This document shows positions 1 to 38,429 of a stretch of DNA of 38,429 nt, one piece after another. The stretch comes from a virus, in IMG/VR virus record IMGVR_UViG_3300034064_000796, positions 1 to 38,429 of that record, one strand, 5' to 3'. The notes under the pieces are model-generated. The model had not been told where the DNA came from. It did no database searches and worked only from the letters and a program-made list of their open reading frames with translations. Made by a program: the position numbers and the translations under genes. Position 1 is the first letter of the stretch, and each line of letters begins with the position of its first letter.

Positions 1-632
1 TCTTCATCAAGATATTGAATAGAAAAGTTATAAGAACCTGGGGCCAAAGTCCCTGCTCCATCTACAACTGTGATATCATCTACAATTGGAATCTTTTTGT
101 AAGTCTTGAATAAATTAAATTTAGAAATATCCCAATCCCCTGAAGGGTCTTGAAACTCTTCTTCTTTATCAAAAATAAATATTCTAGGTTTTGGGTCAAC
201 CCAATATATAACTCTTTCACATCCTCTTCTTAATCTAAAGGTAGCATCAATTTGTTGAGTAACCTTAAAACCTAATTTTTCTAACTGGTCATGGTCACTT
301 ACAGCAACAGAAGAATTACATTCTTTATCAACAATAATTATAGCAGAGTCTCCATTAGAGTGGGCTAAGAATATTGCATTATTTTCTTCACCTATGTAAC
401 ACTTACCTATAGGAATATATCCTGAAGGTAATAGTCCATCAACAGTTAAATCATAACACTCTTGGTTAGACTCTTCATTTGCAATAAAACCATAATCTCC
501 TTCTCTAGTTTCATTTACTCCTGTAAGAACAAATCTAGTTGTTCCTTCAGGTTGATTTACTAAAGAGGAATCTGTATTTAATCCTCCAGGAATGTTTACA
601 CTAACTCCTCCTTGTTGTTTTTCTTTAGCCAT
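1..632 (-). CDS. crAss-like gp44/muzzle-type tail protein (N-terminal part, cut by window edge)
   Basis: An open frame starts at an ATG at 630-632 (MAKEKQQGGVSVNIPGGLN) and runs without a stop to the left edge, so about 210 N-terminal residues are visible. The pattern of an early PGGLNTDSS segment, then TRFVLTGVNETREGDYGFIAN and a later RLRRGCERVIYWVDPKPR segment, matches what I recall of the large crAss-like tail protein that caps the tail barrel (muzzle, gp44 of phiCrAss001). That protein gates release of DNA and cargo proteins. The start lies 2 nt after the stop of the upstream ring-protein gene, which fits translational coupling in the late operon. The family call rests on remembered pattern and gene order. 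It could also be a paralogous tail-hub protein. Confidence 0.7.
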   Translation of the reverse strand, partial: MAKEKQQGGVSVNIPGGLNTDSSLVNQPEGTTRFVLTGVNETREGDYGFIANEESNQECYDLTVDGLLPSGYIPIGKCYIGEENNAIFLAHSNGDSAIIIVDKECNSSVAVSDHDQLEKLGFKVTQQIDATFRLRRGCERVIYWVDPKPRIFIFDKEEEFQDPSGDWDISKFNLFKTYKKIPIVDDITVVDGAGTLAPGSYNFSIQYLDE

Positions 633-634
633 AA

Positions 635-1651
635 TTATCTCATATAAGATGAGTTACCTGATGTATATCTATATTTATTTGTAAAGTTAGGATCATTAAA
701 GATTCTATCTTCTGCTTGTCCAAGTTTTCCAAAGAAACCATAGTATCTTTTTCTTCTTGGTAATAAGTAATTACTACCTTCCATAAGGTCTTCATACTCA
801 TCAGTTCCCCAAGGCATTTTAGCTTTGTTCTTAAACTGTTTGATATACTTTAACCATCTTGCTTCAGCTACTTGAGCTATTTGCATAGCACCTTCTCTGT
901 GATTCCAAGCTTCTCTTTCTTTAGTTTTCCAACCTAAGTAATAAGTAATAGCAGCCTTAGCAGATTCATCATCAGGAATCATAGGATAACCTGTTTCTTG
1001 ATCTACTCTTTGTCTTAAGTAAGCTACTGCTACATATCCTTCTTTAAAACTAAATCTAAGTTGGTCTCCAACAATAGTATATTCATCTGAAAGACTTGAA
1101 GTATTCTCACTATACAATCCTGCATTACATTCTGTCTGACAAACTAGACTATTAAAGAAACTATGATTAGCTAATCTAACAGGAGTAAATTTAGTTCTAT
1201 AAGCTTTAGAATGAACCCAACCTAAGTATTCATATTGTAAATCAAAATAAGGTCTGTAATAACCTATTTCTTGATCTCCAATTAATTCTCCTTGGCAATC
1301 TACAGCAACTAAATCATCTGTAAAACCTCCACAGCAAGAATCTGGAGAACTAATAGGTACTAACTCTTCAGCAATAACTTGTGGTGTACAAGATACAACA
1401 TCAGTAGGAGACCAAGCATTATTCTTGGCAACTTGAATAATATAATGTAATCCATTAGGTAATGCAGCTTGATAGTTTCTAACTTCAAGAAAGGCAATAC
1501 CTTCTTCAGAAGCAGAAGCCATTTGCATAAACCCTAATGCCTCTCCTATCCATTCTATAGCCTCATCTTCATTAAGTTCAACACCTCTGAAGTCTCTCAT
1601 ATATTTAGATAGGATAGTATCTACTGTAACATATTGAAATCTATCTTGCAT
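635..1651 (-). CDS. crAss-like ring / tail-stabilisation protein
   Basis: 338 residues, complete, starting MQDRFQYVTVDTILSKYMRDF. The segments ELNEDEAIEWIGEALGFM, LPNGLHYIIQVAKNN, LANHSFFNSLVC, LRFSFKEGYVAVAYLRQ and GYPMIPDDESAKAAITYYLG are typical of the conserved crAss-like portal-proximal ring protein, compared in the literature with P22 gp4-type tail stabilisation proteins. Its expected role is to extend the portal barrel and hold the tail. Cysteines cluster in SCCGGF and CQTECNAG. It lies directly upstream of the muzzle-like gene, which is the usual neighbourhood. I am confident that it is a conserved structural protein and less sure which ring it forms. Confidence 0.75.
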   Translation of the reverse strand: MQDRFQYVTVDTILSKYMRDFRGVELNEDEAIEWIGEALGFMQMASASEEGIAFLEVRNYQAALPNGLHYIIQVAKNNAWSPTDVVSCTPQVIAEELVPISSPDSCCGGFTDDLVAVDCQGELIGDQEIGYYRPYFDLQYEYLGWVHSKAYRTKFTPVRLANHSFFNSLVCQTECNAGLYSENTSSLSDEYTIVGDQLRFSFKEGYVAVAYLRQRVDQETGYPMIPDDESAKAAITYYLGWKTKEREAWNHREGAMQIAQVAEARWLKYIKQFKNKAKMPWGTDEYEDLMEGSNYLLPRRKRYYGFFGKLGQAEDRIFNDPNFTNKYRYTSGNSSYMR

Positions 1652-1665
1652 AATCTTTTATTTAT

Positions 1666-2682
1666 TTAAGGTACACAAATATAAGTACCATTTATATACA
1701 TTTTACTATTAGTAGTAAATATAACTGGAGTTCCTTGAATTAGTAAACTTTCAATTAAAGGTTTGGGAGTTGCTGTAGTTTCTTTTAACCAATGCAAATC
1801 TAACACTAAAGAATTAGGCAAATGATCAGCAACCATTTGTATATGTCCATTTAATTCATCAGGAGGTAAGGCTGTATTAACCCAAGACCATGCAGAAAAA
1901 TGATTTGCTGCTGTAGGTATAGGTAAAAATGGAAGTTCTGTTTTAAACTGTCCTGTCCCAAAATTAGTAACAGTAGACAAATCTATAACAATATTAAATG
2001 AAACCATTTGTCCAAACCTTACATAATAAGAATTATAGGTAGGATATGTTCCATTACTTCCTGTAAAAGTTAAACCTGTTGCTTGAAATACAGGAGACCA
2101 ACGAGTAGTAACTGGTCCAATAGTAGAAGCATCTACCCAAGTTGTATTATAATTAGAACCATTAACTTTTACTAAGACTTGTCCAGCAGTTCCTCCTATA
2201 GCAACTCCTGGTCCAACTGCTCCTTGTATTCCTTGGTCACCTTTGTCACCAGTATTTCCTGTGTCTCCTTTTATTCCCTGAATACCTTGTTGACCTTGTA
2301 TCCCCTGTATTCCTTGAATTCCTTGTATTCCTTGCAATCCTTGAGGTCCTTGTAGATCTCCTACATCATCCCAAGTATTAGTTATTGTATGCCATACATA
2401 TAAAGAGCCATCAGAAATAAGTAACCAAGCTTCTCCAGGATTTCCAGGAGCACTTCCAGCTCCAACTTGAAATGCTGCAAGATCAGGGTAAGAACCAAGC
2501 ACTGTTAAAGCTGCTCCTACTTCTCCTTGAATCCCTTGTGTACCCTGAATTCCCTGAGTTCCCTGAGGACCTTGGATTCCTTGTGGTCCTGGAGTAGTCT
2601 CTACTTCAGCCACCTTGTGATAAAGATCAACAATTCTTTGTTCAGCTTTACTTATTCTTGGTAATATCTGTCTTTCTTGCAT
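1666..2682 (-). CDS. collagen-like tail fibre/adhesin
   Basis: 338 residues. An N-terminal predicted coiled coil (residues 1-30, with AEQRIVDLYHKV) resembles the N terminus of the fibre protein at 8510-9313. Two collagen-like G-x-Q blocks follow (about residues 32-56 and 112-159), separated by a short domain (57-111, ending in VWHTITNTWDDVGDLQ) of a kind common in phage collagen fibres. The C-terminal ~150 residues look like a beta-sandwich tip, with YYVRFGQMVSFNIVI. The inferred arrangement is a trimeric fibre anchored by its N terminus with the tip contacting the cell. It sits between the BspA-like adhesin and the ring protein in the late operon. The receptor cannot be told from sequence. 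Confidence 0.75.
   Translation of the reverse strand: MQERQILPRISKAEQRIVDLYHKVAEVETTPGPQGIQGPQGTQGIQGTQGIQGEVGAALTVLGSYPDLAAFQVGAGSAPGNPGEAWLLISDGSLYVWHTITNTWDDVGDLQGPQGLQGIQGIQGIQGIQGQQGIQGIKGDTGNTGDKGDQGIQGAVGPGVAIGGTAGQVLVKVNGSNYNTTWVDASTIGPVTTRWSPVFQATGLTFTGSNGTYPTYNSYYVRFGQMVSFNIVIDLSTVTNFGTGQFKTELPFLPIPTAANHFSAWSWVNTALPPDELNGHIQMVADHLPNSLVLDLHWLKETTATPKPLIESLLIQGTPVIFTTNSKMYINGTYICVP
2265..2350 (-). repeat. 9-nt tandem repeats encoding GIQ collagen units
   Basis: On the + strand the text runs as near-identical 9-mers of the form ccttgaatt / ccttgtatt / ccttgcaat, which code in reverse for successive G-I-Q triplets of the collagen-like fibre. Because units are multiples of three, slippage here would lengthen or shorten the shaft without breaking the frame. 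Confidence 0.75.
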
Positions 2683-2688
2683 GGTTTA

Positions 2689-5600
2689 TCATGTTATTAT
2701 TGTTGTTATTCCTCCATCTGCTATTCTCCAATTATTTGGTGCTGCTTCTAGTTCTCCTCTTTTTATACTTGAGTTTGCTGTATACCTAGCTGATCCAAAA
2801 CTTATGTTTGTTGCAAGTGGCGATGATATATTTGGTTGTACACCATTTACTATCCATCCATTATATATTGCATCTAGGTTAGTTGATGAGAATGTGGCTG
2901 GTGTTTTGCCAGTCATAAAATTAGTAAAATTAGTTACTCCAAAAACATTCCACGAACCTATATTTTGGTTAAAATTAGTAACACTATAGGTGCTATTAGC
3001 AAACATACTAGACATATTAGTCACTTTACTCACATCCCAATTTTCAAGAGACTCATTAAAAGCAAAAGCACCCTGAAACATAGCACTCATATTAGTAACA
3101 TTACCAACATTCCAAGTTCCAATAGGTTGGTTAAAGGTACTAACTGGTGCATTGTCATTATAGAACATAAATGACATATTAGTTACCTTACTTGTATTCC
3201 ACATACTTATGTCTTGATTAAAATAACCATTTCGTAAAAACATTGAACTCATATTTATTGTTGTTACTGATGCATCTCCACCAATGTTCAATAAGTTTAA
3301 TGGTTGGTTGTATCTGCTTGCAGTAAACATACTTCCAAAATTATTAACTTTAGGCACATTCCAACCACTTATTGTCTGATTAAATGCATTATTATATGTA
3401 AACATACCAGTCATAGTAGTAACATTGCTAACATTCCAGTTACTAATATCTTGGTTAAAAGTAGTAAAACCAACATTAAAAAAGCCAGCAAACATATTAC
3501 TCATGTCAGTCACATTACTCACATTCCAATTTCCAATAGGTTGATTGAATAAGAAAGCTTGATAAAACATCTTACTCATAGTGGTAACATTACTTAAACT
3601 AGAAACATTTGGTGTAATTCTTTCCCATCCAGCAAGAGGTTGATTAAATGCTCTAGCATTATAAAACATAGAATCCATATTAGTCACCTTACTCACATTC
3701 CAAGAGTCAATAAGTCGATTAAAAGCAGTAGCACCATTAAACATATCAAACATACTAACTGATGTTGCAGTGGTATTTATATTCCAACCATTTATTCCTA
3801 TTGGTCTCGGTACTGGATTCTCTGGATTCTCTTGATTGTTGTCTCCATTATTAAAGGCAGTAGCACTAGCAAACATTTTTACAAATGCTGTTACTTTAGA
3901 TACGTTCCACTTACTAATATCTTGATTGAAATTAGGGGCAACCCAAAACATAGCAGTCATATCAACTGATGCTGCTCCAGTGTTTATGTTCCAATCTCCA
4001 ATATATTTATTAAAGTCTCTAGCACCTTGGAACATACCATAAAATGATGTCACCTTATTTACATTCCATAGATTAATATCTTGATTAAATGCTAAACTAT
4101 ATTGGAACATGGTACCCATATTAGTAATATTGCCCATTGTAGATACATTACCTGGTGTACTTCTTTCCCAATTGCCAATAGGTTGATTAAAGGCAGAAGC
4201 ATAAGCAAACATACTATTAGTACTAGTCGCCTTACTTACATTCCAACTACTAATATCTCTGTTGAAAACAGATGCACTAGCAAACATACTATTTAAACTA
4301 ACTGATGTTACACTTCCTCCTATATTCCAATTATTTATTTTAGATTTTGTAATATCATCTTCATTTCCATTATTAAATCTAGATGCTCCATTAAACATAC
4401 TTGTAAAATTATTAACTTTACTAACATCCCATGGTGTAGCCCCTGTTCCTAAATTAGAGTTAAATGCAGGAGCAGGAGAAAACATAGAATCCATATTAAT
4501 TGGACCTGTTATATTACCACCTATATTCCAAGGTAATTGATTTCCTACTCCATCTCCAAGTGCAAATCCATTATTAAAAGTATTACAACCGTAGAACATT
4601 TTATTAAAGGTTGTCACTTTAGATACATTAAATAATGATATGTTAGAGTTAAATGCAGGAGCACTTACAAACATACCAGCCATTGTAGTACAAGAAGATG
4701 TATCCCAATTTAATTGGTTTCCTGTTCCAACACCAGGATCAAATCCATTGTTGAATACTGTACAGCTATCAAACATGCTTGACATTATAGTCACGTTAGA
4801 TGTATTCCAATCACCTATATATCTATTGAATTTTTTACAAAGAATAAATGGATAGTTTAATGACACTGATGATGTTGTACTAAATCTCCAATCATTTAAT
4901 GGTGTACTATTATCCCCATTGTTAAATTCCCAACAATTATAAAACATTCCTTCAAAAGTAGTAACATTAGATACATTCCAACCACCTATACATTGATTAA
5001 ATAAAACACAACCATTAAACACAGCGCCCATAATAGTAACACCACTAGTATTCCATTCATTCATTCTACCAACAGTAGTAATTTTAGAACAATTTAAAAA
5101 TGTACCTGATAAACTAGTCACTCCAGTTAAATCAGGAACATCAGTTATTCCAGACATGGTCATATTAGAACATCCATTAAAAGAACCCTGCCCTATTTTT
5201 AATTTACCCCAACTAGATATAGACTTTATTTTTAGTCTATCATTAACAGATGTAGTACCCCCAAATGCAAAATTGAAATTATCTCCAAGTACCCTTACCG
5301 TATATTCTCCTGGTGTTGTATATGTGTGTATTCTATTTGCAACAACATTACTATTATTTGCAGTGCTATACTGACCATCACCCCAGTCTATCCATATTGA
5401 TTTTCCAACAGGGATACTAGTTATTGGTAGTTGTATTTGATTAGCAGCTGATGAACTTTGCAATATACTTAACTTTACATTTCCAACAAAACCTACTGGT
5501 GTAATTCTGAAATTAGCTGGAAGGGTTGTTGTTGTTGTTAAATTTATTGTGGTGCTAAGATTGTTAGTAGACACTGTAACACTAGGTGCATCCCCGAAGT

Positions 5601-5898
5601 TAATTATAACCTCACCTGTTGAGCCTGCAGAAAATGTACATATTATTTGCCAACTCTGCCCCGCAGTCATAGCCATGCCAAATAGTAATGGATTTGAACC
5701 TGATGCATTATGAGTGTATCCAGCATTGTTTAGAGTTGTTCCACCCCCAGGTCCAAGTGCCCAATCAGAAGGTACTGGTGCTGACGCTCCTCTAGCTGCT
5801 TGGTCACCTCCTCCAGTACTAGTAGTATCTGTCTTCCAAACAGATTGAAAGGGAGCTGCTTTTTTTGTTCCGTATATTTGGAATGCTAAGTTATTCAT
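2689..5898 (-). CDS. BspA-like leucine-rich-repeat (DUF285) virion adhesin with PKD-like domain
   Basis: 1069 residues. Residues 1-150 are a non-repetitive head. Residues about 168-206 form a PKD-like segment with WGDG and HTYTTPGEYTV. From about 225 to 1010 there are roughly 23-25 repeats of the DUF285/BspA type, consensus FNQxIxxWNVSxVTxMxxMFxxAxxFN, followed by a C-terminal cap (PNNWRIADGG). BspA-like repeats are known from surface proteins of Bacteroidota, Mollicutes and protists, where they mediate binding. I see no cleavable signal peptide. Given its place among fibre genes it is most likely a virion adhesin rather than a secreted protein. It starts 3 nt after the preceding fibre's stop. 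Capture from a bacterial surface protein is plausible. Confidence 0.8.
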   Translation of the reverse strand: MNNLAFQIYGTKKAAPFQSVWKTDTTSTGGGDQAARGASAPVPSDWALGPGGGTTLNNAGYTHNASGSNPLLFGMAMTAGQSWQIICTFSAGSTGEVIINFGDAPSVTVSTNNLSTTINLTTTTTLPANFRITPVGFVGNVKLSILQSSSAANQIQLPITSIPVGKSIWIDWGDGQYSTANNSNVVANRIHTYTTPGEYTVRVLGDNFNFAFGGTTSVNDRLKIKSISSWGKLKIGQGSFNGCSNMTMSGITDVPDLTGVTSLSGTFLNCSKITTVGRMNEWNTSGVTIMGAVFNGCVLFNQCIGGWNVSNVTTFEGMFYNCWEFNNGDNSTPLNDWRFSTTSSVSLNYPFILCKKFNRYIGDWNTSNVTIMSSMFDSCTVFNNGFDPGVGTGNQLNWDTSSCTTMAGMFVSAPAFNSNISLFNVSKVTTFNKMFYGCNTFNNGFALGDGVGNQLPWNIGGNITGPINMDSMFSPAPAFNSNLGTGATPWDVSKVNNFTSMFNGASRFNNGNEDDITKSKINNWNIGGSVTSVSLNSMFASASVFNRDISSWNVSKATSTNSMFAYASAFNQPIGNWERSTPGNVSTMGNITNMGTMFQYSLAFNQDINLWNVNKVTSFYGMFQGARDFNKYIGDWNINTGAASVDMTAMFWVAPNFNQDISKWNVSKVTAFVKMFASATAFNNGDNNQENPENPVPRPIGINGWNINTTATSVSMFDMFNGATAFNRLIDSWNVSKVTNMDSMFYNARAFNQPLAGWERITPNVSSLSNVTTMSKMFYQAFLFNQPIGNWNVSNVTDMSNMFAGFFNVGFTTFNQDISNWNVSNVTTMTGMFTYNNAFNQTISGWNVPKVNNFGSMFTASRYNQPLNLLNIGGDASVTTINMSSMFLRNGYFNQDISMWNTSKVTNMSFMFYNDNAPVSTFNQPIGTWNVGNVTNMSAMFQGAFAFNESLENWDVSKVTNMSSMFANSTYSVTNFNQNIGSWNVFGVTNFTNFMTGKTPATFSSTNLDAIYNGWIVNGVQPNISSPLATNISFGSARYTANSSIKRGELEAAPNNWRIADGGITTIIT
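2868..5223 (-). repeat. ~25 tandem BspA/DUF285 repeats (~24-32 codons each)
   Basis: The coding sequence repeats a unit ending in MF-x4-6-FN, with the core WNVSKVTNMSSMF recurring almost unchanged. Neighbouring units tend to alternate between a QPIGxWN form and a QDISxWN form, giving a two-unit higher-order period over much of the array. Longer variants with an inserted NIGG or WERSTPG segment recur at intervals. Boundaries are approximate. Confidence 0.8.
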
Positions 5899-5900
5899 AA

Positions 5901-8498
5901 TTATAGGTTTCCTGTTGCTATGAATGTGTTTGGTAATATCATTCTCTTTAATGTAAAACTTAATTGTGGTGGTAGTACATTATTTCCAGTAGGGTTTGGT
6001 GCATTGTTTAATGTATTACCTGTAGAAACAACTGTTAATGTTACACCAGCCAAAGTAACAAATGTACACTCAAATCCAGCTACAAGTCCTGTTGGTATTG
6101 TTAGTGTTGCAGATGCTGTAAATATGATTACACTTCCACTATCTGCATTTACTAGTGGGTAGTTCCCTGACTTTTCTGATACTACTCTATCATTTAATAC
6201 TGTTTCAAAAAGAAAAGTTGTATAGTTGTAATTTTTAGTAACAGTACTAGAAGGAATTGCTACATTTATATTTTGAAAATATAAAGCAGAACTAGAATCT
6301 GAACGTATTATCCCACCATTTGTACTTTCAGATATTCTTATTTGTTTTGTAGAAAGAACTACATTATCTACAGTCTGAGTTTGTACAAAATAATTATGGT
6401 AGTTTACATTTGTAAATTTTGAACTAAATAATTTAAAAAGATCATAACTTGTCTCAGTATTTGACGCTGAACTAGCATAAACAAATAATCCTCCTCCTGA
6501 AATAGTAGAATTATTTAATTGTATACTGGCTACTCCACATCCAATTAAACAGTTTTTAAGAGTTGACATTTGACTATCTAGAGTCAACCATCTAACTGCA
6601 GTATTAGATGGAGCAGGACCCATTCCAGTAAATGTAACAGCATAAGGTAAAGAACCTATTATTGTGTTCGTAATACTTACCTGAAGTAAACCTAAATATA
6701 AATAACTTAATGCATTTATATTTGATAAACTTATATCAGTACCAAACATCTCTACTTTATCAAGTAAAACTACATTATTAAGATTTGTTCCTGAACATTT
6801 AATATTAGGGTATCCAAAAAAAGTACTATTAAAAAATTTTATGTCATTACCTACCTTTAGATTTCCTTTTTGAGTAGCATCTGTGTTTATAAATATTGTA
6901 TTTTCTAAATTATCTATTATACAATTTTCTACTTCAACAGGTTTTAAAAATGAATCTAATTCAAATATTGTATAATCTTTAAATTTTACAATACCTTCTA
7001 TAGAATTTAATCCTCCAGTTCCATCTATTACTATTGGAAAAGAGGTTGCAGAACCTGTAATTCCAGCAGTCAAACTAGTAGCTTCAATTGTTCTACAAAT
7101 GTACATATATGAAGTACTATTAACATTTAATAGTTCACTTGTATAAAGATACTTACTTTGAAATGCTAGATATGTATTTGTGTTTGGAAGATCTATATTA
7201 AGTAATTTTTTTCTGTAGTCAGAAGTCTCTGTAGCTACAGGAACCATCCATCTTCTGTATCTTTGAACTCTCCAATCTTTATCAATATCTATATCAATGT
7301 CTTTATTGAATCTTCTTTTTATAAAACCATTTCTTGTTCCAATTTGTTCTTTATTGTCATTATAAACAATATTAGAAGTAAAGTCATAAATTAACTCATC
7401 ATTTATATAAGTTAAACTATAACAATTTTCATAAAAAGAATTTGTACTTTTTGCTTTTAATACTATACTTTCAACAGGAGGAGTGAAGTTTTCACTACCA
7501 CTTAAATCTCCATATGGAGTACCATCATGTACATCAGTATTTAATACTCCTCCTGGTTTTAGTATTACTTTATTATAAGCATCGTATACAGTTGCATTAT
7601 TTAAATCTGTACGAGTAGCAAATCTTGCATATGAATAGGATATTTCTACTCCTATAATACTTGGATCCCAGTTCATACCATTAGCAAATCTGTAGTAATA
7701 GTTAAATTGTTGTTCACTAACTGTTGTAGTATTCCCTACTACTAATCCTCCTGTATATGTTGGAGGTAAGTATTCTATAGTTACAACAGTCCCTACATTT
7801 AAGTCATAAGCATTGTCATCATCAAAAACTAAAAAATTAGAAATTTTAGATGTAACTATTTTAAATACTTTTTTTGCAGAAGTATTACTTTCATCTATAC
7901 AATACTTGTGTTGATAATCAGTAATAGCATAGTATCTTTCAGGAAGTAATGCATTGTCATTAATTTTTTGAACATACTCTGCATAAGTTCCACTTTCAAT
8001 CCTATCTACATATTGTTTTGTAGCAGCACCTAAAGCAGTAGAAGGGTCTTGGTTTAGTATTAGGTCACCAAACATTGTATCACCAGCTTTGTTAATTGGT
8101 GTATATCCTAAGTCTGTTCCTCCTCCACCACCTGTGCCAGCAGGACCTTGAGGTCCAGTAGGGCCCTGTTCTCCTTGTATACCTTGTGCACCTTGAGAAG
8201 CAAGTAATGCCCAATGTGTTGTATCTAAGTCTGGAGTTGTAGTTCCTGATGTAGCCAATATACAAAACCAAGAAGCTCCATCATATCCCACAGCATCATC
8301 TGCAACATAAGATGTCTCTGAAACCCAAGAACCTTGCCATTCTAATCCAGCAGGACCTACAGCACCTGCTATTCCTGGGATACCTTGTACTCCTTGAGGA
8401 CCTATTGGGCCTTGAGGTCCTTCATTGCCCTCTGAACAACATAGACCTCTTACTTTTCTTTCTACAGATGTTACTCTTTCTTGTATTGACTTTGCCAT
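5901..8498 (-). CDS. large tail fibre with collagen-like and CBM5/12-like segments
   Basis: 865 residues from ATG 8496-8498 (MAKSIQERVTSVERKVRGLC). A longer reading from 8552 would use TTG and overlap the upstream gene, so I prefer the ATG. Order: a short N-terminal coiled coil (1-20), a collagen-like block (26-51), a CBM5/12-like segment (about 54-99: WQGSWVSETSYVADDAVGY ... WFC ... HWALL), a second collagen-like block (102-122), a GAATKQYVD fibre motif (around 165), then a long beta-rich region, probably a beta-helix, with many Asn/Thr/Ile turns, and a C-terminal capping domain. The aromatic CBM-like segment suggests polysaccharide contact. It lies between two other fibre genes. The function as receptor-binding fibre is inferred from architecture only. 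Confidence 0.75.
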   Translation of the reverse strand: MAKSIQERVTSVERKVRGLCCSEGNEGPQGPIGPQGVQGIPGIAGAVGPAGLEWQGSWVSETSYVADDAVGYDGASWFCILATSGTTTPDLDTTHWALLASQGAQGIQGEQGPTGPQGPAGTGGGGGTDLGYTPINKAGDTMFGDLILNQDPSTALGAATKQYVDRIESGTYAEYVQKINDNALLPERYYAITDYQHKYCIDESNTSAKKVFKIVTSKISNFLVFDDDNAYDLNVGTVVTIEYLPPTYTGGLVVGNTTTVSEQQFNYYYRFANGMNWDPSIIGVEISYSYARFATRTDLNNATVYDAYNKVILKPGGVLNTDVHDGTPYGDLSGSENFTPPVESIVLKAKSTNSFYENCYSLTYINDELIYDFTSNIVYNDNKEQIGTRNGFIKRRFNKDIDIDIDKDWRVQRYRRWMVPVATETSDYRKKLLNIDLPNTNTYLAFQSKYLYTSELLNVNSTSYMYICRTIEATSLTAGITGSATSFPIVIDGTGGLNSIEGIVKFKDYTIFELDSFLKPVEVENCIIDNLENTIFINTDATQKGNLKVGNDIKFFNSTFFGYPNIKCSGTNLNNVVLLDKVEMFGTDISLSNINALSYLYLGLLQVSITNTIIGSLPYAVTFTGMGPAPSNTAVRWLTLDSQMSTLKNCLIGCGVASIQLNNSTISGGGLFVYASSASNTETSYDLFKLFSSKFTNVNYHNYFVQTQTVDNVVLSTKQIRISESTNGGIIRSDSSSALYFQNINVAIPSSTVTKNYNYTTFLFETVLNDRVVSEKSGNYPLVNADSGSVIIFTASATLTIPTGLVAGFECTFVTLAGVTLTVVSTGNTLNNAPNPTGNNVLPPQLSFTLKRMILPNTFIATGNL

Positions 8499-8509
8499 CT
8501 TATTATTAT

Positions 8510-9313
8510 TTAATTGTATACTCTTATTTCTATTGATACTGGATAAACCCAATCATTTTCAGAAGCACCACTATCAGTAGTTTGGATTAAACTTACTCTT
8601 GTTGAAGATATTCTAGAAGCTGCTAGAACTACTCCAAAAGATCCAGTGGGTTGCACTTGTACAAAAACAGCAGTTTTATCTGCAGTAAATAACCCTGATG
8701 AGTCTATATTATATATACCAATACCATCATAACTAAGTGTAATTGTACCTAGTGTATTTTCTAAAACAATTGGAGGTTCTACAGAAGCACCTGTTCTTTT
8801 TAATAAAGCTGTATACACTTTATATGGTCTTGAATCTACAGGTACTTGCAATTCCCAAACAGCATTTTCTTCTGTATTATCAGTACATACATAAATATCC
8901 CCATTGTCTAATATCCATCTACTACTAGATACAAATCCTCTAGTAATATCATCATTAACTCCTGGAGTAAGTGTAAAGTTATGACTCACTTCTCTAATAG
9001 TAAATCCGTCTTGTTGCATAACATACTGTCTTCCTGCTTCCCATTTTAATTCGTAGTCTATAGAACATACTTGAGCAATACCACCATTACCACCAGTTTC
9101 ACTATTAGTAGTTCCTTTTTGTAATCTTGAGCCATTATCAAAAAGAATTTTAGCTCCATCATTAAACTCTACATTATTTGTAGTTGTACTACCTTGAGTT
9201 GTAACTGCTTGTAAGTCTCCTGCTGAAGATATATTTATGTTTTTTATTTTAGAATAGAGGTCTACTACTCTTTGTTCTAAATTTTTAATTGCATAAAGAA
9301 TTTGATTGTTCAT
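8510..9313 (-). CDS. tail fibre / virion adhesin
   Basis: 267 residues. The N terminus (MNNQILYAIKNLEQRVVDLYSKI) is a predicted coiled coil closely resembling that of the collagen-like fibre at 1666-2682. Then comes a Gly/Asn/Thr-rich beta segment (DLQAVTTQGSTTTNNVEF) of a kind common in fibres built on repeated shafts, followed by a beta-rich body with no domain I can name and a C terminus ending in VSIEIRVYN. It is the first of four consecutive fibre/adhesin genes. The inferred role is a short trimeric fibre or baseplate spike. Confidence 0.6.
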   Translation of the reverse strand: MNNQILYAIKNLEQRVVDLYSKIKNINISSAGDLQAVTTQGSTTTNNVEFNDGAKILFDNGSRLQKGTTNSETGGNGGIAQVCSIDYELKWEAGRQYVMQQDGFTIREVSHNFTLTPGVNDDITRGFVSSSRWILDNGDIYVCTDNTEENAVWELQVPVDSRPYKVYTALLKRTGASVEPPIVLENTLGTITLSYDGIGIYNIDSSGLFTADKTAVFVQVQPTGSFGVVLAASRISSTRVSLIQTTDSGASENDWVYPVSIEIRVYN

Positions 9314-9317
9314 GATA

Positions 9318-9788
9318 TTAAGTTTTAATTATATATTCTTTTCCCTGTTTTATCTGATTGTAGATATTTCTTTTATTCTCTCTTGTTAACCTAAAACTAT
9401 AAAATAATTTATTCTCTATTGGTACTCTGTTTTTAGACCAATGTAACTTATAAACTACACCATTTGTTTCTTCATTAAGACAATAAACTATTTTTTTTGT
9501 TGCTTTAGCATCAGGACTTCTTTCCCATAATTTCTTAGTCTCACCCCAATTAGGTGGAAGCATTGGTACACCATCTTTATTAAAAGTGAGTTTCTTTTTT
9601 ACTCCTTGTATAAATAAGGTTCCAAGTTTTGCTGGCAGAGTAACTTCTTCTCCTGCAATAACTTTCTTCATTAGAAAATCCATATACCCATTAGCAATAG
9701 GAATAAAAGTATCAATCTCAACAGGTTTCTTTACTTCTTTAGAATACCTTTTAAAAGAACTTCTTATATTTAGATTTGTTTTCTCCAT
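9318..9788 (-). CDS. crAss-conserved HU/IHF-like protein
   Basis: 156 residues, basic. The centre, YMDFLMKKVIAGEEVTLP followed by AKLGTLFIQGVKKK, resembles the helix-turn-strand core of HU/IHF (hydrophobic helix, GE-V-LP turn, GTL-I strand). The conserved NEETNGVVYKLHWSK and RLTRENKRNIYNQ segments match a protein I recall from crAss-like structural blocks that is annotated as an IHF subunit. Known HU/IHF proteins bend DNA. Here it could coat packaged DNA or be a repurposed structural piece, since it sits between a ring protein and fibres. The fold assignment is moderately supported and the role is unknown. Confidence 0.55.
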   Translation of the reverse strand: MEKTNLNIRSSFKRYSKEVKKPVEIDTFIPIANGYMDFLMKKVIAGEEVTLPAKLGTLFIQGVKKKLTFNKDGVPMLPPNWGETKKLWERSPDAKATKKIVYCLNEETNGVVYKLHWSKNRVPIENKLFYSFRLTRENKRNIYNQIKQGKEYIIKT

Positions 9789-9799
9789 TATCTATTACC

Positions 9800-10486
9800 T
9801 CACTCAGACCTTTGAGTATCTTTTGATTTATTTTCTTTTTTCTGACCAAAGATAACAATAATTTCTTGAACACAGATGTCAATTAATGGTTCAATTAAAT
9901 CACCATCAATATCAAAAGTGTGGTCAGGAGTTGGAATACAATCTAAACATTCTTGGCACTCTTCACACATAGAAGGATAGTAATGTGCTTTTAAAGGATC
10001 TTCAGCAAGAAGTTTAATCTTTACTATTCCTGGATTTTTCTTTAGGGGAAAGTAAAGGTAACCATTCTCAAATAAGTACTTAGGTTTAGTCCCTGTGTAC
10101 TTGTTTCCTTTTAAATAAAGAACACCTTGTCTTGTTACTTCTTCTATTCTAATACTGTTTTCTATAGACATAACATACTCAATGTAGTGTCTATTAGAAT
10201 CTGTTAATATTCTTGGTATTTTAAATTTAGTTCTATAAACATCACAACCTAAATCTCCAAGACAAGGGCACTCATGATTAGGTACTTTAATTAGTTCAAC
10301 ACAAGGAAGAACAGTATAGTTCCAATCACTAAGTCTTTGTTTCTTTTTTAATTGTTGAGAAAGTAATTGCATTCTAACAGACAATGCTTTATTATAAACA
10401 TGTCTGTCAGATAGTCTAGATTCATCACTAGACACTCCTTTAGAATAAAGAGATTGAATTCTTTCTACTATTTCAGCTATTAACAT
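9800..10486 (-). CDS. crAss-like conserved ring/connector protein with cysteine clusters
   Basis: 228 residues. The segments SKGVSSDESRLSDRHVYNK, QRLSDWNYTVLPCVELI, NHECPCLGDLGCD and FDIDGDLIEPLIDICVQEI match a family I recognise as conserved in crAss-like tail-barrel regions, probably a ring protein below the portal. Two Cys groups (CPCLGDLGC and CEECQECLDC) stand out and could bind a metal or form disulphides. The C-terminal ~15 residues are charged and probably disordered. The start is 1 nt after the stop of the L7/L12-like gene. The structural role is inferred from family and neighbourhood. Confidence 0.7.
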   Translation of the reverse strand: MLIAEIVERIQSLYSKGVSSDESRLSDRHVYNKALSVRMQLLSQQLKKKQRLSDWNYTVLPCVELIKVPNHECPCLGDLGCDVYRTKFKIPRILTDSNRHYIEYVMSIENSIRIEEVTRQGVLYLKGNKYTGTKPKYLFENGYLYFPLKKNPGIVKIKLLAEDPLKAHYYPSMCEECQECLDCIPTPDHTFDIDGDLIEPLIDICVQEIIVIFGQKKENKSKDTQRSE

Positions 10487-10487
10487 A

Positions 10488-10826
10488 TTAAACTATTTCT
10501 ATAATGATGCCATCATCCTCTTTTATTTCAGCAGCAAAAGAAATAGCTGAACTTCTAAAAGAAGAATTAATGTTGTATATAATTACTTTAGGGTAATCCC
10601 CTTCTTTAACAAATGCTGTAGCTTTCTTTACAGTCCAATCTGTAAAAGTTCTAATGTAGTTTACAGCAGCAGTTTGTTTCCCTACAGGAACAGAAACTAA
10701 AACTAAATCATATTGTTTTCCAATACCATGTTTTTGTTCTAATCTTTTATTTTCATTAGGAAAAAAAAGTTTAAAGATACTGTTGCCTATAATCTTTTTA
10801 AATCTGTGTAATTGTAAATGTTTCAT
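10488..10826 (-). CDS. ribosomal protein bL12 (L7/L12) C-terminal-domain-like protein
   Basis: 112 residues. After a basic N-terminal ~35 residues, positions 39-112 follow the L7/L12 C-terminal domain pattern: a beta strand (YDLVLVSVPVGK), a helix (QTAAVNYIRTFTDWTVKKA) that aligns with K-x-AVIKAVRxATGLGLKEA, the TAFVKEGDYPKVI segment, then a helix and final strand (AISFAAEIKEDDGIIIEIV). In ribosomes that domain recruits translation factors. Phage-encoded bL12-like proteins have been reported from metagenomic surveys. The usual N-terminal dimerisation domain and hinge are absent, so it is unlikely to be a full stalk replacement. The fold could instead be reused in the virion. Confidence 0.5.
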   Translation of the reverse strand: MKHLQLHRFKKIIGNSIFKLFFPNENKRLEQKHGIGKQYDLVLVSVPVGKQTAAVNYIRTFTDWTVKKATAFVKEGDYPKVIIYNINSSFRSSAISFAAEIKEDDGIIIEIV

Positions 10827-10829
10827 GAC

Positions 10830-11534
10830 TTAATTGTTTAATGTTAATTTTAAAATACTTGTTACATCATCAGTTTGAATACTAGTAAATTTACCATCTA
10901 AACCTAACCATATAATTATCCTTTTACTAACTCTTACTCCTATTTGTTCTAGCAGTAATTGATAGTAAGAAAGTTGAACTACATAATGATTTAAAGGACA
11001 ATCTAATAATGCTTCAAAAGGAGCTAACATAGTCTTGTTTTTATAATTCTTAAACAAGTCTTTATTGGTCTTGTAATCTGCAATTATATATGATTGTGTT
11101 TTAGTGTCAAATAGGATGATGTCTGCTGTACCTGCAAACATGTACTTAAAGTGGTACATTCTAAGTTCTGCAGCTACTGGAATAATGTGTTCTGGTACAC
11201 TTTCCCAAAAGGCTACAAGAGCTTCTTCTTGAGGACAGGAAGGTTTTAAACTTCTGTTAAATTGGTAGAGTTCTCCAAAGGCATGTACTCTATGTCCTCT
11301 ATCCCTAGACTCTTGGTTTATGTCAGCCCATTGTTTTAGGACTTCTTCTGTGGTAATCCCTAATTTTCTAGCAGAATAGGGGGCAATTGCTTCAGCATTA
11401 AAATGCTCATAATACTCTGAAATTAAACCTGAGACAGATGTCTTAATAGGTTTATCTTCAACAAAATACCTATGCTTTTTTTCTTCAAAAGTCAAGGCAC
11501 TAAAAGGCTTTGTTATTTTTTCTAATAAATCCAT
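10830..11534 (-). CDS. PD-(D/E)XK superfamily nuclease (crAss structural-block nuclease)
   Basis: 234 residues. Candidate catalytic features lie in the right order: an upstream acidic motif (GHRVHAFGE, E88; E123 in AAELRMY), GTAD at 135-138 supplying the first Asp, and the D-x-K motif ADYKTNK with D153 and K155. This is the Exo/RecB-like arrangement of the PD-(D/E)XK fold. A nuclease of this superfamily is a recurring member of crAss-like late gene blocks. Possible jobs are processing replicating or packaged DNA, or attacking host DNA after injection. It lies between the holin and the L7/L12-like gene. Confidence 0.75.
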   Translation of the reverse strand: MDLLEKITKPFSALTFEEKKHRYFVEDKPIKTSVSGLISEYYEHFNAEAIAPYSARKLGITTEEVLKQWADINQESRDRGHRVHAFGELYQFNRSLKPSCPQEEALVAFWESVPEHIIPVAAELRMYHFKYMFAGTADIILFDTKTQSYIIADYKTNKDLFKNYKNKTMLAPFEALLDCPLNHYVVQLSYYQLLLEQIGVRVSKRIIIWLGLDGKFTSIQTDDVTSILKLTLNN

Positions 11535-11556
11535 ATCACAAAGATATGGTTTTATT

Positions 11557-12096
11557 TTATTTCTCTACTTGAAAGACAATCTTTTTTATGCTGTTAACTA
11601 CTTTAAGGAATCTTTTAGATATATCAAATCCCATCTTTTTAAAATTCTCAAATACAATAGAATAGAACTCTATTGCACAGCAAAATCCAGTAAAGATTAA
11701 AGTGACAGTTAAGTCTTCTGTACTTACATTATCAAACTTAAAGGTCTTAATAAAGAATACTTTTTCAATTCCCCAAACTCCTAAAATAGCACTAGCATAA
11801 GTAAAAGCTTTTACAGCTGAGAGTTTAAGTTTGTCTGAAGAAATTAAAGCTGTACCTTTAAGAGTAGGGTCTAACTTTTCTTCTTCTTTTTTAATTTTCC
11901 AAGAAGCTAATATACCAGTTATAAAATCTAGTATAAAAAACAATAATAAAAGTAATAAAGCTTTTTGAATTGAGGTTAAAACAGATGCTACAACTATTGT
12001 ACTTCCTGATATAACTCCTGTTGGACTTGATGCCATTGCTTTTAAGTTAATTCCTAACTTAAAAAAATACTTAGTGTATAGACCTAACCATTCCAT
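11557..12096 (-). CDS. phage holin family membrane protein
   Basis: About 179 residues from ATG 12094-12096 (MEWLGLYTKYFFKLGINLKAM). An in-frame upstream ATG at 12139-12141 would add 15 residues (MKKSYNIIIILKSSI). Hydrophobic segments near GVISGSTIVVASVLTSI, ALLLLLLFFILDFITGI and LTVTLIFTGFCCAIEF are probably transmembrane. LDFITGILASWKIKKEEEK with the following ISSDKLKLSAVKA closely resembles the Bacteroidota phage_holin family. A holin would form the membrane lesion that releases the endolysin. The two possible starts resemble a dual-start holin/antiholin arrangement, but that is conjecture. The endolysin is encoded some 21 kb away. Confidence 0.7.
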   Translation of the reverse strand: MEWLGLYTKYFFKLGINLKAMASSPTGVISGSTIVVASVLTSIQKALLLLLLFFILDFITGILASWKIKKEEEKLDPTLKGTALISSDKLKLSAVKAFTYASAILGVWGIEKVFFIKTFKFDNVSTEDLTVTLIFTGFCCAIEFYSIVFENFKKMGFDISKRFLKVVNSIKKIVFQVEK

Positions 12097-12174
12097 AATG
12101 CTACTCTTTAATATTATTATAATGTTGTATGACTTTTTCATAGTAATAGTCTTTACAAAAATAGTTAAAATATT

Positions 12175-12309
12175 TTACCTTCCTTGCCCTTTATAAAGTT
12201 TTTTGTACTTTTTAGAACTTTTTGATTTAGATGTTTTTGTTTTAGCATGTATGCCAGGTCTAGACACTTTAACTTCTACTCTTAAAGTGGTTTCATTAAT
12301 CTTTGCCAT
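12175..12309 (-). CDS. small basic protein, 44 aa
   Basis: ATG at 12307-12309, TAA at 12175-12177, giving MAKINETTLRVEVKVSRPGI followed by a Lys/Ser-rich tail (HAKTKTSKSKSSKKYKKLYK, then GQGR). The pattern of an acidic/hydrophobic start, PGIHAKTKTSK and a YKKLYKGQGR end is one I recall as a recurrent tiny ORF of Bacteroidota phages, which supports it as real. It sits between a 54-aa gene and the holin with short spacers. A nucleic-acid-binding or virion-DNA role is possible because of the strong positive charge, but no function is established. Confidence 0.6.
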   Translation of the reverse strand: MAKINETTLRVEVKVSRPGIHAKTKTSKSKSSKKYKKLYKGQGR

Positions 12310-12327
12310 TGTCTTTAATTTTATTAA

Positions 12328-12492
12328 TTATTCATAGTTTAAATATTGATGTTTCTCTGGAATAGTGTCTTCTGATATTTCAAACAACTCAGGATGTTCT
12401 AAAATTGAAGGGTGTTGTTCTAAAGGTTCTTCAGCTATTACTACTCCATAATACTCTTGACCTACTGTGTTAATTTGTCTTATGTGTCTCAT
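12328..12492 (-). CDS. small acidic protein, 54 aa, unknown
   Basis: ATG 12490-12492 (MRHIRQINTVGQEYYGVVIA) begins 1 nt after the stop of the 1025-aa fibre, so I prefer it over an upstream in-frame ATG at 12523-12525 that would overlap the fibre by 32 nt. The rest is acidic (EEPLEQHPSILEHPELFEIS). There is no recognisable domain. Its tight coupling to the fibre gene suggests a chaperone or assembly factor for that fibre, as many fibre genes have small partners. This is only inference from position. Confidence 0.5.
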   Translation of the reverse strand: MRHIRQINTVGQEYYGVVIAEEPLEQHPSILEHPELFEISEDTIPEKHQYLNYE

Positions 12493-12493
12493 T

Positions 12494-15400
12494 TTATATA
12501 TAATATTGTATATGTATCCATCCATTGTTATATCCAGCTGATGCTCTACCTACAAGGAACTCATAAGTATTTGGTGCTCCTGTTGTTTTTATTCTAATTG
12601 CAGATGTTCCATTTCCAGTTGAAAATGTTCCAAATTGTTTATTACCTGCTAAATTTCCAGATCCATGTGTTATTACATCTAAAGCATTAGCATATATATT
12701 TGGGTGTTGTGGAATTTGTGGTATATCAGGCATATTAGCAAAAGGTATTGCTATACCACTACAAGTTCCAGCAGTCCCAAAATTTAGGTTTATTCTAACT
12801 GTCACTAAATTACCAACTTGTGACCATCTATAAAAATGCGTATTTGTTCCAGTTGGTATTGATCCTCCTGTAGCAATCATTCCTATTCCAGATAAAGACT
12901 GTTCTGCCACTTCTTTATATACTTGTTCTGTAGGAACTGCACTTGCATTTGTATTATTAGTTAAAATAGTATAGGCTGATTGAGCAGCAGCAGAAGCACT
13001 AATTGTTAGGTTACCTCCTCCTAAAAGACTATTTCCATTAATAGATTTAATATTTACGGTATTTTGTAAAGTGTCTTGTTTTGATGCAGCTAATCCACTA
13101 TATTGTGTATTAGTTGCATTGTCTCCTGTGTTGCTTCCACTTATTACTAATGGTATACTTTCAATATTTCCTGTATTAGGTCCACCAACTGTATTTACTG
13201 TTAAAAAATTATAGGATCCAAGACTTGTTGAAGGGGATGTAACTAATTTAATATTTCCATGTAAAACGGTTTCAGTTATAAGTGAATTACCTAAAACAGC
13301 TTGGTTGCTTTTAGTAGTGTATGCATTATTTCCTATAGCAATACTATTAATAACAGTGGTTACTTGTGGGGATATGGTATTGTCATCTTGTGATCCAAGA
13401 AAAGTATTTCTAGCACCAGTTACAGTATAACCTGCTTTGTAACCAAGTCCTGTGTTTAAGTTTGAACTTATATTAGCTGCAAGTGAATCTACACCTATTG
13501 AAGTGTTATATGCACCACCAAAATTTGAATATGATGCATATCTACCAACAGCAGTATTTTGAAAACCTCCAACATTACCTTGAAGGGCACTTGAACCAAC
13601 TGCAGTGTTCCAATTTGCATCAGTATTCTGTCTAAGTGCATCTTTACCAACTGCTGTATTTTCTTCTCCACTAGTGTTTGTTTTAAGTGCTTCAGACCCT
13701 ATTGCAGTATTTTGAAAACCTATTGTATTAGCTGCAAGTGTTCCTATACCAACTGCAGTATTGTTATTCCCAGTATTTGATTTAAGAGACTCAAACCCTA
13801 CTGCTGTATTATAAATACCAACATAAGGAATTGTAGGATTTTCAGAACTAGGCCCTCCAACATTATTTAAAAGAGCCTCTACTCCAATTGCAGTATTTTG
13901 ATACCCTGCAACATTATTTGCTAGAGCACTTTTACCAATTGCTGTATTATTATTTGCAGTATTTACTTTAAGTGCATTTACTCCAATAGCTGTATTATTA
14001 ACTGCAGTATTACCTACAGCTCCTCCTTTTCCAACAGTTAAAGCATTAACTACTAAGTCTTCAGTAAAACTTTTTATTCCTGCAAATGTTTGTGGATCAA
14101 TTGTTACTACTCCTCCAAAATTAAGTGAGGCAGGTTGTAAGTTTAAAACACTTCCTGTTATTGTAGCTCCATTTACATTAGGTGCAGAACCTATAGGATT
14201 CAATGTTATTGTTCCTCCAGTCCCAACACCAATAGCAGTTCTAAAATTTGCAGCACTTAAAAGACTTACTGTATTATCTGCATTAGCTCTTAAGAATGTT
14301 ATTGCTCCAGGATTTCCTACTGTAAAAATATTTGATCCAATTGTAGTTGCTCCTAAATTGGTTCTTGCACCTCCTGCAGTAGTTGCACCTGTTCCTCCAT
14401 TTGCAATAGCTAAAATACCAGCTAATGTAATTATTCCAGATGTGGCTGTACTTGGAGTTAATCCTGTTGTCCCTCCTGAAAATGAAGTAACTGCTGAAGT
14501 TAAGTATGTACTTGTATCATAACTAATAACACCAGCAGTAGATTTTACAAACCCTGTTCCTGATAAAGTATTTTGTTTAGAACTTGCTAACCCACTATAT
14601 AAACTGTTTACTGCATTATCTCCTGAATTATTATTAGTTGTATTATTAAGAACAACTAATTTTGCATCAGTAACATATCTTCTATTTGTTGAATCAGCTA
14701 TATCAGCAGTAGTTGCATCTGCTCCTACTGTAACTAATCCTTTTTCATCATAAGTTATCTTAGTTTTAGTAGTTCCTGTAATAGGAGTGTTTTTAACAAC
14801 TAGTTCACTTAAGTCTTGGTCACCTGTATTTGTTCCACTTATTGTAGGTTTGTTTAATATTTGAGCATCTCCACTAACTGCATTCCAATCAGCATTTACG
14901 TTTACTTCAGCACCTATTGCTATACCTGTAAGTTTATTTTTTTCTGTAGTTGTATAATCTTCAGTACTTAATCCTTTACCAGTAACTTTATCTACTTTTA
15001 AAGCGTCTTGAGTATTAACATAAGTTACAGTTGCTAAACCACTAACTGAAGGAATTACTGGTTTATTTAGTATTTGACTGTCTCCAGAAACTGAATTCCA
15101 ATCTGCATTGACATTAACTTCTGCTCCTGTAGCAATCCCTGCTAATTTATTCTTTTCAGAAGTTGTATAATTATTTAAAGTAGCCCCTGCTGAAGTACCG
15201 TTTCCTAATGGAATAGTAGCATCTGTTCCAGTATCACTATTAATAGTAAAATTAGTAGCAGTTTGAGTTGGAGATAAATTAGTAGAACCACTAGCAGAAG
15301 ATTCTTCTACTAACAAGTGTCCTGTACCTAAGTCTGCCCAATAATTACTATTAGTAGGAGGATATTGATTATCATTTATAAGACTTTTATATACATGCCC

Positions 15401-15571
15401 TTCAAACCATACAAAACAATCTAAGATATAAGGATTACCTAATGCCACAGAATGATTTGTAGACCACTCTATAGCACTTAAAGGAGAGTCTAAATCACTC
15501 TTTCTTATTAGACATTTTATTTGATCAACTAACCAATTAATGTCTTTCTTTATTTTTAATAGTTCTAACAT
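12494..15571 (-). CDS. long tail fibre with CBM5/12-like, tail-shaft and adhesin-head repeats
   Basis: 1025 residues. Short N-terminal coiled coil (KKDINWLVDQIKCLIRKS), then a CBM5/12-like aromatic segment (about 40-75: YILDCFVWFEGHVYKSLI ... NYWADLG). Two copies of a shaft repeat with TTSEKNKLAGIATGAEVNVN / ADWN-VSGD-QILNKP follow. Around residues 520-740 there are about eight or more repeats of the NTAIGxxALxxN type seen in trimeric adhesin heads. The C-terminal domain (HFYRWSQVGNLVTVRINLN to WIHIQYYI) looks like a beta-sandwich tip, similar in style to the tip of the collagen-like fibre at 1666-2682. It carries no intramolecular S74 chaperone. Probably the main long receptor-binding fibre. 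Confidence 0.8.
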   Translation of the reverse strand: MLELLKIKKDINWLVDQIKCLIRKSDLDSPLSAIEWSTNHSVALGNPYILDCFVWFEGHVYKSLINDNQYPPTNSNYWADLGTGHLLVEESSASGSTNLSPTQTATNFTINSDTGTDATIPLGNGTSAGATLNNYTTSEKNKLAGIATGAEVNVNADWNSVSGDSQILNKPVIPSVSGLATVTYVNTQDALKVDKVTGKGLSTEDYTTTEKNKLTGIAIGAEVNVNADWNAVSGDAQILNKPTISGTNTGDQDLSELVVKNTPITGTTKTKITYDEKGLVTVGADATTADIADSTNRRYVTDAKLVVLNNTTNNNSGDNAVNSLYSGLASSKQNTLSGTGFVKSTAGVISYDTSTYLTSAVTSFSGGTTGLTPSTATSGIITLAGILAIANGGTGATTAGGARTNLGATTIGSNIFTVGNPGAITFLRANADNTVSLLSAANFRTAIGVGTGGTITLNPIGSAPNVNGATITGSVLNLQPASLNFGGVVTIDPQTFAGIKSFTEDLVVNALTVGKGGAVGNTAVNNTAIGVNALKVNTANNNTAIGKSALANNVAGYQNTAIGVEALLNNVGGPSSENPTIPYVGIYNTAVGFESLKSNTGNNNTAVGIGTLAANTIGFQNTAIGSEALKTNTSGEENTAVGKDALRQNTDANWNTAVGSSALQGNVGGFQNTAVGRYASYSNFGGAYNTSIGVDSLAANISSNLNTGLGYKAGYTVTGARNTFLGSQDDNTISPQVTTVINSIAIGNNAYTTKSNQAVLGNSLITETVLHGNIKLVTSPSTSLGSYNFLTVNTVGGPNTGNIESIPLVISGSNTGDNATNTQYSGLAASKQDTLQNTVNIKSINGNSLLGGGNLTISASAAAQSAYTILTNNTNASAVPTEQVYKEVAEQSLSGIGMIATGGSIPTGTNTHFYRWSQVGNLVTVRINLNFGTAGTCSGIAIPFANMPDIPQIPQHPNIYANALDVITHGSGNLAGNKQFGTFSTGNGTSAIRIKTTGAPNTYEFLVGRASAGYNNGWIHIQYYI

Positions 15572-15582
15572 GAGATATAATA

Positions 15583-16179
15583 TTATTTTGTTAAATCAAA
15601 CAGTAACATACATTTATCATTGTAATGAGGATAACCTTCTTGACAATTTTCATTAATTAAATATACAGGATTCATATAAAAAGGGGCAATCATTAAATTA
15701 ATACACTTCCAACCTCCATCTATTATATCAGGATTTTGACTCCACTTAGTAAAACTAGTGGCTAATAGATATTTACTTCCACTTCTTTTTATATTCTCTA
15801 AAGCTTTTAATACATTTTCATTACTTAAATGCCCTAGACAATCTCTAACAAAAACTAAATCTGCTTTAGGTAACTCATCTTCAATTATATTTAATACGGT
15901 AAAAGATTTATTAGGATACCTAGTATTATTACTTTGTATTAATTCTTCAACTATATCTGCCCCTAAATAATTTATTTCACTTAAATCTACTTCTTTCATC
16001 CAATTAAAATCTCCACAAGGAATATCTAACATAGATGTGATCTCGTATTTTTTAAAGAGTATAGATAACTCTTTTCTTAATACTTCTGTATTTTGTAATT
16101 CTGAACCTGAACCACTTTTACTTTCAGCAGATGCCCAAAGATTATCAGTATAAATTTTTGTAAAAGTTTCTTTTACCAT
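15583..16179 (-). CDS. class I SAM-dependent methyltransferase
   Basis: 198 residues. Motif I is SMLDIPCGDFNWMKEVDL (about 49-66), with the SAM-binding acidic residue in the next strand (YLGADIVEEL, D75), a DLVFVRDCLGHLS motif (around 106-118) and a GGWKCINLMIAPF substrate-side region. The opening FTKIYTDNLWASAESKSGSG is typical of a family often encoded beside glycosyltransferases. The substrate is unknown. O-methylation of a glycan made by the adjacent glycosyltransferase is the most economical guess. It starts 4 nt after the glycosyltransferase stop, so the pair is probably co-translated. A DNA methyltransferase is unlikely because no target-recognition domain is present. Confidence 0.8.
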   Translation of the reverse strand: MVKETFTKIYTDNLWASAESKSGSGSELQNTEVLRKELSILFKKYEITSMLDIPCGDFNWMKEVDLSEINYLGADIVEELIQSNNTRYPNKSFTVLNIIEDELPKADLVFVRDCLGHLSNENVLKALENIKRSGSKYLLATSFTKWSQNPDIIDGGWKCINLMIAPFYMNPVYLINENCQEGYPHYNDKCMLLFDLTK

Positions 16180-16183
16180 ATTT

Positions 16184-17110
16184 TTATATTAAGATTGTTT
16201 GTTTTGCTGTTTCTTGAACTTCTTTCCAATAATAGGAACTTGCCCTGTTTTCATCTACTTGAATTACATCATTATAAGGTAAACTATTTATATATTTTGC
16301 CTTATAAAAAAGATTTACATCATTTCCAGAAACTCCTGCATTATGTAATATAAAGTATTTTTCTACAGAGGAAATAGGATCTGTACTCCAACCAAAATCT
16401 AACCTAGAATCTACTTTTGTTTCATACCCCTTTAACCAAATGTTCCAAAGCAAAGACCACATTCCTGCTGTCCATTTTTGTATTGGATAATCATTTTCAT
16501 ATTTTTCAATATGAAGGTGTTCTGTATTACAAAAGTAAGAATAAAGTTTGACACTATCACTCTCTACTTTATCCCAAAATTCAAAACTTTCTCCTATAGT
16601 AACATACTGAGCTCCTCCTGAATTACTATTCATTAATTTAGGTACTAAAGTACTTATACCTATAATCTCACACATTTTCTTATAAATATGATTACCTTTT
16701 TGTTGTATGTAATCATAATTAATATAAGAGTTAGTATTACTTAAATACCATATATTACCTGGCATTGCCCAATCTACTTCAGGAGGTCTTGTAAATATTA
16801 CATCACAATCATGCAAAAATAATCTTTGACCTATAAGATCTGGATTTGCTTTCATATGACTACTCATAAGATTAAAGTAAATAGAAGGAATATAACTCTT
16901 ATCTACTCTAGTATCATTATAAAAAAAGAACCTAATTGTGTTATAGTGGTTTTGTAGTTTTCTCCAAACTTCAGGAACTATATCATTATCTACAGCACAA
17001 AGGATGTCAATCTTATTAGGATTGACACCATGCTTTTTAAAATTATTTATTACTACTTCCACCTGCCAAGTGTAAAAATCATTTGCAGGTTGTGCACAAA
17101 TATATCTCAT
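16184..17110 (-). CDS. putative GT-A type glycosyltransferase
   Basis: 308 residues. LFLHDCDVIFTRPP gives a DxD motif (D101, D103) of the type that binds a metal and nucleotide sugar. NSNSGGAQYVTIG and KWTAGMWSLLWNIWLKGYET fit the acceptor side, and FILHNAGVSG a C-terminal His motif. The overall pattern recalls eukaryotic and viral peptidyl-serine or hydroxyproline O-glycosyltransferases more than LPS enzymes, though this is a weak resemblance. It lies immediately after four Ser/Thr-rich virion proteins and before a methyltransferase. The inferred role is to glycosylate virion Ser/Thr linkers. Alternatively it could modify the host's surface glycans to block superinfection. Confidence 0.65.
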   Translation of the reverse strand: MRYICAQPANDFYTWQVEVVINNFKKHGVNPNKIDILCAVDNDIVPEVWRKLQNHYNTIRFFFYNDTRVDKSYIPSIYFNLMSSHMKANPDLIGQRLFLHDCDVIFTRPPEVDWAMPGNIWYLSNTNSYINYDYIQQKGNHIYKKMCEIIGISTLVPKLMNSNSGGAQYVTIGESFEFWDKVESDSVKLYSYFCNTEHLHIEKYENDYPIQKWTAGMWSLLWNIWLKGYETKVDSRLDFGWSTDPISSVEKYFILHNAGVSGNDVNLFYKAKYINSLPYNDVIQVDENRASSYYWKEVQETAKQTILI

Positions 17111-17116
17111 ATTATA

Positions 17117-17896
17117 TTATTCACAGTTATCTGCAGAAGACTCAGCTCCAATTCCTCTAGGACCAGTCCCATTAGGGCCTTCATCTTCTGAACCATAGTA
17201 ATCATAATAACTACCAAAATCAAATTTTCTTGTTCTAAGATTAGTTACTAAAGTTCCTACAAATCTTAATGTATTAACAGGGTTAGGATTAGTATACCCT
17301 TGTGGCATTACAATATCCGTTCCTGCATTAAAATCATTTGCTATATTAGTACCAGGATTTATAGAGGAAGCAAATCCACTAGGTTCACCATTAGAAGGAA
17401 AGAAAACATACTCTCCACCAAAGTTCATAGTTGTATAAGACACAACATCTACAACACTTAAATAATCATCAATAAACTCTCCAAAAACTAAAGATGCACT
17501 AAAATCTACTGCTATATTTTGTATATAAGTTTCGTAAACAGCTCCTGAAGGAGGAGTATAACTACTCCAACTTGCACAAGCATTTACAGGATCTACTAAC
17601 TCGTCTGCTGTTGCAGTTATTCCACAAGCTTCTGGTTCTGGAGGAGAGGTAGTACTTGAAGTAGTTGTATCATTACTTGAAGTTAATACTACATCTATAT
17701 AATTGCTACATTCTGATACAGATTGTATTCTAATTGTTGTTGTCCCATTTGGAACTTCCATTGTATATCCTGGTGCCAATAATGTTGCTTTTGCTATTGG
17801 TGAGGTATTAATTATTGTAGAATAATTAATATTTGAAGATATATTAAATGGACCTGTAGAAGGTTGACTTGCTGTTAATGTTACTACTATTATCAT
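17117..17896 (-). CDS. decoration-array protein D: shared N-terminal module + unknown C-terminal domain
   Basis: 259 residues. Residues 1-72 follow the shared module of this array (TGPFNISSNINYS, then GYTMEVPNGTTTIRIQSVSE and CSNYIDVVL). A short Ser/Thr linker (NDTTTSSTTSPPEPEAC) leads to a unique C-terminal domain (YETYIQNIAVDFSASLVFGE ... NTLRFVGTLVTNLRTRKFDF) with an acidic, Gly-rich tail. No signal peptide is evident. I do not recognise the C-terminal domain. By comparison with its neighbours it is probably a virion surface protein with an anchor, a linker and an exchangeable tip. It is the last member of the array, 7 nt before the glycosyltransferase. Confidence 0.65.
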   Translation of the reverse strand: MIIVVTLTASQPSTGPFNISSNINYSTIINTSPIAKATLLAPGYTMEVPNGTTTIRIQSVSECSNYIDVVLTSSNDTTTSSTTSPPEPEACGITATADELVDPVNACASWSSYTPPSGAVYETYIQNIAVDFSASLVFGEFIDDYLSVVDVVSYTTMNFGGEYVFFPSNGEPSGFASSINPGTNIANDFNAGTDIVMPQGYTNPNPVNTLRFVGTLVTNLRTRKFDFGSYYDYYGSEDEGPNGTGPRGIGAESSADNCE

Positions 17897-17913
17897 TTGA
17901 TATTATTTAAAAA

Positions 17914-18576
17914 TTAAAGTGTGTTAAGTTCTCTCCAAAATCTTCTTACTGCATAATAAGGCAATTCATTCCATTTATACATTCCTGGAATTACACTACC
18001 ATTTCCCATATTTACAGCTAATCCATACTGTGAATATTCTTCAGATGCCCAGTGAGCTATATTTAAAAAAGTTACTCCTGTTAAAGAAGCTCTATAATTC
18101 CATGCACGTTGCATTTGAGCTGTAGTAGGTAATCCCCAATCTTCATAACCTTGATGAACTACAGCTCTAGCTCCAAGAACAGCAGCTCCCCATTCTGCAA
18201 AAGATTCAGGAGTAGTCTTCATTATATATCCCCATGAATAATCAGGAGAAACTTCTATGATTACTCCTCCATTATATACTTGACCAATATATAAAGGAGA
18301 AAGAGGTTCAGGAGTAGGTTCAGGAACAGGGATAGGAAGAAGGTCTACAGTTACATCTACATAATCAGTACAACCTTCTCCATTTGCTAAAGATTGCACT
18401 CTGATTTTAGTTGTACCAATTGGTACTAATATAGAATCATACCCTGCAACTAATTGAGATTTTGCAATTTCAGATTCAAATTTGTAAGGAAAAGTAACTC
18501 CATCAAAACTTGAATATAAATCATAAAATGGTCCTGATGCTGTTCCTGTACTTGTTATTCTTATTTTAACTTTCAT
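17914..18576 (-). CDS. decoration-array protein C: shared N-terminal module + DUF1566-like domain
   Basis: 220 residues. The N-terminal module (1-80) has ASGPFYDLYSSFDGVTF and LVPIGTTKIRVQSLANGEGC. The linker is Pro-rich here (PIPVPEPTPEPLSP) instead of Ser/Thr-rich. The C-terminal domain (about 95-220) has YEDWGLPTTAQMQRAWNYRA, WASEEYS and YYAVRRFWRE, a diverged form of the DUF1566/Lcl C-type-lectin-like fold, whose hallmark is the DW-LP-x-EM and W-s-E-Y-s motifs. Members of this fold often bind ligands at the cell surface. It is probably a virion surface tip. Confidence 0.7.
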   Translation of the reverse strand: MKVKIRITSTGTASGPFYDLYSSFDGVTFPYKFESEIAKSQLVAGYDSILVPIGTTKIRVQSLANGEGCTDYVDVTVDLLPIPVPEPTPEPLSPLYIGQVYNGGVIIEVSPDYSWGYIMKTTPESFAEWGAAVLGARAVVHQGYEDWGLPTTAQMQRAWNYRASLTGVTFLNIAHWASEEYSQYGLAVNMGNGSVIPGMYKWNELPYYAVRRFWRELNTL

Positions 18577-18602
18577 AAGATTATTATTTTATAGCATTAT
18601 TA

Positions 18603-19481
18603 TTAAAAGTATCTAGCTGGTCTAACATTAAATTCAAAGCCTCTTCCAAGGTCATTGTCTTCATAGCTAATTGGATCAGAAGTAAAATTATAAGCAGTAG
18701 CAATATTACCATAATATTCTGGACCTATTTCTGGATCTCCATCATTATAATAAATATTAGCACACCAATAGTTAGTACTTGTGTCAAACTCATCTACAGT
18801 AGTAGTATCAAAATTGCCAATTAGTGCCCTCCTATTATATATACGTCGCATTTCATTATTGTTAGGTAAAAACCAATCACTATATCCTCCTTGAGTTAAA
18901 TTTAAACAAGCATTTACTGCAGTAAAATTGTCTGCAAGTCCTACCAAATAAGCATTAGCTGCTGCCCCTTGTCCATATGCATATGGAGTATTACCTACAA
19001 CATCACTTCCTCCAAAAGGTAATTTTGTTGGTAAATCATACTCTGTAACAACAAGTCCATGTTGTTCCCCTTCAACATATCCAGTATCTCCTGGTATTGA
19101 AATATATGCTATAGTACCTCCTAAAGCTCTCTGACCTACATAATAAAGATTACTAATAACACCTGTTGCTGCAAAGTAACAAGGATCTACAGTAGTGGTA
19201 CTTGTAGTAGAAGTTGTACTACTACTTGAAGTAGTAGAACTACTTGTACTGATGCTTGTTATAGTTAAATCTATACTAGTAGGACATGAAACACTTGTAG
19301 AAGTTACTCTAATCTTAGTTGAACCATTTGGTACTGCTGAAGAAGAATATCCTTGACCAACTAATACTGATTTTTCAATACCTGAAACAAGTAATGTAAA
19401 GGTTGTTCCATTAATACTTGTATATAAATCAAATGGACCAGTACCTGTACCTGCTGCTGATAATATTGTTAAGACTGTCAT
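18603..19481 (-). CDS. decoration-array protein B: shared N-terminal module + Ser/Thr linker + DUF1566 domain
   Basis: 292 residues. Module 1-76 (TGPFDLYTSINGTTF, AVPNGSTKIRVTSTS, CPTSIDLTI), then a linker of almost pure Ser/Thr (about 77-98), a DPCYFAATG junction and a DUF1566 domain (about 110-292) with GGTIAYISIPGDTGYV, GGYSDWFLPNNNEMRRIYNR, YWCANIYYND and FEFNVRPARYF at the extreme C terminus. DUF1566 has a C-type-lectin-like fold and occurs in surface-binding proteins and in some variable proteins of diversity-generating retroelements. The predicted role is a virion tip binding host glycan or protein. No reverse transcriptase is present in this window. Confidence 0.75.
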   Translation of the reverse strand: MTVLTILSAAGTGTGPFDLYTSINGTTFTLLVSGIEKSVLVGQGYSSSAVPNGSTKIRVTSTSVSCPTSIDLTITSISTSSSTTSSSSTTSTTSTTTVDPCYFAATGVISNLYYVGQRALGGTIAYISIPGDTGYVEGEQHGLVVTEYDLPTKLPFGGSDVVGNTPYAYGQGAAANAYLVGLADNFTAVNACLNLTQGGYSDWFLPNNNEMRRIYNRRALIGNFDTTTVDEFDTSTNYWCANIYYNDGDPEIGPEYYGNIATAYNFTSDPISYEDNDLGRGFEFNVRPARYF

Positions 19482-19502
19482 AAGTTTATTTTTTTTATTA
19501 TT

Positions 19503-20375
19503 TTAAATTGAGACTGCATTTCCTGCAAGAGTGCAGTCTAAAATTGTTGTTGTACTTGTTGTACTAGTAGTTGTTGTTGCAACCTTTCTATAATCCCATA
19601 TTAAATACGCATAACTTGATTGTGTAGGATTAACATCATAAAGAAAACTATCCCCTTCCCATGTAGGAGGATTTCCTGGCAGTAATTGTATATTTTGAAT
19701 TTGAGTTGCATTAGCAAGTATAGTTGCAATTTGTGCAGATGTATATTCTACTAATGAAATCAGATACCACATTTTATTACCAAGTGCAGGATTAAATACA
19801 ATATCATTAGGTAAAAAACTTTGAAAATCTTGACGTACCATAATCATGTCATTGACTTGTGGAGATGAGTAATCATACAATGATGTAACATTTGTTTGAA
19901 AAAGAGAAGGTTGTTGTACAGTTAGTATTACTCCACTATTATAATACCAATCTCCTAAAGGTAAATGACTGGTATAATTATATGATGGGCTATAAGTAAC
20001 TTTTCCACTATCTTCAGGATCATTAATAATTATTCCTGTTAAAGAATTAATTTGAGGTGGTTCAGTAGTAGTACTTGTTGTAGTACTAGTAGATGTACTA
20101 GTACTTGTGCTTGTTGATGTTGAACTACTTGTACTTGTACTACTAGTTGTAGTTAACAAACTTATAGGTATATCTATAGAATTACTACAATTATCTGTAG
20201 CAACTACTCTTATTATAGTTGCATTATTTGGAACATTAAGTAGTAAATATCCTTGTTGTTGTAATTGCAATTTTGTTAGTCCTGATATAATAGCAGTATT
20301 ATAATCTATATTAGAGTAAAGATTAAAAAGTGTTGTACTTGTCCCTGCTACTGATAATTTAACTAATACTGTCAT
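19503..20375 (-). CDS. decoration-array protein A: shared N-terminal module + Ser/Thr linkers + unknown domain
   Basis: 290 residues. Module 1-72 (MTVLVKLSVAGTSTTLFNLY, NVPNNATIIRVVATDNCSN), a ~35-residue pure Ser/Thr linker, then an unrecognised beta-rich domain (SLTGIIINDPEDSGKVTYSP ... SYAYLIWDYRKV), a second Thr/Ser linker, and a final 13 residues ILDCTLAGNAVSI. That end resembles the junction found after the linker in protein B (PCYFAATG) and the end of the 425-aa protein (PCIMIGNAQ), as if a further domain had been lost. It is probably a virion surface protein and a target for O-glycosylation. The domain function is unknown. Confidence 0.65.
   Translation of the reverse strand: MTVLVKLSVAGTSTTLFNLYSNIDYNTAIISGLTKLQLQQQGYLLLNVPNNATIIRVVATDNCSNSIDIPISLLTTTSSTSTSSSTSTSTSTSTSTSTTTSTTTEPPQINSLTGIIINDPEDSGKVTYSPSYNYTSHLPLGDWYYNSGVILTVQQPSLFQTNVTSLYDYSSPQVNDMIMVRQDFQSFLPNDIVFNPALGNKMWYLISLVEYTSAQIATILANATQIQNIQLLPGNPPTWEGDSFLYDVNPTQSSYAYLIWDYRKVATTTTSTTSTTTILDCTLAGNAVSI
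20064..20155 (-). repeat. Ser/Thr-coding low-complexity repeat in protein A
   Basis: The + strand reads as reiterated tagtactag / cttgtactt type triplets (actagtacttgt and variants), coding in reverse for an uninterrupted Thr/Ser run. Unit lengths are multiples of three. The array can expand or contract in frame. Confidence 0.75.
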
Positions 20376-20396
20376 TTTATTTTTTTAAAGTATTAA

Positions 20397-21674
20397 TTAA
20401 TAATCTGTTTGTTGGGCATTTCCTATCATAATACAAGGATTTGTAGTAGTACTTGTACTGCTTGTACTGCTTGTACTGCTTGTACTAGTTGAAGAAGTAC
20501 TAGATGTACTAGATGTACTACTTGTACTAGAAGTACTACTTGTAATACAACTAATCTCTTCACAAGTAGTTGCACCACTAGAGTTTAAAATATAGTATGC
20601 TGGACTACCAGGGACAACTTGCACAAGTTCAAGAATTAAAAGTTTATAAGGTACACTTGGAATGGTATAATATTTTCCAACTGTTAATTCTTGAGAATTA
20701 CCAAGTGATCCACCACCGAAATTAACACATGTATCACATGTAATCCTACTGAAAGTATAAGTCCAAACCATTGAAGGAGGGGTACTAGTAGTACTAGAAG
20801 TACTGGTACTAGATGTACTAGAGGTACTTGAAATAGGTAATGTAGTTGTGCTACTTGTAGAACTTGTACTAGAAATAGGTAGAGTAGTTGTAGGTGCAGC
20901 AGTAGTTATAGAAGAAGGGTCTGTAGGTATAATACCTATCTCTCTTATACATGTACTCACTATATCAAAATTATATTTACTTGTAATATAATCTTTTTCT
21001 TCTTGACTTACTGCCAAAGCTTTGTCTTGGTAGTAAAAACTTAAATAATAAGAACTAATAATACTTAACATAGTTCTTTCTATTTTTGCATTTCCATATA
21101 TTTTTTCATGTAATAAACTGCAAAGTACTTCTTGAGTATAAAGACAAATATTATTTTGTGTAGTTTGATTTATATAATTTTGATATGTAGGATAGTTAAT
21201 TGTGTTAAAAGCTTGAGCTTTCATAAAAGCTTCTAAGTAATCTTCACATTGATTATACCCTCCACAGTCTCCACATTTACCTCCTGATCCTGAATGTCCT
21301 CCTGAATGTCCTCCAGAGTTTGATCCAGAGTTTGAACCCATCCCTGAACTTGAACTTGAACTTGAACCTCCTCCCCCTGAACTTGTCCCACATATAGTTT
21401 GTTGTGCCATTAAGACAAAAGAGCTCAATAGATTTTCGTAATATTTAATAGTAAAAGGAACACTGGTTTCTGTAGAAGAACTTAAATAAATAGAATAGTT
21501 TCCATCTGTTGCAAAAGTTAAAACTACTGTTTGATTAGGTGTAATTACTCCTGTCTTTATTTCAGTAGTTGCATCACAAGTTACTTTACTTACATGGTAA
21601 GTAAGATCTACTGTTCCAGTATTTTTAAGTGTATGAGTGTCTTTGTATTTTAAGTATGTGTAATTCAAAGCCAT
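20397..21674 (-). CDS. Ser/Thr-rich multidomain virion protein (array head gene)
   Basis: 425 residues. Residues 1-90 form an Ig-like beta domain (LKNTGTVDLTYHVSKVTCDA ... DGNYSIYLSSSTE). Residues about 96-140 are a Gly/Ser/His-rich stretch ending in CGDCGG. Residues 141-255 look helical (CEDYLEAFMKAQAFN ... YITSKYNFDIVSTCIREIG). Then follow Thr/Ser linkers, a small domain (VWTYTFSRITCDTCVNFGGG ... ATTCEEISC), a long TSS-repeat tract and the end NPCIMIGNAQQTDY. It is the first gene after a strong terminator and the first of the accessory array. Its N-terminal domain differs from the four that follow. Probably a virion protein that supports or joins the decoration array, but I do not recognise the family. 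Confidence 0.65.
   Translation of the reverse strand: MALNYTYLKYKDTHTLKNTGTVDLTYHVSKVTCDATTEIKTGVITPNQTVVLTFATDGNYSIYLSSSTETSVPFTIKYYENLLSSFVLMAQQTICGTSSGGGGSSSSSSSGMGSNSGSNSGGHSGGHSGSGGKCGDCGGYNQCEDYLEAFMKAQAFNTINYPTYQNYINQTTQNNICLYTQEVLCSLLHEKIYGNAKIERTMLSIISSYYLSFYYQDKALAVSQEEKDYITSKYNFDIVSTCIREIGIIPTDPSSITTAAPTTTLPISSTSSTSSTTTLPISSTSSTSSTSTSSTTSTPPSMVWTYTFSRITCDTCVNFGGGSLGNSQELTVGKYYTIPSVPYKLLILELVQVVPGSPAYYILNSSGATTCEEISCITSSTSSTSSTSSTSSTSSTSTSSTSSTSSTSTTTNPCIMIGNAQQTDY
20443..20546 (-). repeat. Ser/Thr-coding tract with four perfect 9-nt tandem repeats
   Basis: Within this tract the 9-mer cttgtactg occurs in tandem at 20452-20460, 20461-20469 and 20470-20478, followed by cttgtacta at 20479-20487. 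Reverse-strand translation gives the T-S-S repeat. A second Ser/Thr tract in the same gene lies at about 20781-20890. Confidence 0.8.
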
Positions 21675-21710
21675 GGGAAAGTGTTTTAAGTGTCAAATAT
21701 ACAAAATAAA

Positions 21711-21740
21711 AAAACATCTCTATAGAAATAGAGATGTTTT
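21711..21740 (-). terminator. intrinsic terminator hairpin after the 379-aa virion gene
   Basis: A perfect 13-bp stem: 21711-21723 (aaaacatctctat) pairs with 21728-21740, with a 4-nt loop. On the leftward transcript it is followed by a U-rich run (complement of the A-rich 21698-21712). It begins about 33 nt after the stop of the gene at 21773 and separates the head block from the accessory array. The symmetry would let it act in both directions, but no rightward transcript is expected here. Confidence 0.85.
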
Positions 21741-21772
21741 ATTAAATAGCTTTATTTTAATAATCCTTTTGA

Positions 21773-22912
21773 TTAATCAATCAAAGGAGTATTAGTAATA
21801 AAAGCAGTCAAGAAGTTTTTTATAGAGTTTCCTAAGTTACAGTCATCACACTCATATGCAAAGATTGTACTTAATGGATTACTATATTCTTGCCATCCTG
21901 ATTCAGAACTTTGGTTATATTCCAAAATAATTTGGTCATAATTAGTATTCTTATCAGCCAAGTAAGAGATATTACCATAAGCAGTACCTGTTACTCCTGA
22001 CAATTTGTAAGGACCTGAACCTGCATTTCCTGAAGCATGGTATTCTTTTTGTAAAATATTATTACCAGTACCTTCTGCATACACAGGGTATTGATTAATA
22101 GTAGTTGCACCTGAACATCCAAAACCTTCAATTAGAGAAACAATAAGAACTGTTTCCAATAATTTGTAGTATTGTAAGTTTACTTGGCAAAAAGAACCAA
22201 TAGAAAGAGGTTGACTTACTAATTCAAAATCAGCAAATACTTGAGCAGCAGCTAAAGCAGTTTTATTGAACACAATTAAATCTTCAACATCAGCACTAGT
22301 CATTACTGCACCAGCAGCATAATTAACAGAAGTTCCATGAGTAGCAGTAGTTAAAGCTTGTCTTGCAACAGGCTGAGCAATAACTAATCCAGACTCATCT
22401 GCATTAATATTAGCTACAAATAATTGAGTCAATACATTTGCATCTAAAGAACCACATCCTTCAGCACAATCATCACAACAAGGAGTTGTAACCATATAAG
22501 CTTTGCTAAATTGGTTATAACCTTGAATTCTGTTAATTCTTGCATTACGGAATTCTATTCTTACTCCATACTCAGTATCACACTCAGCTTTGAAGTTACC
22601 TACAGTTACCTTCATAGGGGCTCCTGTTGAACAAAGTTTTTCAGTAAAACCTACTACACCTTGTCTTTGTATTACTTGACCTGCAGAAGTTCTGTAGTCA
22701 ATACCTCCTGAAGGAGTAGTATAAGCCAAAGCAAAGAAAACTTCTTTAGGCATTGGACTTGTAAATTGATCTACAGCTAAGTTAGTAGCTGCATCAAATG
22801 CACCTAATTGACCTACAGCTAAATTCTCTATAGATACTCCTGCTCCAGGATCTAAAAGGTTACAGTTAGTTACTGGTAACACTTTAAAAACGTCATTGTT
22901 ACGATTACTCAT
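21773..22912 (-). CDS. conserved-looking virion structural protein, 379 aa
   Basis: Starts MSNRNNDVFKVLPVTNCNLL. It is rich in Ala/Gly/Thr with a balanced beta-strand pattern (LAVGQLGAFDAATNLAV, PMPKEVFFALAYTTPSGGID) and Cys clusters PCCDDCAEGCGS and ECDDCNLGN. The style of the N-terminal half (feature, source, tag-like beta motifs and PMKVTVGNFKAECDTEYGVR) recalls phage capsid-associated or tail-tube-like proteins. It follows the MCP and connector candidates and is closed by its own strong terminator, which would suit an abundant virion protein. I cannot name the family. Head auxiliary, cargo or tail protein are all possible. Confidence 0.6.
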   Translation of the reverse strand: MSNRNNDVFKVLPVTNCNLLDPGAGVSIENLAVGQLGAFDAATNLAVDQFTSPMPKEVFFALAYTTPSGGIDYRTSAGQVIQRQGVVGFTEKLCSTGAPMKVTVGNFKAECDTEYGVRIEFRNARINRIQGYNQFSKAYMVTTPCCDDCAEGCGSLDANVLTQLFVANINADESGLVIAQPVARQALTTATHGTSVNYAAGAVMTSADVEDLIVFNKTALAAAQVFADFELVSQPLSIGSFCQVNLQYYKLLETVLIVSLIEGFGCSGATTINQYPVYAEGTGNNILQKEYHASGNAGSGPYKLSGVTGTAYGNISYLADKNTNYDQIILEYNQSSESGWQEYSNPLSTIFAYECDDCNLGNSIKNFLTAFITNTPLID

Positions 22913-22931
22913 AATTTCTCTTTTTTTTTAA

Positions 22932-23633
22932 TTAAACAATTTGATTAAAACCTAACTTACTGATTTTACCCTGTAAGTCTGAAGTTTGCACTTCACTTGC
23001 AGCAAGCATTACTGCTATATCAACAATTTCCCTATGGGTGTGGTCTGGGAGATCACAATTCACAGCACCTGATAAGGTGACACCTGAAGGATGAGCATAT
23101 GACCCTGACCCAAAATCTTGGGCATTATGTACATATGCTGGTTTGCGTATATAAGACAACTTTGCTTCATTTATTGTAAAAGTACCATCTGTAAAAGTTT
23201 GGATACCTTGTGATTCATAAACTCCATTTACTTCTCTCCACTCAAAAGAACTATTATAAAACTCACTTTCTTCAAAAAGATCATCATGTTCTTGTATATA
23301 AAGAACTGCTTCTTGATCTGTACAATTACCTTTTGACAACTTTACTCTGCATCTTACAAAGTATAAATAGTTAGAAGGTAAGGCAATAACATTATTTGTT
23401 ACAGGAGTCCATGTTCCTCCAACAACAAGAGTTTTAATATCTTCAACTATTCTTTGAGACATTTCAAAACCAAGACCATTATCAACTTTAGGTTGTGCAA
23501 CTCTTTTAATAAAAAGTTCAACTGCTTCATTAAGAAGCCAGTCAATTTCAGGGACCAATAGTCCCTTATTTTTTTGACTGTCTATTTTATTAAACTTCTG
23601 TTTGAAGTCATAGTGCATTTCCCTAGTTGTCAT
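22932..23633 (-). CDS. crAss-like conserved connector/adaptor candidate
   Basis: 233 residues. The N terminus MTTREMHYDFKQKFNKIDSQ leading to LVPEIDWLLNEAVELFIKRV matches a protein I recall as conserved downstream of the MCP in crAss-like phages. The later part has NVIALPSNYLYFVRCRVKLS and a C-terminal helix region DHTHREIVDIAVMLAASEVQ. Helical N terminus, beta middle and helical end, as in head-tail adaptor proteins, suggest a ring or adaptor at the portal. It starts 5 nt after the stop of the 267-aa gene. The assignment comes from neighbourhood and general architecture. Confidence 0.6.
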   Translation of the reverse strand: MTTREMHYDFKQKFNKIDSQKNKGLLVPEIDWLLNEAVELFIKRVAQPKVDNGLGFEMSQRIVEDIKTLVVGGTWTPVTNNVIALPSNYLYFVRCRVKLSKGNCTDQEAVLYIQEHDDLFEESEFYNSSFEWREVNGVYESQGIQTFTDGTFTINEAKLSYIRKPAYVHNAQDFGSGSYAHPSGVTLSGAVNCDLPDHTHREIVDIAVMLAASEVQTSDLQGKISKLGFNQIV

Positions 23634-23638
23634 AACTC

Positions 23639-24442
23639 TTAGTTATTAATTTTAGACAATATTAGAAGTTTAATATCCTGGTTTTCTTCTTTAGAAAGGT
23701 ATTCTGCAACTTCAATTTCATCAATACCTAAAGGAGAATCCATGTGGAATATTCTTTGTCCTTCTCTTCTTAATACTGATTTTTGAAGAGCTTCTAAAAC
23801 AAGAGCATGTGATGCTGTCTGTTTTTTATCCATATTCAAAAATCTTAAAAACTCTCCTGCATCTTTGGTAATGATTTTATCAAGTTCTACAGCTACAAAA
23901 TCTGCAGATTGATTCTTCATATTCTTACCTCCTAATACAAGTATTAATTGTACTTTTCTATCTAATGATAATTTAGATGCTTCAATGATGGCAGTATTCT
24001 TTTGTTCTACTTTACTTGCCATTACTGATGCTTGTTCTGCTTCATCAAAAATAACATGAGTAGCTTCTGGCCACATCCCTAGATCATATTCTGCCATTGA
24101 ATTGGCAACATACTTACTAGCTTTCATCACTCTTACTTTAATATAGTCTAGAGGATTATCATTGTCAAAGAACATTGTATTATTTTCTAACTTTATAATT
24201 GCCATTCCTGAATCCCAAAATGGATGAGGAGCTTCTGAATTATAGTGTGGAGACAAATCATAGTTTACTCCTTTTTTAGCTAACTCTTTAATGTCAGCTT
24301 CTGATAGCCCTGTAGCATACCTCATTGTAGTAGCATCTACTAAAGCTTGAATTTTTTTTGGTCTTGTGAAAGACTCTTGACCTGTTTTGTTGTGCCACCT
24401 TTTTGACTCAATAGGTCTGATTTCAACTTTTACTGAACTCAT
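23639..24442 (-). CDS. crAss-like conserved virion-associated protein, 267 aa
   Basis: I take ATG 24440-24442 (MSSVKVEIRPIESKRWHNKT) as the start. A 3-codon longer reading would begin with TTG. Segments DATTMRYATGLSEADIKELA, HPFWDSGMAIIKLENNTMFF and NPLDYIKVRVMKASKYVANS recall a protein that usually follows the MCP in crAss-like genomes. The C-terminal half is helical and charged. There is no enzymatic motif. It is likely a head- or assembly-associated protein, function unknown. A terminator-like hairpin lies between it and the MCP, so it may be expressed below the MCP level. Confidence 0.55.
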   Translation of the reverse strand: MSSVKVEIRPIESKRWHNKTGQESFTRPKKIQALVDATTMRYATGLSEADIKELAKKGVNYDLSPHYNSEAPHPFWDSGMAIIKLENNTMFFDNDNPLDYIKVRVMKASKYVANSMAEYDLGMWPEATHVIFDEAEQASVMASKVEQKNTAIIEASKLSLDRKVQLILVLGGKNMKNQSADFVAVELDKIITKDAGEFLRFLNMDKKQTASHALVLEALQKSVLRREGQRIFHMDSPLGIDEIEVAEYLSKEENQDIKLLILSKINN

Positions 24443-24496
24443 AATTTCCAATATTTATAATGAACTTAAGGAAATCCTTTTTCCCTTTACCACCAA

Positions 24497-24518
24497 AAGC
24501 TCCCTGTTACAGGAGCTT
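24497..24518 (-). terminator. terminator/attenuator hairpin downstream of the MCP
   Basis: 7-bp stem aagctcc (24497-24503) / ggagctt (24512-24518) with an 8-nt loop. On the leftward transcript the 3' side continues ...GGGAGCUUUUGG. The U run is short, so it may attenuate rather than fully stop transcription. It lies 20-40 nt after the tiny ORF that follows the MCP, a sensible place for setting MCP mRNA excess over downstream genes. Confidence 0.65.
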
Positions 24519-24537
24519 ATTAGTAGATAATACAATA

Positions 24538-24606
24538 TTATTTTCTTGGTTTTGGCTTCATGCCACCTGTCTTAGGTTTACATGAACTTGCTTTACCAAC
24601 TTTCAT
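24538..24606 (-). CDS. tiny ORF coupled to the MCP, 22 aa
   Basis: ATG 24604-24606 is 1 nt after the MCP stop codon (24608-24610), and the frame ends in TAA at 24538-24540. The product, MKVGKASSCKPKTGGMKPKP followed by RK, is highly basic, with one Cys and repeated KPK/GGMKPK. The immediate coupling to the most highly expressed late gene and the sharply biased composition suggest a real peptide. A conserved tiny ORF in this position would be easily missed in annotation. Function unknown. DNA or capsid binding is conceivable from its charge. Confidence 0.45.
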   Translation of the reverse strand: MKVGKASSCKPKTGGMKPKPRK

Positions 24607-24607
24607 C

Positions 24608-26065
24608 TTAGTTACGAGACAAGATTAGTTCACCACATTTAGTGATGTCATGGATATGGATACCACATGATTTTTCAACATGCATTTCATAGTAAGAACC
24701 AGAGTGTGCAGAAGAACCACCATTTTTAGGACCATAAGGACCATACATACCTTCAACATAAGTAAAGGCAAAACCATCTTTTTTGTTCATGATTTTGATG
24801 TTAGAGTTTTTAGATTCTCCTGAGAAGTCTAAGAATGTAATTCTTTGAGACTCAATTGGGAAACCTGTAACTTCATCAATTTCAAAGTTAATCTCTCTAT
24901 CATCATAAAGAGGATTGTGGATTAACTCAAGAGATGCACCATTTGCCATGTTGTATTTCACAAATTGGTAACCTGCTTCAAGAGAATTAGTATGTACTGA
25001 GTTAGTCACTTTGTTAGTGTAAACTTCAATATTTTTAATAAATCCTGATTTGTTTTGCCAATCTTGGATAGCTCTGTGGAATTGTAACATTCCATACTCT
25101 CCTGTGAATCCTTTAACCTGTCTTCCAGCACCTGGCTTAACACGAGAATAAAAGATGTCTTGCAAGTACTCTTCAATTAACTTAGCAGTTAAGTGAGAAT
25201 ATCTGTGTTGGTGAGAATCTTCCAATTGCTCTTGGATTCCAGGACCCATTCTTACTGGTCTACCATTAGCACCTAATACAGTATCTGCAGATCTTGAATA
25301 CCAATATCCACGTTCTACTTCTCTGTACCATTGTTGCCAATATTCAACTTCAGCATAACGCATCCATGAATTGTGATAAGCACCTTTAGAATCAGGAATA
25401 GCTACAGCCAATACTTCAGTAGAAGCATAGTCAGTAATTCTGTATTCTTTTCTGTACTTAGACATTCTGTTTCTGAAGGCAATTGGCAAACTGAATACAG
25501 TTGAACCTGATTGCTCAGCAGCTTCCTCATATTGAGAGAAAAGTTTACCCCATTGTTGTCCTGGTTTCAAATATTTAACAGGCATAAATGCTTGTGGGTC
25601 ATCTGAATTCATTCTTACAGTGTAGACAGTACCATCTCCATGTTTTACTCCTTGATTTTGTACACGTACTTGGTATTTCTTGTTAGAAGTACCTGGCATG
25701 ATAACATCTCCTGGTAAGTACCAGTTCTCATCAAGTTTAATTTTGAATGTTTTTTTGAATTTTCCTGGAGTAGTGTTACCCACTGCTTCAACATTTTCTA
25801 CAACAACTAGAGGTCTAGTGTTTGCACCTTTCAACTCCCATTCCCATTCTGTGTTACCAATAGTTTCTTCTGTTTTAGAGTTACCCATCAACAAAGAAGA
25901 CATTGGATTATCAGAGTAGTAGTTTTGAGCTGAGAACAATTTGTCCATTTCTCCAAGAATACGGTGTGGTTTAGCAATCAGAGCAGCACCTAAGTGAGAT
26001 TGCTCAGTCATGTTGGCATTCCACTCCATCTCTTTTACGAGAAGCTTGCTTCCTAATGTAGCCAT
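24608..26065 (-). CDS. major capsid protein, crAss-like (HK97 fold expected)
   Basis: 485 residues, complete, starting MATLGSKLLVKEMEWNANMT. Segments QSHLGAALIAKPHRILGEMD, TEWEWELKGANTRPLVVVEN, LPIAFRNRMSKYRKEYRITD and the C-terminal MHVEKSCGIHIHDITKCGEL match the crAss-like major capsid protein as I remember it, and the length is typical (about 490). The family has an HK97-type fold. It follows the acidic scaffold candidate, portal and terminase in the expected order. Codon and base use do not differ visibly from its neighbours. Confidence 0.9.
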   Translation of the reverse strand: MATLGSKLLVKEMEWNANMTEQSHLGAALIAKPHRILGEMDKLFSAQNYYSDNPMSSLLMGNSKTEETIGNTEWEWELKGANTRPLVVVENVEAVGNTTPGKFKKTFKIKLDENWYLPGDVIMPGTSNKKYQVRVQNQGVKHGDGTVYTVRMNSDDPQAFMPVKYLKPGQQWGKLFSQYEEAAEQSGSTVFSLPIAFRNRMSKYRKEYRITDYASTEVLAVAIPDSKGAYHNSWMRYAEVEYWQQWYREVERGYWYSRSADTVLGANGRPVRMGPGIQEQLEDSHQHRYSHLTAKLIEEYLQDIFYSRVKPGAGRQVKGFTGEYGMLQFHRAIQDWQNKSGFIKNIEVYTNKVTNSVHTNSLEAGYQFVKYNMANGASLELIHNPLYDDREINFEIDEVTGFPIESQRITFLDFSGESKNSNIKIMNKKDGFAFTYVEGMYGPYGPKNGGSSAHSGSYYEMHVEKSCGIHIHDITKCGELILSRN

Positions 26066-26099
26066 TTTGATTTAATTTTAAGTTAATAATTAATTTAGT

Positions 26100-27260
26100 T
26101 TATCCCTCTAGCATATCCCAAAGGGCCTTTTTATTGGATTTGTGACCTCCACTTTCTGAATTTGATAATTCCTTTCTGTCAACTCTTTCAACAGCTTCTC
26201 TGACTCCTCTTGCAGCTTGAGTTTGTTTCTTTCTCTCAATAGCACTAAAGTCAAAATCTGTTTTTAGAAGTTTAGCTAAAAGAACTATTTTATCTTTGTC
26301 AGCCATCACTTTGAATAAGTCTGCTTGCATTTCACTTACAAATCTACCATCTTGTAGTTCTACATTAGGTTCTGAGATATAAGTTGGAAGACTTGTCTTA
26401 TCTTGTTTAGATAAAGGTAATCCTCCAGTTTCATTCAAACTATTAATATGACTAGTAATGTTAGTCTTATATTCTCTAGCTTGTTTCTTTCTACTTTCTG
26501 CAATATCTTTTTGTCTTTGGACTTGACCTGCAGTCTCAGACTCTTGAGTTGCAATAATCTTATCATAAGATTTTTTAGAAATAGTTTCTAATTTTCCACT
26601 GTCTTTTAAGAACTCTATCTGAGAATCTATATATTCTTGGTCATAACCTTGGTTCTTTAAATCCATTGTTACTGCAAGAACTTGAACATCTTCATTATCA
26701 ATATCACTATCTTTAGTAATACCTGAAGTTGCATGTTGAATCATCTTACCTAGTAGTTCTCCAACATTACCTCCTTTAGATGCAAACTTTACTAAGTCTT
26801 TAATATCTTGAGGAAGGTCTTTAATTGTAGCTTCTACTTCTAACTCTAAAGCTTTCTCCCAAGAGTCTTCAAGTAAATGTTCTGCATCTTCTTCAGTAAG
26901 TTCTACACCATCTTCTAACTCATAATCTACAAGACCTTTTTCTTTTAAGAACTCAAGAGTCTGTTTATTATTTACATTAGTTACTGGTTCTTTTTTAACT
27001 GAAGAAGTTTTATCTTCTTCCTCATCTTCAGTTTGAACTTTAGGGGCATCTTTTTCAAAAGCTTTAAACTGATCATCAATCAATTCTTGTTCTTTTTTTT
27101 CCTCCTCTTCTTTTGCAAGATCTTCTTCTGTTTTAACATCATCTTTTAATGCTACATCTACTGCATCAACTTCTAGATTAGTTTCTCCAAAAAAATCATG
27201 TTGTTGTGATGAATCATCCCATCCTGCAAATTGGTCAATGGTTTTCTCTGTTCCACTCAT
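26100..27260 (-). CDS. putative head scaffolding protein
   Basis: 386 residues, strongly acidic and low in complexity in its first 110 (EDLAKEEEEKKEQELIDDQF, TEDEEEDKTSS), largely helical thereafter, with a basic C-terminal tail (RVDRKELSNSESGGHKSNKK, then ALWDMLEG). Position between portal and MCP, acidity, coiled-coil tendency and a basic C-terminal end are all typical of phage scaffolds, which bind the shell by a positively charged tail. No protease domain is seen. The identification is from composition and context, not sequence similarity. Confidence 0.7.
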   Translation of the reverse strand: MSGTEKTIDQFAGWDDSSQQHDFFGETNLEVDAVDVALKDDVKTEEDLAKEEEEKKEQELIDDQFKAFEKDAPKVQTEDEEEDKTSSVKKEPVTNVNNKQTLEFLKEKGLVDYELEDGVELTEEDAEHLLEDSWEKALELEVEATIKDLPQDIKDLVKFASKGGNVGELLGKMIQHATSGITKDSDIDNEDVQVLAVTMDLKNQGYDQEYIDSQIEFLKDSGKLETISKKSYDKIIATQESETAGQVQRQKDIAESRKKQAREYKTNITSHINSLNETGGLPLSKQDKTSLPTYISEPNVELQDGRFVSEMQADLFKVMADKDKIVLLAKLLKTDFDFSAIERKKQTQAARGVREAVERVDRKELSNSESGGHKSNKKALWDMLEG

Positions 27261-27344
27261 AATTGTGACAAATTTAAGTTTAATTATTTAATTAATTACA
27301 TATTCAAAATGAAGGTTTACTATTTAAAGTATAATAGCCTTATT

Positions 27345-29759
27345 TTATTTTCCTGCTCCCTTTTGAGCAATTTCTTTAGCTTTTAGTTTATTTTTCTCTT
27401 TGTCATCCTGTATTTGATGATCAATTAGTTTAGCTTGATTAGCAACTTGTGCTCTCTTAATTTCAGCATCAACTCCATATTTAGCAACTTCAAGTACATC
27501 AGGAGTGCCATCATTATCTTGGTCTTTATTAATATCAAATCCCATAGAAAGAATAGTTTGTTTCTGAATCTCAGTTTTTCTTCTTTCTTCTTCTTTAAGA
27601 GTAATCATGTCAGCTTCATGTGCCCATTCTTCTTTCTTAAACTCAAGTTCTTTTTGTTGGAAGTCTGCTTTAGCTTTTTCTTGTGCTTGTGCCTGTGCTT
27701 GTTCTCTATTAGATCTAAGTTCTTCAGAAACAAGTAAAGCTTCTTCAGCTTCTTGTATAGAATCTTGTTTAATAACTTTAAGGACATCAGATAATTCAAT
27801 TTTTTGATTCTGCATTGCAGCATGAGCAAGTTGTTGAATAGTCTGTTTAATTTCTTCTGACATAGAAGAGTCTTCCATAAATAAACCTAATGTACTTTCA
27901 TCAAGTAAGTTTATATCCATCTGTAACATCTCTATAGACATATCATCTAAGATATAAGTGATATTCTTTTTATCAGAGTTAGCATAAGCTACCTTAGCAA
28001 TATCAAGTAATCCTTGAAGTACATTTCTTTTAATACAATTGTGTAAGTCAAAGTAAGGTTCAAGCATGTGAGAAGTCTGTACAAGATTCTGTTGGTTATT
28101 AGTAACTCTTTCAGATACAGAAGTCTGTCCAAGAACAGGATCTGTAATACCTACAGATTTACCACATTTTTGTTCTAGGTAATCTGCAAGTTGAATATAT
28201 TTCTGAATATCAGAAGCCAATGAAAGGTCTAGAGTCTTAGCAATAGTATTTACATCACTTTGATTCATTCCTTCTTCATCAGGATTGTACCACATAAAAG
28301 GAGTACTTTCAAAGAAGTATTGCCATTTCTTAAGATCTATTCCAGAGTCAGTAGGAATAGCATTGATGTTCATTAAGATTTTCTTCCCTTTATCTGAAGC
28401 CAAGAGTAACTCTAATCTGTACATTACTATGTTATAGTAGTACTGATAAACTTTCATTCTATCCATTACAGAAGTAGGTTGAGAGTTTATGTTATCATAG
28501 ATTGCACCATAATAAGGTAAATTACATTTATAGATATTGTCCATATCTTTAAACTGTCCTGGAATTGGTCTCATTTCTTTGTAAATGTCAGCACCAATTT
28601 TATATCCTTCATATACTTCAGGAATCCATTCATACTTAATTTTTACATCTCCATTTTCTTTATCAAGTCTATAAGTTTCATCAACCATAAACTTAGTTTG
28701 GAGAACACCATCTTGATCTATATAATCTAACCAACCTATTTTTCTAAGTCCTTTAAATACACAATGCAATACCCTTACTGCATTTTTATCTTCATAGGTT
28801 AAGTATTCATCAAAATTAAATAGATTGTCATGTACTCTTTGAGTAATATGATGATTATAGTTTCTCCAAAGAGTATCTATTTCTTTATCTGTAAGTTCAA
28901 AAGTCTGTACAATTTGTGAAGGGTGCATTCTATATTCTGCTGCAGCCCACTCTCCTTGTTCTATGTAGTCAAGATCTGAAGCTTTATCACAAGAAAATCT
29001 AACAGGGTTTACAACTTTCATTGCTGGTTCTCCATTGATTATTCCTAACCAATATACTTCATAAGCTGAGATTAAACCATGTTTCCAACCATTATTAAAT
29101 TTCTTTTTGACATCTAATTTCTTAATTAAGTAATTAACAATTTGTTGTCCTTGTACTTCAGCAGGATCTCTATGGTCCCTTTTCATGTATGCTCTTACTT
29201 TATCAGGAGTTGCAGCTTCAATGTCAGCTTGCATTTTTTCTTGCATTTGTTGAGACTCTTGTTCAGTGAGCTCTCTTCCTTTTATTTGAGCCTGATACTC
29301 TTCTTCTTTTTGTTGTTTAATGGGAGCCATTATAGAGTTAACAACAAAGTCAGTTATTCTTTTAGTCTCTTCTTCTACTTTTCTATTTGATGCTTCTTTA
29401 TTAGTGGCAATGACTCTATAACCAAAAGGTCTTTTCATTTCCATACCAATTAAAGCTTTTACTCTATAAGAACAAATATCTCTATTTGCCATTTGAGCTG
29501 GCATCTCTCCCTGGTCAGCCCCATAAGGACTAGCTACATAAGCAAAGTCAGAGAGGTCAATTATGTTATTAAATAAATCATAATTTACCCTCATTCTTTT
29601 ATACTCATTAACCCCTCCATATCCAATAGATAAGAAGTTGGCTTTAGTATCATACATGTCAATCTTTTCTCTATACCAAAGAAAGTTATTATCTTCCTTT
29701 TCTCTTCTGCTAAGTCTCTCAGTAGAATATGACTTGGGTTGCGTAACTGGTTGATTCAT
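27345..29759 (-). CDS. portal protein, crAss-like
   Basis: 804 residues. The body has DNNFLWYREKIDMYDTKANF, SYRVKALIGMEMKRPFGYRV, NGWKHGLISAYEVYWLGIIN, QPTSVMDRMKVYQYYYNIVM and SVGITDPVLGQTSVSERVTN, all typical of large crAss-like portals. The last ~170 residues are a long charged helix or coiled coil (EELRSNREQAQAQAQEKAKA) followed by DINKDQDNDGTPDVLEVAKY (about 742-761), a calcium-binding thrombospondin-type-3-like loop. The portal is the dodecameric ring through which DNA is packaged. It follows TerL after 34 nt. Confident call. Confidence 0.88.
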   Translation of the reverse strand: MNQPVTQPKSYSTERLSRREKEDNNFLWYREKIDMYDTKANFLSIGYGGVNEYKRMRVNYDLFNNIIDLSDFAYVASPYGADQGEMPAQMANRDICSYRVKALIGMEMKRPFGYRVIATNKEASNRKVEEETKRITDFVVNSIMAPIKQQKEEEYQAQIKGRELTEQESQQMQEKMQADIEAATPDKVRAYMKRDHRDPAEVQGQQIVNYLIKKLDVKKKFNNGWKHGLISAYEVYWLGIINGEPAMKVVNPVRFSCDKASDLDYIEQGEWAAAEYRMHPSQIVQTFELTDKEIDTLWRNYNHHITQRVHDNLFNFDEYLTYEDKNAVRVLHCVFKGLRKIGWLDYIDQDGVLQTKFMVDETYRLDKENGDVKIKYEWIPEVYEGYKIGADIYKEMRPIPGQFKDMDNIYKCNLPYYGAIYDNINSQPTSVMDRMKVYQYYYNIVMYRLELLLASDKGKKILMNINAIPTDSGIDLKKWQYFFESTPFMWYNPDEEGMNQSDVNTIAKTLDLSLASDIQKYIQLADYLEQKCGKSVGITDPVLGQTSVSERVTNNQQNLVQTSHMLEPYFDLHNCIKRNVLQGLLDIAKVAYANSDKKNITYILDDMSIEMLQMDINLLDESTLGLFMEDSSMSEEIKQTIQQLAHAAMQNQKIELSDVLKVIKQDSIQEAEEALLVSEELRSNREQAQAQAQEKAKADFQQKELEFKKEEWAHEADMITLKEEERRKTEIQKQTILSMGFDINKDQDNDGTPDVLEVAKYGVDAEIKRAQVANQAKLIDHQIQDDKEKNKLKAKEIAQKGAGK

Positions 29760-29793
29760 TTGTTTAAAAGATAAGTATCCACAAAAGTAATAA

Positions 29794-31941
29794 TTATTTT
29801 AATGACTGTAGAGCATTTCTACCATTATTTTTTGAGTACATAGTTCCCATCATATCTAAAAGTTGTTTTGCTTTAGCATTTCCTTTTGATTTTGGTTGGT
29901 ATTCTTTTCCATGTAAGTCTTCTTGATCTTGAAACATAACTTGCATAAGTGCCATGACCCTATCAAAGTTTCCCTTTCTATTATAACTAATTAACTCTTC
30001 TAATAGTCCAATAGAATAAATTTGATCTAAAGCTCTAATAGGCATACCATCATCATCAAAGTCAAGAGTCTCTAACAACCAAGATTTAATATACTTTTCA
30101 CCTGCATCTTTAAGTTGATCTATCATGTGACAACCATATAACCTATTTACTTTAGAATTCTTAACATTCTTCTTTATAACTTCATCAGGTTGATAAGCTA
30201 AATAGTGCAGTTGTTTTCTTCTTCTGAAGTAATCTTTAACATGGGTTACTTCATTCTCATGCATAATAGTAGTGTTGTATAACTCAGCAAATAATCTACA
30301 AATGTAGTTTACATCATCTGCTTCTCCAGGTCTACCTACATATTCTGCAACAATTATTCTTTTAGTTCTATCTCCTATAATTACACTCTTATAAACATAA
30401 ACAGCAGCAAGAGAAGTACCTTGTGCCTGTCTGTAAGGGTCATAACCTATTTTGTAAGCATTTCTTTGAGGCACTTCAGCAGGATATTCATAGATAACAG
30501 GACACCCCTCTAGAGAAGTATTGTCAGGTTTCATTCTATAAATTACATTAGCTGAGCCATCAAGTATAGGTTCTGCTTTAACTTTTTTAGATTCATAATC
30601 ATAGAATAGTTTAACAGGAGTCCCCATAATCATATGAAGATTCTTTGCTTTAACTATTTCAAGTTGCCTCTTTAATTCAAGTACAGGAAAGTTATTAATA
30701 CTAACCATACCAAATGCTTCAAAAGGGCCCAAAGGTTTTTCCTGCATCCTCTTCTGAATATCAGCAGAAGTAGCACCATTGTCAAGTAAAAGTTTTCTTT
30801 GAGCAAGCTCTAAAGCTTTAGCTGATTGAATATCTGAGTTACCTTGTTCATCATAGTAACCTTCCATGTTCCAAGTAATAGGATGAAAGAAACCACATTT
30901 CATATCTTCAGAATCTTCATCCCAAATGTTTTGAAAAGGTAACATACCAAACCTAAGAGGATTAGAATGCATTTCAGAGTAATCTGCAGTACCACCTTCC
31001 ATATCTCCAGAAGTACCAAAGATAGTAATCATACCTGTTTTAATTGCTCCTGCCATTACACAATCTTGAGTAGCAGCATAAGAGTTTTTAAGTAATCCAG
31101 GAGTACCAAAAGCTCCAGACTCTTCAAAGATTACATCTCTAGCATCTTTACCCCTTGCGGCATCTGCATTATCTTTAAAGGTTAAAGCCATTATTTCAGA
31201 TAAGAATCCTGTCTCAATCTTAACTCCACTTCTGTATTCAATAGTAGAAGCTTTAACGTGGTCCATTTTATCTACAGTATCTTTAGGATAAACCCAAGCT
31301 GTATGAGCATTAATAAAGTTGAGATAATTAGAAGACATTGTAAAGATACCTTTAGGATAAAGGAATTTCTTTTCATAAGCAGCAAAGATTGTTAATGACC
31401 TTGGATAACACAAGTAATTCTTAACTGCAATAGCAGCATTCTTATATGAGTAACCTTTCCTTCTAGATTTACCTACAATAAGATTATAACCTCCATTTAA
31501 GTAAGACTCTTCAATCTTAACTCCTAATTGTAACCCAGTAAATAAGTCAGAAAGATTTGTAGATTCAGTTACAGGTATTCCTAGTCCATCTACAATACCA
31601 TTAAAAGCAATTTCTCTTGCCCAAAAGTAATTATAATCTCCATCCCAAAAGTCAGGGAAGTCAGTAATTTTAGCAGATTTTTTAGCATTCATATCTTCTG
31701 CCTTAAGAATAGGACAGAAATTAAGATAGAAATAATGATCTCCAGTGACCTTAACTCCACCTACAGAATGACCATTAATTATTCTAGCTCTTTGTTCTTG
31801 CCAATAAGTAAACCAATCAGGGGAACCCCAAGGGTCTAGACAGTATGAACCATACTTCTGAAACTTTCTAGCTTCTTCTCTAAACACTTCTGTGTTTATC
31901 CAAATCCCATCAGGGTTCCTTATTGATCCTAGTTGACTCAT
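29794..31941 (-). CDS. terL: terminase large subunit
   Basis: 715 residues. The ATPase domain has a Walker-A-like GKSRRKGYS (about 157-165) and Walker B DVIFEE (269-274). The nuclease domain has KIGYDPYRQAQGTSLAAVYV (D501), AEYVGRPGEADDVNYICRLF and, near the end, DDDGMPIRALDQIYSIGLLE. These are characteristic of crAss-like TerL. It drives DNA packaging through the portal. Its ATG overlaps the stop of the upstream 85-aa gene as ATGA, indicating coupling. No small-subunit gene is clearly recognisable nearby. Confidence 0.93.
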   Translation of the reverse strand: MSQLGSIRNPDGIWINTEVFREEARKFQKYGSYCLDPWGSPDWFTYWQEQRARIINGHSVGGVKVTGDHYFYLNFCPILKAEDMNAKKSAKITDFPDFWDGDYNYFWAREIAFNGIVDGLGIPVTESTNLSDLFTGLQLGVKIEESYLNGGYNLIVGKSRRKGYSYKNAAIAVKNYLCYPRSLTIFAAYEKKFLYPKGIFTMSSNYLNFINAHTAWVYPKDTVDKMDHVKASTIEYRSGVKIETGFLSEIMALTFKDNADAARGKDARDVIFEESGAFGTPGLLKNSYAATQDCVMAGAIKTGMITIFGTSGDMEGGTADYSEMHSNPLRFGMLPFQNIWDEDSEDMKCGFFHPITWNMEGYYDEQGNSDIQSAKALELAQRKLLLDNGATSADIQKRMQEKPLGPFEAFGMVSINNFPVLELKRQLEIVKAKNLHMIMGTPVKLFYDYESKKVKAEPILDGSANVIYRMKPDNTSLEGCPVIYEYPAEVPQRNAYKIGYDPYRQAQGTSLAAVYVYKSVIIGDRTKRIIVAEYVGRPGEADDVNYICRLFAELYNTTIMHENEVTHVKDYFRRRKQLHYLAYQPDEVIKKNVKNSKVNRLYGCHMIDQLKDAGEKYIKSWLLETLDFDDDGMPIRALDQIYSIGLLEELISYNRKGNFDRVMALMQVMFQDQEDLHGKEYQPKSKGNAKAKQLLDMMGTMYSKNNGRNALQSLK

Positions 31942-32195
31942 ATTTTATATCTAAATAATTTAAAATTTTTACTTAAAGTAAACTGATAAGTAAATCTAAT
32001 AAGAACTTGTACCCACTTTTCTTTAGTGTAAAAAGTAATAGAATGAAGTTCATATTTTTTTAAAAAACTAGGTTTTTCTGAAAACATTTTAGAAGTTATT
32101 TCACACTCTTGCTCTTCTAAACAATTAGTAGTTTCTTTTTTCCATTTCCAACTATCTGGTTTCCAATTATGAGTAATTTGTTTATAAGAGTCCAT
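31938..32195 (-). CDS. hypothetical protein, 85 aa, coupled to terL
   Basis: MDSYKQITHNWKPDSWKWKK, then a Cys/Glu segment (TTNCLEEQECEITSKMF) and a basic aromatic C terminus. I recognise no domain. The stop overlaps the terL start by ATGA, so it is probably a genuine translated gene. A role in packaging is possible from position, but nothing in the sequence shows it. Confidence 0.5.
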   Translation of the reverse strand: MDSYKQITHNWKPDSWKWKKETTNCLEEQECEITSKMFSEKPSFLKKYELHSITFYTKEKWVQVLIRFTYQFTLSKNFKLFRYKI

Positions 32196-32219
32196 GATTT
32201 TTAAAAATTAAGTTAATAT

Positions 32220-32795
32220 TTATTTTAAACTATTTGGGTCTGCAAATGGACTAACTATTTTTTGCCCTTTATTTTTTACCTCTTCAAATACCTCATTATC
32301 AACTTTTTCTCTAAGAGTATTTAAGTTTTCTAGTACTCTAGAAGTATCATTTAAAGCTGAGGTTATATCTTTAGGTTTAAAGATTGGTGCACCTGTTCTG
32401 AGATTAACATCATTCATGCTGAATCCAATAAAGAACTGTTGCATCTTTTCAGCAGCTGATTTAGCAGCCATATAGTAATTATAAGTTACAGAAGCTTCAG
32501 CTTGAAACTCTTTAAGCTTAGCAATACCTCTAAGAAGTAAAGGATCATTTTGGTCCCACTCTGCTCTTGTGATTATATCTTTTATAATCTTATCAGGTCT
32601 CTGGTCTTCAGAGTATCCTGAGTAAGGATTAGATTTCTGAATAGATGCCATGAATTCAATATAAGAGAAGTCTTCTATAGCATATCTTTTATCTGCAGAT
32701 TCATCTCTTTCCCATATCTCTTTGAATGGAGGTATAAGTAAAACTTGTGTTGTAGGAGAGACTACTTTGCTCTCTACTGTAAATAGTAAACTCAT
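32220..32795 (-). CDS. crAss-like conserved protein upstream of terL, 191 aa
   Basis: Starts MSLLFTVESKVVSPTTQVLL. PPFKEIWERDESADKRYAIE, DFSYIEFMASIQKSNPYSGY and the helical C-terminal half (VLENLNTLREKVDNEVFEEV) recall a protein found upstream of TerL in this phage group. It is predicted to be largely helical, with a C-terminal coiled coil. A small-terminase-like or assembly role would fit the position, but there is no recognisable helix-turn-helix. Its ATG overlaps the stop of the 84-aa gene (ATGA). Confidence 0.55.
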   Translation of the reverse strand: MSLLFTVESKVVSPTTQVLLIPPFKEIWERDESADKRYAIEDFSYIEFMASIQKSNPYSGYSEDQRPDKIIKDIITRAEWDQNDPLLLRGIAKLKEFQAEASVTYNYYMAAKSAAEKMQQFFIGFSMNDVNLRTGAPIFKPKDITSALNDTSRVLENLNTLREKVDNEVFEEVKNKGQKIVSPFADPNSLK

Positions 32796-33046
32796 ATAGT
32801 TTGTTGTTGAGGATTAAGTAACTGTTTTAACTCTTCGTAAGTAAGTACACTAGCAAAGTTATCAGCTGCTGAATAGATTATACCATACTCAAAACCATCA
32901 GGTTCTTTAGCAATACCTATGGCATCTATCTTAAAGAAAGTCATTAGTCTTGTTTCACAATTAGTTACATGAGAAGTTAACCCCATTTTTTCTAGGTTAT
33001 CAGTCTCATCTGTATTGAAGTAAATTTCTAATTCAATTGGTAGCAT
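32792..33046 (-). CDS. small conserved-looking protein, 84 aa
   Basis: MLPIELEIYFNTDETDNLEK, with TRLMTFFKIDAIGIAKEPDG, YGIIYSAADNFASVLTYEEL and a Gln-rich end. The alternating strand pattern suggests a small alpha/beta protein. It lies between the endolysin and the 191-aa gene and overlaps the latter by 4 nt. Function not known. Confidence 0.55.
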   Translation of the reverse strand: MLPIELEIYFNTDETDNLEKMGLTSHVTNCETRLMTFFKIDAIGIAKEPDGFEYGIIYSAADNFASVLTYEELKQLLNPQQQTI

Positions 33047-33049
33047 AGT

Positions 33050-33628
33050 TTATACTTTAAAGATTGCTATTGATCTGTTTAACCAACCTTTTAAAAACTT
33101 TTTAAGTTTAATATTTACTCTTACAAGACTATTATAGGCTGTATTTCTAGCTAAGTATAAACACTCTTCAGTTACATGGAGCATTTTCTCCCTAGTTGCA
33201 GGTCCAATAATCCCATCTTGTGGGACTTTTGCACAACCTTGCATTATTTTGATTGCTCTAGCATTTCCCATGTTATAAGCAGTATCAAAGTACATAAGTC
33301 TTGCTTCAAGAGGAAGAATAAATGCATTTATTGCTCTATAATACTTAGTATAAGCAATAGCTGCAGCTTCTTCATAGGTAGTATCCTTGAAATCATCAAG
33401 ATTTTTAAACATTTCTTTGTTATGATTATAGGCAATGCCCCAAAGAGTCCAACCTCCAGAGTCTCCAGCAACATTATGAAGACTTCCCCCTGCTTTAGGG
33501 TTTTTTACCCCCTCCCAAACCAAAGTTCTGTTAAAAATGTACTCTTTAAAGTACTCGAATTCCTTTTCTACTGTTGGATTAGCCTTAGCTAGTCTTATAT
33601 AGTCTGCTATAGTGAGTTTATTTGCCAT
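33050..33628 (-). CDS. GH108 family endolysin (muramidase)
   Basis: 192 residues. The presumed catalytic Glu lies in RTLVWEGVKNP (E39), followed by GDSGGWTLWGIAYNHNKEMF (55-74), the GH108 pattern of EGG ... D-GG-T-GI. The C-terminal part (about 105-150) has LMYFDTAYNMGNARAIKIMQ and DGIIGPATREKM, the peptidoglycan-binding segment of this family. It would cut the glycan backbone of peptidoglycan at lysis. No signal or anchor sequence is seen, so export through a holin is expected. It starts within the TAATG overlap with the DUF1573 gene. The holin candidate lies far downstream (11557-12096). Confidence 0.85.
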   Translation of the reverse strand: MANKLTIADYIRLAKANPTVEKEFEYFKEYIFNRTLVWEGVKNPKAGGSLHNVAGDSGGWTLWGIAYNHNKEMFKNLDDFKDTTYEEAAAIAYTKYYRAINAFILPLEARLMYFDTAYNMGNARAIKIMQGCAKVPQDGIIGPATREKMLHVTEECLYLARNTAYNSLVRVNIKLKKFLKGWLNRSIAIFKV

Positions 33629-33921
33629 TATCTAATCCTTGTTGCTTTAATAGTTAATATTTCTGTTATCTGATCTTCATATATAATGTCAATCCTTTTT
33701 GTAACTGATTGGGCCCCTTGAACTTGCTCAGGGATATTAGTATTACTATAAGTAATTACTAACTCTTTAGTTTGTTCATCATACTTAGTTGCAGTACATC
33801 CACAATAAGGCACTATTGCTGTTATTGTAGGTATGCTTTCTAAAGACCTGAAGATTATTTTTTTAGGAGAACCTGCTTTTATTATCCCTAAATTAATTTC
33901 TGATTTTTCCCAGTGACTCAT
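33628..33921 (-). CDS. DUF1573 (Ig-like, Hydin-type) domain protein
   Basis: 97 residues. INLGIIKAGSPKKIIFRSLE, ITAIVPYCGCTATKYDEQTK and ITYSNTNIPEQVQGAQSVTK follow the DUF1573 pattern (G-I-xAG ... CGCT ... Y ... V-G-Q), an Ig-like fold. In bacteria such domains are mostly periplasmic, but this copy has no signal peptide and is a free-standing single domain. Here it may be a small capsid or tail accessory. The stop TAA overlaps the endolysin ATG by 1 nt, indicating translational coupling. Confidence 0.75.
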   Translation of the reverse strand: MSHWEKSEINLGIIKAGSPKKIIFRSLESIPTITAIVPYCGCTATKYDEQTKELVITYSNTNIPEQVQGAQSVTKRIDIIYEDQITEILTIKATRIR

Positions 33922-33924
33922 ATC

Positions 33925-34287
33925 TTAAAATTTTTTATGGTGTGTTATTCTTAATTCAAAATCTCTTGATTTTCTTATATCCCAATACTTAAATTCAATA
34001 TTATACTCTCTCTTGTAGATTAACCAATCAGTCTCATCTACCATTACAGGATAACATTTTGCATCACAAGTCTTGTTTGCCATTTGAAGTGCAGGAGTTG
34101 TGCAGCCACAGTGCACACATTCTCCATTACTATAACACTCCTTATTCATAACAAACAACCTATAATTAATCTGCTCGAATACATGCAAAGGAAGTAACCA
34201 ATTAAACCTTTTACTAAAGAAAAGTTTCTCTCTTAAATGTCCCTGAATATAAGCTTTGATGTTTTTATAATTAACTTTTGCTTTCAT
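33925..34287 (-). CDS. Cys-rich small protein, 120 aa
   Basis: A basic N-terminal helix region (IKAYIQGHLREKLFFSKRFN), then CYSNGECVHCGCTTPALQMA followed by NKTCDAKCYPVM: seven Cys in a C-x5-C-x2-C-x-C-x10-C-x3-C pattern that looks metal-binding. This small protein, paired with the DUF1573 gene, is one I recall from Bacteroidota phages, without known function. Its start overlaps the preceding gene by 17 nt. A zinc-stabilised virion or regulatory protein is possible. Confidence 0.55.
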   Translation of the reverse strand: MKAKVNYKNIKAYIQGHLREKLFFSKRFNWLLPLHVFEQINYRLFVMNKECYSNGECVHCGCTTPALQMANKTCDAKCYPVMVDETDWLIYKREYNIEFKYWDIRKSRDFELRITHHKKF

Positions 34288-34600
34288 TTTCTATTTCTTT
34301 TCGTTTAATAGCTGACTCTAGTTGTTCTTTCTTTTTAAAATAATTTAAAGGAGCTATTCTCTGTTCCTTGAACATCTTAGCATAGACCTGTAAATGATAA
34401 TTTAACTTCTTTGGATAAGATACAAATGTACCAAAAAATTGTAACCTTACATTAACAAATGTACCAGATTCAATTCCTTGCCTTACTTCAATAAAAGGAG
34501 CAGAGCAAATTTCAATACATTGTTCCTTTGTAAGATTGGGGTACTTCCCTCTTATAGACTGATAGTACTCTTCAATTAAATCGGCATTTAATAACCTCAT
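34271..34600 (-). CDS. small HU/IHF-like protein, 109 aa
   Basis: LTKEQCIEICSAPFIEVRQG then TFVNVRLQFFGTFVSYPKKL parallels the HU/IHF pattern of a helix pair followed by V-L-GFGTF-V. The C terminus is a charged helix (FKKKEQLESAIKRKEIENE). HU/IHF proteins bend DNA. This is the second such candidate in the window after 9318-9788, so the two might form a heterodimer or work separately in the head and tail. The start ATG overlaps the preceding stop as TAATG. Fold similarity is by eye only. Confidence 0.45.
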   Translation of the reverse strand: MRLLNADLIEEYYQSIRGKYPNLTKEQCIEICSAPFIEVRQGIESGTFVNVRLQFFGTFVSYPKKLNYHLQVYAKMFKEQRIAPLNYFKKKEQLESAIKRKEIENESKS

Positions 34601-34956
34601 TACTCTTGTACTATTTTAAATTGATAGAACTGTTGTTTCTCTTCAGGAAGGAGTATACCAGCAACCTGGATAATTCCTCCTAAATCTTCTCTGATTGCAC
34701 CTTTACTCTTAAGAGAAGAAAGATGATTAGATAATCCACCATCTGACATAGAAAGTATGCTTTTTACTTCTTTTCTAAATGTAGTTCCAAACCTATCCTT
34801 CTCAGCAAGTTCCCCTTTAAATGACATAAATGTACCAAGAACTTCTCTTTCCTTTGGAGTAAGTTCTATTGGTAAAAAGGGATTAATAATGCTTAAGTGA
34901 TAGATATAATATTGGGCATCTTTTAACCCAACAATTCCTTTTTGTATTATCTTCAT
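34600..34956 (-). CDS. winged helix-turn-helix protein, 118 aa
   Basis: Residues about 32-95 (LTPKEREVLGTFMSFKGELA ... TTFRKEVKSILSMSDGGLSN, HLSSLKSKGAI) give a helix, then a recognition-helix-like SMSDGGLSNHLSSLKSKGAI and a wing, the MarR-like winged-helix pattern. It is predicted to bind DNA. It lies near the start of the leftward late operon, next to an HU-like gene, and might control the late promoter or act in genome handling in the head. No ligand domain is present. Confidence 0.65.
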   Translation of the reverse strand: MKIIQKGIVGLKDAQYYIYHLSIINPFLPIELTPKEREVLGTFMSFKGELAEKDRFGTTFRKEVKSILSMSDGGLSNHLSSLKSKGAIREDLGGIIQVAGILLPEEKQQFYQFKIVQE

Positions 34957-34966
34957 ATTTTATTTT

Positions 34967-35743
34967 TTATGGACAACATTGTGTGTAGAAAAAACTTAAA
35001 GCAGTATCCTCACCATTACCCATGGCAAAAGTTAAGTCATTAATAACGCAAGGGGCACTTAAGTCTGTACCTGTTAATAAATAATTTCTAACTCCAATAG
35101 TTCCTTGATTTCCAAACCCATTATCTTGAGTATTCTTCATTTGAATCATATTATTAGTGCGAAGTAAAGCAGGATCAAACCTATAAATTACCATTCCAAC
35201 TAAGGGACAAGCAAAATCAGAAGCACTAATAGTTAAAGCAGGATTCTCACTAGCTATAAATACAGAACCAACTTGAGCCATAGCAGATAAATCTACTGCC
35301 CCAATGTAATAACCATTCAAATAAATATCAAAGTTATCATCCGTAATATTATTCTCATTACATATTTGCAACACTACTACCCTATCAGAACAAGTAGGAG
35401 TAACAGGAAGGTCTTCATTTTCTACAATAAAAGCAACTTCATTTCCTACAGGCACAGGGTTACCTTCATCATCTAGTAACCTTACTGTATAATCCCCTAA
35501 TCCAGGATATACACTTTCAGATTCTGTAGTCCATCCTTGAGTCAATGTATTAAGTGTCTCAGGGGTCACAGTACTAGGATCTATTCCACCTTCTACCCAA
35601 TCTACAACCTGACTTGCATAAGCCTTACTAATATACAAATTCCTTAATTCATTACCTGACATTACAACATAATTAGGATCAATTATATTGTCTTGAGTTA
35701 TAAAACTTGCTTGTATATTGTAACTTCCTTGATCTTCTGCCAT
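34967..35743 (-). CDS. putative virion surface protein, 258 aa
   Basis: Mostly beta. Residues 1-85 (IDPNYVVMSGNELRNLYISK) form a leading domain; from about 118 there is an Ig-like region (CSDRVVVLQICNENNITDDN, FDIYLNGYYIGAVDL) and a C-terminal part with a conserved-looking RNYLLTGTDLSAPCVINDLT and an end SFFYTQCCP. The paired Cys in several strands are of the kind seen in other virion proteins here. No signal peptide or membrane segment. I place it as a structural protein from composition and location, function unknown. Confidence 0.5.
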   Translation of the reverse strand: MAEDQGSYNIQASFITQDNIIDPNYVVMSGNELRNLYISKAYASQVVDWVEGGIDPSTVTPETLNTLTQGWTTESESVYPGLGDYTVRLLDDEGNPVPVGNEVAFIVENEDLPVTPTCSDRVVVLQICNENNITDDNFDIYLNGYYIGAVDLSAMAQVGSVFIASENPALTISASDFACPLVGMVIYRFDPALLRTNNMIQMKNTQDNGFGNQGTIGVRNYLLTGTDLSAPCVINDLTFAMGNGEDTALSFFYTQCCP

Positions 35744-35749
35744 AATATA

Positions 35750-36070
35750 TTATTTTAAATTAGTTAATCTATTTACTTCATTAATCTGATCATTGTCAAT
35801 TATATCTTGTCTGTTCAAAACTCCTAACATAAGATACCTATGTACATTAGAGTGAATGCCATGAATAGCTTTGGCTTCTGCAGAGTCAGAGTATCTCATA
35901 GGAATCAAATAGTATTTACCATCATATCTCTTCCTAACTAAAGTACTGAATTCAATACTACTGTCTGTAACTTCTCTCCTTACAATAGGATATAAAGGAT
36001 AACTATTCTTAAGGCTTTCTGGAGTCTCTTCCTTTAATTCTTTAGCTCTTTGAGATAGAGTCTTGGCCAT
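35750..36070 (-). CDS. hypothetical protein, 106 aa, first gene of the leftward block
   Basis: ATG 36068-36070 (MAKTLSQRAKELKEETPESL). An 8-codon upstream extension would need TTG and is less likely. RREVTDSSIEFSTLVRKRYD and GKYYLIPMRYSDSAEAKAIH look like a small alpha/beta fold with a basic N terminus. Being nearest the divergent promoter region, it would be the first translated gene of the late operon. I recognise no family. A role in head assembly or in late regulation is possible. Confidence 0.55.
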   Translation of the reverse strand: MAKTLSQRAKELKEETPESLKNSYPLYPIVRREVTDSSIEFSTLVRKRYDGKYYLIPMRYSDSAEAKAIHGIHSNVHRYLMLGVLNRQDIIDNDQINEVNRLTNLK

Positions 36071-36112
36071 AGTGTTCAGATTAATATTTAGCAAAGTTAA
36101 TAATAATATTTA

Positions 36113-36135
36113 ATACTACCCTATTATGGTAGTAA
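36113..36135. promoter_or_regulatory. 7-bp inverted repeat before the leftward operon
   Basis: tactacc (36114-36120) and ggtagta (36128-36134) with a 7-nt spacer lie about 45 nt upstream of the first leftward ATG. Dyad symmetry next to the operon start suggests an operator or leader hairpin. No protein-binding evidence exists. Confidence 0.4.
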
Positions 36136-36189
36136 AAATTTTTTAAAATTTTAGGGTGGGTTTAAATTTGGTAATTTATGAAAGTGTGA

Positions 36190-36275
36190 TCCTCCCTGAA
36201 CAAAACCCCCACCAAGTTTTGGCAAGTACAAGGCCCCCCTGGGGACATTTGGGCTTGCAAATCTGTGGGCGAGAT
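36190..36275. other. G+C-rich structured island at the divergent junction
   Basis: Gene-free stretch between leftward and rightward operons, clearly richer in G and C than everything around it. It folds on paper: CCCAC (36208-36212) / GTGGG (36265-36269) encloses CAAG-G-CCC (36229-36236) / GGGCTTG (36251-36257), and there is also a C-run/G-run pair (gccccccctgggg region). It could be an origin, a structured RNA or a leader. No long ORF is seen in it. Confidence 0.5.
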
Positions 36276-36286
36276 ATTTATATCTA

Positions 36287-36313
36287 ACTCAAAACCCACA
36301 CAAAGTATTGAGT
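36287..36313 (+). promoter_or_regulatory. 27-bp element, copy 1 (ACTCA-17-TGAGT)
   Basis: ACTCA (36287-36291) and TGAGT (36309-36313) flank 17 nt that start AAACCC. It is followed by ATTAATTA and lies 47 nt before the ATG of the gene at 36360. The same layout is repeated at 36812. Confidence 0.65.
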
Positions 36314-36359
36314 ATTAATTAAAACCTTGAAGGTGATGTAGGTAACCTTTACATAGATT

Positions 36360-36665
36360 ATGAGTACAACAAAATCAACTCAGAAAGCAGCTGTTGCTGC
36401 ACCAGTTGTAGATACTACAACAAGTAATGTCGAGTTCTTTACTTGGGATGAATTCAAAGATTACTTTGACATCAAGAAAGCAGAGGTTGTTAAGAATCCC
36501 AATACGGGAAAACTGTTTGTTGCTAGTGGTAGCAATAGATGGAAATGTCAAGGTGACATAGACTTTGAACTACCAATGAGGTTCTTAGTAGAAGATGAAG
36601 ACTATGCTAATGCTTGTCTTGTTAACGTCACAGAAAGTGACAATGTTCAGTATACCTTTAACTAG
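36360..36665 (+). CDS. small early-type protein, 101 aa, paralogue 1
   Basis: A Thr/Ala-rich start (MSTTKSTQKAAVAAPVVDTT) leads into FFTWDEFKDYFDIKKAEVVK, NPNTGKLFVASGSNRWKCQG, DIDFELPMRFLVEDEDYANA and CLVNVTESD. By hand count the body is about 65% identical to the next gene over ~75 residues, and I have seen this TWDEFK ... NPxTGKLFV ... CLVNV pattern in small crAss-like early ORFs, without a known function. It ends in TAG. Located 47 nt after the first 27-bp element, it is the first rightward gene, so early expression is inferred. Confidence 0.65.
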   Translation: MSTTKSTQKAAVAAPVVDTTTSNVEFFTWDEFKDYFDIKKAEVVKNPNTGKLFVASGSNRWKCQGDIDFELPMRFLVEDEDYANACLVNVTESDNVQYTFN

Positions 36666-36676
36666 GGAATTGAGCA

Positions 36677-36716
36677 GGCATTGCCCTGAGTGGAAACACT
36701 TAGGGCAACTAATGCC
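36677..36716 (+). ncRNA. stable hairpin with GNRA-type GAAA loop
   Basis: A 10-bp stem, GCCCTGAGTG (36683-36692) / CACTTAGGGC (36697-36706) with one G-U pair and a GAAA tetraloop, sits on a lower 6-bp stem GGCATT (36677-36682) / AATGCC (36711-36716), with a 4-nt bulge. It lies 12 nt after the stop of the preceding gene and carries no U-run, so it is more a structural or processing element than a terminator. Confidence 0.6.
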
Positions 36717-36728
36717 AATGAGGTCTTT

Positions 36729-36755
36729 ACTCAAAACCCTCACTAAGTATGGAGT
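36729..36755 (+). promoter_or_regulatory. 27-bp element, copy 2 (degenerate right arm)
   Basis: ACTCA (36729-36733), 17 nt, then GGAGT (36751-36755) instead of TGAGT. Core AAACCCTCACTAAGTATG matches copy 3 in most positions. It does not directly precede a gene but lies 83 nt before copy 3. Confidence 0.55.
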
Positions 36756-36800
36756 ATATAGATTACAGGTGATAGCGTAATTCTATATACTCACCATACT
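36746..36800 (+). ncRNA. long imperfect hairpin
   Basis: AGTATGGAGTATATAG (36746-36761) pairs with CTATATACTC-AC-CATACT on the right (36783-36800, with a 2-nt bulge), and the stem continues inward as ATTAC/GTAAT around a 10-nt loop. It includes the right half of the second 27-bp element, so element and hairpin are linked. No U-run follows, so termination is doubtful. Confidence 0.55.
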
Positions 36801-36811
36801 ATAATACCTTA

Positions 36812-36838
36812 ACTCAAAACCCTCACTAATATGTGAGT
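36812..36838 (+). promoter_or_regulatory. 27-bp element, copy 3 (ACTCA-17-TGAGT)
   Basis: ACTCA (36812-36816), 17 nt, TGAGT (36834-36838), then ATTAATTA as in copy 1. It lies 40 nt before the ATG of the second paralogue at 36878, so promoter element and gene appear to have been duplicated together. Confidence 0.65.
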
Positions 36839-36877
36839 ATTAATTATTTTTTTTTAAACATATAAATATTAAACAAA

Positions 36878-37153
36878 ATGGCAAATTCAGCTAAAACTAC
36901 TGCAAAATCTAACAATGTAACATTTTTAACTTGGGATGAATTCAAGGAAGAAATGAACATTAACAAGGCTGATGTGGTTAAGAATCCACATACAGGTAAG
37001 CTATTTGTTGCTCATAAAACTATGAGATGGAAATGTCAAAATGACATTGATTTTAAGAAAGATTTAGCTTTCTTAATTGAAGATGGTGACATGGACAATG
37101 CTTGTCTTGTTAATGTAACAGGCTCTGATAATACAGTATATTCCTTTGATTAG
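36878..37153 (+). CDS. small early-type protein, 91 aa, paralogue 2
   Basis: MANSAKTTAKSNNVTFLTWD leads to EFKEEMNINKADVVKNPHTG, KLFVAHKTMRWKCQNDIDF and AFLIEDGDMDNACLVNVTG. It aligns along its length with paralogue 1 after a shorter N terminus. The conserved single Cys in WKCQ and the invariant NP-TGKLFV suggest a small compact fold. No family function is known to me. It ends in TAG and is followed by a gene-free stretch with a terminator at 37248-37290. Confidence 0.65.
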   Translation: MANSAKTTAKSNNVTFLTWDEFKEEMNINKADVVKNPHTGKLFVAHKTMRWKCQNDIDFKKDLAFLIEDGDMDNACLVNVTGSDNTVYSFD

Positions 37154-37247
37154 GAATATGCTGTGTTATTAACTTAACATTGACTAACTATATAGATGTG
37201 TTTAACTAGCATAAGGCGTAACTCCTTGAAATAGTTTTGTTATAAAG

Positions 37248-37290
37248 AATGCAGAGAGGAGAACAAATACTCCTCTTTACATTGCTTTTT
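37248..37290 (+). terminator. intrinsic terminator after paralogue 2
   Basis: A 9-bp stem, AGAGAGGAG (37253-37261) / CTCCTCTTT (37270-37278) with one G-U, extended by AATG/CATT with single-nt bulges, loop of 8 nt, then a U run (37286-37290). It lies about 95 nt after the second paralogue, ending a gene-free region (37154-37247) with no other clear feature. Confidence 0.75.
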
Positions 37291-37358
37291 AAACTTTACA
37301 TATTTAATATCATACATTTTAATAGCCTTATTTTAATTAATCTTTAATCCAACATGAA

Positions 37359-37697
37359 ATGACAGAATTAATTCAAGAGTATAAAAATGCTCAAAACCAT
37401 GCAAATACATTACTTAAAAAGTTAAAAGAAACCTCTGATGGTTTTATTTATCTTGCTTGTGTAAGATGTTATGGTTCTGTTCAATGGATCACATATAACA
37501 ATGAGTTTTTAACTCAAGAACTATGTGATGACTATAATGGTGATAATGGTATTGTTGATATTTACACCAACAATCCAAATAACACTATTAATAGTTATGG
37601 TGATGTAGAAATTAAATCTTTAGAAGAGTTACAACTCTTATCTCAAGATAATATTTCTATGTCTAGAGCCATAACTAATTGGATAGCAAAATCCTAA
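37359..37697 (+). CDS. hypothetical early-type protein, 112 aa
   Basis: MTELIQEYKNAQNHANTLLK starts with a helix, then IYLACVRCYGSVQWITYNNE and an acidic, Asn-rich segment (DDYNGDNGIVDIYTNNPNNT) end in a helical part (SLEELQLLSQDNISMSRAI). No family recognised. A mini-ORF ATG-AAA-TGA (37354-37362) overlaps the start, so translation may be re-initiated. The region upstream has a 15-mer (aatagccttatttta, 37321-37335) also found at 21745 and 27333. The ORF is followed by a long gene-free region. Confidence 0.55.
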   Translation: MTELIQEYKNAQNHANTLLKKLKETSDGFIYLACVRCYGSVQWITYNNEFLTQELCDDYNGDNGIVDIYTNNPNNTINSYGDVEIKSLEELQLLSQDNISMSRAITNWIAKS

Positions 37698-37970
37698 TAA
37701 AAAGGTCAGTTAGTGCTGAAATAACTGTAAAGCACTATATTATGTACACCTAGTGAATATTGTGCATAATAACGAATTGTTCAAGAAATGTTGATTTGAT
37801 CACAACATGATGTATGTCCAGTCAGGGAATTAACCCTGCTTCAAGTGAGAACTTGGAAAGCCAATGTCTTAAGGTATTAGAAGACTAGACTGCAACTGTC
37901 AAACTTAAATGTTGCCCTGAGAAACTGCATTCAGTTTCCCATTCCAAGTAGGTATAAGCTTGGTTTTTAA
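37698..37970 (+). ncRNA. candidate structured non-coding RNA
   Basis: Gene-free stretch with successive hairpins: overlapping stems CAGTTA/TAACTG and AGTGCT/AGCACT (37707-37737); ATTATG/CATAAT (37739-37770); CAGGG/CCCTG (37823-37838); CAAGT-GAGA-ACTTG (37842-37855, a GNRA loop); GTCTT/AAGAC (37866-37885); GAAACTG-catt-CAGTTTC (37921-37938); and a terminator at the end. No coding frame of note. Such a density of stems in an AT-rich region is not expected by chance, but conservation and expression are not tested. Confidence 0.5.
37944..37968 (+). terminator. intrinsic terminator at the end of the structured region
   Basis: CCAAG (37944-37948) / CTTGG (37959-37963), 10-nt loop, then TTTTT (37964-37968). 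It lies about 30 nt upstream of the next ATG, so downstream genes probably have their own start site. Confidence 0.65.
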
Positions 37971-37999
37971 TATTTAACCAATTTAATCCAATAATAATC

Positions 38000-38212
38000 A
38001 TGAAACAGTTTTTATCAATCTTTGGCATCCTATTACTAGGAGCACTAATAGGTGGTGTTATGGCAAAACCTAATCCTACTTATCCTCAAGAAGAATATCA
38101 AGTTGTAATACTAGATAACAATGAAGTCATATTAAAAGACTCTCATAGACAAGAAATAGTAACTACATCAATGGATAGTCTTGCTTATTACATTAACGAA
38201 GATAATTTTTAA
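38000..38212 (+). CDS. small membrane-anchored or secreted protein, 70 aa
   Basis: MKQFLSIFGILLLGALIGGV is a single N-terminal hydrophobic segment (about residues 4-22) with a following MAKPNPTYPQEEYQVVIL. The rest is hydrophilic with a beta pattern (EVILKDSHRQEIVTTSMDSL). It is either a signal-anchor or a signal peptide. I do not recognise it. A superinfection exclusion or host-membrane role is possible for an early membrane protein, but is only inference. Confidence 0.6.
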   Translation: MKQFLSIFGILLLGALIGGVMAKPNPTYPQEEYQVVILDNNEVILKDSHRQEIVTTSMDSLAYYINEDNF

Positions 38213-38216
38213 TCTT

Positions 38217-38429
38217 ATGTTAATAACTAAAAGATCATCTCTTACTGGTGTTGTCAGTTCAAGAGAAATAGATGTAACCCAAGCCCAAATTGACAACTGG
38301 GCTTCAGGTACATTTATCCAAGAAGCAATGTCTAATTTATCTGCTGATGATAGAGAGTTTATTATGACAGGTGTTACACCTGAAGAATGGCTCAAATATA
38401 TAGGAACAGATGAAGATTATGACACAAAT
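38217..38429 (+). CDS. small conserved-looking early protein (partial at window edge)
   Basis: ATG 38217-38219, MLITKRSSLTGVVSSREIDV, then TQAQIDNWASGTFIQEAMSN and LSADDREFIMTGVTPEEWLK, open to the end of the window. The pattern DREF-MTG-TPEEW is one I recall from very common short phage proteins of unknown function, which supports it as real. It begins 4 nt after the preceding stop, so the pair is probably co-transcribed. The C terminus is not visible. Confidence 0.65.
   Translation, partial: MLITKRSSLTGVVSSREIDVTQAQIDNWASGTFIQEAMSNLSADDREFIMTGVTPEEWLKYIGTDEDYDTN

Follow-up and report, generated by a model that had tools for sequence, protein, structure and literature searches.

The glycosyltransferases (GTs) of the phage protein family PHROG 4417 very probably O-glycosylate Ser/Thr tags on virion proteins, as judged from their position next to Ser/Thr tracts and from the linked presence of tract and enzyme among close relatives. 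We regard it as highly likely that the modified tags or linkers belong to the phage's own virion proteins, with a methyltransferase (MTase) of PHROG 3382 as an optional partner that would O-methylate the sugar. The locus from which we started lies in IMGVR_UViG_3300034064_000796, a 38,429-base virus contig analysed over its whole length and referred to here as the window. The original prediction for this DNA, that the GT modifies the adjacent Ser/Thr linkers, gains support from the gene neighbourhoods of GT homologues and from the gain or loss of tracts together with the GT in four comparisons.

Organization of the glycosyltransferase locus

The minus strand of the window carries, in order, A5, A4, A3, A2, A1, the GT, the MTase and a long tail-fibre-like protein. 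The GT gene (16184..17110, 308 residues) is preceded by a spacer of 6 nt (TATAAT) and the MTase gene (15583..16179, 198 residues) by one of 4 nt (AAAT); gaps of 7 and 4 nt had been read earlier, of which the second was exact. The portal, terminase and major capsid protein of the window match PHROG families. TerL is closest to those of Flavobacterium psychrophilum phages (69% identity), and crAssphage and Bacteroides phage records were also matched. The cultured relative FpV21 is filed as Fipvunavirus and its record shows no crAss-like order. The tail-fibre-like protein (12494-15571) contains NTAIGxxAL-type repeats, reminiscent of trimeric autotransporter head repeats, and has partial matches to PHROG tail spike and virion structural families.

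A1 to A4, encoded like A5 on the minus strand, have in common an approximately 70-residue N-terminal domain, which is followed by a spacer and then by C-terminal domains that differ. In A4 (19503..20375), a putative acceptor, a Ser/Thr tract at residues 74-105 (20061..20156) precedes a C-terminal domain of its own, and a second tract occupies residues 266-278 (19542..19580). A3 (18603..19481), likewise a putative acceptor, has a tract at residues 75-98 (19188..19259) ahead of an Lcl_C-like C-terminal domain. The spacer of A2 (17914..18576) is rich in Pro and probably provides no acceptor. A1 (17117..17896), directly 5' of the GT, is a weak putative acceptor with a short Ser/Thr run, TSSNDTTTSSTTSPP (residues 72-86, 17639..17683, located manually on the translated sequence), in which Ser/Thr reach at most 11/20. 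A5 (20397..21674) is a putative virion surface protein and putative acceptor, comprised of a conserved N-terminal part of about 250 residues and a Ser/Thr-rich C-terminal part with tracts at residues 267-299 (20778..20876) and 377-412 (20439..20546). Thus, the four Ser/Thr-linker proteins initially described reduce to three plus one weak candidate, since near-pure tracts were found in A3, A4 and A5, but the A1 run is short and the A2 spacer Pro-rich.

The near-pure runs of A3, A4 and A5 are 13 to 36 residues long, reach 20/20 Ser/Thr in the best 20-residue segment, and sum to 24, 45 and 68 tract residues, respectively. These runs are unexpected from composition, since shuffling each protein rarely gave a segment with at least 11/12 Ser/Thr (P = 0.0002 for A3, 0.0014 for A4 and 0.014 for A5). 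The tract codons are mixed, with both TCN and AGY for Ser and ACA, ACT and ACC for Thr, which indicates that the runs are maintained at the protein level and rules out an origin as DNA microsatellites.

The C-terminal part of A3, and more weakly that of A2, resembles Lcl_C, a bacterial adhesin C-terminal domain, at a score below the cut-off. Such parts could possibly act as carbohydrate-binding head groups on stalks, and an arrangement of anchor, stalk and head group is a reasonable picture of A1 to A4.

PHROG 4417 has a predicted retaining GT-A fold

The GT matches the PHROG 4417 profile, labelled as "unknown function", over residues 1-301 of 308 (6.3e-68). Its structure model has a pLDDT of 95, and Foldseek matched it in the PDB to retaining GT-A enzymes, namely UGGT, glycogenin, LARGE1, xyloside xylosyltransferase and GT6 enzymes (E down to 1e-7, probability 1.00, TM-score mostly 0.4-0.6). 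The DxD motif anticipated from the sequence is D101-C-D103. Both aspartates, together with H256, are invariant over 16 diverse PHROG 4417 members, including cultured-phage enzymes that are about 31-40% identical to the window GT. By analogy with GT8, H256 would be a metal ligand. Among viral proteins the GT matches GT8-annotated proteins and a protein of Lactobacillus phage LP65. No named GT family in Pfam or NCBIfam and no sequence-related PDB chain was found for the window GT, and we therefore assign it a GT-A fold that is GT8-like without filing it as GT8. Matches to glycyl-tRNA synthetase (E 0.016 and 0.0021) lay far below the cut-offs and were rejected as chance. PHROG 4417 is thus predicted, from the model, to be a GT-A nucleotide-sugar transferase of the retaining mode.

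At L044:9992-11986, L051:9749-11965 and L060:9977-11968, the GT reading frame extends into an additional domain. For L044 and L051 this part was recognised above the cut-off as a radical SAM-SPASM enzyme, and it looks similar by eye in L060; further tailoring of the sugar or of the peptide is a possible role.

Ser/Thr tracts lie just upstream of the glycosyltransferase in unrelated phages

We surveyed 80 fetched IMG/VR loci with GT homologues of 57-91% identity, defining a tract strictly as a stretch of 12 or more residues in which Ser/Thr make up 85% or more. After dereplication at 95% GT identity, the gene immediately 5' of the GT encoded a tract in 38/53 loci, and the count was 13/22 and 8/15 at 80% and 70%. 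The background rate in genes more than three positions from the GT was 1.4-1.8% (9/612, or 1.5%, in the 95% set), giving Fisher P values of 6e-41, 6e-14 and 1e-8 at the three levels, with dereplication based on identity and no tree. Tracts were absent from genes +1 to +8 from the GT among the surveyed loci. Where the contig extends 3 kb or more upstream (66 loci), 59 loci had a tract within eight genes upstream of the GT. Seven had none by the strict definition, and in three of these (L031, L058 and L062) the gene that adjoins the GT encodes a Thr-rich run that is shorter or broken up by Pro.

A full-length GT was found in 74 phage records, mostly from Lactobacillus, Enterococcus, Staphylococcus and Lactococcus phages, with one from Arcanobacterium, one from Chryseobacterium and none from Flavobacterium phages. 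Sixteen of these records were inspected, and in 16/16 a tract precedes the GT by no more than about 760 nt. Such tracts form, for example, the C-terminal ends of the tail proteins of phiFL1A (TTTTTSTTTTTTSSTTTTTTTQASSK) and phage 1706 (VTTTTTTTTTTHHD) and of the capsid protein of CHPC836 (APTTTTTTQATTTTTSHA). The tagged proteins examined are mostly major head or tail proteins by PHROG. With the cultured phages included, single-linkage clustering sorts the tract proteins into 17 families, and the surrounding structural genes differ between loci; in a Herellevirus example, the tract gene upstream of the GT adjoins replication genes. The depositor's note for the tract protein of Lactobacillus phage LpeD (L387:2584-2988) names equine herpesvirus glycoprotein gp2, a label that probably stems only from Ser/Thr-rich composition.

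Searching contigs of bacterial genomes with the Enterococcus-type GT yielded six copies, read as prophages (Enterococcus, Lentibacillus, Lactiplantibacillus and Gracilibacillus), all six with a tag on the protein just upstream; the window-type GT alignment gave no relatives in such a search. The tagged protein is a 4995_1-type capsid in two of the copies (L391 and L396) and capsid-, tail- or Ig-like by eye in the other four. The neighbourhood survey, which had been put forward as a check of the original prediction, therefore places GT homologues beside Ser/Thr-tract virion proteins and not beside host polysaccharide genes, the six bacterial-genome copies included.

A reverse scan, blind to the GT, for nine consecutive Thr codons returned at least 120 viral loci. 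Among the poly-Thr matches listed (L094-L213), most tract proteins have no PHROG 4417 enzyme nearby; the GT is present in 13, and in 12 of these it is one gene from the tract protein. A tract alone thus does not imply the GT, and tracts have other enzymes or uses too.

Tag and enzyme are gained and lost together among close relatives

If the GT acts on the tag, then both are expected to be present or absent together. We compared four unrelated groups of tagged proteins. In the capsid-anchored crAss-like relatives of the window, the tract occurs in 4/4 with the GT and 0/25 without it (3 versus 22 when dereplicated by identity, P = 4e-4). In the GT-less relatives, A5 keeps its first approximately 250 residues, followed by an ordinary C-terminal domain and no tract, and the cultured relative FpV21 has no tract either. 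The phiFL1A-type enterococcal tail protein has a tract in 3/3 phages with the GT and 0/11 without. The enterococcal HK97-type capsid, dereplicated, was scored as tagged in 15/17 with the GT and 0/6 without; in the two apparent exceptions, L451 and L455, the capsid ORF is frameshifted but the tag remains encoded, which brings the count to 17/17. The Lactobacillus iLp84-type capsid, dereplicated, is tagged in 26/26 with the GT and 0/24 without (P = 8e-15). In the closest iLp84-type pairs, the aligned body of the capsids shares 94-99% identity with the query, and the ends diverge, reading VLIPKP without the GT and VLVPGKTTTTTTSHG with it. Since dereplication was by identity and not by tree, these P values overstate independence, and the weight rests on the agreement of the four unrelated comparisons.

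Two other accounts of the gene order were weighed. The GT may target the host surface, for receptor change or superinfection exclusion, or the phage DNA, so that its place beside tract proteins is incidental. Such functions are common among other phage GTs, as is generally known and as the review PMC12619734 states. Yet this account does not explain the 26/26 versus 0/24 pattern and the three other comparisons, nor the strict position of the GT immediately 3' of tract proteins among unrelated phages, and genes for DNA modification or envelope synthesis were not seen beside the GT in the loci read. We consider it very improbable. Alternatively, tag and GT may be linked by descent only, as co-carried neighbours without functional relation. 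Most often the gene adjoining the GT bears the main tag, and a single recombination event could move both. However, tags are also found at a distance: in phiFL1A-type phages the capsid, several genes from the GT, is tagged too, in 4995-type prophages there is another tagged ORF about 2.9 kb downstream, and the A5 of crAss-like phages lies one to four genes away from the GT. Together with the spread of tagged proteins over 17 single-linkage families, this leaves linkage by descent with only a slight chance of being correct. The adjacency and linked presence are best accounted for by glycosylation of the virion tags.

The association is also not specific to crAss-like phages, as the original wording had implied, although crAss-like relatives do carry tract and GT together. 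We propose that it probably represents a portable form of glyco-tagging, in which a short Ser/Thr tag, mostly poly-Thr, on capsid, tail or decoration proteins is paired with a cognate PHROG 4417 enzyme and, optionally, with enzymes for further tailoring (MTases, a second GT or radical SAM), across unrelated Bacillota and Bacteroidota phages and one Arcanobacterium phage record; in some of them only a fraction of subunits would be tagged, by frameshifting.

Tags with possible programmed frameshifting

Five phages (VPE25, phage 9183, two staphylococcal phages and TPWB06) encode a long Ser/Thr tag that spans the stop codon of the capsid or tail gene in a shifted frame, -1 or +1 (for example AGCAAAGTAA and CTCCCTAA; out-of-frame tags at L086:5725-5883, L384:4770-4892, L088:5649-5930, L089:5611-5931 and L386:3660-3926). 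Judged by its annotated capsid, VPE25 seemed to be an exception, but a -1 frame that overlaps the capsid stop encodes the tag, and the major tail protein carries an in-frame tag. The arrangement of reading frames suggests that programmed ribosomal frameshifting may tag only part of the subunits in some phages.

A PHROG 3382 methyltransferase as an optional partner

The class I methyltransferase recognised in the initial reading was confirmed by a match to PHROG 3382, "methyltransferase" (2.4e-52), and by a model with a generic class I MTase fold (pLDDT 94). Matches to Pfam class I MTases were weak and below the cut-off. The invariant residues D52, C55, G56 and D57 agree with the SAM-binding motif of a Rossmann-like, SAM-dependent enzyme.

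Wherever the contig covers the region, PHROG 3382 homologues above 60% identity lie directly 3' of the GT or one gene on, with a different order in L332; in L324 the gene in between resembles an MTase too. GT and MTase are joined into a single ORF in L070. Other GT fusions involve Methyltransf_24 domains, a GT2-like domain (below the cut-off) and the radical SAM-SPASM enzyme. Distant PHROG 3382 homologues adjoin GT2, FkbM, Gb3_synth-type and UDP-GlcNAc 2-epimerase genes, and one lies in a cyanophage sugar cluster. In mycobacteriophage Ariel, a GT-GT-kinase-MTase cassette with a PHROG 3382-type MTase directly follows the major capsid gene (L091:3088-5525). The Ariel cassette thus places a Ser/Thr kinase beside virion-modifying enzymes.

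The best reading of this neighbourhood and fusion evidence, and a fairly likely one, is that the MTase methylates the glycan, making it a probable glycan methyltransferase. The earlier view that it methylates the linkers was right in that a methyltransferase is present, but the glycan is the more likely target than the linker itself. A protein side chain, protein termini or an unrelated target would fit with the N-methyltransferases NodS and NRMT2, which are among the closest Foldseek matches, and with the absence of an MTase counterpart at many GT loci. Against such a target stand the L070 fusion, the company that distant homologues keep with sugar genes and with the capsid-adjacent cassette of Ariel, and the O-methyltransferase that accompanies capsid-modifying GTs in cluster O mycobacteriophages, as given in PMC11600133; we judge it rather unlikely.

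Proposed modification of virion tags

We infer the following course of events. A cytoplasmic GT-A enzyme of the phage would take a host nucleotide-sugar as donor and move the sugar by retaining transfer to Thr/Ser of the unfolded tag, before or during assembly. In the window the acceptors would be A5, A4, A3 and, weakly, A1; elsewhere they would be poly-Thr tags at the C-terminus of major capsid, major tail or decoration proteins. PHROG 3382, as an optional second enzyme, would most likely O-methylate the attached sugar. The outcome would be a virion bearing dense, mucin-like glycosylated stalks. Virions assemble in the cytoplasm, so host periplasmic O-glycosylation would miss them and a phage-borne cytoplasmic enzyme could reach them. 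By analogy with mucins, dense glycans would stiffen, hydrate and protect the disordered Thr/Ser stalk. They may in this way bear on particle stability, diffusion, adhesion or escape from binding; mucus adhesion, epitope masking and linker protection, as first suggested, are candidate benefits of this sort.

Comparison with known glycosylation systems

In Gram-positive bacteria, serine-rich repeat (SRR) adhesins are Ser/Thr-rich proteins glycosylated in the cytoplasm by GtfA/GtfB from the same locus; GtfA/GtfB have a GT-B fold, and an accessory Sec system exports the adhesins. The likeness is a dedicated GT at the same locus as a Ser/Thr-rich protein, with glycosylation in our case a proposal; here, in contrast, the GT is GT-A and the putative acceptors are virion proteins. 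Chloroviruses encode GTs that modify their own major capsid protein, but these are unrelated viruses of algae, and we know of no Ser/Thr tag system in them. The mucin domains of animals are runs of Thr/Ser, with Pro, that carry dense O-glycans and form stiff stalks. This likeness is by analogy only, as other enzymes and organisms are involved and the glycan is here a prediction from genomic evidence and structure models.

The closest precedent is in mycobacteriophages. PMC12619734 and PMC12363180 cite work on mycobacteriophage GTs that glycosylate the C-termini of the phage's own capsid and tail-tube proteins. Virion glycosylation in phages Che8, Corndog and Myrna is credited to Freeman et al. 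2023 in PMC12363180, PMC12619734 and PMC11600133, and PMC11600133 places an O-methyltransferase beside these GTs in cluster O mycobacteriophages. The kind of system is thus already known. As in the window, phage-encoded GTs lie near capsid genes in the mycobacteriophages described there, and the Ariel GT cassette holds a PHROG 3382 homologue. The two differ in that the PHROG 4417 profile has no significant match to the three Ariel GTs (E 0.28-1.3, even in a very small search space), and in that the Ariel major capsid protein has no terminal Ser/Thr tract. The pairing of the tag with PHROG 4417, that is of Thr-rich or poly-Thr phage proteins with this glycosyltransferase, was not found described in the open-licence literature, and its novelty is provisional.

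On this basis, a widespread phage family annotated as unknown would gain a specific, testable function, and the puzzling poly-threonine tails that capsid and tail proteins carry in phages of Enterococcus, Lactobacillus, Lactococcus and Staphylococcus would be explained. Virion glycosylation would become testable in many cultured phages beyond the mycobacteriophages, and the near-identical capsid pairs with and without tag and enzyme offer ready comparisons for the role of virion glycans. A one-enzyme, cytoplasmic glycosyltransferase acting on a short tag could also serve as a protein-labelling tool.
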